IMG/VR virus record: IMGVR_UViG_3300028610_001208
Coordinates: 1-51,282 of that record
From: a virus
Length of the DNA: 51,282 nucleotides
Reading direction: 5' to 3' (one strand)
The notes below the pieces were generated by a model that saw only the letters and a list, made by a program, of their open reading frames with translations, was not told where the DNA came from and made no database searches. The position numbers and the translations under genes are program-made. The first letter of the stretch is position 1; the number at the start of each line of letters is the position of its first letter. Positions 1 through 51,282 of the stretch are shown piece by piece.

Positions 1-57
1 GGCTGGGAGGGGTTTTTCGCCCGCGACTTCGAGACCATGAACAGTGGGGCCAAGCAG
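1..57. repeat. Terminal direct repeat (left copy)
   Basis: Bases 1-57 are identical to 51226-51282, and an open reading frame continues across the join. This is what a circular or circularly permuted molecule gives when the assembler leaves an overlap at the ends. The unit length is then 51,225 bp. A true short terminal repeat of the virion DNA cannot be excluded. Confidence 0.95.
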
Positions 58-201
58 GTCGCAGCGAGCCATGAAGTGATCAAGATGGCGTTGCTGCTCG
101 CGCTCGTGGCCAAGGATCTGATTGACGCGGGCGCCGTGTTCTGCGTACCGGACAATACAAATGACGAGGCGCCGAAACAAGGAGAATCGACCAATGCCTG
201 A
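1..201 (+). CDS. Hypothetical protein, 3' part of gene spanning the contig join
   Basis: Continuation of the gene that starts at 51112; bases 1-57 duplicate the contig end. The stop TGA at 199-201 overlaps the start region of the next gene (ATG at 194), the tight packing seen throughout this block. The function is unknown. The uninterrupted frame across the join is the best evidence that the contig is circular. Confidence 0.75.
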   Translation, partial: GWEGFFARDFETMNSGAKQVAASHEVIKMALLLALVAKDLIDAGAVFCVPDNTNDEAPKQGESTNA

Positions 202-520
202 GGCAATCCCCGAGTTCATTTCGAGAGTGCAGGCGTACTGCGATGCGGCGAATGTGCAAGCGCCGATGCCTTGGATTCCGATCGGCCTTGAGGGTGGCTG
301 GGACGGAATCGGCGATGCAGATAAGCGAGGTTTATTCGCTAGGCGTTTGAGCGACGACACCCCAAGCGAGTTCGTCCTTGGCGCTAGCGCCGACCTCCCG
401 CGGGCGCTGAAGGCACTGGAATTTCTCGACGAATACGTGGTTCCGTTTGTCCGCTTACCAAAGGATAAGCGTGACGAGTTTGCCCGCATCCTCAACGGCG
501 AAGAGGTGGACGATGGCTAG
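194..520 (+). CDS. Hypothetical protein (108 aa)
   Basis: The start at 194 is chosen because AAGGAGA sits at a normal distance upstream; an earlier in-frame ATG at 122 lies deep inside the previous gene and has no such site. The product is acidic, with a Trp-rich patch around residues 18-35 and no membrane segment. The stop (518-520) overlaps the next start (513). No family recognised. Confidence 0.75.
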   Translation: MPEAIPEFISRVQAYCDAANVQAPMPWIPIGLEGGWDGIGDADKRGLFARRLSDDTPSEFVLGASADLPRALKALEFLDEYVVPFVRLPKDKRDEFARILNGEEVDDG

Positions 521-896
521 ACGAACATTCAACCGACCGATCGCACGCTCAGCCCGCGAGGACCGCACATACCTCGACGTCGTGTACGACTCGAAGTTGG
601 AGATGCGGCGTGCCGCCGAACTCGAGGTGCTCAGGCGCGCCGGGCACATTCGAGCGTGGTACCGACAGGTTCCGGTGCAACTCGGACGCGACACGAGCAC
701 GCGCATCGACTTCCTGGTCATCGGACTGGAGTACAACTGGTTCGAAGAGCCCAAGGGCTTCGACACCCCCGCTTTTCGCAGCATCAAGGGCCTTTGGCTG
801 AAATACGGGCCCACGAAGTTGCACATTTTCTACCCCAAGGGTAAATCGAACTGGAGAATTGAAGTCTTGGCCCGCGGATCAGAGGCCAGGGCATGA
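513..896 (+). CDS. DUF1064-type PD-(D/E)XK nuclease-like protein
   Basis: The 127-residue product matches the layout of the DUF1064 phage family, which has a restriction-endonuclease-like fold. A conserved YDSKLE...R segment near residues 21-30 is followed by an RRAG...W helix, a strand ending in IDFLV (the Asp), and EEPKG (the E-x-K) with a downstream helix. These are the expected D and ExK metal-binding residues of a PD-(D/E)XK nuclease. In other phages this family is often near DNA-recombination genes, and a Holliday-junction or Vsr-like nicking role has been suspected. Here it lies in a plus-strand run of small genes. A longer frame from 447 has no ribosome site. The fold assignment is an inference from motifs; the substrate is unknown. 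Confidence 0.75.
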   Translation: MARRTFNRPIARSAREDRTYLDVVYDSKLEMRRAAELEVLRRAGHIRAWYRQVPVQLGRDTSTRIDFLVIGLEYNWFEEPKGFDTPAFRSIKGLWLKYGPTKLHIFYPKGKSNWRIEVLARGSEARA

Positions 897-923
897 CACA
901 GGTCTTTGAAGGAGGATGACGCT

Positions 924-1391
924 ATGGATCGGAATAAAGAGTTCAAGTGGTCCGGCGTAGGCATGGTCGCCTTGGTCTTGATCGGGCTGGGTTCGCTTAT
1001 GTGTAACGGCTGCGGCTCCGGCCTCGGCTCGGTGTTCAGCGGTGAGGCGGGTTTCGGTAACTTCGTGAACGGCGCGGGGCTGTTTCTGCCTCGTCCGGTA
1101 GCGGGAGAGGACGGTCAAGATGGGATGGATGGTGCTGACGGTCTGGACGGTATCGACGGCGTGGCTGGTGTGGGTGGCGCTGAGGGTCCGGAGGGACCGC
1201 AGGGTAGCCCGGGAGTGGACGGCAGCGATGGAGCGCAAGGCGACAGAGGGTCGCCAGGCGATACTGGACCGCCGGGATCGTGCGGCTCGGGATGCGTCAC
1301 GTTCTGCCACTACCACGAGACCATCGACGACCCCGGGGATCCGCACAACTCAATAACCGGGCCGGCGATTCCGTGCGGGCGCGGGCGATAG
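924..1391 (+). CDS. Collagen-like membrane-anchored protein
   Basis: The start at 924 follows AAGGAGG at 909-915. The 155-residue product has a basic N-terminus, a hydrophobic segment at about residues 9-25 ending in a Cys-rich patch (MCNGC), a Gly-rich linker, then about 20 consecutive Gly-X-Y triplets (residues ~62-122), many with acidic residues (GMD, GAD, GLD, GID) and a GPP near the end. The C-terminus is Cys/His-rich (GCVTFCHYH). Phage Gly-X-Y proteins can trimerise and usually sit in fibres. The N-terminal anchor and its location far from the structural operon suggest instead a host-surface protein made during infection. The lipobox is not canonical, so an uncleaved membrane anchor is as likely as a lipoprotein. 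Confidence 0.8.
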   Translation: MDRNKEFKWSGVGMVALVLIGLGSLMCNGCGSGLGSVFSGEAGFGNFVNGAGLFLPRPVAGEDGQDGMDGADGLDGIDGVAGVGGAEGPEGPQGSPGVDGSDGAQGDRGSPGDTGPPGSCGSGCVTFCHYHETIDDPGDPHNSITGPAIPCGRGR

Positions 1392-1406
1392 CGAAAGGAC
1401 TGACTG

Positions 1407-1826
1407 ATGCCACAGGTACAGATCGTTGACAAATCGGGGGCGGACCCGAAAAAGTGGAAGCTGGTTCCCATGATGGTCACGCCCGCGGCGCGTACGCTAC
1501 TCAAGAAGCTAGCTGCGGAGCGCCATCGGAAGATGTACCAGCAGTTCGCGTGGATGATGGAGCAGTTCGCGGGCCTGGGCGACGTCGCCAACATGAGCGT
1601 GCCCGTACGCTTGGTCGAGAAGCTGACTCGCGTCGCCCAGGCGTTCAACCGCTCGCCGATGGACCAATTCGAGTGGATGATCGATCAGGAGCTGCGCAAG
1701 CGCGAGGATCTGATCCATCGCATCGAGCGAGGCAAGACGAACACCGCCGACCTGCCGCGTCTCGAGCTGGTGATTGGAGGGCCTGAAGATGAAGACCACC
1801 GCCAGGCAGCCGGACACGGAGCGTAA
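1407..1826 (+). CDS. Candidate tandem ribbon-helix-helix regulator
   Basis: The 139-residue protein contains two related halves. Each has a short strand followed by two helices: residues ~22-55 (VTPAARTLLKKLAAERHRK...) and ~64-97 (VPVRLVEKLTRVAQAFNRS...). The second half resembles the Arc/MetJ pattern in which a strand leads into an EKL..VA...NRS..D turn. If correct, one chain would supply both halves of a ribbon-helix-helix DNA-binding unit, making it a candidate for the missing transcriptional regulator of this phage. The start at 1407 follows AAAGGACTG. The assignment is pattern-based and uncertain; a helical structural protein remains possible. Confidence 0.5.
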   Translation: MPQVQIVDKSGADPKKWKLVPMMVTPAARTLLKKLAAERHRKMYQQFAWMMEQFAGLGDVANMSVPVRLVEKLTRVAQAFNRSPMDQFEWMIDQELRKREDLIHRIERGKTNTADLPRLELVIGGPEDEDHRQAAGHGA

Positions 1827-1831
1827 ACGCG

Positions 1832-1927
1832 ATGTCAAAAAACTGTGACGATTTCTTAGAGGGAGAAATGTTCCGGGCGGCAGTGGCCATACTGGCGATC
1901 CTGTGTTTGTGGGCTTGGCTCGCATAG
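1832..1927 (+). CDS. Small membrane protein (31 aa)
   Basis: A short frame with GGAG (1818-1821) 10 bases upstream of the ATG encodes a polar, acidic N-terminus of about 12 residues and then one hydrophobic helix (residues 14-30) rich in Ala, Ile, Leu and Trp. It fills the gap between 1826 and 1960 exactly and runs in the same direction. Function unknown; single-pass small phage membrane proteins include lysis regulators and superinfection-exclusion factors. Confidence 0.55.
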   Translation: MSKNCDDFLEGEMFRAAVAILAILCLWAWLA

Positions 1928-1959
1928 CACATTGAGGCCCGGCAAGAAAGGAACACACG

Positions 1960-2214
1960 ATGCGCGAGACGACCCTGTGGCCGAAGTTCCTGGCCAGAGA
2001 CGAGCGGAGGCTGGCACTCGAGAAGCGGCGCCGGACACTGGCGTTGCTCGATCCGAAAGGCCGAATCTCGGAGGCTGAGCGGCTGGCGGAAGTGCTGGAG
2101 AACGACGGCGAAGTCAAGACCTGGCGTTGGATCCGCATGAGAGCGCAGGCGACCGACCGACGCCTTAGGCGCTGCCTCGTCTGGCTGTACGGCAACACGA
2201 TCGGGAGGATTTGA
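1960..2214 (+). CDS. Hypothetical basic helical protein (84 aa)
   Basis: A strong AAGGAA-type site precedes the ATG. The product is very rich in Arg and Leu, predicted all-helical, with two basic clusters (RRLALEKRRR near residues 16-25 and RRLRRCLVW near 71-79). It could bind nucleic acid, but no motif establishes this. It is followed by the next gene after one base. Confidence 0.7.
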   Translation: MRETTLWPKFLARDERRLALEKRRRTLALLDPKGRISEAERLAEVLENDGEVKTWRWIRMRAQATDRRLRRCLVWLYGNTIGRI

Positions 2215-2215
2215 C

Positions 2216-2635
2216 ATGCCGTTCCTGAGCAACAAGCACGTAGTGACACTGGAGACGGCGGAGCGCCCAGTGACGTTCGTGGACACGATCGCCAAGCTAC
2301 TGGAGGAGGAACCCGACTTCTTCGCCGACGAATGGGTTAAGGCCAAGCACTTCAATTTCTTTTCGAGGATAATCCAAGTTCGGGCGACAGTCGTCACAGA
2401 CGAAGCGGAAGTTCTCAAGTACGCGTCCACCGGCGAACTAGCCCGCTGGGCCGAGCACCGACAGCTCATGGCACTGTGGGGCATCTGGCAGCAGATCGGG
2501 TCGTTCCTCGGTAAGCACGAGAAGTTCATGCAGGAGCGAGCAACGTACGAGGCTGAGGCCCGCGGCGAATCCGAGCTGGTCGGCAAGGCACACGCGAAGG
2601 GCACGCAGGAACATTTCAACGAAGGAGCTCAGTGA
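2216..2635 (+). CDS. Hypothetical protein (139 aa)
   Basis: GGGAGGA precedes the start. The product is acidic and mostly helical with many aromatic residues in the middle (residues ~35-95), ending in a charged tail. No known family recognised. It sits in an unbroken plus-strand run with the next gene starting one base after its stop. Confidence 0.75.
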   Translation: MPFLSNKHVVTLETAERPVTFVDTIAKLLEEEPDFFADEWVKAKHFNFFSRIIQVRATVVTDEAEVLKYASTGELARWAEHRQLMALWGIWQQIGSFLGKHEKFMQERATYEAEARGESELVGKAHAKGTQEHFNEGAQ

Positions 2636-2636
2636 G

Positions 2637-3266
2637 ATGACAGAGCAAGGGCAAGACAAGGTGTATGTGCCGCCGGAAACCGAGGACTCACCATTCCTGA
2701 GTGATCTTCAAAGGGCGCATGGTATACAGCCTCAAAGCAATAACGGATTCGCGCAGATCGTCCACCTGATCGAAGCCGGATGCCTCCAGAAAGGCAACGG
2801 AGTGCGTACGATCGAGTTCACGCCCGACGCGGTCGAGAAGTTCGCGGAGCTGTATCTGTCCGATCCGGAGCCGAGGCACGAAGTTCTCCTCGACATCGAT
2901 CCTCCGTCGGAGCCTGTCGCCCAGGAGCCGTGCCAAGCCGGCAACTGCACAAACCGGTCGCGCCACAAATGCCGTATTTGCGGACGACGGCTTTGCCGTC
3001 GGCACGCGGCCATCGACTCTGACCGCGGCGTTCAATACGCGTCCTGCCTCGGAGATTGCGGATCAGATTCGGCGATTGTGCCTAGCGACGCACTGCTCGA
3101 CCCGGTTGCCAACCCGCCGGTGCCGGATCCAGTATTCCAGGAATGCGATGAAGATGGATGCGACTCCACTGCCCATGGGTTCTGTATGATGTGTGGAAAA
3201 ACGCTATGCCGTGATCACACCGCCTACGGGGCTACGAACCTGTGCAGGCCGTGCTCAGGAACGTAA
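2637..3266 (+). CDS. Protein with two identical-spacing zinc modules (209 aa)
   Basis: The N-terminal ~95 residues are unrecognised. Two zinc-binding modules follow: C99-x4-C104-x7-C112-x2-C115-x4-C120-x2-H123 with C137/C141, and C170-x4-C175-x7-C183-x2-C186-x4-C191-x2-H194 with C203/C206. The spacing of the first six ligands is the same in both, so the module is an internal duplication. The pattern recalls AN1 or B-box type cross-brace fingers, which mediate protein contacts, but it is not a clear member of either. Related modules occur in the genes at 3681, 49247 and 49525. It is the last gene of the plus-strand block; AAGGAGCT precedes its start. Confidence 0.75.
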   Translation: MTEQGQDKVYVPPETEDSPFLSDLQRAHGIQPQSNNGFAQIVHLIEAGCLQKGNGVRTIEFTPDAVEKFAELYLSDPEPRHEVLLDIDPPSEPVAQEPCQAGNCTNRSRHKCRICGRRLCRRHAAIDSDRGVQYASCLGDCGSDSAIVPSDALLDPVANPPVPDPVFQECDEDGCDSTAHGFCMMCGKTLCRDHTAYGATNLCRPCSGT

Positions 3267-3338
3267 TCCGCAGCCGCTAAGACTCCGTGAAGAGGTTTAA
3301 GGCGCTCTGACCGCACCTACCTGCGTTCGCTACGCTAA

Positions 3339-3383
3339 CCGCCGGCTGGTACTGAGCTTCGCTGGGGCTCAGCCAGCCGGCGG
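3339..3383. other. Large inverted repeat in the convergent gap 3267-3680
   Basis: An 11-bp perfect inverted repeat (CCGCCGGCTGG at 3339-3349, its complement at 3373-3383) encloses a second 6-bp stem (CTGAGC/GCTCAG), giving a long hairpin with a TA bulge on one side. It lies between the converging ends of the plus-strand block (3266) and the minus-strand block (3681) and could stop or slow transcription, though no T-run follows on either strand. The rest of the 414-bp gap holds smaller GC-rich hairpins near 3600-3655 and no convincing gene. Confidence 0.55.
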
Positions 3384-3680
3384 GCTTCGCTCACTCCGAC
3401 ACGGTGCTAGGCGTGTTGCAGGCGCAGACCCGGCGTTTCACCGAGCCCGCTGGTCTCGACACTGGCGCTGAGGCCGTGAGACAAACGCCCGCGATCCACT
3501 GCCATCCTCCTCCAGGCGCCTCACGCGGTTCGACCCGGCGCCCCGATGCGTGTTACTCCGCGCCGCCATCCATTGCGGCACACATCGGTATTACAGACAG
3601 CCCTCGAACGAAGCCGGAGGGCGTGGCTCGCCGTGTCCCCTATGAAGGGGCACTACGCACGGTCGCGGCGCACTGAATTG

Positions 3681-3887
3681 TTATGCGAGATTCGCCCACC
3701 GCGGTGCCTCGGTCCATTTGCGGTGCTTTTCAAGTTCGTCGGGTGCATTGGCTTCCATCCAACACAAGTGGCACGACTCGGTTCCACGGTGGAAGCCGCA
3801 AATCGGGCGACCGCATTCGTTACATGGCCGAAGCGTCGACCTGCACGAATCGCAGTTGGGGTATCTACAGTCTTGCGCCGTATTCAT
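3681..3887 (-). CDS. Small zinc-module protein (68 aa)
   Basis: The start at 3887 is chosen because TAGGAGTGG precedes it; the frame extends further upstream without such a site. Nearly all of the protein is one module: C7-x4-C12-x9-C22-x2-C25-x4-C30-x2-H33-x5-C39-x2-C42, matching the repeated module of the 2637-3266 gene apart from one loop two residues longer, although the two genes are on opposite strands. A short acidic then aromatic tail follows. It is probably a protein-protein adaptor; the partner is unknown. It is the last gene of the minus-strand accessory block. Confidence 0.7.
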   Translation of the reverse strand: MNTAQDCRYPNCDSCRSTLRPCNECGRPICGFHRGTESCHLCWMEANAPDELEKHRKWTEAPRWANLA

Positions 3888-3971
3888 CGCTCCACTCCTA
3901 CGAGAAAAGGCGGCGCCGCGCTCGGTGGAAGTTAGCTCCCGAGCACGGAACACCCGCTTACGGCGCCGCGT

Positions 3972-4259
3972 TTATTCGGCGATTTCGTACGTTGCCTCGA
4001 AGATGTCCGGCTTGCATGGGTACAGCTCGCCCTTGACGCCCTGGATGATCCAGTCTCCGAGGCTGACCTGCATGATTCCCTCAAGCGTGGACACCGCGAG
4101 CATGGCTGGCGCCGCCTCGAACGGGAACACCCGCCCCGGCGCGCCATCGGGTAGATTCCACGCATCGTGCAGCCACTGCGGCCAGCCGACGTTGCTCGCG
4201 CGGTTTTTTGACGTCAACTGCCATGCTTCTACAACAATCGGCCTCTTGCGAAATTTCAT
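3972..4259 (-). CDS. PGDYG-family phage protein
   Basis: The 95-residue product has the typical start KFRKRPIVVEAWQ and the signature GDWIIQGVKGELYPCKPDIFEATYE of the small PGDYG-type phage family found in many tailed phages, often in early or accessory regions. The biochemical function of the family is not established. AAGGGAACC precedes ATG 4259; the frame runs upstream through the terminator region but that part is non-coding in character. It is preceded by the structured, promoter-bearing gap 4260-4617. Confidence 0.85.
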   Translation of the reverse strand: MKFRKRPIVVEAWQLTSKNRASNVGWPQWLHDAWNLPDGAPGRVFPFEAAPAMLAVSTLEGIMQVSLGDWIIQGVKGELYPCKPDIFEATYEIAE

Positions 4260-4376
4260 TGGGGTTCCCTTCGTGAATTGAAAAAGGCGGCGGCTAGCTG
4301 TAGGTCGATCGCCAAACAGCGGGCAGCGGCACACAGTTTCCCGGCCTCTCTGCTTTTCGCCGCCAATCTTAGGAAC

Positions 4377-4476
4377 AAAAAAGCCCGCGGGGTCTCGGCG
4401 AGGGTGGTTGTGCTCAGCGAACCAGGCACCGGCAAGTGTCTGACTTGTTGTCCAATCTCTATCGAGACCCGCGGGC
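4377..4476 (-). terminator. Intrinsic terminator with long structured loop
   Basis: On the minus strand, GCCCGCGGGTCTCG (4476-4463) pairs with CGAGACCCCGCGGGC (4397-4383) with one bulged base, and six T residues (4382-4377) follow. The loop is about 65 bases and contains its own small stem (CAAGT/ACTTG). This is a stable GC-rich stem plus T-tract, immediately downstream of another terminator at 4508-4481. Confidence 0.65.
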
Positions 4477-4480
4477 AAAT

Positions 4481-4508
4481 GAAAAACCCGAGGCGCGTGC
4501 CCTCGGGT
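4481..4508 (-). terminator. Intrinsic terminator of the candidate small RNA
   Basis: On the minus strand the 8-bp stem ACCCGAGG...CCTCGGGT (loop of 7) is followed directly by TTTTTC, a standard rho-independent terminator. It lies about 50-75 bases downstream of the predicted start point of the promoter at 4592-4564. Confidence 0.75.
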
Positions 4509-4557
4509 CTATCGAGTCGTGCGGCGTTGAGTTGGTGAACCGTACCGCCACACGCGA
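4481..4557 (-). ncRNA. Candidate small RNA of about 75 nt
   Basis: A sigma70-like promoter (4592-4564) and an intrinsic terminator (4508-4481) on the minus strand bracket about 75 bases with no ribosome site or frame of useful size. The RNA would contain the sequence GTACGGTTCACC near its 5' part and end in the terminator hairpin. Alternatives are an attenuated leader for the PGDYG-family gene at 4259 or a decoy transcript. No known RNA family recognised. Confidence 0.45.
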
Positions 4558-4583
4558 GTTCTAATTGTATCGTACGGTTCACC
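4534..4583. promoter_or_regulatory. 12-bp inverted repeat flanking the promoter (operator-like)
   Basis: GGTGAACCGTAC at 4534-4545 and its exact complement at 4572-4583 form a perfect 12-bp inverted repeat with 26 bases between. One arm lies in the spacer of the promoter, the other just downstream of the start point, the arrangement expected of repressor half-sites. Eleven of the 12 bases recur at 49134-49144 beside the plus-strand promoter. Confidence 0.55.
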
Positions 4584-4592
4584 ATGCGGCAA
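4564..4592 (-). promoter_or_regulatory. Sigma70-like promoter
   Basis: Minus strand: TTGCCG (4592-4587), 17 bases, TACAAT (4569-4564), predicted start near 4557. It lies in the 358-bp gap between the genes at 4259 and 4618 and reads toward the candidate small RNA and the PGDYG-family gene. Confidence 0.6.
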
Positions 4593-4617
4593 ATCATCCG
4601 CGCACCAGGCTCCGCTG

Positions 4618-5193
4618 TCAAGGCAATTTCTCGACCCATTTGATCGGCTTTCCGTGCAGCGTTGGGTTCTCGATCTCTTTGAGGAGGTCCGATAACGGGC
4701 GCAGCTTCGACTGCGGGCAGCTCCAGGTGTGCCAGCCGCCCAGATCGCGGATGTGCGAGCCCTCGCCGCGGGTCGCCATTTCAGTCCCGAATACGAATCC
4801 GGGGCTGGAGAAGCGGGTGGGTCCGTGCGGGTTCATGACCACGAACGGACGGTGCAGCTTCCATTTCTCGTTGGAGAAGACCTGGAGGTCTCCACCTCGC
4901 CCGTCGCCAATCATCGATCTATCCGCCGGCAGGCATCGCACCTCGATGAAGACGCCGCGGTCCTCCTTGTTGTTGAGGCGCTCGCCCTGGTCGTCGAACC
5001 GCGGATCCCGCCAGCCCAAGAGGCCCATGCACGCGATCTCCGCCGCCGCCTCCATGATCCTGGCCTCCCAGCCGTACGGCTCACGTAGATCGGTCTCGAG
5101 CCTCTGGATCCGCAGAAAGTTCCGGCGCGAGCCCACGCACGCCGCGGTCCACAGTTGCTCGGGGCTGAGTTCGATGATGGACTTGGTTTTCAA
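4618..5193 (-). CDS. Hypothetical phage protein (191 aa)
   Basis: The frame begins with TTG at 5193, overlapping the stop of the previous gene (TTGA), with GAAGG and GAGGAGG upstream; the next ATG would remove about 46 residues. The sequence has a helical N-terminus with E-x-A-C-x-G-L (residues ~50-60), then D-R-G-V-F-I-E-V-R (near 78-86), a layout seen in some uncharacterised phage proteins in which Glu and D-x-E-V could be metal ligands of a nuclease-like fold. This is only a suggestion. It ends just upstream of the promoter at 4592. Confidence 0.65.
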   Translation of the reverse strand: MKTKSIIELSPEQLWTAACVGSRRNFLRIQRLETDLREPYGWEARIMEAAAEIACMGLLGWRDPRFDDQGERLNNKEDRGVFIEVRCLPADRSMIGDGRGGDLQVFSNEKWKLHRPFVVMNPHGPTRFSSPGFVFGTEMATRGEGSHIRDLGGWHTWSCPQSKLRPLSDLLKEIENPTLHGKPIKWVEKLP

Positions 5194-5534
5194 ACGCCTT
5201 CGGTAGCCTCCTCAGTTGTTGCAGATTCTGCAACAGGTCGAGCCTCCGTGTCGAGCTTAGCGATAAGGTCTTCAATCTTGTAGGCTGCCAATGAAAGGGT
5301 ATTGTCGTGGTCTGGCATGTCCAGATAACACCCCGTATTAGCCGCAACCTCTGCTGTTCTCATATCCCGAACTGCCTTCACCGCATCCACCAGTGCCTGT
5401 CGACGGACTTGGCGGGCGTAGGATTCGATCGCCTTCAGCTTGCGTCGCACACGCTGCCTTGGCGGCATCTTCGTAGAGTCGATGTGCAGCAAGGCTCGCT
5501 CTAGCTGTTCCGCCGTCTCAATCTGTCCGGGCAT
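5190..5534 (-). CDS. Hypothetical protein (114 aa)
   Basis: The start at 5534 follows GAGGAGAAACGCG; an earlier in-frame start at 5567 lacks a ribosome site. The product is helical and basic in its first 60 residues (RQRVRRKLKAIESYARQVRRQ), acidic at the end. The C-terminal codons contain a 15-bp palindrome (5219-5233) also found upstream of the gene. No family recognised. Confidence 0.7.
   Translation of the reverse strand: MPGQIETAEQLERALLHIDSTKMPPRQRVRRKLKAIESYARQVRRQALVDAVKAVRDMRTAEVAANTGCYLDMPDHDNTLSLAAYKIEDLIAKLDTEARPVAESATTEEATEGV
5219..5233. promoter_or_regulatory. Palindrome TTGCAGATTCTGCAA, copy 1
   Basis: A 15-base palindrome (seven-base arms around one central base) inside the 3' end of the 5190-5534 gene. 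The same sequence, apart from the central base, occurs at 5616-5630. Two copies about 400 bp apart suggest a dimeric DNA-binding protein's site, perhaps allowing looping. Confidence 0.4.
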
Positions 5535-5615
5535 CGCGTTTCTCCTCTGCCACCAGCCGCCACTCATGCTCAGTCGGTTGCCGTTCGGCCATCCTCAACC
5601 TCCCTTTCTCAACCG

Positions 5616-5630
5616 TTGCAGAATCTGCAA
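5616..5630. promoter_or_regulatory. Palindrome TTGCAGAATCTGCAA, copy 2
   Basis: Second copy of the 15-base palindrome, in the gap between the stop at 5635 and the start at 5534, about 80 bases upstream of that start. Its position in non-coding DNA ahead of a gene makes an operator role plausible. Confidence 0.45.
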
Positions 5631-5634
5631 GGGT

Positions 5635-6087
5635 TCACTTGCCGGACGCCAGGGCGGCGCGAAGACGACCCATCTTGCACAAGAACTCTTCTGGTTTATC
5701 GCCGGCAGTCTTAGAGGCTTCCTCGACCTCCCTCGCCGCCCGCTCGATAGCCTCAAGGCGGTCGATGTAATCCTGATCCTGGCCTTCGAATGCCTTCAGC
5801 CGGTCGACCTCGGCACGAAGTCGTACGTTGCGGAGAGACGACGACGTTATCAATGAATCAATAGCAGACCTAAGATTGCAGCGTTCGTACGGGCGTATAG
5901 TTTGGCTGTGGTCAAGATTCGCCTCGCGAAGCCCCGTGTTGACGAAGTCGGCGGCGCAGGCAATCTCTGACCGTAACGCATCCCGCTCTGCCCGGACGGC
6001 TGCGAGCTTGGTCGTTAGCTTCGCCCGCAGCTCTTCTGACACCTCCAACAGTGGTTGCCGCAGGTCTTCGTTGATTCCTTCACTCAT
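5635..6087 (-). CDS. Coiled-coil protein (150 aa)
   Basis: The start at 6087 follows GGAAGGCGG; the longer frame upstream has no site and overlaps the neighbouring gene. The product is almost entirely charged helix, with heptad-like Leu/Ala spacing at residues ~8-45 and ~85-130 (a long coiled coil). There is one Cys-containing region near residue 46. Function unknown; similar coiled-coil proteins occur repeatedly in this block (8654, 11850). Confidence 0.75.
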   Translation of the reverse strand: MSEGINEDLRQPLLEVSEELRAKLTTKLAAVRAERDALRSEIACAADFVNTGLREANLDHSQTIRPYERCNLRSAIDSLITSSSLRNVRLRAEVDRLKAFEGQDQDYIDRLEAIERAAREVEEASKTAGDKPEEFLCKMGRLRAALASGK

Positions 6088-6115
6088 CTCATCCGCCTTC
6101 CGTCGTTGGGTTTCA

Positions 6116-6415
6116 TCATTCCTCCGTCCGGGCCGGGCTAGCATTGGCCAGTAATTCGGCAATCCTCTCATTCGTGACCCAGTGTTTCGTCTGTAGCTGG
6201 GTCTTCTTGCCCAACTCCTGGCGCATATACTCTCCAAGCAACTCCCGCGCGTGATGGTATCCACCGGCGTACGCGCGCCACACCTCGCCGAAGGCAGTAT
6301 CAAGGGAAAGGCAGACGAACCCACGGGGGTCCGGCCACAGGACTCGGCAGTCCAGGTCTCGCAAGTAGATCCTCCATGGATCTGGTTCGACCACGGCATT
6401 TCCTGAATACGACAT
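6116..6415 (-). CDS. Hypothetical protein (99 aa)
   Basis: The start at 6415 has AAGGAAGG just upstream and lies 8 bases after the stop of the GHKL gene, so it is probably co-transcribed with it. The product contains a WRAYAGGYHHARELLGEYMRQE helix-like region near the middle and several Trp residues. No family recognised. A role alongside the ATPase is possible from position only. Confidence 0.7.
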   Translation of the reverse strand: MSYSGNAVVEPDPWRIYLRDLDCRVLWPDPRGFVCLSLDTAFGEVWRAYAGGYHHARELLGEYMRQELGKKTQLQTKHWVTNERIAELLANASPARTEE

Positions 6416-6423
6416 AACCTTCC

Positions 6424-7515
6424 TTATGGGGCGTCGGCCGTCTCCAACTCCCCAGAGGTCGTCCAAGCATGGGACGACTCGACGATCGATTTCAATTCGG
6501 CCTTGGCCTCCGCATCATAGATCAGGTGGCCGAACTGCTCCTGAAACCGCTTCAGCCGCTCCGTAGGTGTTCCCGCCCTGTTGAACACAAACGTATGAAC
6601 TCTGCGAATCAAGTCCCTCAGTGCCGTAGGTACTCGCCGAACCCGGTGCCCGGTAGCGAGTAGTTGCTGTGCTTCGCGGTCAGTGCTCACAGGGATAGCG
6701 TCCGGGGTCTCGCACATGTACTGCTCGACGAAGTATTTCTGAACCTTCGGCCTGTCTACGCGGCAATACGACGTATCAAGAGCGCCTTCCGCCATGCTCG
6801 CATACAACGCCTCGTCATCGCCAGACTTGTCCCACAGCCGCGACGTCGCACACGATACGTCGAACGTCTTGGCGGTCATGCGGTCGCGGTCCAGTCGCAG
6901 ATTCTTCGGCGAGAAGTTGTAGCCGTATGTCAACTCCTCGATCAGACACACGAACAGACCACCGACAAACACGCGACGCCGCAGATGCTCTTCAGTGAGG
7001 ATGTAGTCTATCGCCAACCCGGGCGCGTAGTTCTCTGCAACCTCGTCAAACATGTGCTTCGGGAAACCGTCGATGTCAAAATAGACGCCGTCGGACGGGT
7101 CACCGGAAACGAACCTCTCCACGGTCAATACGTGTGCGCCGTATTCTTCTGACCGCTCAAGCTTCGCAACCCAGGTCTCCGCCCCGTTCCTGATCGTCAC
7201 GTCCATCTGAAGCCGCAAGAGGACCAATATCGCGAGCTTGTAGCCCTCCCCGAACTCACCGATAGCACCCGCGTCCTCGGCCTTGTCTGTCTCACCGAGA
7301 AGTAGGGTTTTGGGCGTCAAGAATGCGTTCGTTGTTCCGATCGTAAGGCGTTCGATGTGCGGCGAGTAGGCGAAGACAACGCCTGACTGTGCATCGGCAT
7401 GGTGTTGGTCTATTGCGTTTTGCAACAACTCGCGCACGGCTTGCCATGCCCCCCAGTGTGCCACGTATTTCGCCGACAGGCTCAGTATGTGCTTTGCAAT
7501 CGATTCCTTTTCCAC
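6424..7515 (-). CDS. GHKL-superfamily (HSP90-like) ATPase
   Basis: The GTG start at 7515 is preferred because GGAGG lies 8 bases upstream; TTG at 7521 is too close to it. The N-terminal domain has the GHKL N-box VRELLQNAIDQ (Glu, Asn and Asp about residues 29, 33 and 36) and the glycine-rich lid IGEFGEGYKLA (residues ~85-95). The second box, normally D-x-G-x-G, is degenerate (IGTTNAF), so nucleotide binding may be altered. The C-terminal ~230 residues are not recognisable as a MutL, gyrase, kinase or HSP90 transducer domain. Stand-alone GHKL proteins of this kind are known in phage genomes without an assigned role. It lies among accessory genes, so a counter-defence or chaperone function is conceivable. 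Confidence 0.8.
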   Translation of the reverse strand: MEKESIAKHILSLSAKYVAHWGAWQAVRELLQNAIDQHHADAQSGVVFAYSPHIERLTIGTTNAFLTPKTLLLGETDKAEDAGAIGEFGEGYKLAILVLLRLQMDVTIRNGAETWVAKLERSEEYGAHVLTVERFVSGDPSDGVYFDIDGFPKHMFDEVAENYAPGLAIDYILTEEHLRRRVFVGGLFVCLIEELTYGYNFSPKNLRLDRDRMTAKTFDVSCATSRLWDKSGDDEALYASMAEGALDTSYCRVDRPKVQKYFVEQYMCETPDAIPVSTDREAQQLLATGHRVRRVPTALRDLIRRVHTFVFNRAGTPTERLKRFQEQFGHLIYDAEAKAELKSIVESSHAWTTSGELETADAP

Positions 7516-7564
7516 GTGCAAATCCTCCTTTCAATGCAACATAACGTTTATTATCGGCGGCACC

Positions 7565-7828
7565 TCAAACCGTGGCGACCGCGTGGAACTCGGGAACCGT
7601 CTCCCGATACACCGTGAAGCGTCCGACCCTGGCACCGCCTTCGAGCACGTAGATGTCATAGACCATCGGCCACGACGCTTCCCATCCGCCATGCGCATGA
7701 TGCCAGTCCGCGGCGTCTACGGCGATTAGCTCCCCGCTGTGGTGGCGACTCTGAAACGCCACTGCATCATCAATGCCCTCGTCGTGCTCGACTCGCGCGT
7801 ATTTGTACCAAATCAATTTATTCGCCAT
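7565..7828 (-). CDS. Hypothetical protein (87 aa)
   Basis: GAGGAC precedes GTGATG; the ATG at 7828 is used. The product is rich in His, Tyr and Trp (WHHAHGGWEASW around residue 43-54) with alternating beta-like stretches. No family recognised. It follows the secreted-protein gene at 7850 after about 20 bases. Confidence 0.7.
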   Translation of the reverse strand: MANKLIWYKYARVEHDEGIDDAVAFQSRHHSGELIAVDAADWHHAHGGWEASWPMVYDIYVLEGGARVGRFTVYRETVPEFHAVATV

Positions 7829-7849
7829 CACGTCCTCGGGGTTAGGGGC

Positions 7850-8581
7850 CTACTCCAATCCGCCGCCCGGTGGTGGCAGGGTAAACGGCGGATCAACCTC
7901 GAAGGCAAAGATACCGATTACGCTTTGTCGGCCGCCTTCGGTCTGGAACCGTATATACCAGACTCTCTTCACTTGTCCGGTTAGCGGGTTTACTTCGGAC
8001 TGGCAGAAAAACCATTGAATGATGGCATTCAGGCCAGAGCAATACGGTTCAGCCGGGCCGTACGTCCCACAACCTAGAGGCGTATTGTACTTGCAGTCTC
8101 CGGAGAAATGATATCCGTTTTCGGGAATAGGCATCCCTGGAGCACCGATGTCGAAACAGTACAACCCCGCGACGTCCGTGCTGCACTCCAGTCCCGTGAT
8201 ATTCATCTGCACGTTATCAACCGGCTGGACCACCCAGTCGTCATGCAGTGTCACGACAATCTCGATGACGCCGCCGTCTGCCGTCAAGCCAATGTGGCCG
8301 AGTAGCTTCTCGTCGTACATCCACGGCCATAGGTCCACGAACCGCAAGCCAACGCCGTAGAAGTATACATCGTACAGTACGCCGTCGATTTCGTGAGTGA
8401 TGATCAGCGGTGACACGATGATGTCCGTCGTGCAGAACGACTCGAAATTGATATGGCTACCGAGAAATTGGTACTCCACATCCGTCGCGTCCCACCACGG
8501 TGTCTTGTCACACGGATCAGGCAACGGCGTTGCGTTCGCTCCTGCCACCATCACAGCCAACAGCATGCACAGTTTCTTCAG
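7850..8581 (-). CDS. Predicted secreted protein, probable CTG start (243 aa)
   Basis: The first ATG is at 8566, but it lacks a basic N-region. A CTG at 8581, with AAAGGAAG upstream at the right distance, would give M-K-K-L-C plus the hydrophobic core and ANA-T cleavage site of a standard signal peptide, so CTG is the likelier start. The mature part is acidic, beta-rich, with about eight Cys residues suited to disulfides and a Pro-rich C-terminus (DPPFTLPPPGGG). It is therefore probably exported to the periplasm or cell surface. No family recognised; not an obvious lysis protein. Confidence 0.65.
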   Translation of the reverse strand: MKKLCMLLAVMVAGANATPLPDPCDKTPWWDATDVEYQFLGSHINFESFCTTDIIVSPLIITHEIDGVLYDVYFYGVGLRFVDLWPWMYDEKLLGHIGLTADGGVIEIVVTLHDDWVVQPVDNVQMNITGLECSTDVAGLYCFDIGAPGMPIPENGYHFSGDCKYNTPLGCGTYGPAEPYCSGLNAIIQWFFCQSEVNPLTGQVKRVWYIRFQTEGGRQSVIGIFAFEVDPPFTLPPPGGGLE

Positions 8582-8653
8582 CGTCGTTTCTTCCTTTCGT
8601 TTGACTCAAAACGTGACGCCCACGCGAGCGTCATTCATTCACGTACTCCGGGG

Positions 8654-9037
8654 CTAGTCGACTTTGATTGGCACGCCAAGCACGTCCCGCGCAGCCTGAA
8701 GCTCAGGGCAGTTGTCGCGGTAAATCGGCCACGCCACCTTGCCGTGGTAGCCGCGCACCACTTTGACTGTTGCGAGTAGTGCGACCTTCAGCCGCTCGAC
8801 CTCGGCCTCGGCTTTGTGAACCTTTGGCCACCAATCGGTTGTTTCGAGTTCTTGATTTAGAAGCTCGATCTCGGCGGTGGCGGCTTCGATGATCGCGCCC
8901 TGGGCCTTAACGCAATCGTGAACGGTATCGTGTGGACAGTCGCCCGTTGAACACCCATCACAGCCGATGAACGATCGCATCCGCGCGATCTCGGCCTCCA
9001 ACTCTTCGATCTTCTGAAACAGGGTTTCCGTTACCAT
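8654..9037 (-). CDS. Coiled-coil protein with Cys cluster (127 aa)
   Basis: AAAGGCGG precedes the start. Residues 1-22 and 45-90 form charged helices with heptad spacing. Between them lies a Cys/His cluster, C-x2-C-x4-C-x-H...H-x-C (residues ~26-42), which could bind a metal. A C-terminal segment (residues ~95-127) is globular. Function unknown; a dimeric adaptor is a reasonable guess. Confidence 0.7.
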   Translation of the reverse strand: MVTETLFQKIEELEAEIARMRSFIGCDGCSTGDCPHDTVHDCVKAQGAIIEAATAEIELLNQELETTDWWPKVHKAEAEVERLKVALLATVKVVRGYHGKVAWPIYRDNCPELQAARDVLGVPIKVD

Positions 9038-9169
9038 CTCAACCGCCTTTCAATGCGACGTATCTAGCCTTTTCGGACGGTCGCCGCGTCGAGCCGCTTC
9101 TCCGTACTTCGGATTCGTTCCTCATCGTCGTGCGCTCCAAGGTAAGAAACATAAGATGCATGATCGGAC

Positions 9170-9562
9170 CTACTCTTTCCGCCAGTCCTCGACAGCCTGC
9201 TCAAGTGTCGGGTGTCGTTGGCTCATCCCCCCCCTCCGCTTGCGCTTGTGGAACGCCAACTCAAGCACGCCCTTGCTTACGGCGCTCACGCTGACCCGAA
9301 TGCAACGGTCATGCGCCAGAAACACCAGTCGTGTCATTTCATTGAAATCCCACGTCGCAAGCTCGTTTCTGAATCGCACGGAACAGAAGAGATCGCGGTC
9401 CCAGATGTTCGCCTTAGTGGTCGTAATCTTGACGATCTCGACGACATGGTGGGGGCCGTGCCACAATTCGGACAGTAAATCGAACGCCTCGTAGGCGATC
9501 GGGGACGGGTTGTCGAAGTAGTAGTCCAGGTAGTGCTTTCCTGTTTCAGTCGCTTCTGCCAT
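9170..9562 (-). CDS. Hypothetical protein (130 aa)
   Basis: GGAGTGACG precedes ATG 9562. The product is a mixed alpha/beta, basic protein with a C-terminal TLEQAVEDWRKE helix and a Lys/Arg patch (HKRKRRGG) at about residues 105-112. No family recognised. It sits between the cytosine methyltransferase locus and the coiled-coil gene in the same direction. Confidence 0.7.
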   Translation of the reverse strand: MAEATETGKHYLDYYFDNPSPIAYEAFDLLSELWHGPHHVVEIVKITTTKANIWDRDLFCSVRFRNELATWDFNEMTRLVFLAHDRCIRVSVSAVSKGVLELAFHKRKRRGGMSQRHPTLEQAVEDWRKE

Positions 9563-9609
9563 CGTTCGTCACTCCAAAGTCCGGATAATTCGGCGCCACA
9601 TATCTACTT

Positions 9610-10341
9610 TTATCGCTCGTTCCCGCTCAGCAGCTCCCATGCGCGTCGTACCACTGCTGGTACTTGTCCATTGCCAACGGCTCTAAGTCGGTCCACCCGA
9701 TGGGCCACGCCATCAGATACTCCACCGCTCTTACCGGCGGGTACAGAAAGCCGTGATTCATCCTGAACCAGTCTCGCAAATTCTGTTGATGACCACGGGT
9801 GAAGGCGCTCATGCCCGACCCCTTGCCGTCGCACGCGGTCGGCGTTGGAATAAGCGAGCCCGAACCATCGATTCCGGCGGTGGAAGGCGCCAACCTCTGC
9901 TGCTGAAACACTTTCCCATCCGATTGCACGATACCCCGTTTCGGCCAACCCTCGGAGTACGCGGGCCACGTATCCTGTTTGAACAATGGCAGGCACGTTC
10001 TCCAAGAACGTGACTGCCGGTCGTACTTCGCGAACGATTCGCAAGGTCGCTGGCCACAGGTTTCTAGGGTCTGCACCGGCAAGACGTCGGCCCCCGCAAC
10101 TGAACGGCTGGCACGGGAAGCCCGCAGTGACGACATCCACTTTTCCCCGCCAGGCGTATCCGTCAAACGTTCGCACGTCACCCCAAATCGGGAATGGATC
10201 GAGCACTCCGTCGTTCTGTCTTTGCATGAGCACTCGCCGGCAGTAGGGGTCGATCTCGACGGCGCAGACTGTTCGCCACCCGAGCAGCTTTGCCCCGAGA
10301 ATTCCGCCACCAGCGCCTGCGAACAATGCCAGCTCATTCAT
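9610..10341 (-). CDS. C5-cytosine DNA methyltransferase
   Basis: The 243-residue protein shows the conserved order of C5-MTase motifs: FAGAGGG (I, residues 7-13) followed by a Glu/Asp acidic end VEID, the catalytic GFPCQPFS (IV, Cys77), FLENV (VI, residues 112-116), a motif-VIII-like HRRNRWF, and the C-terminal LRAVGNGQVP (X). It is short because the target-recognition region between VIII and X is reduced, typical for compact phage enzymes. It would methylate cytosine in phage DNA, most likely to evade host restriction. TTG 10353 is an alternative start. A second long frame overlaps it almost completely (see 9627-10337). Confidence 0.9.
   Translation of the reverse strand: MNELALFAGAGGGILGAKLLGWRTVCAVEIDPYCRRVLMQRQNDGVLDPFPIWGDVRTFDGYAWRGKVDVVTAGFPCQPFSCGGRRLAGADPRNLWPATLRIVREVRPAVTFLENVPAIVQTGYVARVLRGLAETGYRAIGWESVSAAEVGAFHRRNRWFGLAYSNADRVRRQGVGHERLHPWSSTEFARLVQDESRLSVPAGKSGGVSDGVAHRVDRLRAVGNGQVPAVVRRAWELLSGNER
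9627..10337 (-). CDS. Overprinted reading frame within the methyltransferase gene (236 aa)
   Basis: A 236-codon frame on the same strand, shifted by one base relative to the methyltransferase and coextensive with 97 per cent of it. It does not look random. It carries SRFGVTCERLT (residues 49-59), CGQRPCESFAKYD (94-106), WPKRGIVQSDGKVF (131-144), SLIPTPTACDGKG (161-173) and EYLMAWPIGWTDLEPLA (206-222). I recognise this order of motifs from phage and prophage proteins of unknown function or loosely labelled as methylases. The GWTDLEPLAM stretch is encoded by the same bases as the methyltransferase motif VDRLRAVGNG. Its ATG overlaps the stop of a mini-frame (10334-10369) in an ATGA arrangement. 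It may be a genuine overlapping gene or a by-product of strong constraint on the first frame. Confidence 0.5.
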   Translation of the reverse strand: MSWHCSQALVAEFSGQSCSGGEQSAPSRSTPTAGECSCKDRTTECSIHSRFGVTCERLTDTPGGEKWMSSLRASRASRSVAGADVLPVQTLETCGQRPCESFAKYDRQSRSWRTCLPLFKQDTWPAYSEGWPKRGIVQSDGKVFQQQRLAPSTAGIDGSGSLIPTPTACDGKGSGMSAFTRGHQQNLRDWFRMNHGFLYPPVRAVEYLMAWPIGWTDLEPLAMDKYQQWYDAHGSC

Positions 10342-10369
10342 CCAACGTCCCAATAATCGAGTAATTCAT
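10334..10369 (-). CDS. Mini-frame upstream of the overlapping pair (11 aa)
   Basis: ATG at 10369 follows AAAAGGACGATT, a better ribosome site than either downstream start has. The 11-codon frame (MNYSIIGTLDE) ends in TGA that overlaps the ATG of the overprinted frame (ATGAGC) and closely follows the methyltransferase ATG. It could couple translation into the second frame. Its expression is an inference. Confidence 0.3.
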   Translation of the reverse strand: MNYSIIGTLDE

Positions 10370-10387
10370 AATCGTCCTTTTCGGACG

Positions 10388-10906
10388 TTAGTCAGGCAGC
10401 CGCCGGTGTCCGCCCCACTCCGCGAAGCGATCCACGGCTGACGACGTCTCACGAAGAAAGTCCCCAGAGCAACCAAACCGTCTCGCCTGTTCGCAATAGT
10501 GACGCAACGTCTCCAGTGCAAGAACATCTTTGCCGCGCAGAACAAACACGGGTTCGTCCTCTCTGGGGAACTCCCCACGCTCTGTGGTAATCTTCCCGTA
10601 CTTCAAATCCCTAGCCATGACTCGTCCTTTCCGTATGCACCCGTTCGCCTTCGCCACGTCATCCTCGCTTCCGTTCGACCTGTTGAGGGCGTCCGCCGTC
10701 CGATTGTCCGGATCGGTTTTCTGAAAAAGAGTAATCCCGAGCAGCGCAGGCATGAGCGGACATCCGCTTTTGTGTAGCCCCGCACCCTGGCGACACTCCG
10801 GGCAATCGTGCGACTGAAACCACTCGGCCAACGCACAAGCCGCCCAAATGACCAAGCGCTCTTGGCATATGATACAGCTACACATCGTGTCTTTGCTCTT
10901 CGCCAC
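10388..10906 (-). CDS. Zn-ribbon-like protein fused to conserved small phage protein; internal start at 10618
   Basis: The 172-residue frame has two parts. Residues 1-52 carry C-x-C-x2-C and C-x2-C pairs (CSCIIC..., CPEC...C), suggesting zinc binding. Residues 97-172 (starting MARDLKYGKITTERGEFP, with EPVFVLRGKDVLA) match a small phage protein that usually stands alone at about 75 residues. A strong GGAAAGGA site precedes the ATG at 10618, so the second part is probably also made separately (76 aa). Either one gene with an in-frame internal start or a recent read-through fusion of two neighbours is possible. Confidence 0.65.
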   Translation of the reverse strand: MAKSKDTMCSCIICQERLVIWAACALAEWFQSHDCPECRQGAGLHKSGCPLMPALLGITLFQKTDPDNRTADALNRSNGSEDDVAKANGCIRKGRVMARDLKYGKITTERGEFPREDEPVFVLRGKDVLALETLRHYCEQARRFGCSGDFLRETSSAVDRFAEWGGHRRLPD

Positions 10907-10922
10907 GTCAGCCTCCCACCGA

Positions 10923-11333
10923 TTACTTCAGCTCATTCGACACGAACTGCCAGTCCCGTAGGTCGATATCACCGTCGCTGTCCCTGTCCATCACCTCGCC
11001 CCATTTCAATGCGGCAGGTGTCACCTCGACTGACCGGATCGATCTCCCAGACACGAGCGAAACAACCGTCCGTCCGCCTGGTCCGTTCTGGTAACGATGC
11101 CAGTGGGTGTACCTCTCCAACGCCTCGCAGTGTTCACGAACATGCCAACAGTCGCGACCGGGCCGCCACACCGAATCCGGTGCTGTACCGATGCAGGGGT
11201 ACAGCTCGAGCAGGTGACACATTTCAATCACGCGCCAGCATTCTCGCCCCGGCGACCATACCGGCACGTCGCACACGTCGGCGCGAACGGAGCAGCAGAC
11301 CAAGGATAGGGCTATGATCCGTGCCGCCTTCAT
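10923..11333 (-). CDS. Secreted Cys-repeat protein with EF-hand/dockerin-like loop (136 aa)
   Basis: AAAGGAGAA precedes the start. Residues 1-18 are a signal peptide (basic start, Leu/Ala core, VRA-D cleavage). Two tandem copies of VWxPGRxCWxVxExCxxLExY follow (residues ~25-45 and ~55-75), about 30 residues apart and each with two Cys. The C-terminus holds D116-R-D118-S-D120-G-D-I-D-L-R-D127, a canonical calcium-binding loop as in EF-hands and dockerins. The protein is probably exported and calcium-stabilised. Dockerin-like loops of this wording are common in planctomycete secreted proteins, a weak hint to the host. Function unknown. Confidence 0.7.
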   Translation of the reverse strand: MKAARIIALSLVCCSVRADVCDVPVWSPGRECWRVIEMCHLLELYPCIGTAPDSVWRPGRDCWHVREHCEALERYTHWHRYQNGPGGRTVVSLVSGRSIRSVEVTPAALKWGEVMDRDSDGDIDLRDWQFVSNELK

Positions 11334-11426
11334 CCGAGTTCTCCTTTAAGCCCGCACGACGCCGGCGCGACCAGATCAACTCCAGAGGGAGGCATTCTGA
11401 CCGACGCCGCACGGGCACCTGGGAGG

Positions 11427-11448
11427 GGCTCCGGCGCTAACCGGAGCC
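11427..11448 (-). other. Perfect hairpin downstream of the tRNA-like elements
   Basis: GGCTCCGG at one side and CCGGAGCC at the other form an 8-bp perfect stem with a 6-base loop, 19 bases after the 3' end of the tRNA-like element at 11468. No T-run follows on the minus strand, so a processing or stabilising hairpin is more likely than a terminator. The stretch 11334-11467 otherwise holds only the leader of the 11333 gene. Confidence 0.5.
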
Positions 11449-11467
11449 GTCAAACGAACGTAACACT

Positions 11468-11587
11468 AGGCTCGGTGGGACTTGAACCCACGTTCGCGAT
11501 CGCATCCGAGAGGCGGGGAGAGTGATAGCCGCCACCGAAAACTCTCGCTACCTCCTTAGCCGCACCCCCAAAGTGCGACTCGAGCCT
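11468..11587 (-). tRNA. tRNA-like element with abnormal interior (120 nt)
   Basis: The two ends form a 7-bp acceptor stem (AGGCTCG/CGAGCCT, discriminator A) and the 3' part has a normal T arm (GTGGG-TTCAAGT-CCCAC). The interior of about 80 bases does not fold into a standard D and anticodon arm. It contains instead a 7-bp stem with loop TTTGGGG, which resembles a UGG (Pro) anticodon loop but lies directly after the acceptor strand, and a GGCGG/CCGCC stem. It may be a class II tRNA with insertions, an intron-bearing tRNA or a decayed gene. CCA is not encoded. No anticodon is assigned. Confidence 0.55.
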
Positions 11588-11615
11588 ACCTCATCGCTTG
11601 GTGAGGCGTTGAACA

Positions 11616-11719
11616 GGGCGGGGCAGGACTCGAACCTGCGACCCCCCGGTCTTGCGACAGCCGCTCACGCTAAACTGCCTCACCGGTGCCAGGTGCTCTA
11701 CCAACTGAGCTACCCGCCC
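11616..11719 (-). tRNA. tRNA-like element with 39-nt anticodon loop (104 nt)
   Basis: Acceptor stem GGGCGGG/CCCGCCC, D arm GCTC-AGTTGGTA-GAGC, T arm GCAGG-TTCGAGT-CCTGC and a five-base variable loop (GGGTC) are all standard. The anticodon stem CCTGG/CCGGG pairs too, but the loop between its arms is 39 bases rather than 7, as if about 32 bases were inserted. No choice of insertion boundary restores T33. The insert itself can form a GGCAG/CTGTC stem. Candidates are a small intron, a tRNA pseudogene or a tRNA mimic. CCA not encoded. Confidence 0.65.
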
Positions 11720-11849
11720 TTACGCCGCCGACCGACTAGGGTACGGCCGGCGGCTCTGTCGATAGTACAATCAGCGCATGGCCACTCCTTTCCGACAAGT
11801 TGAAAGGTTCGACTACCACGACGCGACGAAGTTGCCGCGCCCGAGGGTG

Positions 11850-12047
11850 CTATTTTTCTGCATCACGCAATTGTTCCGCCGCCTCTTCGAGCTTCTCTTG
11901 CAGATCGTCTCGCTCGGCGGTCATCGCCTCGAGTTCTTCTTGTAGCGCGTCAACGCGAGTTTCAATGTCTTTCCCTATCCCACCAAGCGCTCCGCACGCA
12001 TCATCTATCACGCCGCGCCAGGCCGCCGTATCGTCTGGGTCGATCAT
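11850..12047 (-). CDS. Small coiled-coil protein (65 aa)
   Basis: The ATG at 12047 overlaps the TGA of the annealing-protein gene (TGATG) and has GGGAGCT upstream. The C-terminal 45 residues form an uninterrupted acidic coiled coil (VDALQEELEAMTAERDDLQE...). It is translationally coupled to the recombination pair and could be an accessory to it. No family recognised. Confidence 0.7.
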   Translation of the reverse strand: MIDPDDTAAWRGVIDDACGALGGIGKDIETRVDALQEELEAMTAERDDLQEKLEEAAEQLRDAEK

Positions 12048-13147
12048 CACGCAGCTCCCGCGGTCGAGGCACGAGACAGCGCCCCATCCAGCTCGCCCCA
12101 CCGCCCCGGACCAAGCTTCATCACCTCGGGTTGCGACAGCATTCCGAGGCCGAACTGTTTGCGGATCGCCTCCTGTTGTCCGTGCGTCAGGTCGCGGTAG
12201 ATGTCCACCATCTCCCGGAACCGCTCCAGCGTCATGACCTCTTCCGGGGCCTCCTCTTCCGGGGGATCAGTTGCCTTCTTCTTGGCCTTCGGCTCCGGTT
12301 TCGGCTTCTCGGGTGGCGCCTCCACGGGCTTCCTCCCTGCCGCTTGGGCTGCTGCGGCGCCCACCTTGCTGGCCTTGCTGGCGTTCTTGCCGTCCGAATC
12401 GTCTCCGTCGTCTCGAAGCGCCGGGAACGCCGTGTCGACACTGAGCGTGCCGTCCCGGATCGCATTGAACATGCCGCCCAGTTCAGCCAGGACTTCGAGC
12501 GTTATCTCCTCGACCGACGATTTATCGATGCCGGACAGCAATCGCTCTTCGAACACGCCCATTTTCTGGAAGCTGCCAAGCATGGAGGTTCGACGCTCGA
12601 CCAGCGTAGTCGCGTCACCGATGGCCTTGCGCTTGCACGCCTCGTAGATGGGCGCCCACATGGGTTTCGGTACGACGCGGAACATGCCGTCGCGCATGGC
12701 GATTGAGGCCGCGGCGTTGCAGGTCGTGACGATCATGTCTTCGTTGTATCGCCGTCCGTCGCGGCCCGTGATCCGCCGCTGCTTCTCGACGGAAACCGCG
12801 AGGTTCGTCTCCAGGTCCCACACCGTAGACTGTGCCGTGACCGTAGTCGCGCCGACGTTCGTGATCCGCGTCTGCACCCGAAGGTTGCCCCATGAATGCG
12901 CGAGGATTTCCGCTAGGCGAATGCTTCCGCCCTCGATCTTCTTCCCGGCGCGGGGCAGTGCGTAGAGGCACGACTCGGCGGTGGCCACGTCCATGGTCGC
13001 GAGTTGCGTACACCTCTTGAGCGACTTAACCATGTCGCGCGGAAACTGCTTCGCCGTTCGCACCTGCATGTCCGTCTCGGCGGTCACGATCGACCGAATG
13101 GCGTCCTGGTCGACGATCTCGACTACTAATTGCGGTTCGTCGCTCAC
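12047..13147 (-). CDS. Candidate single-strand annealing recombinase (RecT/Erf-like)
   Basis: A GTG start at 13147 follows AAAAGGAGAAAACATA; the longer frame upstream lies in the adjoining gene. The 366-residue protein has a conserved core (residues ~55-200) with LPRAGKKIEGGSIRLAEI, WGNLRV, DLETN, RRYNEDMIVTTCNAAASIAMRDGMF and VVPK motifs, which I recall from phage proteins encoded next to YqaJ exonucleases and thought to be annealing proteins. The region after residue 270 is low-complexity (Lys, Pro, Glu, Ala), followed by a compact helical C-terminal domain. Together with the exonuclease at 13476 it would give double-strand end recombination. The family is inferred from pattern and neighbours. 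Confidence 0.65.
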   Translation of the reverse strand: MSDEPQLVVEIVDQDAIRSIVTAETDMQVRTAKQFPRDMVKSLKRCTQLATMDVATAESCLYALPRAGKKIEGGSIRLAEILAHSWGNLRVQTRITNVGATTVTAQSTVWDLETNLAVSVEKQRRITGRDGRRYNEDMIVTTCNAAASIAMRDGMFRVVPKPMWAPIYEACKRKAIGDATTLVERRTSMLGSFQKMGVFEERLLSGIDKSSVEEITLEVLAELGGMFNAIRDGTLSVDTAFPALRDDGDDSDGKNASKASKVGAAAAQAAGRKPVEAPPEKPKPEPKAKKKATDPPEEEAPEEVMTLERFREMVDIYRDLTHGQQEAIRKQFGLGMLSQPEVMKLGPGRWGELDGALSRASTAGAA

Positions 13148-13161
13148 TATGTTTTCTCCTT

Positions 13162-13479
13162 TTAGAGTTTTTCCAGTTCCTTCCGTAGCACGGCGACGCT
13201 GTCGTGGATGCCGCTCGCGAAACACCGGCAAGGCATTCGCGTTGTCGCGTGCATCCCTTCCGCTTCCTTGTGGAGCCACCTCTCGCCTTCTTTTACTGGT
13301 ACGGTTGTGCGGCTGAGTTCGCAAGCAATGCATGCCAGCTTTGCCGCCCCTTCCAGCACCTCGATCTGAAAGGCGAGGATTGACCGCAACACATTGGTGC
13401 CAAGCTGTGGGTCGTTAGCATGCTGGCCAGAGTGAATGATGTTGTTGAGTTCCCATAGGTATTTTTCCGCAGTAGTCAT
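13162..13479 (-). CDS. Hypothetical protein (105 aa)
   Basis: The start overlaps the stop of the exonuclease gene (ATGA), so it is coupled to it. It is a helical protein with five Cys (IACELS..., PCRCF), no membrane segment. It lies between the exonuclease and the annealing protein and may belong to the same recombination unit. No family recognised. Confidence 0.75.
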   Translation of the reverse strand: MTTAEKYLWELNNIIHSGQHANDPQLGTNVLRSILAFQIEVLEGAAKLACIACELSRTTVPVKEGERWLHKEAEGMHATTRMPCRCFASGIHDSVAVLRKELEKL

Positions 13480-14402
13480 GGCTTCGCCTCCAGCTCCGGT
13501 TTCGGCTCCACGATCTCGCCCTTGGTGTACGGGTTCGCGTTCGTGTACTGCTTGACGAAACCCGGATGATCGGCATCCAGGCGAGCTTTGTCGAACTTCG
13601 TGCCCTTAATCGGCTTCAGCCAGTAACGACGCCCGTCCGGAAACTCCAGCGTGTCGCCGTCGCCCATGGCAGCCATCATCCGCGCCTTGAGTGCATCCTT
13701 CTCCGCCTTGCAGAATGCCTCTAATTGCTTGACCAGCTCGAATCGCGGCAGGATCTTCTCATCGACGCACTGCACGATCTTTCCCGGCTCTCGTATGACG
13801 CGCTGCAAGTCTTTGAGTGCAGGCGCCGTGCTGATCGTCCACGAGTCGTCCGGCTCACGGCGCGGCACGACGTACTCGTGCCAGAAGACATTCGACCGAT
13901 CCATGAGCACCTGCGCCAACTGGTCGTCGCGTTCGACGTGGAACATGGCGAACTTCAGATGTCCCGACACCAAGCACGCCGGGACGTGGCATAGCTTCTT
14001 ACCTGTGGCCAGCATGTGGCCATGGCCCTGTACGATGACGCGCGTCGGCATTTCGTCGGTACCCGGCTCGCCCCAGCCCCTGGCTGTCGCGCAGTTCAAG
14101 GCGCCCTTGCCCTCGACTGGGTTGCCGGACTCGTTCACGATGGCGTCGATGTTCACCCCGATGGGCGCGCCGTCGACTTTGCGGTACTGATTCTGCGTGA
14201 TCGGCCCCAGCTCGTCGCGGCAATACTCCATGAGCGCCTTCTCGATGTAGTTGCCGGCCTTGAGGTAGCTGTGGTCCAGGTCTTCCATCGCCTGGACCTT
14301 GGACAGCCACACTGCGTACGCGTTGCCGAACAGCATTTCGTACAGGTCGCTCGAGCCGAGATGATTGACCCGGCGCTTGCGCTGCGATTCAGTGATCGGC
14401 AT
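13476..14402 (-). CDS. YqaJ-family exonuclease
   Basis: The 308-residue product shows the viral-recombinase YqaJ pattern: LGSSDLYEMLFGNAYAVWLSK (residues 15-35), a glutamate in AGNYIEKAL (E54), the acid in GVNIDAIV (D86), E97-G-K99 as the ExK pair and the QGHGHMLAT helix (125-133). These form the PD-(D/E)XK active site that degrades one strand from double-strand ends, leaving a 3' overhang for an annealing protein. The C-terminal third (residues ~215-308) is helical with a YWLKP strand. GAGGAGG precedes ATG 14402. It heads the recombination group after the 51-residue zinc protein. Confidence 0.88.
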   Translation of the reverse strand: MPITESQRKRRVNHLGSSDLYEMLFGNAYAVWLSKVQAMEDLDHSYLKAGNYIEKALMEYCRDELGPITQNQYRKVDGAPIGVNIDAIVNESGNPVEGKGALNCATARGWGEPGTDEMPTRVIVQGHGHMLATGKKLCHVPACLVSGHLKFAMFHVERDDQLAQVLMDRSNVFWHEYVVPRREPDDSWTISTAPALKDLQRVIREPGKIVQCVDEKILPRFELVKQLEAFCKAEKDALKARMMAAMGDGDTLEFPDGRRYWLKPIKGTKFDKARLDADHPGFVKQYTNANPYTKGEIVEPKPELEAKP

Positions 14403-14404
14403 AG

Positions 14405-14560
14405 CTACGCCTCCTCTATGGTCGCTTCCTGTAGCGAATCGTCTGGCTGGTCGCGATTACATTCCGCGCATTGAACCGGGTAGCCGTGCTCTGCTTTGAA
14501 GTACGTCCCGCACGTGGAGCAGGAGCGCCCGGAAACCATGTCGTCAGAAATCTCGCCCAT
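14405..14560 (-). CDS. Small zinc-ribbon protein (51 aa)
   Basis: First gene of the minus-strand block. GGGAGGTG precedes ATG 14560 and the stop TAG lies 2 bases before the exonuclease start. C-x2-C (CSTC) and C-x2-C (CAEC) about 17 residues apart form a typical zinc ribbon. Such tiny proteins in phage early regions may modulate host polymerase or nucleases; no evidence here says which. Confidence 0.75.
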   Translation of the reverse strand: MGEISDDMVSGRSCSTCGTYFKAEHGYPVQCAECNRDQPDDSLQEATIEEA

Positions 14561-14661
14561 AGCAACACCTCCCAAGATGGTCCGCCCGGCCCGCCAGCCT
14601 GTGCGGCGTTGTGGCGACCGTCAGAAAAACGGGCGGGCGAACACTTCTTCGTGTTTACTTC

Positions 14662-14713
14662 TTGCAAAGGGCCGCCACATGAGGTAGTATACACCAGTGG
14701 CGGCTTGTTGCAA
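14662..14713. promoter_or_regulatory. Near-palindromic bidirectional promoter
   Basis: Two 17-base arms (14662-14678 and 14697-14713) are inverted copies matching at 14 positions, with 18 bases between. Each arm starts with TTGCAA as a -35 element. Plus strand: TTGCAA-17-TAGTAT (14685-14690). Minus strand: TTGCAA-16-TATACT (14691-14686). The two -10 elements overlap, so only one direction can be open at a time. Plus transcripts would reach the gene at 14747, minus transcripts the recombination/accessory block starting at 14560. Confidence 0.65.
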
Positions 14714-14746
14714 ATGAATTCTGTGAACCTTTTTGGAGATCAAACT

Positions 14747-14980
14747 ATGAGGGTGTCAATCAGGCTTCTCGCTGTCGTTCTGGTTCTCGTGGTCCTCTTG
14801 CCGTGCACCGGATGCGTGTTCGACAACCTGCTTGCGGTGGCGATGAACCCAGAGTTTGCCGGCGAGTGGGTCAACACGAGACTGGACCAGGTGGACGAGC
14901 GAGTGGACCAGGGGGAAGTTATCGGCGCACGGTGGCTCGTTATCGTCGACCAGATTCTCAGCCGAATCACCCCTGGCTAA
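14747..14980 (+). CDS. Small putative lipoprotein (77 aa)
   Basis: TTGGAGATC precedes ATG 14747. The N-terminus is a signal peptide (residues 1-21, many Val/Leu) ending in PCTGC; Cys22 would be the lipidated residue, with Gly at -1 and Thr at -2 as in lipoboxes but Cys at -3. The mature 55 residues are charged with an amphipathic helix. It may be a superinfection-exclusion or cell-envelope protein. It is too far from the holin-like gene to call a spanin. A longer upstream frame crosses the promoter and is not used. Confidence 0.65.
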   Translation: MRVSIRLLAVVLVLVVLLPCTGCVFDNLLAVAMNPEFAGEWVNTRLDQVDERVDQGEVIGARWLVIVDQILSRITPG

Positions 14981-15025
14981 AAACTCCAGTTGGTCGCGTT
15001 GCCTACCGTGGCCAAGTGTAGCTCC

Positions 15026-15056
15026 GGGCGTCACGTCTCAAGACGGCGTGGCGTCC
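15026..15056 (+). terminator. Possible terminator after the lipoprotein gene
   Basis: GGGCGTCAC-GTC-TCAA-GAC-(GGC bulge)-GTG-GCGTCC forms a hairpin of about 12 pairs, two of them G-T, followed by ATCTTTATTTTCG. The T-tract is interrupted, so termination would be weak, or the hairpin may act in the leader of the next gene at 15082. Confidence 0.35.
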
Positions 15057-15081
15057 ATCTTTATTTTCGTTGGAGATAATG

Positions 15082-15522
15082 ATGACGCAAACCATGACCA
15101 GCACGGGCGTTACCCTGCAGGTGACAAGCTGCTGTGTGTGTGGCACGGAGTTCGCGGTGCCTCTCGCCATGCTCAGGGCCAGACAAGAATCGGGGGGTGA
15201 TCTGTACTGCCCCAGCGGCCACTGTCTCACATGGAACGAGACGGAAGTGAAGGAGCTGCGCCGCCAGCTCGCGGGCGAGCAGCAAAAGGTCAACATGGAA
15301 CGTGAATATGTGCGTTGTGAGCGCCTACGACGCATGGCTGAACAAGAGCGCCACGAACATACGAAGCGTCGACTATCTGCCACGCAGGGCGTTGTCACCA
15401 AGACCAAGAAGCGGGTCGGCGGCGGGGCGTGCCCATGCTGTAATCGGTTCTTCCCGAAGCTGCGTAAGCACATGAAGTCGAAGCACCCCGAGTACGCTGC
15501 GGATGTCAGTCTTCCAGCGTAA
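15082..15522 (+). CDS. Coiled-coil protein with C-terminal C2H2-like zinc finger (146 aa)
   Basis: GGAG lies 6 bases before ATG 15082; the preceding ATG at 15079 is too close to it. The N-terminal zinc site combines C17/C18/C20 with C43, H47, C48. A charged helix (residues ~55-100) follows, and the C-terminus has C117-x2-C120-x9-H130-x4-H135 in the context NRFFPKLRKHMKSKHP, close to a classical C2H2 finger. This C-terminal motif is familiar from phage hypothetical proteins. Its end overlaps the end of the giant late gene (15506) by 17 bases on the other strand, so opposing transcripts must meet here. Confidence 0.75.
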   Translation: MTQTMTSTGVTLQVTSCCVCGTEFAVPLAMLRARQESGGDLYCPSGHCLTWNETEVKELRRQLAGEQQKVNMEREYVRCERLRRMAEQERHEHTKRRLSATQGVVTKTKKRVGGGACPCCNRFFPKLRKHMKSKHPEYAADVSLPA

Positions 15523-18500
15523 GCTCGTCGCCGAAGTGCTCCATGGCCTGATAGAACGTGTTGCGGCTGCGAATGAATGACGTGGTCATGCGCAGCGGGT
15601 TGCTCTTCTGGTAGATGCGGCGCCCGGAGTCGCGCCAGTCCTGTCGGTGCTTGTCGAGTAGCGCCTTCTTTCCGGTGACGCCCTTCTGCTTCCACTTCTG
15701 GAGTAGTGCGCCCTCTTTGGAGATCGTACCGGACCGCAGGTTGCGTTTCTTGCGCGTCTCACCGCGATCGAAGTGGTCCATGGCGTCCACGACGTCGGAC
15801 AGCGCCTCGTCTTGGATCTGTTCGCGCGTCGCGGTCTTCGGCGTGAACAGCATCATATCGAGAGCGATAGACCACAGCCGTGCAGAGCCCTCCAGCATGA
15901 GTCGTTGCTCGCGCTGCAACTCGGTTTCGTCCACTCGGTCGCTCGCTGCGATCTCCTGAAGCTCGCCCAGCTTGTCGTACATGCGGTCGACGATGCGCGG
16001 AGACGGTCCGGGGCGACGGTGTACGATGCGCCCGATGACCGCGGTGTTCGACCATTGCGGCTCCAGCAGGATCTCTTCGGAGCCCAGGCCCAGTAGTTCG
16101 AGCAGGTCTCTCGAGACTCCGCCGAACGTCCCCTTGATCGCGTTGTCCAGCTTCTTGGGAGACAGTCCCGTGAGTGCTCCCAGGTTGACGGAGAAGCGAG
16201 TCGTGTACTCGCTGTACTGTTCTTCCGTCGGCTTGCGGGCCAGGGCGTCGCTCACGATCGGACGGTCGGAGAAGAAGTTCTTATTCATGCCCCATTCCAT
16301 GGGCACCAACGCGACAGTGGGCAACACCTGCTGGAGCGCCGACATCATAGCGCCATTGGGCGACTCGCCGAGCAGCGCCTGCGACGTGAAGTTCACCGGG
16401 GTCATGAATCCCAGCGTCTCACCGAACCAACGCTCCATGGTCTCCGGATCCTGCCGGTACGCGAGGTTCGCGAACCGCTCCGGGATGCTGGCGAACAACT
16501 GGCCGAACTCGAAGGCACGCGGGATGCGCAGAATCTCTTTCGTGAACGGGATCTCGACGTGCCAGTACAGCGACCGTTCGTCGTCGGTGAGCTGCTTGTA
16601 CCATTCCTTGTCCCGGTTCGCCCACCACAGGGCCATGGTCGGGATCGTGAACGCCGAGATTCCTCGCATGTAAGCGCGCAGCCGTTGCTTGCGCGTGCCC
16701 GTGAACAGGCTGCGGGCGAACAGGCGGGCACCTTGGAGTGTCGCGTTGAAGAACGGCACGATCTGATTGATGGACCGCGACAAGTCCCCGGCGGCCGTGA
16801 AATCGACGGTCGCCCGCTTGCCGGCCAGGACGATTTTGACCATCTGGTCGAACGAGATCGGCGTACCCGGCTGCCAGCCGACGTCCTTGGCCACCTGAGT
16901 CATTTCCGCGACTCGAGCCGCCGTCTCGGGGAACTGGATCAGGTCGACGTAAGTCGACAGCACTTTTCCGGCAGCGTTCTTGGCTGTCCGAGGCCCGTGC
17001 TGGAGACTCCACAGGTCACGCGTCGAGAATCCCGCGATCTGACGGGTGAGCCGACGCGTGTCCGAAAGCTCCTGGCCGAGCCGCTGCATGGTGATCCGGG
17101 CGCCCAGGCTCTCGTACAGCTCCCGGACCGGTGCGGTCTTCGTCTTGAGCGGCAGTGCGCCTAGGAACCCGTCTTGCATGCCCGCCATCCAGCCGGTGAA
17201 TAGTTGGAACGCGTTTCCGTGGGCCTGGCTGTTGATGAGCAGTGTCTGGACGTCTCGGAATGTGTTGGTCACCAAGCCGAATGAAGCACGGTACGCGGTG
17301 TTTCCGAGACGTGCCCACTTGGCCGGCTTCCCCGCCCAGCGCATGAACTTGCCGGTGCCGAGTAGATTCTCGGGGGAGACGCCGCGAATGGCGTCGTAGA
17401 GTGCCGGGTCGAACTCGTAGAACTGGATCTCATTGTTGCGGTAGACGGCGACCCGCGGCCGGCCGTCCGGATCGGTCCGCGGCTGGAGCGCGGGCGAGAA
17501 GAAGGCGACCATTTCCTCGAGCAGCGCCTGATCGCCGCCCTCCTGTACCGCTGTGATCGCCTCTTCGAGCTGCTCGGCGTCCGGGCTCTTGCTGGCGGTC
17601 CGACCCAGCTCGCTCTTGACGCGCTGCAGCAGGTTGTCCAGGTCGGTCCGGAAAGCGACGGCTTGGTGGCGTGGGATCCGCTCGACGAACGCACCGAGGC
17701 CGGGGATCGTGTTGGCCATGGAGATCAGGTGCTCGACGATGAGCGCCTGCTGGGCCGACTGCACCATCTTGACCGCGTTGTTCACCGTGGTTTCGAGCGG
17801 CGCCACGATCCGCCGACTGCTCCCGCGGAGGCTCTTGATGATGTCCGCGCCGTCGATCGAGCCCTGCGTGCGGTGGTACGCGCTCGTAATCGTGTCAAGT
17901 TCCCGGGCGAGCGGCATGTAGTGGCCCGGGTCGGCCTCTCGGATACGCTGGACCATGTGCGCCATGCTCGGCGACGCCTGGGCCAGATAGTCCAGAACCC
18001 CCTCGTTCCAGCGGTAGAAGATCGAGGCGGCTCGCTTGAAATCCCGTAGCTCCGGGTCTCTGTACTTGTTCTGAAGCTCCTGCATCAGCCCGTCGACCTG
18101 CGGCATGGTCACCCCAGCGTCGCGGCCCCCGGGGTGCCTCGGCGTGGGCCGGGACAGCGCCCTTGCCCGCTGTCCGTGCAGAAAGCTCACCCAGTCGGAG
18201 AGCATATCCTGGCCCTTGATGATCGTGTTGATTGTCTCCAGGGCCTCGATCCCTGTGCGCTGGCCAACTAGGTCAGTCATCCCTTTCTTGGCCCACGCCT
18301 CGACGATCCCCTGCGAGGAGCCACGGAACGTCGACGCGATATCGAACAGGTCGGTGCCGCGGAGCCGCTTGTCGACGCCGCCGGCTCGGACGTACGCGGT
18401 GTCCATGAACTGCTGGAGCGGGACCAGCGACTCGAACCACGTCCGCTTCATCCAGGGCAGCGCCTTGTACTTGAGATCGCGAGCCGCCTTCTTGGCTTTT

Positions 18501-21500
18501 TCGGCGAGCGAACTTGGATCCACTCTCGACCGCTCGATCTGCTGACTGGCGGTCATGGCCTGCCAGCGCTCGACTAGTTTCGTGGCCCGTTCGAGCGCTT
18601 TGCGGCCCTTGGGATGCTGGCCGAGCACCGTCGTATCGAAGTAGTCGTAGAAATTGGGGGCCAGGAGCTTGGCCTCGTCCCGGTTCTCGACCCAGAGCCG
18701 CACGAACTCCGCGAACCCCTCGCGCTGGTACCCCCCAGTGGGCACCTTCTCGCCGTACAGCGCCTTGCCGAGTGCGACCAGCTCAGACTTGGCGTTAGCG
18801 TCCTTGACTGACCGGAAAAATCTCCTGTTGCTCTTGTCGACGAACGAGTTACCCCAGACCAATGCCTCCAGGGCGTGGGCGACCTCATGGGCGGCGGTCG
18901 CGAAGTCGTCGGAGTTCCGAACGCGAGTCACCTCGTAGGGACTGATGAAGTATCCGAGCACCTGGCGGCTGAAGACGCCTTTCTTGATGCGCGATACCTG
19001 TTGCATCGAGCTGCTTCGGAACGCGAGCAGCACGTCCTCCAGGGCGTGGAATATGTCGGTTACAGACGTCGTACGCAGCTTTTTGTGGTTCTCTGGTACC
19101 GGACTCGGGTCGGGTCCGCCGATCGGATTGATCGTGCTTCCGGACGCACCACTGTATGGCGGGAGCAGCGATTGGTTGATCGAACCGGTAGTCGGAGGCG
19201 ACTGGCTGGCCGGATCGTCGCCGTAGCCTTTCAGTGGCGCGTCGAACAGTCCAAGCTGGCCCGATTCTTGGTCGATCTTTCGCTGCCTGGCCCCGGCTTT
19301 GGACGCCTCAACATCCTCGCCGAACTTCAAATTTTCCTCGCCTAATTTTAACTGGCGCCCGGCAGTGCCCGCTTTCGACTCGCCCTCTTCCCGCTGGCCA
19401 AGCAGATCGGCCTCTGCCGGCGGAAGGCCCTTCGTCATTTCCTCGGTTACGGACTCCGGAACCTCGCTTTTGATGGCCTCAAGGGCGTTTCTGACGTTCT
19501 GAGCGTCTTCCGGGCGGCCCTGCTTCACTCGGGCGATCATGGCGCCCTCGTCCACGATCGTACCCAGCGACTTGGCCGCGGCCGTGATGGCCGCCGAGCT
19601 CTCGTTCGCCTTGTTGACGACCAGTGCCCGCTGGAACGCTTCGACCATTTGGGCCTGCTGCTGCTTCGTGAACCGAGGAGCCGGCGTGAACGGCACCTCG
19701 GCGGCCTCTGAGAGCCCCGGGTTCTGGGAGGCGCCAGCATCCACCCGATAGCCGCGATTGCCCAGAGGCGCCTCCTGTGACTCCGTGGGCAACCCTGAGA
19801 CGGAATCTACGACCTCGTCCAGGTGCCGGAACGGGAAGGGTCCGCGTACGTTCTCGCCGTTGGCGTCCGACAGGTATGCCTCGTACCCCTCCTGGGTCTG
19901 GAATACGTCGAATCGCTGGCCCTCCGAGTCGCTGGTAAAGACCAGCGCCTCGTTCTGCGGTCCGAACTTGTGGCGGCTCGCCTGCTCCCTGTTGAATTCG
20001 GCGATCTTCCGCGCGATACCCAAATCGACGATTCCGGACACTTCCCGGTCGGTCTTCGCCGACTGGACGAAGCTGCCGGCGTCGTAGCTGATGACGAAAT
20101 CCGGCCCCACCACCAGTTCCGGCTCACCCTCGCCGTCGACCAGTTCGATCCGATCGTCGGCGGCCGTGACGATGTACTCGATGCCGTTGAACTCGATCGA
20201 GTCGCCGACCTTGAGCTTTCCGCCCGTGATCTGCTCGTGCGCGCCGCTGTTGAGCACCTGCCAACTGAGCAGCGACGCCGCGTCCTTGGGCGTGTAGGTG
20301 CTGTACGGATTCGACTGATTGTCGTCGTAGTCGCGCCGCAACTGAGCTAGGGCTCGATTGATCTGGGCCGCGCCCGCCTTTGAGCCTTTGTCGGCGACCT
20401 CGCGTACGGCCTGAAACTCCAGAGTGTTGACGATGAACTCGTTCAGGCCTACTCCTGGCAGGATGACGTCCAGGTAGGGCTGCAACTCGTCGGCCAGGAT
20501 GTTGATCCGTCCACGATTCTCGGCCGACAGATCGCCCACCCAGCGGACCTGGTTTCTGAGGTTCTTGGGCAGATTCTCGCGGAGCGACTCGACCTCGCCA
20601 TTGCCCTCCAGCGTGTACGGGGGCAGAAACTCGTTGTGTGCGATCGGCGTCAGGTCTTCCAGGGCCTCGATCGTCCCGTCATCGAACGTATCGACCATCG
20701 ACCGCAGCTCGCCGCTGGCCGATCGGTCCTGGATCATGGCGACGAGTGCGTTTCGAAGCTCGGCCGCGCCACGCTTCGGCCCCTCCCTCGTTCGCCGGTC
20801 CGGTCGGACCTGCTCTCGGGAGACCTTGATCTGCTGACGGCTCTTCGGCCCGCCGATTTGGACCTGAAACCCGTCCTCCTCGACCGCCACTATGGTGCCC
20901 TTGACTGTCCGAGACTTAGCCGGGTCCGGGCGGACGTGGACGCGTACGCCCTCTTGGAGCGACTCGACGCCCTGTTCTCGGTCCTTCCGCTCGGCCTCCT
21001 GCTCTCGCCTGACGGTTTCGGGGATGTGCTTGCCGAGCTTGACCTGGGCCGCGTAGGTCTGCGCCGCCTCGGGATCGTACTGAGCCCAGATTTCGAATGC
21101 CTCTTGTGCCCGCTCGTTCAGCCCTGTAGCGATGTATCCGTTGACCGCATGCCTGAATCGCTTGTTCCCGTCCTCTGTGAAGTTCGGGTTGCCCGTCTCG
21201 TAGTGGGCGACCGCCGAGGCGAGCGACAGGTTCGGATAGTCCATGTGCTGGCCGTCAGAGTCGAACCAAAACGCCGCTGCGAACTTCTCATCGTTCTGAT
21301 CGACGCCCTGTAGGCCCTTGGCGATGACTCTCGGCCGCGACGTGTTGAGGGCCTGTTGTGACCGATTAAGCCCCGCCGACGGGGCTGGTGCGCGCTCGGC
21401 CTCAATCTTGGACAGCGACAACAGCCGTCGCAGGTCTTTGATGTACTGCTTGCGTGGGTCGTTATCGAACATCCGGGCGCCCGACGTGTACACCGCGGGC

Positions 21501-23569
21501 CCGAAGACTTCGCGCAGGCTTTCTTCTAGCGCCCGCACCCGATTGGTCGCCGACAGGCTCGGATTCGATTCGATCTCCTCCAGCCCAGCCAGCGTATCCT
21601 CCAGTAGCGTGCGCTGTGCGTTGGATTTCGGGTTGTAGCCGGAGTAGCCTAACTTGTCGGCCTTGTTCAGTGCCGGACCGCGCTGATTTTTGAGGATTCC
21701 GACGTGCTGCTCGACGATGTTGGCCATCCGCTGCCGGTCCATCGGGGTGATCGGATCGTTGTCGCCGGCCTTGCCGCTCTGGTGTGCGGCGGTGTGCGAC
21801 TCCGGAACGAAGCGGTAGAGATTCCTGCGGCTCGGGTTCCGCATGAACTCCATAGCCTCGACCATCCGGCCTTTCATCGCGTGCATGACGATCGGAGATG
21901 ACGTCAGTGCGGCGCGCATGGGCGAATTGCCGCCGAGCGCCACGTCGGCAAGCGACCCCGCTCCGCCCTCCTTGGCTTGGAGCAGGGCCGTGGCGTCCTT
22001 TTGGTTCACGGCGTACGCCATACCGAGCGGAACACCTTGGAACAACGCGAACGAGACGCCCATTTGCAGCGCCTCTTTGAACGTCGGGTAGTGAGGATAC
22101 AGCTCGAGCCGGTCGTCGCTCATCCACATGGCCATTTGTTTGAGCGCTGGCGCGATAAACTCCTCGGCGATCTCCGGAACCGGGCCGTTGAACAGGATCA
22201 TGTTGCGCGAGAAGTCCGCGAAGCTCATGCGGGTGCGCAGCTGCTTCTTAGTCGCCTCCTCGACGCCTCGGGCGACGGCTCCGGTTCGGGCGCCGGCCTT
22301 GCCGAGCGCCGGAACCTTCTTCGCAAGCCAGCCGATCGCTGGTTTCGAGAGTCCGCGCAGCATGAACGCCAGTGGGCGGCCGGTGTTCTCGGAGAATATC
22401 TCCAAGACCTGGCCGACGTAGTGATTGCGAAACGCCTCGTCGAATCCGACACCCGACCGAGTTGAGACCAGTTGAAACGCCCCACTCTCCTTGTCGAACC
22501 GGCCATGTACGGTCGGCAGCGAATCCTGCACTGCGCCTGCCGTGATATTAGGGATCCACACGGATGAACTGCCGACGACCCCGACGCCAATCGAGTCCGC
22601 GAGCCATGTCGCGACCTTGGCTCCGACCGAACGAGCCCTCTTGCGTGCCATTGTTTTCGCGGTGTTTTTCGAGACCTGGCCGAGCAGCATCTTCGCCGTC
22701 AACTCGCCCTGCCGCTTGGCGATCGCCTTGGCGAAAGCCTTTTTAGCGGCAACCTTTCCGCCTTTGAGGAGGGCCTGCTTTCCTGCCTGATACAGCCCCA
22801 TGCTCGCGCCGATCTCGATCGCGTAGGCCGGCAGCTCGCTCGTTAAATCGGCGATCGCCCCCGGCCATGTTCGTCCGCGAATGTCGGCGATCATTTCGTC
22901 CTGCATCGCGACGATCACAGAGAGGTCCGCGCCATTCTCTTCGCCGGCCAGGATTCGACTGTTGGCCTCGAGCATGTCGAACATGGATCCGAACGCCATC
23001 GCGTCGCGGAGGAACGGGAACACCTCTAGTTTGGCGGTCTTGTTCGTCAGAACCTCGACGACTCCTCGCTCGCCGGGAAGTTTCTCTGGGGCAGGCGCAT
23101 CGATCCCCTGCGCTGATAGTCCGGCCTCGTCGTATAGTTCTTGGAGGGCAGCGTGCCGATCTTCTGGTCGACCGGAGATGAATTCGGGATCCTGCGCGGC
23201 CATCATCCAGAGCGAGTTTTCGGTGATGCGGCGACGCAGTGCCCGCACGTCCGGATCCCCTGGTCGCTTGCCTGGAGCACCGAGGGCAAACTCGAGAGGG
23301 TCATCTTGTTTCGGAAACTCCGTTTTGGATGTCGCCTGGTAGTCCCACCAGTTCGTAATCGGACGCGACTCCAGCTTGTCGAGGGTCTCGCGCACGTTGG
23401 GGTCAAGCTGGGAGAACGGACTGAACGCCGCGGCCAGTGCGCCGCCGACGCCGCCACCCTTATCGAGCCGCTGCTGCGCGTCGAAGCGCTGAGCCATGGC
23501 GTCGAGTGAGGTTTCGACATCGGGCAGGAGTTCGTCCGTGAGCGGCGGCGGTGTGGCGAATCGCGTCAT
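15506..23569 (-). CDS. Giant internal virion / polyvalent protein with HExxH protease motif (2687 aa)
   Basis: The last and largest late gene (15.7 per cent of the genome) starts by ATGA overlap with the 649-residue gene. Features in order: hydrophobic patches around residues 230-340 and 500-530; a disordered, charged middle; H1561-E-V-A-H1565 with a downstream GFAEF (Glu ~1621), the ligand set of a gluzincin-type zinc protease; and residues ~2080-2490 resembling large-polyvalent-protein domain LPD38 (RSINQIVPFFNATLQG near the centre). Such proteins replace T7 gp16 in many podoviruses and are ejected into the cell with the DNA. Peptidoglycan or protein cleavage during entry is plausible; the protease activity is inferred from the motif only. 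Confidence 0.8.
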   Translation of the reverse strand: MTRFATPPPLTDELLPDVETSLDAMAQRFDAQQRLDKGGGVGGALAAAFSPFSQLDPNVRETLDKLESRPITNWWDYQATSKTEFPKQDDPLEFALGAPGKRPGDPDVRALRRRITENSLWMMAAQDPEFISGRPEDRHAALQELYDEAGLSAQGIDAPAPEKLPGERGVVEVLTNKTAKLEVFPFLRDAMAFGSMFDMLEANSRILAGEENGADLSVIVAMQDEMIADIRGRTWPGAIADLTSELPAYAIEIGASMGLYQAGKQALLKGGKVAAKKAFAKAIAKRQGELTAKMLLGQVSKNTAKTMARKRARSVGAKVATWLADSIGVGVVGSSSVWIPNITAGAVQDSLPTVHGRFDKESGAFQLVSTRSGVGFDEAFRNHYVGQVLEIFSENTGRPLAFMLRGLSKPAIGWLAKKVPALGKAGARTGAVARGVEEATKKQLRTRMSFADFSRNMILFNGPVPEIAEEFIAPALKQMAMWMSDDRLELYPHYPTFKEALQMGVSFALFQGVPLGMAYAVNQKDATALLQAKEGGAGSLADVALGGNSPMRAALTSSPIVMHAMKGRMVEAMEFMRNPSRRNLYRFVPESHTAAHQSGKAGDNDPITPMDRQRMANIVEQHVGILKNQRGPALNKADKLGYSGYNPKSNAQRTLLEDTLAGLEEIESNPSLSATNRVRALEESLREVFGPAVYTSGARMFDNDPRKQYIKDLRRLLSLSKIEAERAPAPSAGLNRSQQALNTSRPRVIAKGLQGVDQNDEKFAAAFWFDSDGQHMDYPNLSLASAVAHYETGNPNFTEDGNKRFRHAVNGYIATGLNERAQEAFEIWAQYDPEAAQTYAAQVKLGKHIPETVRREQEAERKDREQGVESLQEGVRVHVRPDPAKSRTVKGTIVAVEEDGFQVQIGGPKSRQQIKVSREQVRPDRRTREGPKRGAAELRNALVAMIQDRSASGELRSMVDTFDDGTIEALEDLTPIAHNEFLPPYTLEGNGEVESLRENLPKNLRNQVRWVGDLSAENRGRINILADELQPYLDVILPGVGLNEFIVNTLEFQAVREVADKGSKAGAAQINRALAQLRRDYDDNQSNPYSTYTPKDAASLLSWQVLNSGAHEQITGGKLKVGDSIEFNGIEYIVTAADDRIELVDGEGEPELVVGPDFVISYDAGSFVQSAKTDREVSGIVDLGIARKIAEFNREQASRHKFGPQNEALVFTSDSEGQRFDVFQTQEGYEAYLSDANGENVRGPFPFRHLDEVVDSVSGLPTESQEAPLGNRGYRVDAGASQNPGLSEAAEVPFTPAPRFTKQQQAQMVEAFQRALVVNKANESSAAITAAAKSLGTIVDEGAMIARVKQGRPEDAQNVRNALEAIKSEVPESVTEEMTKGLPPAEADLLGQREEGESKAGTAGRQLKLGEENLKFGEDVEASKAGARQRKIDQESGQLGLFDAPLKGYGDDPASQSPPTTGSINQSLLPPYSGASGSTINPIGGPDPSPVPENHKKLRTTSVTDIFHALEDVLLAFRSSSMQQVSRIKKGVFSRQVLGYFISPYEVTRVRNSDDFATAAHEVAHALEALVWGNSFVDKSNRRFFRSVKDANAKSELVALGKALYGEKVPTGGYQREGFAEFVRLWVENRDEAKLLAPNFYDYFDTTVLGQHPKGRKALERATKLVERWQAMTASQQIERSRVDPSSLAEKAKKAARDLKYKALPWMKRTWFESLVPLQQFMDTAYVRAGGVDKRLRGTDLFDIASTFRGSSQGIVEAWAKKGMTDLVGQRTGIEALETINTIIKGQDMLSDWVSFLHGQRARALSRPTPRHPGGRDAGVTMPQVDGLMQELQNKYRDPELRDFKRAASIFYRWNEGVLDYLAQASPSMAHMVQRIREADPGHYMPLARELDTITSAYHRTQGSIDGADIIKSLRGSSRRIVAPLETTVNNAVKMVQSAQQALIVEHLISMANTIPGLGAFVERIPRHQAVAFRTDLDNLLQRVKSELGRTASKSPDAEQLEEAITAVQEGGDQALLEEMVAFFSPALQPRTDPDGRPRVAVYRNNEIQFYEFDPALYDAIRGVSPENLLGTGKFMRWAGKPAKWARLGNTAYRASFGLVTNTFRDVQTLLINSQAHGNAFQLFTGWMAGMQDGFLGALPLKTKTAPVRELYESLGARITMQRLGQELSDTRRLTRQIAGFSTRDLWSLQHGPRTAKNAAGKVLSTYVDLIQFPETAARVAEMTQVAKDVGWQPGTPISFDQMVKIVLAGKRATVDFTAAGDLSRSINQIVPFFNATLQGARLFARSLFTGTRKQRLRAYMRGISAFTIPTMALWWANRDKEWYKQLTDDERSLYWHVEIPFTKEILRIPRAFEFGQLFASIPERFANLAYRQDPETMERWFGETLGFMTPVNFTSQALLGESPNGAMMSALQQVLPTVALVPMEWGMNKNFFSDRPIVSDALARKPTEEQYSEYTTRFSVNLGALTGLSPKKLDNAIKGTFGGVSRDLLELLGLGSEEILLEPQWSNTAVIGRIVHRRPGPSPRIVDRMYDKLGELQEIAASDRVDETELQREQRLMLEGSARLWSIALDMMLFTPKTATREQIQDEALSDVVDAMDHFDRGETRKKRNLRSGTISKEGALLQKWKQKGVTGKKALLDKHRQDWRDSGRRIYQKSNPLRMTTSFIRSRNTFYQAMEHFGDELTLED

Positions 23570-25515
23570 GGGGCAACCGCCGCTTCTCGGGCCGACCTCT
23601 GCCGCTGTTCGCCTTGGGCCTGGGCCCGTTGCACCACAGCGAAGAGCCGTCGGATGCGGAACGAGTCTTGTTCGTTGAGGTCGCTCACGTTACCGCCGGC
23701 AGCTTCGATTTCACTCACGATCCTGTTGAGCGCCGTGGCCGCCGCGTTCGGATTAGACTGGGGATTGGCTTCAAATCGCTGGAACACTGTATCCAATATT
23801 CGCTGCTGGTCCTGATTGAGCTTGCCTGTGCGCCCTGTAGCGGCCCCGATGCTGTCCGGCGAGCCATCTGGTACCGCGGGTGCGGGCGGAGCCGGTGCGG
23901 ACGGCGCAACAGGGTCGTTCCTACGCTTCATGAAATTCGGATCGCGGAACGTGTCGATGTACTTCTGGTGTAGTCGGTCAGGCAGGTCGTCCGGGAAGAC
24001 TTCCCGGCGAATTCGAGCGAGTTCGCTCACTCGTTCCTCTTGGCCAAGAGACTCGTCTAGCAGTGATTTCTCGAAATCGGAGCGAATCTTGATCAACGCC
24101 GTCTGATCGTCCATCCAGTCTTTGAACGCCGGGATGTTCCCCGGCAGGCTTCCGTCTCGCATGAGCGGGATACCCTCGCGCGAGTATCGGTCGGCCTCGA
24201 ACTGTTCGTTCGTGCCCTGGCGTAGCGGCTTGCCCTGGGTGACGCCGATCTTAGTGCCGTCCGGCATTGTGATGGATGACGGAAACAGCCCTGTCGACGT
24301 ATCGAAGTTCTTGACCACGTCGTCCATGATCTGAGTGACCGCACTACGCCCGTCTTGCTTGGGGCCGGACGGCGTGATGGCCCGCGTCTCCTCAAGCAAG
24401 CTCTGTAGAAAACGACCCTTCGGAACGTTCGGAAGCGGCCCGTTGAATACCTCGCCGGCTCCGATCACGTTGCGGGTGATGTCTCGGATTTGCTCCCCGC
24501 TGAAGCCGTTGGCGGCCGTCGCACTCTTACCGAGCTGCTGCATGTGCATTAACAGCTCTTCATTGCTCCGGCCTGTGGTCACTGAACCCGCGTCGTGCGC
24601 CAGCTTCGCGAGCTTCCCGGGTTCACCGGCGAACGCCAGCGCCCGTCCGCTGGTCGCAGTTGCTTGGCGACGACGCTTGTTGATACCGGCCGACATGTCC
24701 CTGGCGAACTGCTCTGGGTCGTCAGCCATTCTGCGGCGGTAGATGCCCATCAGGTTGTCGAGTTCCGCGCCCTGGCTCTTGCTGATCTTTCCGTTCGTCT
24801 CGAGTACTTCGCGCTGCATTTCGGCCAAATCGAAGGCGCGGTCGAAGACCTGCTTCGGCGATCCGCCCATCTGCGCGAGGAGCTCCATGACCTCTGTGGG
24901 CGACTCCGTGTTCGCAATCCCGGTCAGAAAGTCCTCGAATTTGGCGGATTCCTCTTCGGTAAGGGATTTTCCCTTCTTGCTGGCGCTCTTGATGTCCGCG
25001 AACGTCACCTCGGACGCCAGGTTGACGATATTGCCGAGCGCCTTTTGCTGGATCTCAGGGCCGAGATCGCCCCGCGCCGCCGCGGCCTCGAACGCGGACA
25101 GCCTCTCCTCCGGCTTCATGTCTTTCGTTGCCTCGGCGAGACTCCTGACGTTGTCGGTTACGACTTTTTCCTGCTCCATTTGGGCTGCGACCTGCGCGAT
25201 CGAGCCAATGGCGCCCCCGACGGTGTTCAAAGTCTGCGCGTTCTGCCCGCTGGTTTTGATGAACGCGCCGCCGACCCCACCTACAGCACCGCCGATGGCG
25301 GCCCCGGCCGCGATCGAAAGCCCGCCCGTAGGGATGGCGAGTATAGCTCCGAGTGCGGTTCCGACGCCCGAGCCGAGGCCAGCCATATTGCCTTCGTTGG
25401 CCTCCTCTGCCTTCTTCTCGGCGTCCTCGCGACGCTTCTTCTCCTGCCTGCCGAGCACAAAGCCCGTAATCGTGGCCAGCACCGGGTCTTGATCGAATCG
25501 CTTGACGATTGGCAT
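23566..25515 (-). CDS. Ejection-type internal virion protein with glycine-zipper segment (649 aa)
   Basis: GGGAGCC precedes the start. Residues ~20-42 are highly charged, then residues ~45-90 form a Gly/Ala-rich hydrophobic stretch (GxxxG repeats, two likely membrane passes) as in pore-forming or channel proteins. The rest is helical, with a Pro-rich linker near residue 540. The order (254-aa, 649-aa, 2687-aa) matches the gp14-gp15-gp16 ejection group of T7-like phages, so a role in the trans-envelope channel is inferred from context. No direct family match recognised. Confidence 0.7.
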   Translation of the reverse strand: MPIVKRFDQDPVLATITGFVLGRQEKKRREDAEKKAEEANEGNMAGLGSGVGTALGAILAIPTGGLSIAAGAAIGGAVGGVGGAFIKTSGQNAQTLNTVGGAIGSIAQVAAQMEQEKVVTDNVRSLAEATKDMKPEERLSAFEAAAARGDLGPEIQQKALGNIVNLASEVTFADIKSASKKGKSLTEEESAKFEDFLTGIANTESPTEVMELLAQMGGSPKQVFDRAFDLAEMQREVLETNGKISKSQGAELDNLMGIYRRRMADDPEQFARDMSAGINKRRRQATATSGRALAFAGEPGKLAKLAHDAGSVTTGRSNEELLMHMQQLGKSATAANGFSGEQIRDITRNVIGAGEVFNGPLPNVPKGRFLQSLLEETRAITPSGPKQDGRSAVTQIMDDVVKNFDTSTGLFPSSITMPDGTKIGVTQGKPLRQGTNEQFEADRYSREGIPLMRDGSLPGNIPAFKDWMDDQTALIKIRSDFEKSLLDESLGQEERVSELARIRREVFPDDLPDRLHQKYIDTFRDPNFMKRRNDPVAPSAPAPPAPAVPDGSPDSIGAATGRTGKLNQDQQRILDTVFQRFEANPQSNPNAAATALNRIVSEIEAAGGNVSDLNEQDSFRIRRLFAVVQRAQAQGEQRQRSAREAAVAP

Positions 25516-25529
25516 TTATCGGCTCCCGG

Positions 25530-26294
25530 TTAGTTGTTGCCCGCGCCACGTCCGATGTTGAAAGCTTGAATGGGGTCAGGCGGCGGCGTCTGGACGATGC
25601 TGTTGACGACGAAATTGAGTTCGTCGGCGGAAAAGCCAGCAAGAAGATCGGCCCTGTTCGCGGAGAGGTCGCCAATGAGCTGGGCGAATCCCAGGTCGAA
25701 CCCGCTCTGAAGCTCTATGCCAGCGAATCCGAGCCTTTCGATTGCTGACGTACGCTGGCCCTCGACCTCCAGTCGCTCGCCGCGCAGTCGCTCTTCGAGT
25801 CGTCCGATTTGGCCCGAGCGCTCCCTGGAGATCCCCTGCGAGACAGTCGGAAGGATGCTTGCCCCGGAGAGTCCGCGTGCCGCCAAGTCGCCTCGCGCAG
25901 TGCTTCGCGCCTGCGTCGCCTGCTCCTCGATGTCCAGCCGCTCCTGGTCTCCGCCCTCCGAGATGATCTGATTGAGCACGTCGAAGCCGCCCAGTGTTTC
26001 ACGCCGAGTGTCCGCAAAGCTGGCAAATGCCGTTTCGCGCGCTTCGGAGAATAGCCGCGTTTGCTCTGCCGCGCCCGCCTCGAATGTTCCACCAACTTCG
26101 ACCCGTTGATCTGCTAGGATGCCGCGCGCCTCGGCCTCACGGGCGTCCGCCTCGGCCTTGAATTCCTCTTGCAGCTCCCTCGCCTCGTCGGCTTGGAAAA
26201 AGGCGAGCACCAAGCCGAGTAGCGACGACCCTGAGACCAGATTTCCTAGCTTGAGGACGTCTTTGAGCCCTTGGAATGCTTGTCCGGCTGGCAT
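25530..26294 (-). CDS. Internal virion protein-like (254 aa)
   Basis: GAAAGGATAG precedes the start. There is a short hydrophobic N-terminal segment (residues ~17-33, LVSGSSLLGLVLAFF), then a long Glu/Arg/Ala-rich helical region (residues 35-200) with coiled-coil character, and a short globular end. Size, N-terminal membrane segment and position directly before the other two ejection-type genes resemble T7 gp14. This is inference from architecture. Confidence 0.65.
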   Translation of the reverse strand: MPAGQAFQGLKDVLKLGNLVSGSSLLGLVLAFFQADEARELQEEFKAEADAREAEARGILADQRVEVGGTFEAGAAEQTRLFSEARETAFASFADTRRETLGGFDVLNQIISEGGDQERLDIEEQATQARSTARGDLAARGLSGASILPTVSQGISRERSGQIGRLEERLRGERLEVEGQRTSAIERLGFAGIELQSGFDLGFAQLIGDLSANRADLLAGFSADELNFVVNSIVQTPPPDPIQAFNIGRGAGNN

Positions 26295-26306
26295 CGTTCT
26301 ATCCTT

Positions 26307-26792
26307 TCACGCTCGCTCTACGTGGAATCCAAGTATAGACAGTTTCGGGGCCGGGGTCACCGGAGTAACCGTGGCAGCCACATGGTACGCCCACGCCGCG
26401 ATAAACGGCCCTGATGACGTCAGAACGGACCGAAGGAAGGTCTTCGACACGACCTGGAGGTCGAACCCCTCGAGCGGTGCCACGGCGTCGATCTGGGTCG
26501 CAACGATGCGGGCCCCCTCGGTCACATCGAACAGGCAGACGCCGATCCAGTATTCGTCCGGATCAGACGGCTCTATGTTCCTCAGCGTCGCCTGGATCTT
26601 CAGGCTTGTCGAGCCCCAACTCGTGAGCACGGACTTCGATACCCGATCACCTTGGGCCGGGAAGTAAAACCAGCCGGGGCTGGATGAGGGCGGCACCTCG
26701 CCCGCGATCCCCCCGAAGCTCGGGTAGGAGGCCGGGTGGGCGGGAAAGCCCATCGGCGAACTGTTGCGAACAGTAGATATCGTGATTGCCAT
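26307..26792 (-). CDS. Virion-associated protein, probably tail (161 aa)
   Basis: The product is beta-rich, with a Pro/Ser/Gly-rich N-terminal 40 residues and a jelly-roll-like pattern of strands afterwards. It lies three bases after the 26796 gene, inside the tail gene run. No family recognised; a fibre-tip or attachment protein is possible. Confidence 0.65.
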   Translation of the reverse strand: MAITISTVRNSSPMGFPAHPASYPSFGGIAGEVPPSSSPGWFYFPAQGDRVSKSVLTSWGSTSLKIQATLRNIEPSDPDEYWIGVCLFDVTEGARIVATQIDAVAPLEGFDLQVVSKTFLRSVLTSSGPFIAAWAYHVAATVTPVTPAPKLSILGFHVERA

Positions 26793-26795
26793 GGC

Positions 26796-27470
26796 TTACC
26801 ACACTACAAATGTGTCATTGTTGGCAGGGGCGAACGGGAAAGCGACCTGCATCGTGAACTGGGCGATCCCGCCGACCGTCGTGTAGGCAGAGATCACGCG
26901 CGACTCCTTGGCGTTGGCGCCGGTCCTGAACGCCAGTGCCCGACCGATCAGGTAGTCGGCGTGGGCCACCACGATATCGTCAGCCTGGAACACCGTCGTA
27001 GTCGGCGTGTGGCCGTTGGTCACCGTGTCGACAGTCCCAGTCTCGATGGTCTCACCGGACGCCTCCAGGTTGTCTGCAACCGTGGCGTCGCCATTGATCG
27101 AGGCAATGTCGACAGTCGGGTTCGTTTCGACCAGCGGGAAGTAGCAGCCGTGAATCAGCATGCCCGTCGCCGTACCGCCGATCACTACGCCGTCGACACC
27201 CGTAGCAAACGCCGCGTCCGGAACGTCGAAACGGTAGTAGCCGTCGTCGATATGCTCGATGCCGCCGTCGCTGTGGGCGTCGGTAAGTGCCGCGAGCGCC
27301 ACCAACGGCGTGATCGAACTCTTGAGCCCGCCCTCGCGCCGATACCACAGCGCCAGCCCGGTCGTCGTGTGCTCGACCGCCTCTTCGGGCAGGAACGTGG
27401 TCGAGTCAACGATCCGGATTACGGCCGAGACGTTCACACTGTCTTTGACTACTGTCCGCTGTTGGAACAT
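26796..27470 (-). CDS. Tail-associated beta-sandwich protein (224 aa)
   Basis: The N-terminal half contains YRREGGLKSSITPLVAL, the pattern DDGYYRFDVPDAAFA and GVDGVVIGGTATGM, a domain I recall from tail proteins of many environmental phages (baseplate upper protein-like). The C-terminal half (NGHTPTTTVFQADD...APANNDTFVVW) is a second beta module common in the same proteins. It probably connects the spike or fibre to the tail or contacts receptors. AAAGGGAATC precedes the start. Confidence 0.65.
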   Translation of the reverse strand: MFQQRTVVKDSVNVSAVIRIVDSTTFLPEEAVEHTTTGLALWYRREGGLKSSITPLVALAALTDAHSDGGIEHIDDGYYRFDVPDAAFATGVDGVVIGGTATGMLIHGCYFPLVETNPTVDIASINGDATVADNLEASGETIETGTVDTVTNGHTPTTTVFQADDIVVAHADYLIGRALAFRTGANAKESRVISAYTTVGGIAQFTMQVAFPFAPANNDTFVVW

Positions 27471-27482
27471 GGCTGATTCCCT

Positions 27483-29303
27483 TTAGAGGTCGACTTCCTC
27501 AAAAACCGACACCGAACTGATTGTACCGCCGAAGGTGAGGTCTGTACCGCGAAGGTTTCGGTCCCTGAATCGCAGGGCGAGCCCGTCCTTCAGCAACGGA
27601 GCGTCGCCGCCGACCGACAGGGTGGCCGTATCGTTCCCCATCGCTACGATTTGTACGGCCCGGCACTTTGCGTTCAATGTGTGCGTTCCAGCGCCCGTGA
27701 TCTTGGTCATCACGATCGTTGCGGGGACGACCGCCTGCGAACCTGCCGCCGCGACCTCGTAGGCGCCAATGTCTCCCCCATCCTTCGTTCTTGCGGTCTG
27801 GTCCGGGTCGAGCGGCGCGCTGGGCATCGACGTCATTCTGGTGGCCAGCGACGGATCGCCCGTATCGTTGCACACCGAATCGGTTGTGATCGTGAAATCG
27901 AAGGTCGTCGCAGAGCTGCCGGTGTAATCGGTGAACGGGTTGGCCACGCCGTCTTCGGAGTTGGCGCCGTGCCCGCCAGCCGTGAACTTGGTATACCCGC
28001 CGCATCGCGAGTAGTCCCAGTCGAGAATGCTCGCACCGCCGTCCGACAGTTCAGCTCCGGCCCCGACCCGATCGGTCCAGAAGCAGTTGTTGCCACCCTT
28101 TGCGCTCGTGATGTCACCGGTGCCGTTCGGCGACGTGATTTTCAGAACGACCGGAGACTGCACGCCCCCGAGGTCTCCGGCGGTACACCAATAGATTTCC
28201 AGGTCGCACGTTGACCTCGGCGATCCACCACCAGTATCCTTCCCGACGTCGATGAAGATGAGCGGCATAGTGCCGCCGGCCCAGCCGTCCGTGACGTAGC
28301 CGCGGGCGCCTCGAATAACCAGCCCGGTGGTTGCCGAAACCTCTGCGTTGGCGCCCACGTAGATGCCCTGCGTGTAGTCCCACATCAGGCAGTTGTCGAG
28401 AATGCAATTCGTCGACCCGGTGACAACGTACGCATCACCATGACCCTCGGAGCCGACACGGGTCCGCGCCACATCACCAGCCTCGCAGCGAACACAGGTC
28501 ACATCTACGGCGTCGTGCAACACGAACCCGTCTCCGTCTATGTCGGTGATCACGCAGTCGGTGATCGAGAGGTTCTGCAGCGAAGAGCCGCCGATTCCGC
28601 CGACGCAGCGTACGCACTGCGTGAGAGTCACGTCGCTGATCTCGGAAGCGGCGTCAGTCGTATTGATCTCGATGTGCGTGCCGTTCGCCAAGCGGAAATT
28701 ACTGCAAGCGCTGTTCTTGAGCTTGGTCTCCGCCTTGTTGCCAAGCGCGAGCCCGGCACAATCGTCGAAGTCGATCCCGTCTATCGTAATGAACGAGCGA
28801 GCGGCCAGATTGATGCCGAGTTCGGACGTCGTGTAGAGCTTGCACGTCTGGGTCGACGCCAACGAGAAGTCTCCGGCGATGAGAACCTCGGTATCGCTGT
28901 TCACCGTCTTGATGATGGTCGCATTGTCTTCGGCCGGGAAGTAGAGAGACTGGTTTGCCGTACCCGTGAAGCCGCCACCGACCGCGGTGATCGTCGTTCG
29001 ATCCGTGCCGCTGTCGTAGGCGCCAACGGTAGTCACCGCAATGGTGGCGTTGTGCTGCGGGCTCACGATCGGGTTGGCCCCTGTCCCGTAGGCCCCAAAC
29101 GTGATGGCCTCTGATGTCTGAGTCGGCGACGGACCGCCGGCCATCGTGAGCTGCTCGCCGGCCCAGGTGTCGCCCTTGTTGAGAAGGATCGAACCGCCCA
29201 CAGTAACAACGCCCGGCCCGGCCGCGAGCGTCAGCTTGGGCGCACCACTAGAAAGCCCGTCGTTCACGTCGCTGCCCGCCTTGGAAATAAAGCAATCGGC
29301 CAT
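27483..29303 (-). CDS. Tail spike with right-handed beta-helix and C-terminal repeat module
   Basis: GAGGAAATTGAC precedes ATG 29303. Residues ~1-30 open with an AGSDVNDGLSSGAPK motif typical of parallel beta-helix proteins; residues ~150-480 show the repeating strand-turn pattern of a right-handed beta-helix (pectin-lyase-like fold), with CxDC/CxMW-type turns. Such spikes bind or cleave host surface polysaccharide; no catalytic residues can be assigned by eye. The last ~80 residues (from ATIVMTKITG) are homologous to the two small proteins at 40415 and 40691, including GGDAPLLKDG and LTFGGT. It starts right after the holin-like gene (TGACATG). Confidence 0.85.
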   Translation of the reverse strand: MADCFISKAGSDVNDGLSSGAPKLTLAAGPGVVTVGGSILLNKGDTWAGEQLTMAGGPSPTQTSEAITFGAYGTGANPIVSPQHNATIAVTTVGAYDSGTDRTTITAVGGGFTGTANQSLYFPAEDNATIIKTVNSDTEVLIAGDFSLASTQTCKLYTTSELGINLAARSFITIDGIDFDDCAGLALGNKAETKLKNSACSNFRLANGTHIEINTTDAASEISDVTLTQCVRCVGGIGGSSLQNLSITDCVITDIDGDGFVLHDAVDVTCVRCEAGDVARTRVGSEGHGDAYVVTGSTNCILDNCLMWDYTQGIYVGANAEVSATTGLVIRGARGYVTDGWAGGTMPLIFIDVGKDTGGGSPRSTCDLEIYWCTAGDLGGVQSPVVLKITSPNGTGDITSAKGGNNCFWTDRVGAGAELSDGGASILDWDYSRCGGYTKFTAGGHGANSEDGVANPFTDYTGSSATTFDFTITTDSVCNDTGDPSLATRMTSMPSAPLDPDQTARTKDGGDIGAYEVAAAGSQAVVPATIVMTKITGAGTHTLNAKCRAVQIVAMGNDTATLSVGGDAPLLKDGLALRFRDRNLRGTDLTFGGTISSVSVFEEVDL

Positions 29304-29304
29304 G

Positions 29305-29568
29305 TCAATTTCCTCGCCACGCTGCAATGAGCGCCGGAATCACGGAAGAGATCACGATGCAAATCAGCGTGCCTGCGACCATGGCGTAGGACTTGGCCGC
29401 CGCACCCTGTTTCTCCAGTTTTCCGATCCGACCCCCGTGCTCTTTGACTTTCATTTCTATTCTCGAATTTACGCCGTCTTGCGCATGCGCCCTCTCTGTA
29501 GACGAGGCATCATGTGCAATCGCCCAACCCGGCAGGTTCTCTGCCGGCGAGATCGTGCCGTTTGACAT
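29305..29568 (-). CDS. Holin-like protein (XhlA type)
   Basis: The 87-residue product has a soluble, partly coiled-coil N-terminus (SRIEMKVKEHGGRIGKLEKQ) and one C-terminal membrane helix (residues ~60-82) followed by a short basic tail WRGN. This layout matches XhlA-type (hemolysin-like) holin components. No second holin gene or endolysin was found beside it. A tail-anchored membrane protein with another role remains possible. Confidence 0.6.
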   Translation of the reverse strand: MSNGTISPAENLPGWAIAHDASSTERAHAQDGVNSRIEMKVKEHGGRIGKLEKQGAAAKSYAMVAGTLICIVISSVIPALIAAWRGN

Positions 29569-29631
29569 AGGTACTGCTCCGCTCCCGATAGTAACTACCG
29601 GCCCGCCGAGGCCAGTTTGTATTAACTGCTG

Positions 29632-30864
29632 TCACCCTGCATACATGGTCCTCAAATCAGAGAACGACTCTCCTAACGAAACGCGGCGCGACGTGGCCGC
29701 CTCCGCAAGCTCAATCACGCATATCGTCGCGTGCTCAATGCCGTTGGCCCCCGGTGTACCTCCATTGCGTTTGATGTCCATTGTCCAGGTGTTCGCGTCA
29801 GACGCACCAGCCAGCAAGTCCTCCAGCCGGAACATCCGTAGCGCGTAGTCGTCTCGACCGATGCTGTTGCGTGGAAATACGATCGATTCTAGTAGGGTCG
29901 TTGGGCTGCTGATGCCCTTAACGATTTGACCCGCATTGGTTATGCCCGATCCACTTGACCCGTCAATATGAGCGTCAGCAAATACTAGGTGATTGCCTGC
30001 GTTTGCGAGCGTCGGAGCACCTGTCAATTTTGTGACGTAGGACGTAGAAGTAGTTGTCTGTCGGGCCCGGTTCGTATTCTCAAAGTAGTAGAAGTTCTTG
30101 AACGTGTCGAGGCGCAGGATCGTCAGTCGCGCCCGCTTGATAGATGCGGTCGTCACACCGCCTTGACTGCGGAATTCGATAGCAAACGTGTGAGAAGCCG
30201 CCGTAAGCTGGCCCGCTGTCTCGCCGCTGATGAATCCCACCACGCATGACCATGGCACCCACTCGGACGCACTTGCAGGCTGGTGCCGCATCGTGTTGAA
30301 AATCGTGCCCGAGTCGAAGTTCAGTCGACACTCAATGTCTGTCGACGTGCTTGCGTGGTTGAGTAACGCCTCTCCGATAACGAGATAGTCGCCTGCCGTA
30401 GCTGGCGTGAATGTCCGTGTAGCCTTCACCTGGAACGTCGCCGACGTCGTCGTGCTGGTGCCGAGGGAATTGGTCTCTTGGTCAACCGTACCGACGTCAA
30501 GTAGCTCAAGGCTCAGCGTATGGCTGTGCTTCGCCTTAGCACCTCCCGATGAGCCAACGATAAAATGACTCAGCTTCTCGCTTGCTGCTGGCGATGCGCC
30601 GAAAATGTCCCGCTGACAAGCTGCCATTAGCCGGTAGTCGAGGTTATCGAAGACGTTGCCGCCGTCGCTAAAGGGCACGTCGTCGATCGCACCAAACGGG
30701 TCGGCGGTAGCCCCGCCATTCAGAGACGCGACACCGCACACCCAGTTTATCACGCTCTCATTGGCAGGTGGCGTAAACGTGTGGTTCGCACCCTCAAGCG
30801 CAACGCCGCTTGCCCAAGCCTGCTCGGTGAGATCGGTGTCTGAAGCTGCAAGGCGGGTGGCCAT
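29632..30864 (-). CDS. Tail fibre/collar beta protein (410 aa)
   Basis: The ATG at 30864 overlaps the TAA of the upstream gene (TAATG). The protein is rich in Thr, Ser, Ala and Asn and consists of repeated beta segments (for example TATRTFTPATAGDYLVIGEALL and ARQTTTSTSYVTKLTGAPTLANAGNHL), typical of receptor-binding or fibre proteins with two similar jelly-roll-like domains (residues ~130-270 and ~270-400). Pairing by overlap with the 547-residue gene suggests they form one appendage. Confidence 0.65.
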   Translation of the reverse strand: MATRLAASDTDLTEQAWASGVALEGANHTFTPPANESVINWVCGVASLNGGATADPFGAIDDVPFSDGGNVFDNLDYRLMAACQRDIFGASPAASEKLSHFIVGSSGGAKAKHSHTLSLELLDVGTVDQETNSLGTSTTTSATFQVKATRTFTPATAGDYLVIGEALLNHASTSTDIECRLNFDSGTIFNTMRHQPASASEWVPWSCVVGFISGETAGQLTAASHTFAIEFRSQGGVTTASIKRARLTILRLDTFKNFYYFENTNRARQTTTSTSYVTKLTGAPTLANAGNHLVFADAHIDGSSGSGITNAGQIVKGISSPTTLLESIVFPRNSIGRDDYALRMFRLEDLLAGASDANTWTMDIKRNGGTPGANGIEHATICVIELAEAATSRRVSLGESFSDLRTMYAG

Positions 30865-32507
30865 TAGTCGATCGTTGCCTCCCAGGCGACCCACGCCTTC
30901 GTCGGGCCAGAAGCAACCGCGACGACTACACCCACGAGCCACTGATCCGCCGCAACGGCTCCGGAGGCCGCAAAAGAAGTCGTGGCCTCGCCCGTAGCGT
31001 CGATCAGTAGATCGGGATCTTCCGCAGTACCGCTGTCGATGACATCCGTTCCCGTTACGTCTGGAGTCGTCTTGGCTCGACGTTCAATGTTGAACGTCAT
31101 CGTGCCAGTGTCCGTCACGCCGTGAACCTCTACCATCGTAGCGGCGTAGGGCAGGAAATGTAACGGGAACTCCAGGCCGGCCACCGGGTTTTCGAGATAC
31201 CAAATCTTCGAAATCGTCCGAAGCTCATCGCCGGTCACGTCGGTCAGATCGGCCAACGCCGTCCCGTGCGGATTGGCGCCGTCGTCGAGGTTCAGCGCGC
31301 TATGGTCCGTTACTGCTGAAGCCGCGAACATAGTTTCGAACACGCTCTCGATGCTCGTCGCAGTGCCCGCGGACTTTTGAAAAACGATCCGCCCGATGAG
31401 CTTCCCGTGTGCTACGAGACGGGGCGGCAAGGTGGCCGGCGCCCCTTCGGCTTCCGCCGATGCAAGATTCGAATGCTCGGCCTGCGGATAGAGCATGACC
31501 ATTTCGTCATCCAGCTCGATGTAGAACCACAGGCTTGCGTAACGATTGTTCGTCATCGTCTGAAGCGTGCCGCTGTTGTCGTCCCATTCCGTGTTCGGCC
31601 ACTGACTTTGAGCAGCGACAAGAGTCCATCCACCCGCCCCGTCCCGGTAGTAGGCGTCGAAGGTGTCGGAGCCACTCGTGTCTATGGCAGCGATCGGGAA
31701 TACATTCAGCTTTTCCCAGATCGATCCGGCTGACATGGTAACGTTTCGGGTTCCAGTCTCACCTATGATAAGACCACCCTGACGTCTGTCGCGAGCCAGA
31801 GGCAGTGTTGCGTATAAGCGCAGAATCATCATAGCCGCATGATCGCCGACCGCGTGCTCTTCTCGTTGAATGTGCATGGCTCCGCCGGCTTCGTTAACCA
31901 CGGTGGCCAGCACAAAGTCGGTGAAGAAGTCGAAATCCGAATGGTTCGACTTGACCGCGAATCTTGGGCTGCCAGCGTTGTATTCGATGCCGATGAAACG
32001 GGTCGTTCCCGAAGGAACACTCAGTCCAGTCTCGGCTGCCCAATCAAAGAACAGTAGCTCACTGGTGGCCGTGGCCGCGGAACGTATTGCGCCTGCCCCG
32101 GCGCTGCCGTCCACGGTGTCACTTCCGCCGTCGGTGATCGTGCCACCAGATATCCAGCCGGCGCTATGGAACACGTCCTGGAGGTGCTGGACCGTCGAGA
32201 ACGTGGGATCGTCGATGCGGGCCAAGACTACTTCGGAGCCTTCAATCGTCCTCTCTATGACGGTCCGACCATCGCCGGTAAAGCGCGGATATTTACCGGA
32301 CGTGATGTTGCCGCTGTCGATCACGACCGCCTTGTCGATCGCGTCCTGCTGCGGGGAGCCGATCAGACTCACGGAATGCGTACCGACGCCGATCGGCTCC
32401 TCGTTGCTTCCGAACTGCTCTTGAAACAGCAGTGCGACCTGCTGGAACGTCCTTCGGCATTCGGCGAACGACGTCACCCCGACGTGCAGTTCTCGGGGCT
32501 CAGCCAT
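30864..32507 (-). CDS. Tail fibre-like protein (547 aa)
   Basis: Translationally coupled both to the nozzle-like gene upstream (TAATG at 32507) and to the fibre gene downstream. The central part (residues ~100-330) looks like a beta-sandwich carbohydrate-binding-type domain (SVPSGTTRFIGIEYN, WEKLNVFPIAAIDTSGSDTFDAYYRDG). The C-terminal ~130 residues form a beta domain (ISKIWYLENPVAGLEFPLHFLP...), like those at the end of podovirus fibre proteins. The position directly after the nozzle-like gene supports a tail location. Confidence 0.7.
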   Translation of the reverse strand: MAEPRELHVGVTSFAECRRTFQQVALLFQEQFGSNEEPIGVGTHSVSLIGSPQQDAIDKAVVIDSGNITSGKYPRFTGDGRTVIERTIEGSEVVLARIDDPTFSTVQHLQDVFHSAGWISGGTITDGGSDTVDGSAGAGAIRSAATATSELLFFDWAAETGLSVPSGTTRFIGIEYNAGSPRFAVKSNHSDFDFFTDFVLATVVNEAGGAMHIQREEHAVGDHAAMMILRLYATLPLARDRRQGGLIIGETGTRNVTMSAGSIWEKLNVFPIAAIDTSGSDTFDAYYRDGAGGWTLVAAQSQWPNTEWDDNSGTLQTMTNNRYASLWFYIELDDEMVMLYPQAEHSNLASAEAEGAPATLPPRLVAHGKLIGRIVFQKSAGTATSIESVFETMFAASAVTDHSALNLDDGANPHGTALADLTDVTGDELRTISKIWYLENPVAGLEFPLHFLPYAATMVEVHGVTDTGTMTFNIERRAKTTPDVTGTDVIDSGTAEDPDLLIDATGEATTSFAASGAVAADQWLVGVVVAVASGPTKAWVAWEATID

Positions 32508-35290
32508 TAGAGTCGCCGCCTTCCGCCCCGCTTAACGCGGATGAGCAAGTGCTCCAGCGACCAGGCCGCAGCGTTGTTGCTCGACAGCTTCACGAAGGCG
32601 GCCATGCCCCGTGCCCGCGGTCGAAACCGAGGGTTGTTGCCGGCCGTGAACTGTCCGGTGGCAATCGCCGGGGCCGTGAACGCCGTTTCCGCCCAGTCTC
32701 CGACGTGCAGCGACCAGTCGACCGGCCCGGAACTGAGCGGCAGTACGGCGCCCAACTCGGTGATGACGCCCTCCATGTCTCCGTCGGGTGAGATGTTTAG
32801 CGGGCCGATCCATACGTGCTGATCGAAATCAGCGCCGGTGTCCGAACCGGACGGCGCGTCGCGCCGGAAGCGCCTCAAGAACCCGTCCCGAGAGCCGAGA
32901 ATGACGTCGGAGTCCTCGGCCTTGAACGCTCGATAGCGGTGCGTCATGGTCGGTTGGAATTCGCTGTTACCCAGCCGTGCCGGCCAGAGGGATTCGGTAT
33001 TCAGGTCCACGGCCCACACGGACGACGTCGCTCCGGACAGCGACTTGATGAACAGGTGGAACACGCTGTCGCGATTGTCGTAGACCAGCGCCACCTCGCT
33101 CTTGGCTGAGTCGAACTCGATCAGCTCGCGCGGGAGGCGTCGCTTCGAGAACTGCTGCGGTCGACCCGTCAGGCCCGGCGGCTGCACATACAGGCCTTCT
33201 CGAGAGAGGAATAGCAGCCTGCCGTCCGGATCATGCGCCCATGCCTGCCGGGAGACGATGCCGATGGGCGACAGCTCCTCCATGTAACCGTTCTGGCGCG
33301 GATGACCGATGAGCACGACAATGCTCTCCAGTGAGGCGAAGAACAGGTAGTCTTTCGTGTGCGGGACTACGGCGGTAATCGGGAGTCCGATCGACCCGCG
33401 ATCGAATGTGATGTCGGCCACCGCCGCCGCGACGTCGACCTGGCCGTAGTCGAAGTCGGTCCATACCCCCTGTCTCGACATGAACCACGCATGAGGCGCG
33501 TAAGACGGTCCGGCGAGAACCACGGTGCCCAGCCAGGGCACGAGTATCGGGCATCCGGCCGGAACTAATCCGGCGGTCGCCTTCCAGCGATGGAGCTTCG
33601 ACGTCGCCTGAATCGTGTCGCCGTCCGTCTCGCCCAAATCGACGCCCGGCCGCTGGGGGTCGTACAGCTTCGGCGCTCGCTCGATACGGAAGTTCGCCTG
33701 GTTCGCCGGAATGTCCACGGTCGTCGGCAATCCGCGCGGGTAGTCGGTCAGCGTCATCGTCTGAGGCGACGTACCGGTCAGCGTGAAGCTGTAGCTACCG
33801 TCCTGAGTCTCCGGGTCCGGCGTGTCGAACAGGACGCAAATATGGTCGTTGGCGTCGAGAGCGAACGACGAGAAGTCGATGGCCGTGCCGTTGAATTGGA
33901 TCTCGCTGGACGCCACCTGGCAAGTGCCCTCAGTGATCCGACCGTAGTCCGAAATGTACAACCTTTGGAGCCAGGGCCCCGACGGACAGTCGTGATCGAG
34001 CGCTATGTCGACCGGGCTGTTTACGTCCGTATCCGCCATCACTAACGAGGCGTTCTTGCCAAATATGCGTCCGTTCGCGCCGGCGAGAATCAGGTTCTCG
34101 GCCGTCTCGAAGGTCGTTGACGCGCTACTCCATTGGAGTTTGGTATTCGTGATGTACGATCGGTAGGTGAACCCCTCGATTGCCCCGAGGTTGTTGGTCA
34201 CAGAGAACCCGAATCGCCGTGCGTTCGACGCCAACCCGGGCAGAAAATCCGGAATCGCCAGCGTTCCAACGAGTTCGCCGTGGTAGTTAATCCGCAGTTC
34301 CGCACCGGTCGTCAGGTAGCCGATTGTCGCCGTGAACCAGCCCGGTGCCGCTACTCCGCCCGGCTGCGGATCGGTCACCTCTCCAAAACTGTTCCCGTCG
34401 AATGTCGCCTTCCTCGTAATAACACCCGCGACGCACTCGTCGACGCGAACCTGGAATAATCCAAGAGCGATGATCTTGTCGAACCTTGGATTTCCGAGGT
34501 CGTCGCGCAGGTCGTACGGGTCTTGGACCGTCCCGTACACGCCCTCCGGCTTCACCGATCGGACCAGCGTAATGACGAGACCGGTGAATCGCGGCGAAGT
34601 CTGGGGGAGCTTGTCGTTCTGCGTGAATGGCGTGGTGCCTTCTGCTGCCACGCGCGTCAGTGTAGCATCGTCCGTAATATAGAGGCGCACCGTATCGCAG
34701 TAACTATTGACTCCGTTCGTGTGAAGGAATGGAGCGGTCTTGACTCCGAACACGGTCGTGGCGCTTCCGGCAGTAACCACTATCGGCGGCTGGAACTCTT
34801 CGAGCCAGTATCCGCCGGGACGTCGCGACAAGGGTGCTGGCGCAGTGTTGCTGCCCGGCGGCGAACCCTTGAAGACGCCACCGAGTCCGCCGATTACGTC
34901 TTCGGTGAGGCCCAGCTCGGTATTGAAGAACACGCCCACGTCGGCAGTTTCGTACCGAAAGTAGTGGCCGAAAGACAGGTTGTCTGTGGGCGGATTGGGG
35001 TCGCCGAAGTCGTCCAGGAACTCATTCCGATGCGTCGGAGTCGCGGAGAGCGGAACGACGTTGACCGAATTGAGCAGGCGGATTTCTCGATTGTCTGCCG
35101 ACCCGAGCTGGGTGGTGTCGAATTTCTCGAGCCCGGGGCGAGTGCCGCCTATCATTCGGCCGTCTTCCTGGTCGACGGCGCGCACGTTCATCGCGTCCGG
35201 GGTCGTGAAGGGCCGCTGCTTCTGGAAGCCAAGAGCCCGATCCACGCCGGCCAGCGGAAACTCTACGCGCACCGTGCGACCAGAGGCCAT
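32507..35290 (-). CDS. Tail nozzle-like structural protein (927 aa)
   Basis: The N-terminus PLAGVDRALGFQKQRPFTTPDAMNVRAVDQEDGRMIGGTRPG is a pattern I know from large podovirus tail proteins that follow the adaptor gene (T7 gp12-like or P22 gp10/gp26-region equivalents). The remainder is beta-rich with propeller-like blades in residues ~560-850 (WFMSRQGVWTDFDYG, LLFLSREGLYVQPPG, DNRDSVFHLFI). It would extend the tail tube below the adaptor. No tape measure or tube gene exists, which supports a short-tailed particle. Confidence 0.75.
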   Translation of the reverse strand: MASGRTVRVEFPLAGVDRALGFQKQRPFTTPDAMNVRAVDQEDGRMIGGTRPGLEKFDTTQLGSADNREIRLLNSVNVVPLSATPTHRNEFLDDFGDPNPPTDNLSFGHYFRYETADVGVFFNTELGLTEDVIGGLGGVFKGSPPGSNTAPAPLSRRPGGYWLEEFQPPIVVTAGSATTVFGVKTAPFLHTNGVNSYCDTVRLYITDDATLTRVAAEGTTPFTQNDKLPQTSPRFTGLVITLVRSVKPEGVYGTVQDPYDLRDDLGNPRFDKIIALGLFQVRVDECVAGVITRKATFDGNSFGEVTDPQPGGVAAPGWFTATIGYLTTGAELRINYHGELVGTLAIPDFLPGLASNARRFGFSVTNNLGAIEGFTYRSYITNTKLQWSSASTTFETAENLILAGANGRIFGKNASLVMADTDVNSPVDIALDHDCPSGPWLQRLYISDYGRITEGTCQVASSEIQFNGTAIDFSSFALDANDHICVLFDTPDPETQDGSYSFTLTGTSPQTMTLTDYPRGLPTTVDIPANQANFRIERAPKLYDPQRPGVDLGETDGDTIQATSKLHRWKATAGLVPAGCPILVPWLGTVVLAGPSYAPHAWFMSRQGVWTDFDYGQVDVAAAVADITFDRGSIGLPITAVVPHTKDYLFFASLESIVVLIGHPRQNGYMEELSPIGIVSRQAWAHDPDGRLLFLSREGLYVQPPGLTGRPQQFSKRRLPRELIEFDSAKSEVALVYDNRDSVFHLFIKSLSGATSSVWAVDLNTESLWPARLGNSEFQPTMTHRYRAFKAEDSDVILGSRDGFLRRFRRDAPSGSDTGADFDQHVWIGPLNISPDGDMEGVITELGAVLPLSSGPVDWSLHVGDWAETAFTAPAIATGQFTAGNNPRFRPRARGMAAFVKLSSNNAAAWSLEHLLIRVKRGGRRRL

Positions 35291-35311
35291 GATCGTGGAC
35301 TCCCGTCGGTG

Positions 35312-35551
35312 CTAGGTGATGGCCGTCCACGTCGGCGAAGCCTTGGTCCCGGAGTTGTACTTGGGTGTTCCGCCGACGTTGACTCGGGCTCCGGGCGCAA
35401 AACCGTCGGCGGCCACCGGATCGGCCGCGGACCAGCCGAATTGGAATCCGTCGTCAGTGGCGAACAGGGCCATGACGTTTCCGGTCTGTGTCTGGTCCGG
35501 AAGAACGTCTTGCTCCAAGTGGCGTGCCGTGTTACTTGCGTGCGCGGTCAT
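35312..35551 (-). CDS. Small structural-operon protein (79 aa)
   Basis: AAGGAGAAAATGAT precedes the ATG. The product is short, with few charged residues in its C-terminal half (GFAPGARVNVGGTPKYNSG), lying between the adaptor and nozzle-like genes. No family recognised; perhaps a minor tail component. Confidence 0.65.
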   Translation of the reverse strand: MTAHASNTARHLEQDVLPDQTQTGNVMALFATDDGFQFGWSAADPVAADGFAPGARVNVGGTPKYNSGTKASPTWTAIT

Positions 35552-35563
35552 ATCATTTTCTCC

Positions 35564-37126
35564 TTAGGGGGTAACGGGTCCACGGTAGGTCACCGTCAGC
35601 CCCGGGTGGATAACTCGATCTCCGAACCTGCCCCTCCTGGACCTGTCCGTCATTATGCCTAGCGAGTCGGGCTCGGTGCGCAGCCGGTCGGCGAAGACAG
35701 ACGCCGTGAGTGCTTGCATGAACCGCGCGTGCTGGACCCCCTGAGACTCTTCCTCGATCCCCTCGACGACCTGTAGGATCGACTGCTTGATCAGTTCGGT
35801 GTGCTCCATGCCGAGGCGTGCGTATCGCTGCGTCGACCCGAGCGCGTCCGGGATCGCATGGTAGGGTATCGCCAGTGTGTACGTGCCGTCCGGCTTAGGG
35901 TAGACCATCATGGACATACGAACGCCCACCATTGGGTCGAAAGGTCGGGGGACGATGGCTATTTGTCTTGGGCGGCCAGTGCGTTCCGTCACGCTCTGCC
36001 GCAACTGGCGTATCGTGCCTTCGGACGTGAGCGGGATCGGACCGAACGTCGGGCGGTCGCCGACCATGGTCACCGGCCCCGACAGTCCGCCGTAGTCGTC
36101 CGGCAGGTCGTAGTCGGCCTTCAGCGTAGACGGTCGAGCGATAGACACGGCGGCCCCGGCGACGTTCGAACGGGCGTCGCCGACGACCTGGCACTGAGTA
36201 CCAGAGACCACGGCCTCGATCACGTACGCGACACTGTCGATCGTCAGCTCCTCGCCGACGTTACTGTCCGAGAGGATCGACGTGGTGAGCACGACCGTGG
36301 AGGCGCTGGTCGAGAGAACAGAACTGACGACCGCAATCTCCGGAGAGTACACGAAGAACTCATGCCCGTTTACGTCCCAGCTCTGCGGTATGGCGGGCAA
36401 GTCGTCTGTAAGGAGTGTCGCCGATTGGGCCTCGTGGCCATCCAGTCTTATTTCGAATATCGGCCACTTCGTTCTCGGGATCGCTAGGTCCATCTGGAAT
36501 TCAACGTCCCACACCGAGGTGGGGAACACGCCGCCGGCCGCCCGCATGTAATGTTTCCAGAAGTCGAGCGACGGATCCTGCCCGAGTAGCGCGAAAGTTC
36601 CCGGCTCACCTCCTAAAATAGCGAGCGCGGACTGAATGATCCCCTTCCGCTTGACTCTGAACGTTCCGGTCTCACCCGTGGCGTCGCCATGGACGATGGC
36701 CTTCTCGAACGATACGCGGGTCTTGATCAGGTATTCTTTGCCGCTGGTGACGAACTGGATCAGATCGGCGATGAATGGATTGCCCGGTCCGATCGCCATT
36801 TCCGGCTGAAACGTGCCGCGCCCCGGCGCCACGTTGATCGTCGTCTCGTCGTTCGCCAGCGACGGTGCCTCGGCCAGCGTAGACGACAGCAGATTACTAA
36901 CCACGATCTCGGCCACCGGCTTGATGTGCCGCCATACGTGGGGAACGTTCTCGCCGGGTAGCGGCGGCGGTATGTACACCTGCCGAATCGCGGAGTCGAG
37001 CGTGTCCTGGATCAACGCCGACTGATTGGCCGTCCACGCCAGGTCCACGCCGGGTCCGTAGCCAAGGCGCTGCGCAGAAAAGCGGCGCAGTGCCTCGTAG
37101 GCCATTGTCAATGTCGATTCGGCCAT
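35564..37126 (-). CDS. Head-tail adaptor-like protein (520 aa)
   Basis: The N-terminus has the LRR..AQRLGYGPGVDLAWTANQSALIQDTLDSAIRQVYIPP pattern typical of podovirus tail-tube A/adaptor proteins, in which a helical domain docks onto the portal. The rest is a large beta domain (residues ~150-350 unlike the family, an insertion) and ends with a helical segment (HTELIKQSILQVVEGIEEES). At 520 residues it is more than twice the usual ~200. Position between decoration/capsid genes and the nozzle-like gene fits. Confidence 0.7.
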   Translation of the reverse strand: MAESTLTMAYEALRRFSAQRLGYGPGVDLAWTANQSALIQDTLDSAIRQVYIPPPLPGENVPHVWRHIKPVAEIVVSNLLSSTLAEAPSLANDETTINVAPGRGTFQPEMAIGPGNPFIADLIQFVTSGKEYLIKTRVSFEKAIVHGDATGETGTFRVKRKGIIQSALAILGGEPGTFALLGQDPSLDFWKHYMRAAGGVFPTSVWDVEFQMDLAIPRTKWPIFEIRLDGHEAQSATLLTDDLPAIPQSWDVNGHEFFVYSPEIAVVSSVLSTSASTVVLTTSILSDSNVGEELTIDSVAYVIEAVVSGTQCQVVGDARSNVAGAAVSIARPSTLKADYDLPDDYGGLSGPVTMVGDRPTFGPIPLTSEGTIRQLRQSVTERTGRPRQIAIVPRPFDPMVGVRMSMMVYPKPDGTYTLAIPYHAIPDALGSTQRYARLGMEHTELIKQSILQVVEGIEEESQGVQHARFMQALTASVFADRLRTEPDSLGIMTDRSRRGRFGDRVIHPGLTVTYRGPVTP

Positions 37127-37144
37127 AACTCATTCTCACGAGCT

Positions 37145-37174
37145 GGGCGTCGAGCGCTGGCACGCTCGACGCCC
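37145..37174. other. 12-bp perfect hairpin between late genes
   Basis: GGGCGTCGAGCG (37145-37156) and its exact complement (37163-37174) are separated by six bases. It sits in the 104-bp gap between the 37231-38058 gene and the start of the adaptor gene. No T-run follows on the minus strand, so a role in mRNA processing or stability, setting capsid above tail expression, is more likely than termination. Confidence 0.6.
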
Positions 37175-37230
37175 GCTCGGGCAAGAAGGCCAGTCAGCGA
37201 CGTTGCGCGATCGCCGACCGTCCACACGTC

Positions 37231-38058
37231 TTACGCATTCAGCTCGCTCATGCACGCGATCCAGTCGATCGCGCCGCCGGTGTCGGGCGTGCCGTTGATC
37301 TTCATCGTGAAGGTCGGCGTCAGCAACTCGTCTTCGGGGAACGTCGCGGCCTCGATGTTCGCCTGAGTGATCTCGCGGTCCGCCTTGAGCGTTCCGTCGA
37401 TCCAGATCGAGACCCGGCCGTCGGCTCCGTACTTACCCTTGTCGTACTTGAAGCCGAGCTTGATGTAGGTGTCCGCGACCATCGTGGCGATCCCGGCCTG
37501 CGCAATTTGCGCCGCTTGGCCTTCGGCGCCGTAGACGAAGTCCACGGTAGCCGCCGCCGCGATGTCGACGTGGAATCCGATGTACGACATACCGGTGGCG
37601 CCGGTGATAATCCCGCCGGTGTCGTCGATCAGGAATCCCGCCGGGACGGGCCGGTTGCCTCCGGCGTCCCACGCCATACCGACGAACATCGCCGTATCGT
37701 CGGTGATGTCCGCCTTCTTGACGCGGGCCTCGAACCAGAGCTTGCGCTCCTGCTCCATCTTGTGGAACGCGAGATCCCGAGCCAGGATGAACTCGTCGTT
37801 GTCGGCGTCCATGCCGGCCGCTTCCAGTTCTCCGATGTCGTCGTCGTTCGCCCCGATGAGCGTCACGCCGGTGTCCTGGGTCGTGATCCAACCTTGATCG
37901 GCGACCTGCGTCACCATCGTCAGCCCTGCTAGGGCCTCGAAGTCATCGAAGAAATACCGATACTTCGCCTGCCCGATCATGTCCGTATAGTTCGCCTGAT
38001 CCCACCAGAGTCCCGGCGAGTGAAGGCGAAGCGATTCGCCTCGATATATTGGATTCAT
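37231..38058 (-). CDS. Head decoration-like protein with lectin-type beta-sandwich (275 aa)
   Basis: Directly downstream of the major capsid gene with AAGGAGAAAAGAC as ribosome site. The strand pattern (KYRYFFDDFEA, KLWFEARVKKADITDDTAMFVGMAWDAGG, TYIKLGFKYDKG, VSIWIDGTLKADREI) is that of a concanavalin/LamG-like sandwich, which several phages use as outer capsid decoration. Direct recognition as decoration is from context; a fibre head-binding module is an alternative. Confidence 0.65.
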   Translation of the reverse strand: MNPIYRGESLRLHSPGLWWDQANYTDMIGQAKYRYFFDDFEALAGLTMVTQVADQGWITTQDTGVTLIGANDDDIGELEAAGMDADNDEFILARDLAFHKMEQERKLWFEARVKKADITDDTAMFVGMAWDAGGNRPVPAGFLIDDTGGIITGATGMSYIGFHVDIAAAATVDFVYGAEGQAAQIAQAGIATMVADTYIKLGFKYDKGKYGADGRVSIWIDGTLKADREITQANIEAATFPEDELLTPTFTMKINGTPDTGGAIDWIACMSELNA

Positions 38059-38122
38059 TGTCTTTTCTCCTTGTCAGGTCAGTTTGAACCGTTGCGTATC
38101 TTCCCTATCAGGTTCGCTCGCC

Positions 38123-39169
38123 CTACGTCACCTTTGCGTAGACCTGCTGTCGGCGCCGGTCGTCGCAATAGATGTTCCAGGAGAGGTCGACCCATACCAC
38201 GAACGCGTTGTGCATGCTCGGGACGATCGCCGGGTCCGTCTCACGCATGAAGTTCCCGCGCAGGAACACGGGGTAGAAGAAGTCGAGATTGATCCCGTAC
38301 AGCGGCTCCTCGGCGTCGGTGTTGAGCTTGGGCACGTGGATGACCGCCGCGCCCTTGAGCGTGGTGATGCCGTCCATGGACGCCACGTCGCGGCCCAGGT
38401 TCTCGTTCTGCGACTCGCCGATCGTATCGATCGCCAGTCGCGTATCGATGTTGCAGTACCAGCGGTTGGTCTGGCCGATACCCATTCGGAAGTCGTCCAC
38501 GCCCACCGGCGACTTGAACTGCGTGAGTTCGACGCCCTTTCGCACCTTGGCGATCAGGTCAGTCTTGCTGACCGCCGCGTAGTCTGCGGCGTAGTGTTGC
38601 CAGCCGGTCTTCACCGCCGGGTCAAGCCCCCCGATGTCCGTGAACCCGGTGGGCAGGTTGGCGACGAAGCCCTCCTGGCCGGTCGTCGGCTTGGGCAGCC
38701 AATAGCCGATCGGAAAGATCGACTTCTGGTCGGCGGCGTCCGGCGAAGTATCCCAGAACTTGTCTTCCATGTGCGCCGCCAGCGACAGGAAGCCGTCGGT
38801 ACGCCGCACCCGGAGAAGGTCCACGATCTCCGACTCGCCGTCGTTCTCGAGCATCTCCCGGCGGTCCCACGCATAGTGAGTCTGCGTGTGTCGCCAGGGG
38901 ACGTCCACGAACGACAGGGTGTCCTTGATTTGGACCGTGTCTTCCTCGAAGAACCCGACGTCCGTCGCGGCGTCCGAGTGGTCGGTCATCACCCGCTGCT
39001 GGATGCCCTTGCCGCCCTGGAAGACGACCCGGTCGGATCGGATGATCCGACTCATGACCTCGTAATGCTGCAACTTCTGCGCGAACTGAACCAGTCGCCC
39101 TTTGCGCAACTGATTCAGGGTGGACGTCGAGAGATCAAGAATCTCTCGATCGGTCAATGTCAATGCCAT
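38123..39169 (-). CDS. Major capsid protein
   Basis: The 348-residue product follows the scaffold gene and has AGGAGTAAG upstream. Its pattern (KGRLVQFAQKLQHYEVMSRIIRSDRVVFQGGKGIQQRVM, HTQTHYAWDRREM, GFLSLAAHMEDKFW, RWYCNIDTRLA) is that of the HK97-fold capsid proteins common in environmental podoviruses. There is no fused protease or delta domain, as expected with a separate scaffold. Confidence 0.85.
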   Translation of the reverse strand: MALTLTDREILDLSTSTLNQLRKGRLVQFAQKLQHYEVMSRIIRSDRVVFQGGKGIQQRVMTDHSDAATDVGFFEEDTVQIKDTLSFVDVPWRHTQTHYAWDRREMLENDGESEIVDLLRVRRTDGFLSLAAHMEDKFWDTSPDAADQKSIFPIGYWLPKPTTGQEGFVANLPTGFTDIGGLDPAVKTGWQHYAADYAAVSKTDLIAKVRKGVELTQFKSPVGVDDFRMGIGQTNRWYCNIDTRLAIDTIGESQNENLGRDVASMDGITTLKGAAVIHVPKLNTDAEEPLYGINLDFFYPVFLRGNFMRETDPAIVPSMHNAFVVWVDLSWNIYCDDRRRQQVYAKVT

Positions 39170-39197
39170 ATCTACTTACTCCTGAGCGGAACCCGCT

Positions 39198-40397
39198 TCA
39201 GAGTCCGATCGTCGCAAGGTCTTCTTCGCGCTGATCCGCGGTCGAGGGCTTCGATGCGCCCTTCCGCTTCATGAATTCCCGCACGACGGCGTGGGCGGCG
39301 GAGACCGAGTCTTCAGGATTGATCTTGGTCGGAATGCTTCGCCCTCGCGTTTTAATTACCCCGCGTCGTTTCGAAACCTCTGTAGTGGCTTTTCCGCGAG
39401 CCATTTTTTCAACCTGCTCGGGCCAGTTGCCCGCAGCTGCGCGCCTCAGAATCTCTTGTTGAGACAGGCTTTCTCCGCCCTCGAGCACGCCCGGCAGTCG
39501 CACGGCCGTTCTCGCGAGTTCGTGTCTCGCCTTGAATGCGTCTGAGTCACGGCTGAGATCGCGCAATGAGCCCTTGCCCAGTACGTCCTCCCATTCTGGT
39601 CCCATGCCCGAGATCATGTGGTCGAACTGCTGAGCGGCATACTCGCTCCGCATTTGCGCCACCTGCTCGCGCATGACCTCCAGATCGTTCCGAAGCAGTT
39701 TAGACTCACGCAACGCCGTATTCGCGACCTTGACGAGCTGCTCGGTGACCTGGCGGCTCTCGCCGTCGCCGTACAGTGAATCCTCGTCGCCCGTAGGCAT
39801 CTTGAATTCGCCGACTTCATCGGACGACGGTTCCTTGGCAGCGGGTTTCGCGCTGCCGTTTTTCTTTGTCTCATCCCCTTCGTCGGTCTCTGCGCCGCCG
39901 CCCTTAGCCTGAAGCTCCCCGAATCGCTTGGCCATACGGACCTCGGCGACGTTCAGGAATGATTCGAGTGCCCCGGGCGTGGCGAATTTGTCCAGCGTCT
40001 CGGCGTCGAGGCCCATGTGTGCCCCGCGCAGTGCGAGCGCCTCCCACTCGCCGCCTTCTGTGTCCGCGTCCTCGCCGGTCGTGGCCTCTCCGCCGCCGGC
40101 CGCCGCATCGACGATCTCGACGATCGGTCCGTCTTCGGCGTCGGTCGCGGCGCCGTCGCCCTCCGTGCTGGGCCCGAAAAGAGCATTGGCGATGTCCTCC
40201 GATCGCCCGGCCGCGAAGTCGGCCGCCGACTTGCCGTCCGACGATCCGCCGCGAGCGCTGTCCAGGTCTTCCTCGAATGCGCCCGGAACGGTCTTGAAGT
40301 CCGATTCTTTCGGGGCCGTGACAGTAGCCGCGGCCTTCGGGGGATCCTTTGCTGCCGCGGGCTTGGCGGCCGGTTTCTTCGCTGCCTTCTTTGCCAT
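39198..40397 (-). CDS. Scaffolding protein
   Basis: This 399-residue protein immediately precedes the capsid gene. It has a Lys/Ala/Pro-rich start, an acidic low-complexity region (residues ~80-200), a helical coiled segment (residues ~215-260, VTEQLVKVANTALRESKLLRNDLEVM) and a basic helical C-terminus (residues ~330-399). This acidic-middle, basic-end composition and location are typical of capsid scaffolds, whose C-terminus binds the shell. No sequence family is assigned. Confidence 0.75.
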   Translation of the reverse strand: MAKKAAKKPAAKPAAAKDPPKAAATVTAPKESDFKTVPGAFEEDLDSARGGSSDGKSAADFAAGRSEDIANALFGPSTEGDGAATDAEDGPIVEIVDAAAGGGEATTGEDADTEGGEWEALALRGAHMGLDAETLDKFATPGALESFLNVAEVRMAKRFGELQAKGGGAETDEGDETKKNGSAKPAAKEPSSDEVGEFKMPTGDEDSLYGDGESRQVTEQLVKVANTALRESKLLRNDLEVMREQVAQMRSEYAAQQFDHMISGMGPEWEDVLGKGSLRDLSRDSDAFKARHELARTAVRLPGVLEGGESLSQQEILRRAAAGNWPEQVEKMARGKATTEVSKRRGVIKTRGRSIPTKINPEDSVSAAHAVVREFMKRKGASKPSTADQREEDLATIGL

Positions 40398-40414
40398 AGT
40401 CGTGTTCCTTCTTG

Positions 40415-40687
40415 CTATGATCCTGCGCCCAGTTCCTCAAATACGGAGACCGAAGACACGGTCCCACCGAACGCGATCGTCCGTAGCGATGGTGCGCCCA
40501 GCTCCCGATCCTCGAATACCATCGGGCTGCCGTCCTTCATGAGTATCTCGTCTGTCCCGACGCCTAACCGCACGGTCGCCGTATCGTTGCCCATGGCCAC
40601 CAGCGTCGCGCGGCGGCACGTCGCCGCAAAGGTGTGACTGCTTCCCCCTGTGACCTTCGTCAATTTGATCGTTGTCGGTGCCGCCAT
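40415..40687 (-). CDS. Small beta-domain protein, paralogue of spike C-terminus (copy 2, 90 aa)
   Basis: Homologous along its length to the neighbour at 40691 and to the last ~80 residues of the tail spike (29303 gene): TKVTGGSSHTF, CRRATLVAMGNDTATV, KDGSPMVFEDREL, AFGGTVSSVSVFEEL. All three share one Cys followed by a VAMGNDTxT core. As free-standing genes between scaffold and portal they may form a small multimeric virion part such as a decoration or neck protein. GGGAGC precedes the start. Confidence 0.75.
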   Translation of the reverse strand: MAAPTTIKLTKVTGGSSHTFAATCRRATLVAMGNDTATVRLGVGTDEILMKDGSPMVFEDRELGAPSLRTIAFGGTVSSVSVFEELGAGS

Positions 40688-40690
40688 GAT

Positions 40691-40957
40691 CTATGCTCCC
40701 GCCCCGAGGTGCTCGACGACCGAGATCGTGGCCGCGGTGAACGTTCCGCCGAAGGTCAGCGTCTTGCCGCCAAGTTCACGGTCTTCGAAGCTAATCGGCG
40801 TCCCGTCCTTGAGCAACGGAGCGTCGCCGCCGATGCTGATCGTCATCGTGTCGTTGCCGACTGCGGTGATCGTGACCTTTCGGCAGGTGTCCTGCAGTAC
40901 ATGAGCCCCGCCCGCGGTCACGGTCGTAAAGAACAGATTTGCCGGAACTGTTGCCAC
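40691..40957 (-). CDS. Small beta-domain protein, paralogue of spike C-terminus (copy 1, 88 aa)
   Basis: GTG start at 40957 with AATAGGAGTACGTC upstream. The product shares TVTAGGAHVL, C-R-K-V-T-I, VGNDTMTISIGGDAPLLKDG, FEDRELGG and LTFGGT with copy 2 and with the spike C-terminus; the block GGDAPLLKDG is identical to the spike. Three bases separate it from copy 2, so the pair is a tandem duplication. Function unknown; presumably a virion component. Confidence 0.75.
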   Translation of the reverse strand: MATVPANLFFTTVTAGGAHVLQDTCRKVTITAVGNDTMTISIGGDAPLLKDGTPISFEDRELGGKTLTFGGTFTAATISVVEHLGAGA

Positions 40958-40966
40958 GACGTACTC

Positions 40967-41410
40967 CTATTTGTTCCGCGGCGACGCGGTCACCGACTGC
41001 TTGTTGAACAGGCCCATGGCGCGGCAGTACTGATCCTGATGCCGCTGCGACGTAAACTTCGGCTCGCCGTGACGATCGAAATCACAGCTCACCCCATGCT
41101 TGGCGAGCAGCTTCTGGGCATCTGGAACCTGTGACGCCAGCACGCCGCTCATCGTGGCCTGCATCGGCCAGAGCTTCTCGCGACGGATACGAGGCGCAGC
41201 CGCATTCCACTCCTCCATTGGATCCGGCGCCATGGGCTCGGTGGCGGGAGACGTCGGAACGCCGAGTTCGCCGCCCTCTGCGCAGTAGTTCCTGTAGAGC
41301 CGAACCCTTCCGTCGGCGACAGACTTCACGAACTGCGGAGCGCGGCCCAGCGGGAATTCGTGTTCCTCCAGGTCGCTGCCGTCCGTTCTGGTGTAGCAAT
41401 AGGTGCTCAT
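40967..41410 (-). CDS. FmdB-like phage protein without zinc ligands (147 aa)
   Basis: The start overlaps the portal stop (ATGA). N-terminus YCYTRTDGSDLEEHEFPLGRAP resembles the FmdB-type zinc ribbon (Y.Y.C..C...E..F), but the paired Cys are absent, so no zinc site is expected. The middle has KLWPMQATMSGVLASQVPDAQKLLAKHGVSCDF and the end RHQDQYCRAMGLFNK, a pattern I know from uncharacterised genes beside phage portal and capsid genes. It may be a structural accessory. Confidence 0.7.
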   Translation of the reverse strand: MSTYCYTRTDGSDLEEHEFPLGRAPQFVKSVADGRVRLYRNYCAEGGELGVPTSPATEPMAPDPMEEWNAAAPRIRREKLWPMQATMSGVLASQVPDAQKLLAKHGVSCDFDRHGEPKFTSQRHQDQYCRAMGLFNKQSVTASPRNK

Positions 41411-43194
41411 GCCGACAACCTCGCTCCGCCGGTTGATCGTGTCAAGGCCGCTTGCTCCGACGGTTGGGGATTTCCGCCCAGCAGCGTGTTCGACAGGATT
41501 CCGACGTTATTAGACTTCGAGGCCCCGGGTAGCGATGTCCGTATTTCCCGCCGGGTCGTGGTCGGGCTCTTGGCCGGCAGCTCGCCGTGCGGCTTCTGGT
41601 CGAAGCGGCCGGGCTCTTGGAACTTGATGATCTCCAGCAGCTCCGGTGTGTTCGTGTATTCGGCTATAACCTCGAACAGTCGCTGCGTGTCGATCCTGAA
41701 ACTCGGGTCGACCGCGGAGAGCTGAATGGCCTTGTCGACGGCCTTCATGACGATGTCGACGGTCTGGGCCGGGCTCTTGTCGCGGGTACTGAACGACACG
41801 ACGTCGATGTTGTGTTGGTAGAACTTGCCGACCTGCTCTGACGCCTTCCAGCGGAAACTCACCGTTCGATCGTCGAATCCGGATTCGAGCTGCAAGAGTA
41901 TGTCGCGGTTGGGGTCGGAGTAGAGAATGAATCCGACGTCGTTCACGACCTGCTTCACGAAGCTCTCGTACTTCTCCATCATGGCCTCGGCGCGGCGAGA
42001 GGCGTTCACGTTGAGGATCTGATCCTGGGTCGCGGTGTCGGACTGCGGAGAGATCCCGCCGAGTAGATCGAGGTTACCCGCGTTGTCACTGAACATCTGC
42101 TTGATCTGCAGGAACATGACCAGCGACTCCTGGGCTATACCCCCGAGCTTCGCCTCGCGCGTGGACTCGGGTCGATCGCTGCGTATCATTTCGCCGTCCA
42201 CGGCGTCGACAATGCGCTTGGCGTCGTCCCCGGCCCCGGGCGCGAAGACCCCGATGGTTTTCTGTCGCTCCGCCTGATCAATGATCTTGTTCAGCAGGCG
42301 ATTCGCCACATGGTGCAGGTCGAGCCACAGCGAGGCCGGCGGCAGGGGCATGACCTGATCCGGGACGTCGTTGAAAAACAGACGCCGGTACGGTCCGCCC
42401 TCAAGGCCCTCCCACTTGTAGGAGTCCAGTTCCTCGTCGTCGAACCCCTCTTCGACTTCGGGGATGGTCACGATCGTGTTGATCGACGTGATGTAGACGT
42501 CCCACAGATCGATGAACTTGCGGTAGGGCTCGATGTATCCCTGGCCCCTGGAAAGCGTTGACGGGTCTTGCACGCCGCCTCGGGACAGGTCTTTGTGTTC
42601 TGTAGGCTTCAGTCGGTGCGTCTTGCGCCCGAACAGCTTCGAGTCCATCAGCTCCTCGAAGTCCATTCGGTACTTGTTGGCGAACCACGAGCACTGGTTC
42701 CATCGCTTGGCCGTCATGTCCTGGCACCAGTCGTGGGCGCCGATACGCTGAACGAACGGCGCACCGCCGTTACGGAACATGCCGGACAGGTGCTCTTCGA
42801 CCGCGGGGTTCGCCCCGACCTGGACGATGCCCTGCGACATGAGTGCGTCCTTCGCCACCATCTCGAATTCGGCGCCGATGTCCATCTCCTTATTGGCCGC
42901 GAGGATCGACTGCTTAAGCAGGTAGCCCTCCGTCACCAGCCTCTTGTCCAGGCTCTGCGGGGTCTTGACTACGATCCCAGGCGGGCGCGCGGCCATGAGC
43001 CGGGTGTAGATGCCGATCGCCTCTTCGATCAGATTGAGCGGCACCGCCTCGCGGCGCTCATTGCCGTACCACTGGCCGACGTATTCGGACAAGGTCTCGA
43101 GCTGCACGGCCCGAAACGGCGCCAGGACGTGAAAGGATTCGCGGATGGCGTTCCGCAATCGCTTGACGTGTACTTTGATTCTCTTGCGGGGCAC
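41407..43194 (-). CDS. Portal protein
   Basis: The 595-residue product lies between the large terminase and the capsid genes. It shows the features of podovirus-type portals: an alpha/beta N-terminal body, a long helix-rich central part (SLWLDLHHVANRLLNKIIDQAERQK, IAQESLVMFLQIKQMFSDNAGNLDLLGG with SDTATQDQI), and a less conserved C-terminal crown region (residues ~530-595). Twelve copies would form the DNA entry channel. Family identity is by pattern and position. Confidence 0.8.
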   Translation of the reverse strand: MPRKRIKVHVKRLRNAIRESFHVLAPFRAVQLETLSEYVGQWYGNERREAVPLNLIEEAIGIYTRLMAARPPGIVVKTPQSLDKRLVTEGYLLKQSILAANKEMDIGAEFEMVAKDALMSQGIVQVGANPAVEEHLSGMFRNGGAPFVQRIGAHDWCQDMTAKRWNQCSWFANKYRMDFEELMDSKLFGRKTHRLKPTEHKDLSRGGVQDPSTLSRGQGYIEPYRKFIDLWDVYITSINTIVTIPEVEEGFDDEELDSYKWEGLEGGPYRRLFFNDVPDQVMPLPPASLWLDLHHVANRLLNKIIDQAERQKTIGVFAPGAGDDAKRIVDAVDGEMIRSDRPESTREAKLGGIAQESLVMFLQIKQMFSDNAGNLDLLGGISPQSDTATQDQILNVNASRRAEAMMEKYESFVKQVVNDVGFILYSDPNRDILLQLESGFDDRTVSFRWKASEQVGKFYQHNIDVVSFSTRDKSPAQTVDIVMKAVDKAIQLSAVDPSFRIDTQRLFEVIAEYTNTPELLEIIKFQEPGRFDQKPHGELPAKSPTTTRREIRTSLPGASKSNNVGILSNTLLGGNPQPSEQAALTRSTGGARLSA

Positions 43195-43197
43195 GGT

Positions 43198-43566
43198 CTA
43201 TGCCTCGTACAGGAACCATCTCAGGGCGCAGGCGGCGGTATCAGCCTTGGCGGTCGGGGCCACTGCCGATAGCTTGCCCATGATGAACTCGCCGGGCAGC
43301 AGTTTGGCGAACGCAGTCTCCACTGTCGCGGCGAACAGCTCGATGAAGTTCGTGGCGTCCAGGTTCTTGGCGAAGAACCAGCCGGGGCTGGCGACGTCCC
43401 CCATGTCGATCGCCGTCTCCGTGGTAGCGATATCCTGGACCCCGTCGACGTACTTGGTCACCGCGGTGTTGGCTAAGTCGAACGTGACGCCGGCCTCGCT
43501 GATCGCCTGGACGATCGACGATTCATCAACGGAGATGCTCGCTGTGACTGTGACTTCGTTGGCCAT
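43198..43566 (-). CDS. Minor structural protein (122 aa)
   Basis: The start at 43566 follows AGGAGCGG and lies within the last 41 bases of the terminase gene. The product is beta-rich (GWFFAKNLDATNFIELFAA, LPGEFIMGKLS, ACALRWFLYEA), a pattern I recall from small genes between terminase and portal in environmental phages. It may be a head or connector component; no name assigned. Confidence 0.65.
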   Translation of the reverse strand: MANEVTVTASISVDESSIVQAISEAGVTFDLANTAVTKYVDGVQDIATTETAIDMGDVASPGWFFAKNLDATNFIELFAATVETAFAKLLPGEFIMGKLSAVAPTAKADTAACALRWFLYEA

Positions 43567-45373
43567 TTGATCCGCTCCTGATTCCCGGTCGTTGAGTCCA
43601 AGATCGTCCACTCGCCAGCCGTTGCGCAGCCGAGCGCGCCGCTTGTCGGCCGGCCATACTGAGCACCGAGAGCCCGCTGGTCGAGCCGTCGGTCCCGGTT
43701 GTATCGTTTCCCAAGTCCCGTTGCAAGCACAAATTAGCTAAGGCGGCGCCGATCACGCGGTCGCCGTGTGATTCTCGGGCCTGGGACGGGTCTTCGGCGT
43801 CCTCGGCCCGGGAGTGACTGACCTTGTCGCCCTTCTCGTGGCGGTAGTACCGAAGCTCCTCGATGGCCGCGCGGTCGCGCATGATGAAGGTTCGAAGCAT
43901 CAGAGCCTCGGCCAGTTGAAGCAGCAGGCTCCGCTTGGTGGTCGGGCTGCTCCACCAGCCCGGGACTTGTAACATGCGCTTATGCCTAGACTTATCGTCC
44001 TCCTTCTGACGCATGTACATGCGGTGGTAGCCTAGTGTGGCGACCGAGTCGATGAACATACCGCCGGCGCCGTTGGCCTCGGGGACGATCAAAGCCCCCT
44101 CTTCTCCTGGGACTCTGAACCAGCGGGCGAGCGCGACCACGATTCGGGCGAAATCCCCGGGCTGCACGCCGTTGACGGCGAGTGCCAGTACCTGATCACC
44201 GGTGACCAGGTCGGTACCGACGATGGTGGAGTTGCTGGCCCCGGTCCCCGACGGGTCTTTGGTGCCCAAGGCGATGTCACATCCGAACGCAATGTCGTGC
44301 CCGACGGGCGGTCGGTCGGCGTAGAGGTTGACCCAGAGCTTGACCATGCCGTCGGGGTGGGCCACGAACCGCTTGGGCTCGGCCGTGATGTTGTCGAATT
44401 CGAGGTTCCCGGTCAGCCAGGGCGGGTGCGCGGTGTTCTCGAGCAGGTCGGCCACCATATCCGGGTCGAAGAACGAGAAATCTGAGCCGTGGAAGTCGAT
44501 GTCCAGTTCCTGGGCGATCTCCTGAACGCTGCCGGCACGCTTGCACTCGCCGTCGTACCAGGGTGACCGCGGCTTGCCCGCGGCGTCGTGGTACAGGCCC
44601 TCCGCCTTCCGCGGATGGTTGATCCAGTGGACCTTGCGAACGAATCGCTCTGAGTCGTGCGAGATGTCGAAAAACGCGTTTCCGGCCCCCTTGGGCGTAC
44701 TCGGCATGAGCCGGCACGGGGTGTTGTCGCGGGTGGCGCGCAGCACCTCGTACGCGTTCTTCACCGCCGCCAGTTCGTCGAGCAAATGGGCCGTGCGCCG
44801 CCCACCACGTCCCAGGTCGCCGTTGGTCGACTCGCCGTCGATCACACAGCCGTTGCGCGGGTTGCCAAAATGCAGGTTGGCGCGGTTGTAGACCGGACGC
44901 AGCCACTTCGGCTGCTTCTCGAACAGGTAGTCGAGCTTCCACATCAGCGAGTCGGGGTCGTCCGTCTTGTCGACCAGCGCCTCTTTTCGAGAGGCGAGCA
45001 TGAACGACTTCTCGTCCGCGAATTGGAAGAAATGGGCGATTCCCAGCAGGCAGATCCAGGTGAGGCCCATATCGCGCGACTTCGGCCAGATCCCGTCGTG
45101 GTGGCCGATGCAGTTGAATACGTCGGCGAATATCTGATCTTGGAACCCGTAGGTCACGAACGGCTGACGGCTCGACTCGCGGCGGGGGTCGAAGGTGAAG
45201 ACGAAGGTGTTGATCCAGAACAGGGGGTCGCGCTTGCACGCGATCCACAGCTCCTCGGCGGCGCTCGACGACTCGTAGCCGCGGGCGGTGACGGCCTTGC
45301 GGTACCGGACGTTAGCCTCGTAGTCCTTGGGCACCCGGCGGTAGTACGGCAGATTATCGAGGGTGAGGATCAC
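43526..45373 (-). CDS. terL: Terminase large subunit
   Basis: A GTG start (45373) gives 615 residues. The ATPase has KSRDMGLTW (residues 98-106), a variant Walker A, and the acidic pair in AHLLDEL (D199, E200) as Walker B. The nuclease domain has D366 in FGCDIALG, E432 in PEANG and an HGDRVIGAALAN segment near residue 550, the RNase H-like metal site. It pumps and cuts phage DNA at packaging. Packaging type (headful or cohesive) cannot be read from the sequence. The last ~45 residues are low-complexity and overlap the next gene. Confidence 0.92.
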   Translation of the reverse strand: MILTLDNLPYYRRVPKDYEANVRYRKAVTARGYESSSAAEELWIACKRDPLFWINTFVFTFDPRRESSRQPFVTYGFQDQIFADVFNCIGHHDGIWPKSRDMGLTWICLLGIAHFFQFADEKSFMLASRKEALVDKTDDPDSLMWKLDYLFEKQPKWLRPVYNRANLHFGNPRNGCVIDGESTNGDLGRGGRRTAHLLDELAAVKNAYEVLRATRDNTPCRLMPSTPKGAGNAFFDISHDSERFVRKVHWINHPRKAEGLYHDAAGKPRSPWYDGECKRAGSVQEIAQELDIDFHGSDFSFFDPDMVADLLENTAHPPWLTGNLEFDNITAEPKRFVAHPDGMVKLWVNLYADRPPVGHDIAFGCDIALGTKDPSGTGASNSTIVGTDLVTGDQVLALAVNGVQPGDFARIVVALARWFRVPGEEGALIVPEANGAGGMFIDSVATLGYHRMYMRQKEDDKSRHKRMLQVPGWWSSPTTKRSLLLQLAEALMLRTFIMRDRAAIEELRYYRHEKGDKVSHSRAEDAEDPSQARESHGDRVIGAALANLCLQRDLGNDTTGTDGSTSGLSVLSMAGRQAARSAAQRLASGRSWTQRPGIRSGSNGQRSHSHSEHLR

Positions 45374-45551
45374 AGGGGGCCACTTCCGTCATGGTGTCGA
45401 CCTCGATCGTGCCCGTATTGCCGCAGAGCCCGCAGTCGAGAGCGGCGTTTTCGCGCGTGGAGAGCCCCATGCACCTGGGGCACACGCGGTCCTGCCGGTC
45501 GTGGACGAAGGCCCGCGTCTCGCTCTCGTGTGGTTCGATGTGGATGATCAT
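45354..45551 (-). CDS. Small zinc-ribbon protein (65 aa)
   Basis: The start at 45551 overlaps the previous stop (ATGA). Two pairs, C-x2-C (CPRCMG) and C-x2-C (CGLCGNTG), are the signature of a DnaJ-like CxxCxG half-finger pair binding one zinc. The end overlaps the terminase start by 20 bases. It may assist terminase or be a small regulator; position is the only clue. Confidence 0.7.
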   Translation of the reverse strand: MIIHIEPHESETRAFVHDRQDRVCPRCMGLSTRENAALDCGLCGNTGTIEVDTMTEVAPCDPHPR

Positions 45552-45817
45552 ACGTCGCCCACTTCCTGGAGATCGACGATCCTGAGAACGCACGGCGTGG
45601 GGATCGTCATGTCGCCGCAGCCTTGTTCTTCCGTGTGTTTCGTGGCCTTTGCAACGTGCGGCACGATCACTTTTGAATTCTCATCGTCGACTACGAGCCA
45701 CCCAACTGACCGGCACACTTGTCGCTCCGGGCTCTCCACATGCCCTATTTCTTCCCAGTTGGATGCACAACCAAAACTGTCCACCCACTCAATTAGGACG
45801 AGCCGCTGTGTCGTCAT
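45548..45817 (-). CDS. Hypothetical protein (89 aa)
   Basis: Coupled on both sides by ATGA overlaps. The sequence (RLVLIEWVDSFGC..NWEEI, SVGWLVVDDENSKVIVPHVA) is that of a small beta-barrel-like phage protein found in many genomes, of unknown function. Confidence 0.75.
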   Translation of the reverse strand: MTTQRLVLIEWVDSFGCASNWEEIGHVESPERQVCRSVGWLVVDDENSKVIVPHVAKATKHTEEQGCGDMTIPTPCVLRIVDLQEVGDV

Positions 45818-46512
45818 GCTTCCCAGTCCTCGTCCGGCTCATCGTGGGAGCCGGGGACCGCCGGAACCAGATCCGGTGTCCGGTCTATTGCCGACCTAAG
45901 TCTATCCTCCGCCTGCTGTTGCGTCTCTTCCTCTCCGAATTTGTCCAGAATCTTGTCCAGCTCCGCCAGTTCCTCGCGGCCGTCGTCGTTGCCGCCCACG
46001 CCGTCCTCGACCTGGGTGCGGCTCGGAAGCCGCTTCGGCCAGATCGTGCGCATGAACTCCGTCAGGTTGCCGACGCTCAATCTTACCCAGCATAACAACC
46101 CCCAGGCCCCGGGGCTAGGTGCGTCGGTGGCCACCAGGTCACTCAGTGCGAAATTGTCGAACACCCAGTCGACGGCCCTGGCACTGGTACAGCTCTGCCG
46201 GTCCTCGAAATCCGACTTCTCGCAGGTCGGAAACTTGTATAGGAACGTCGAACCGCGTCCTGGCGGCGGCTTATCCTTGGCCTCGGAGGCTCGGGCCTCA
46301 ATCTGCAACGCCCCGTCCTCAATGTGGTACCGGTACTCTTCGCACGCTATTTCGTGGGCCTGCTGAGAGGTCTTGCCCTCCAGCTTCTCAATCAGGGTCC
46401 GGCGCTTCGCGAAGTCGTGGAAGAGCGTACCGCCGCAGGCCACGATCCGGGCTCGGACGTCCCCGCGAGAGAGCTTAGTCAGGTCTTCGGTTTGCGTCTC
46501 GCTTTCGGTCAT
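45814..46512 (-). CDS. Candidate terminase small subunit (232 aa)
   Basis: Located a short way upstream of the large subunit in the same direction. The central part (ARAVDWVFDNFALSDLVATDAPSPGAWGLLCWVRLSVGNLTEFMRTIWPKRLPSR) recurs, as I recall, just ahead of large terminase genes in similar phages. The N-terminus is helical (LSRGDVRARIVACGGTLFHDFAKRRTLIEKL), as a DNA-binding domain would be, and the tail is acidic. The small-subunit role is inferred from position. Confidence 0.5.
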   Translation of the reverse strand: MTESETQTEDLTKLSRGDVRARIVACGGTLFHDFAKRRTLIEKLEGKTSQQAHEIACEEYRYHIEDGALQIEARASEAKDKPPPGRGSTFLYKFPTCEKSDFEDRQSCTSARAVDWVFDNFALSDLVATDAPSPGAWGLLCWVRLSVGNLTEFMRTIWPKRLPSRTQVEDGVGGNDDGREELAELDKILDKFGEEETQQQAEDRLRSAIDRTPDLVPAVPGSHDEPDEDWEA

Positions 46513-46706
46513 CGGCCCAATGCCTCGCGGAAACCAGCAATGTCCGGAACCGGAACGGTATCAAGCTCGTCGCTCGGGCAACAGGCCAAACAAAGCCCCG
46601 TGAGAGAAACCGGTATTCCGTCCTCATCGTATCCGACCCGTGACCGGCCAAAGTCGTCGGCGCCATCCAGGACCATGCCGCACTGTTCGCATCGTAATTC
46701 AGCCAT
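46509..46706 (-). CDS. Small zinc-binding protein (65 aa)
   Basis: C-x2-C (CEQC) near the start and C-x2-C-C (CLACC) near residue 40 form a probable zinc ribbon in a 65-residue acidic protein. It overlaps the next gene by ATGA. The basic mini-gene at 46712-46822 precedes it. No family recognised. Confidence 0.7.
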   Translation of the reverse strand: MAELRCEQCGMVLDGADDFGRSRVGYDEDGIPVSLTGLCLACCPSDELDTVPVPDIAGFREALGR

Positions 46707-46711
46707 AGGCT

Positions 46712-46822
46712 TTACTCCTTCGCCGACCTCTTCTTCCTGGCCGCCTGCTTGACGACCGCGGCCTTCCGGGCCTTTCGAGCCTTTCGAGCCTTCACTCGTT
46801 TTGCTTTGGTGTGCACTGGCAT
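46712..46822 (-). CDS. Very basic mini-protein with KARKAR repeats (36 aa)
   Basis: AAAAAGGAGAGATCGCT is an excellent ribosome site for ATG 46822. The 36 residues include 17 Lys/Arg, with a tandem KAR unit (AARGCTCGA-type repeats at the DNA level) and an A-A-V-V-K-Q-A-A-R-K-K-R tail, resembling the C-terminal tail of histone H1. It may neutralise packaged DNA or bind RNA. The frame fills the gap between two genes of the same direction exactly. Confidence 0.6.
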   Translation of the reverse strand: MPVHTKAKRVKARKARKARKAAVVKQAARKKRSAKE

Positions 46823-46863
46823 AGCGATCTCTCCTTTTTGTGAGGTCTTCTGCAGCAATCGTT

Positions 46864-47103
46864 TCACATCTTCAGAAGCCTCGCGCCAACGACGTTTTCC
46901 ATGCTCATCACCAGATCACACTCAGACCGAGCCGCGTCGTCCCAAAAACCCACTAGCTTGATTGACCGCGGCCCGGTCCCCTCGAGGACCTGCCCTAAAG
47001 AATCCCAGACCATGTCGAACCCGAGACGCATCGTTTCCTCAGGACCGCATATCTCGGCCACGCCCTCGGTCTTGGTCCACAACTGTAGCTTCCACACTTC
47101 CAT
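46864..47103 (-). CDS. Hypothetical protein (79 aa)
   Basis: GAGGGTGTGAGACA precedes ATG 47103. It is a mixed alpha/beta acidic protein with several Trp residues and no recognised motif, placed between the glycosyltransferase and basic mini-protein genes. Confidence 0.65.
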   Translation of the reverse strand: MEVWKLQLWTKTEGVAEICGPEETMRLGFDMVWDSLGQVLEGTGPRSIKLVGFWDDAARSECDLVMSMENVVGARLLKM

Positions 47104-47115
47104 TGTCTCACACCC

Positions 47116-48168
47116 TCATGGCAGGATGACCCCACCTACGCCCTCGCCGCGCCCGACGTCCATACTGGGATCTCCGCCGGCCTCGATCTTACCACCCTTG
47201 TTCGGAACCTCTCCGCCGGGTTCGCTAGACTGCGGGTTACCGGCCTCGGCCTGGCTCTTCAGTCCTGGCGGCAGCTCGAGCTGTTTTAGCTCTCCCACGC
47301 CTGGCGCCGAGAAGTCCGACGGGTGCTTCATGCCCATCTGGCGATGCAGCTTCTCCAGTACGTCGTTCCGCTGGCGCTTCATCATGCCCATGAGTTGCAG
47401 CATGTCCAACTCATGCCAGTGGCTGCACACGCAGTCGAAGTCCGCCCACAGCTCGATCCCGGCCTCGCGGCAGCGCCGGCAGAACGCCACGTCGTTGCCC
47501 TCGACCTGAACGCCGCGGTCGTCGAATACGCGGGAGAAGGGGCCGCATTTCTCTGAGAAGCTCATACCGCGGGGCGTGGCTTGAGCGTGAAGCCACTGCT
47601 TCAGCTTCTCCAGCACCGGCACCCGAATCAGAAACGAACCGGTTCCGAACATGTCGACGCGGTGCATGCCCTTCTGGGCGACGAACAGGCTGAATCGGTC
47701 CCCGTGCTCATCCGAGTCGACGTAGCCCAAGTCGACCTCTTGAGCCAACCGGAACGTATTGAAACCGAACACCGCACCGAGATCCGTCGTACCCCCCGGC
47801 CGGAACACTGGGGTGGGGAACACCACCACGTCCTTCATGGCGCCAATGGCATTCAGCGGGTCCGAATTCCAGCTCTGGTCATCGTCCGTATGCAGCCACC
47901 AGTCGAACTCGCCCTTCTGAGCCTGATGGGCGATCTCATTCAGCACGCTCTCGTAGGGCTTGCCCTCGACCAACGCCAGCTCCATGCGGTACTTCTGGCC
48001 GGCCGCCTGCAACACCGTGGCCAACGCCCGAGCCGTCTCCTTGCGCATCGAGCCCTGAGTCGTGCAGCTCACCAGCACCTTCTGGCGGGGGTCGATTATC
48101 GCCCCGCCAGACGACGCCTGCTGGATCCGCTCCGCACGGCGATCCGCCCGCCTGTTACGATTGGACAT
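47116..48168 (-). CDS. Glycosyltransferase, GT-A type (350 aa)
   Basis: GGGAAGG precedes the start. The protein has VLVSCTTQGSMRKETA near the N-terminus, the nucleotide-sugar/metal motif WWLHTDDDQSW (Asp95-97, DxD) and a later acceptor-side EGNDVAFCRRCREAGIELWADFDCVCSHW (residues ~215-245), as in phage GT-A (family-2-like) transferases. The C-terminal ~70 residues are Gly/Pro-rich and disordered. It probably adds a sugar to a virion protein, the phage DNA or a host surface glycan; the acceptor is not evident. It is the second late gene, before the packaging genes. Confidence 0.75.
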   Translation of the reverse strand: MSNRNRRADRRAERIQQASSGGAIIDPRQKVLVSCTTQGSMRKETARALATVLQAAGQKYRMELALVEGKPYESVLNEIAHQAQKGEFDWWLHTDDDQSWNSDPLNAIGAMKDVVVFPTPVFRPGGTTDLGAVFGFNTFRLAQEVDLGYVDSDEHGDRFSLFVAQKGMHRVDMFGTGSFLIRVPVLEKLKQWLHAQATPRGMSFSEKCGPFSRVFDDRGVQVEGNDVAFCRRCREAGIELWADFDCVCSHWHELDMLQLMGMMKRQRNDVLEKLHRQMGMKHPSDFSAPGVGELKQLELPPGLKSQAEAGNPQSSEPGGEVPNKGGKIEAGGDPSMDVGRGEGVGGVILP

Positions 48169-48207
48169 CCGAAAACCTTCCCTTCTTGCCTGTAAAGCTC
48201 GATTCCG

Positions 48208-48522
48208 TCAAACGAAGACCGCGAGGATGCAATCCTCCTTCATGATCAGATAGTTGACGTCCCCCACCTTGATCACGCAGTCCGCGTACGGAGCGAAAGA
48301 CACCTCGTCGCCCGCCTTGACCTGCGCCTCCGCGAAACTACCGTCCTCCAGGCGAGGGCCGGGGCCAGCCGCCAGCACCAGCCCGCGACGAGGACTGGCC
48401 GGGCCGTCATCCCGGATGATCATTCCGTAAACACTCAGGGGCCAAGCGTCTTCATGCCTCGGAGCGGGACCAAGGATCACGTAACCAGCCAACGGTATCG
48501 CACTACAGCCACTCTCAGCCAT
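48208..48522 (-). CDS. GroES-like co-chaperonin
   Basis: The start at 48522 follows AGAAGGAGTG. The C-terminal two thirds carry GLVLAAGPGPRLEDG, VKAGDEVSFAPYADCVIKVGD and YLIMKEDCILAVF, the order of the GroES beta-barrel (VVAVGPG, GDxVxF, LxExDILAV). The mobile-loop region between residues ~10 and 35 is shorter or divergent compared with host GroES. Like T4 gp31 it would pair with host GroEL to fold the capsid protein. As first gene of the late block it would be made before the capsid genes. Confidence 0.75.
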   Translation of the reverse strand: MAESGCSAIPLAGYVILGPAPRHEDAWPLSVYGMIIRDDGPASPRRGLVLAAGPGPRLEDGSFAEAQVKAGDEVSFAPYADCVIKVGDVNYLIMKEDCILAVFV

Positions 48523-49070
48523 CAGAAACACACTCCTTCTCATGGATCAGGGGTACACAGAGCCGCCACACACGAAGAGTACAACACTCCGACAAATAAT
48601 CCAGCCTTTTCTTGGTGCGATATGGCGATTCCTGCGAGATTCACCGTAGGGAGAGGAGAACGTGTCACGGAGCTCCGTATTACCCTACAGAGGGCTTGAG
48701 CCGAGTGACAGATACTGATCGCGGGCTCATGGTATATAGCGTACAGCACGGCTTTAGTTGGTACTGGAGACTACAGGCCGGAGGGTAACAGGATACGGGT
48801 CGCATGCGAGGCCGGGGGGTCCGGGGGAAATCTGAGAGGGGGAAACGGAATCGAGAGGCCTACTGCGCGCTGTACCGTCCGATAATGGATAGTATGTTGC
48901 ATTCGATCGGCCTTGGCGCCCCCATGAGCACCTGATTAGCGCTGCAACGCCCACTCCCTGCGCTTCTACTGCGCATGTACTGCGCCAAGCACCACAACTC
49001 GAGCACCATCGGACCACTAACGCACCATTGTGTCCCATTATCAACACGAAGTGGTCAGATATTGGCCACT

Positions 49071-49099
49071 TTGGACAGAAGTTGCCCACCCCATATAAT
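49071..49099 (+). promoter_or_regulatory. Near-consensus sigma70 promoter
   Basis: TTGGAC (49071-49076), 17 bases, TATAAT (49094-49099), with an AT-rich region after it; predicted start near 49106. It is the strongest promoter I find in the window and would transcribe the plus-strand block from 49247 through the contig join to 3266. Confidence 0.8.
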
Positions 49100-49133
49100 A
49101 TTATTTTTCATTGGCCGACAGTGATTTCCTGGG

Positions 49134-49144
49134 GTACGGTTCAC
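49134..49144 (+). promoter_or_regulatory. Operator-like GTACGGTTCAC (third copy)
   Basis: Eleven bases identical to the arm of the inverted repeat at 4534-4583, placed about 30 bases downstream of the predicted start point of the 49071 promoter. Shared sequence at two promoters suggests a common regulator or a common RNA element. Confidence 0.45.
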
Positions 49145-49246
49145 TCGACAAGCATCCATCTATTGCGGGTGCGGATCAGGAGTCTTGGACCTGGTTCGAC
49201 TGGACACCGCTAGGAGGCTGCCTCGCATCGTTCAGGAGCTACAGTG

Positions 49247-49528
49247 ATGTCTCACCCCTCTGAGTACCCGCCGACGCTGTCGGCGTTCTCTGCGTCTCCC
49301 TGTGGGCTTGTGGCGTGTCTTGCTGGACTTGGTGAGGTACGCGTGGAGGCTGTGTGTGCCTCATGCCATTGCCACGAGCTGATTGACGAGTCTGAGCGTT
49401 GCTACGCCTGTGGTGGCTGGGAGTGCTCTGACTGCGATCCTCGCGGCGATGAGGACAATCCCCTGGCTTACCACTGCGGGGCGTGTGATCCGGAGCGGCA
49501 TGAGCCGCTGGCGGAGGGCTCACTGTGA
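49247..49528 (+). CDS. Cys-rich zinc-module protein (93 aa)
   Basis: First gene after the plus promoter; AGGAG lies 8 bases before ATG 49247. Nine of its 93 residues are Cys in the second half: C37-x2-C40/C42, C52-x2-C55-x4-C60-x2-C63, C77-x2-C80. The central four match the C-x2-C-x4-C-x2-(H/C) core of the modules at 2637 and 3681 exactly in spacing. As the first gene expressed it is a candidate host-takeover protein. No direct family match. Confidence 0.7.
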   Translation: MSHPSEYPPTLSAFSASPCGLVACLAGLGEVRVEAVCASCHCHELIDESERCYACGGWECSDCDPRGDEDNPLAYHCGACDPERHEPLAEGSL

Positions 49529-49887
49529 CCGCAACCTTCAACGATTATCGCGAGATCGCAGCGAAACACCCCGGAGTAGCGACCGACTGCGGGACAGTAT
49601 CCGGACAGACAGAGGTGCACCGCATCGAGGTCGGTGACCGTATCGGCTACATCCGCACCGGGAAGCGTCGGCCGGGACGCACGATCTGCGCTGGCTGCTG
49701 GGACACCTGGAAGCAGGAGAACGCCTCGGAGCGGTTCGAGCTGGACGAGAATCGGTGCAGCTACGCCAACTGCAACGTGCCGGCAACACGCCGGACGACC
49801 GTGGGCGGGCTCGACGGATACACTTGCGGCAATCACAGTTCCGACAAGCCAAGGCGGAAGGAGGCAGCTACACCTAATGCCACATGA
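49525..49887 (+). CDS. Zinc-module-like protein, GTG start (120 aa)
   Basis: GTG 49525 overlaps the previous TGA (GTGA). C55-x2-C58 and C78-x4-C83...C101-x2-H104 suggest a zinc site with part of the module seen elsewhere (C-x4-C and C-x2-H halves kept, middle pair missing). The rest is basic and mixed. Function unknown. Confidence 0.65.
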   Translation: MTATFNDYREIAAKHPGVATDCGTVSGQTEVHRIEVGDRIGYIRTGKRRPGRTICAGCWDTWKQENASERFELDENRCSYANCNVPATRRTTVGGLDGYTCGNHSSDKPRRKEAATPNAT

Positions 49888-50119
49888 ACCAGGATTCACC
49901 TACGCACAGAGCGTGCTGCTTAAATGGTACACCAAGACCCCTAAGTGGGTGCTGGCCAACGCGCTAGCGGAGGCCCTGCGTGGACGCGATCCGAATATGG
50001 ACGCACTACTGATACGGATCACCGAGGCCACTTACGAGGCCAAGAAAGCGGGCGACACCTGCCACGCACGCTGGGTCAAGGATGGGCGGCCGAAGTACGG
50101 GAAAGGACAAACGCAATGA
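49877..50119 (+). CDS. Hypothetical protein (80 aa)
   Basis: The start at 49877 is downstream of AAGGAGG, within the last bases of the previous gene. It has a helical sequence (SVLLKWYTKTPKWVLANALAEALRG) and a basic C-terminus. No family recognised. The longer frame beginning at 49634 overlaps the previous gene fully and is not used. Confidence 0.65.
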   Translation: MPHEPGFTYAQSVLLKWYTKTPKWVLANALAEALRGRDPNMDALLIRITEATYEAKKAGDTCHARWVKDGRPKYGKGQTQ

Positions 50120-50463
50120 GTGGCGCGAAGCACAGTCCGACGCCCTACCGAATGGATAGCGGCGGGACCATGCGTGACGCACGCGGCGTGGTCATCGCGG
50201 GCGTCTATGGACCGCTGCACGCCATACAGCTCGCAAACGCCCAATTCATCGTCCGCGCCTGCAACTCGCATGACGACCTATTGGCGGCGTGCAAGGCTGC
50301 GAAGTTGTACTTTGAGCCGGGGCCGAAGTGTCCACCTGAGCACCACGAGTGGTTCCGAAAACTGATGAAGAACGATCCGATTTGGAAGCTATTGACCGCA
50401 GCCATCGCCCGAGCCCAGCCCGAAAAGGAGACCGTGACCGATGCAGAACCAGAATCCAGGTGA
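50116..50463 (+). CDS. Widespread small phage protein (115 aa)
   Basis: ATGA overlap with the previous stop and GGAAAGGAC upstream. The pattern HSPTPYRMDSGGTMRDARGVVIAGV...LANAQFIVRACNSHDDLLAACKAA is a very common phage early-gene pattern (HTPTPW...NA.FIV.A.N.H..L). The function of the family is not known. Confidence in the gene is high and in a role nil. Confidence 0.85.
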   Translation: MSGAKHSPTPYRMDSGGTMRDARGVVIAGVYGPLHAIQLANAQFIVRACNSHDDLLAACKAAKLYFEPGPKCPPEHHEWFRKLMKNDPIWKLLTAAIARAQPEKETVTDAEPESR

Positions 50464-50545
50464 CTTGACGTGGTCTGCGGTCGTCGTCTGCGTCTCTATC
50501 GCGGGCGTGATGCTGACCGCGCTCGTGGCCGCGATCTTGAACTGA
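50441..50545 (+). CDS. Small membrane protein (34 aa)
   Basis: AAAAGGAG lies 10 bases before ATG 50441. A polar start (MQNQNPGDLTW) is followed by one hydrophobic helix (residues ~12-33, SAVVVCVSIAGVMLTALVAAIL). It overlaps the end of the previous gene by 23 bases in another frame. Like the 1832 gene it is a single-pass mini-protein of unknown role. Confidence 0.5.
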   Translation: MQNQNPGDLTWSAVVVCVSIAGVMLTALVAAILN

Positions 50546-50568
50546 CCTTGCAAGAACAGGAGCGTGAG

Positions 50569-50793
50569 ATGATAGAAGGCAGCCTTGCTCGAATCCTCAG
50601 AATGCCGAACTCGGTATCACGAACAGATATTCCTAGTGACGCCAACCGCCTCCATGAGTCGTGCCTGTTTTCGTATGCCCGGCTTGAGTATCTCATGGAG
50701 CTAGCTGAGGCTGGGGTTCCGTCGGAAGTTCTGGTCGATTTGAACAACCAGATCATCAATGCGTGGATTGGGCCAGACGAGCCCACGAATTAG
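50569..50793 (+). CDS. Hypothetical protein (74 aa)
   Basis: The start at 50569 has AGGAGCG upstream; the frame's earlier ATG at 50470 overlaps the mini membrane protein. It is an acidic helical protein (LARILRMPNSVSRTDIPS, YLMELAEAGVPSEVLVDLNNQI). No family recognised. Confidence 0.65.
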   Translation: MIEGSLARILRMPNSVSRTDIPSDANRLHESCLFSYARLEYLMELAEAGVPSEVLVDLNNQIINAWIGPDEPTN

Positions 50794-50804
50794 GAGTCTG
50801 AGGC

Positions 50805-51125
50805 ATGTCCATTCCGTGCACTGTGAGTCAGTTCTTCAAGCAGGTGCGGCGGAAGCCCGGTCCGCTCAACGTGCTTGCCGACGCCGAGTTCTCGGCCGTC
50901 CGCTGCCGAGACGAGGTCGTGCTCGTGGCCACCGTCACCGACGAACGAACGACACTGGCGGGTAAGCGCTCCGTGACTATTGTCCCGCTCGCGTTGGTGC
51001 CGGAGCTGATCGCGTCGCTGCAGGCGGCCACGAAGGACGGGGCAGACTGCGACGAGTCGGCGCGTGACTGGATTCGAGTCAAGCGCGCGCCTGCGCCGGA
51101 AAGGAGCAGGCATGGCGGATCTTGA
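50805..51125 (+). CDS. Hypothetical protein (106 aa)
   Basis: TAGGAGTC precedes ATG 50805. The product is compact alpha/beta, with a strand-rich core (EVVLVATVTDERTTLAGKRSVTIVPLAL) and a basic tail. It overlaps the gene spanning the contig join (51112). No family recognised. Confidence 0.7.
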   Translation: MSIPCTVSQFFKQVRRKPGPLNVLADAEFSAVRCRDEVVLVATVTDERTTLAGKRSVTIVPLALVPELIASLQAATKDGADCDESARDWIRVKRAPAPERSRHGGS

Positions 51126-51282
51126 CGTGAACGTGGGGCTCATCGCTGATTTCTGCATGGACCCTAAGGTGCCGCTGGCCAAGCGGGCTAAGAACTTCAC
51201 TACGGTTCTACGGGCAATGCCCGCCGGCTGGGAGGGGTTTTTCGCCCGCGACTTCGAGACCATGAACAGTGGGGCCAAGCAG
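51112..51282 (+). CDS. Hypothetical protein, 5' part of gene spanning the contig join
   Basis: The frame starts at ATG 51112 after an AAAGGAG-type ribosome site, overlaps the end of the previous gene by 14 bases, and continues at base 58 of the window to the stop at 199-201, giving about 104 residues. The product is small, with a hydrophobic Leu/Ala-rich stretch near residues 68-80. I recognise no family. It is part of the plus-strand run of closely spaced small genes downstream of the 49071 promoter. Confidence 0.75.
   Translation, partial: MADLDVNVGLIADFCMDPKVPLAKRAKNFTTVLRAMPAGWEGFFARDFETMNSGAKQ
51226..51282. repeat. Terminal direct repeat (right copy)
   Basis: Exact copy of bases 1-57. 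It lies inside the reading frame that begins at 51112 and continues from base 58, so the two ends join without a frame break. Confidence 0.95.

Follow-up and report, generated by a model that had tools for sequence, protein, structure and literature searches.

A gene nested in the +1 frame of phage C5-cytosine methyltransferase genes very probably encodes the small-domain subunit of the same enzyme

C5-cytosine methyltransferases (MTases) divided between two chains occur naturally, M.AquI and M.EcoHK31I being known cases: M.AquI carries motifs I-VIII on one chain and IX-X on the other, and M.EcoHK31I has motifs I-VIII and X on its large chain and motif IX alone on the small one (PMC3404938). 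There is a precedent, too, for a phage methylase gene that contains a protein in another frame, namely the hidden HNH endonuclease of the ShiLan domain (PMC11855218), although that protein is a mobile insertion, whereas the one described here reads the methylase sequence itself. We analysed a 51,282-nucleotide stretch of viral DNA (IMG/VR record IMGVR_UViG_3300028610_001208; hereafter the window), in which a C5-MTase chain, alpha, shares its gene with a second frame, F2. Lee, Kam and Shaw are said to have found in 1995 that the small chain of M.EcoHK31I is nested in the gene of the large chain, in another frame, and that both chains are needed. The two-chain kind of enzyme is already known; the novelty lies in the scale, in two frames that coincide over almost their whole length, in the neutral linker of alpha and in the series of gene arrangements. 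The family was not described in the open-licence papers on overlapping or overprinted phage methyltransferase genes, and an earlier account may exist elsewhere.

Both genes lie on the minus strand of the window, as do all their parts given below. Alpha is a 243-aa ORF at 9610..10341 (PF00145, 1.5e-29; phrog_363, 2e-57), beginning at a conserved ATG at 10341, with an alternative TTG start at 10353 (ORF 9610-10353). It has the C5-MTase motifs I (FAGAGGG, the cofactor site, 10303..10323, recognised by sequence and by its place in the PF00145 match), IV (GFPCQPFS, with the PC of the catalytic Cys, 10099..10122), VI (ENVP, from the ENV signature, 9991..10002), VIII (the GAFHRRNRWFGLAYS region, 9847..9891) and X (VDRLRAVGNGQVP, 9658..9696). 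F2, at 9627..10337, encodes 236 aa in the +1 frame and overlaps alpha by 711 bp. The start overlap reads ATGAATGAG, the alpha ATG being followed by the F2 ATG 4 nt downstream, and the in-frame TGA just before the F2 ATG is created by the alpha start itself. This layout, a clear C5-MTase sharing about 711 bp with a second frame of 236 codons, agrees with the original prediction, which had been made from the sequence alone; the motifs it named for the second frame (SRFGVT, SWRTCLPL, SLIPTPTACDG) are all found in F2, and the bases of motif X (VDRLRAVGNG) do encode GWTDLEPLAM there. F2 has no Pfam or NCBIfam match, and a PDB sequence search with its profile returned none either; it matches PHROG 1008 at 3.5e-15, as well as phrog_35493 and phrog_26627, and the PHROG 1008 profile is matched by 69 of 71 F2 homologues.

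Elsewhere in the window, a 105-nt Rfam tRNA match (53 bits) at 11615-11719(-), unreported by ARAGORN, has an anticodon loop of ~38 nt as compared with 6 in the model, and it could be an intron-bearing phage tRNA. A 2687-codon ORF at 15506-23569(-) has an LPD38 domain (PF18857) near its C-terminus and is a large polyvalent phage protein.

Synonymous codon shuffling of the window's MTase never produced an F2 run as long as the real one (0 of 300 shuffles), and where 5.8 F2 stops would be expected, the only one observed is the TGA that abuts the F2 start. To see how far this extends, homologues were collected with F2 itself, yielding 34 phage records and 17 viral contigs; all 32 of the F2-found loci examined had F2 in the +1 frame of a C5-MTase. 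Because a search based on F2 could favour open frames, a second sample of 80 loci was drawn by the MTase alone, and frame statistics were computed over a combined set of 111 MTase genes. In 108 of these the F2 run was 200 codons or longer. The F2 frame contained 154 stops where synonymous codon shuffling predicts 575, and most of the 154 were the TGA next to the F2 start; the third frame, by the same measure, contained 1585 against 1271. Larger scans confirmed F2 homologues in at least 434 viral contigs (one scan) and at 88 GTDB genome loci. All 160 loci fetched from these scans were nested in the +1 frame of a C5-MTase, 153 of them with no F2 stop inside the match, bringing the total by F2 homology to 192 of 192. 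No free-standing copy of F2 was found in viral contigs, phages or GTDB genomes, and plasmid matches to F2 are annotated mostly as MTase. The suggestion that a widespread protein family arises from overlap with the MTase, with its homologues always lying within MTase genes, is thereby borne out.

Selection on the two frames was assessed in two ways. Between genes, F2 proteins are more alike than the MTase protein would make them (median z 5.65 in 2775 pairs, as against 2.89 for the third frame). An overlap-aware substitution count over 38 disjoint pairs, which are not fully independent phylogenetically, gave F2 a dNN/dNS of 0.53 (0.46-0.61) and a dSN/dSS of 0.18, compared with 1.42 and 0.87 for the third frame, while a simulation matched for divergence, in which the MTase alone was constrained, gave 0.89 and 0.98. 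Even with incomplete independence of the pairs, the gap between observation and simulation is large, and it was this kind of overlapping-gene test that had originally been proposed as a check. The real sequences also show far fewer substitutions that create an F2 stop than the simulated ones do (SX/SN 0.21 and 0.54, respectively). Constraint is not spread evenly: the N-terminal half of F2, which partly shadows MTase motifs, is weakly constrained (dNN/dNS 0.59-0.74) yet kept stop-free, and in the segment between motifs VIII and X (9697..9816; window MTase residues 176-215) the constraint reverses, the alpha frame being neutral (dNN/dSN 0.90-1.10) and F2 constrained (dNN/dNS 0.27-0.44). F2 is a real, selected coding frame.

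What this frame encodes is indicated by relatives in which the same motifs occur in the MTase frame. In gp70 of Mycobacterium phage ShiLan and other actinophage MTases, the C-terminal motifs of F2, namely PTP repeats and ...FSEWMMGWPAGWVT, sit between motif VIII and motif X (LRIIGNGVVPQQA), and these single-chain enzymes, which match PHROG families 363 and 1008, share the motif IX block and the PTP repeats with the window pair, but need only one frame and one chain for the whole enzyme. Compared by profile, F2 and the single-chain enzymes gave E 9e-14. With the PTP repeats cut away, the single-chain C-terminus, in which motif IX precedes motif X, divides between the two frames: its motif IX part matches F2 (E 5.5e-10), in the window the block VEYLMAWPIGWTDL at 9684..9725, and in the nested class it is the alpha frame that its motif X part matches (E 5e-7). 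The bases of the two blocks are partly common to both. F2 and the nested-class alpha do not match each other in profile comparison. Alpha is without motif IX, the pattern being found in the +1 frame only and the single-chain motif IX block failing to match alpha; conversely, the window's F2 ends before any motif X.

Three things underlie the label motif IX for the F2 block: its position, the fold of a single-chain relative as modelled by AlphaFold (pTM 0.69), which agrees with M.HhaI along its length (E 1.7e-13), and a weak similarity, in register, of the single-chain and F2 C-terminus to E. coli Dcm (RLTPRECARLMGF, E 0.014-0.44). Modelled alone, F2 gave no usable fold (pLDDT 58, pTM 0.22), although a C-terminal helix is predicted at residues 220-233 (the AMDKYQQWYDAHG region, 9639..9680; block pLDDT about 74). 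Among the collected loci, 272 distinct ones had the motif IX pattern in the +1 frame alone and 17 in the MTase frame alone; two loci that seemed to have it in both frames were spurious hits, so that no locus carries it twice. Four loci had it in the +2 frame, at least two of them with a reading shifted by an indel; in the loci beyond these the pattern was unmatched, several having an F2 variant on inspection. Three loci (L366, L378 and L182) change frames partway, apparently via an indel that reflects sequencing error or a broken copy. Upstream of motif IX lies the PTP motif (the SLIPTPTACDG region, 9819..9860; alignment A2), the first part of the PTP stretch being the +1 reading of the alpha motif VIII region. 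In longer homologues it is repeated, and PTPxAxD...L...V repeats, variable in number, stand between the PTP motif and motif IX of F2 and in the single-chain relatives (alignment A2), at the position of the target-recognition domain. The second product had been taken to be a separate, unrelated protein, a part of the original prediction that was not supported: other phage MTases have, in frame, a motif IX region homologous to the C-terminal half of F2, and F2 is accordingly best taken for the half of this enzyme that alpha lacks.

As to how F2 would be translated, its start codon is at the same place in 89 of the 111 homologues (ATG in 84, GTG in 5), and many loci have either one strong Shine-Dalgarno (SD) sequence for both starts or one of F2's own. 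In about 20 of the 111, the aligned first codon of the MTase is not a start, and the MTase therefore begins upstream; several of these keep the F2 start. An SD spaced for F2 is seen in L017 (GGAGG-ATTAA-GTG) and in L042 and L045 (AGGTGG-TTTAA-ATG/GTG), and in L015, L026 and Paenibacillus phage Diva the F2 start lies further inside the gene. Retention of the F2 start and SD where the alpha start has moved, together with these inner starts, favours independent initiation over programmed frameshifting. A 12-codon mini-ORF ending in an ATGA on the F2 start, with an SD-like AAGGAC at 10374-10379, does exist in the window (10334..10369), and the translational coupling proposed for it is plausible there, a similar 12-codon frame having been read by eye upstream in L004; it is not general, given the many loci with a strong SD.

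Three gene arrangements can be distinguished. In the ShiLan type, there is a single chain. The overlapping split belongs to a group of actinophage loci whose first ORF ends shortly after motif VIII, leaving the PTP stretch, motif IX and motif X to a second ORF in the +1 frame; the start (GTG or ATG) and SD of this second ORF are buried in the motif VI region of the first ORF, the SD (TGAGAGGACTACTCAGTG and close variants) being conserved before the first start codon in nearly all of 25 loci. In its division of motifs, with IX and X on the second chain, this class is AquI-like. The third arrangement is the nested one of the window. In an unrooted tree of the catalytic domain, one branch separates the nested class from the others with support 100/99. 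The halves of a C5-MTase also occur as adjacent genes, gp54 and gp53 of Gordonia phage Upyo (L385 1248-2517), both annotated as DNA methylase. It seems an evenly balanced proposition that the frames of this large phage enzyme family divide DNA-sequence specificity and catalysis between them, so that the specificity chain would be under selection across a stretch where the catalytic chain is free, and that the single-chain, overlapping-split and nested forms preserve steps from one gene to two overlapping ones.

Other explanations for F2 were weighed against this evidence. It might go untranslated, its openness and conservation being the shadow of a conserved MTase plus codon bias; some F2 motifs do come from MTase motifs VIII and X read in the +1 frame, and excess similarity is seen in the third frame too (z 2.89). 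Yet the synonymous shuffles, the MTase-only simulation and the frame-3 control all fall short of the observed signal, and F2 is constrained where the MTase frame is neutral, which makes this the least credible of the readings and a very improbable one. A somewhat better, though still unlikely, case can be made for an overprinted protein unrelated to methylation, such as a small regulatory or anti-defence protein hosted in the MTase gene: F2 is without Pfam and PDB sequence matches, and nothing outside MTase genes corresponds to its N-terminal half, but the homology of its C-terminal half to the in-frame C-terminus of single-chain MTases speaks against it, as does the lack of motif IX in alpha exactly where F2 has it.

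Programmed +1 frameshifting near motif VIII, by which F2 would add motif IX to a single chain, fits the frame geometry, and in the split class it would yield an MTase that is complete in one chain. However, F2 keeps its own start and SD even where the alpha start lies at another place, an SD-GTG is conserved in the split class, the avoidance of F2 stops reaches far upstream of any shift site, the shifted product of a nested locus would be without motif X, and in Upyo the halves are two separate adjacent genes. Frameshifting was rejected on the start and SD evidence, and we hold it to be improbable, slightly more so than an unrelated protein.

We therefore favour, with high though not full confidence, the reading of F2 as the small-domain subunit of a two-chain C5-MTase, nested in the gene of the catalytic subunit. 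The split in the window follows the boundary between the large and small domains; alpha would thus make the large domain, consisting of motifs I-VIII, a drifting linker and motif X, and F2 the small domain, with motif IX and the segment normally between VIII and IX. Synthesis of F2 would begin independently, at an ATG of its own that lies 4 nt after that of alpha. Judging by position and selection, target recognition would be expected in the VIII-IX segment of F2, which probably has this role. Translation of F2 in vivo, assembly of the two chains into one methylating enzyme and its activity, specificity and anti-restriction role are what we infer from these observations; methylation of the phage DNA would presumably protect it from host restriction.

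Of the described enzymes, M.EcoHK31I (YGGCCR) is similar in that its large chain has motifs I-VIII and X, with motif IX only on a smaller second chain, and reportedly in having that chain in another frame inside the first gene. By this likeness of motif layout, the window pair may work in the same way. The window family differs in being found in phages and prophages, in F2 spanning almost all of alpha from a start only 4 nt behind that of alpha, and in its VIII-X stretch of alpha looking neutral, whereas the large chain of M.EcoHK31I is said to keep a predicted TRD. M.AquI likewise has its catalytic and C-terminal parts on two chains, but its small chain holds motifs IX and X plus half of the variable region, where the window's F2 has IX only.

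Nested frames of this kind are already in public records. In Paenibacillus phage Diva (L114 1424-2476), g50 is annotated as 'g49 internal gene', a nested +1 ORF that matches PHROG 1008 and is an F2 homologue, although, unlike in the window, it starts 184 nt into the MTase gene; BLOOM_57 of Paenibacillus phage Bloom (L386 1406-2461), a nested +1-frame ORF inside the MTase gene, is entered as a second methyltransferase. The labels of these ORFs are only hypothetical or second MTase, and the records propose no function. More generally, public records annotate one frame or the other and rarely both, and PHROG 1008, labelled 'DNA methyltransferase', contains both F2 proteins and C-termini of MTases.

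At hundreds of phage and prophage loci, just one frame is annotated, as 'DNA methyltransferase' or 'hypothetical protein', and half an enzyme would therefore be absent from the records and from cloned constructs. The family is also an unusually strong example of a long same-strand gene overlap in double-stranded DNA phages, and since the two products would be parts of a single enzyme, what the overlap does to function would be directly testable. The one-chain, overlapping-split and nested forms offer a natural series for asking how overlapping genes arise.
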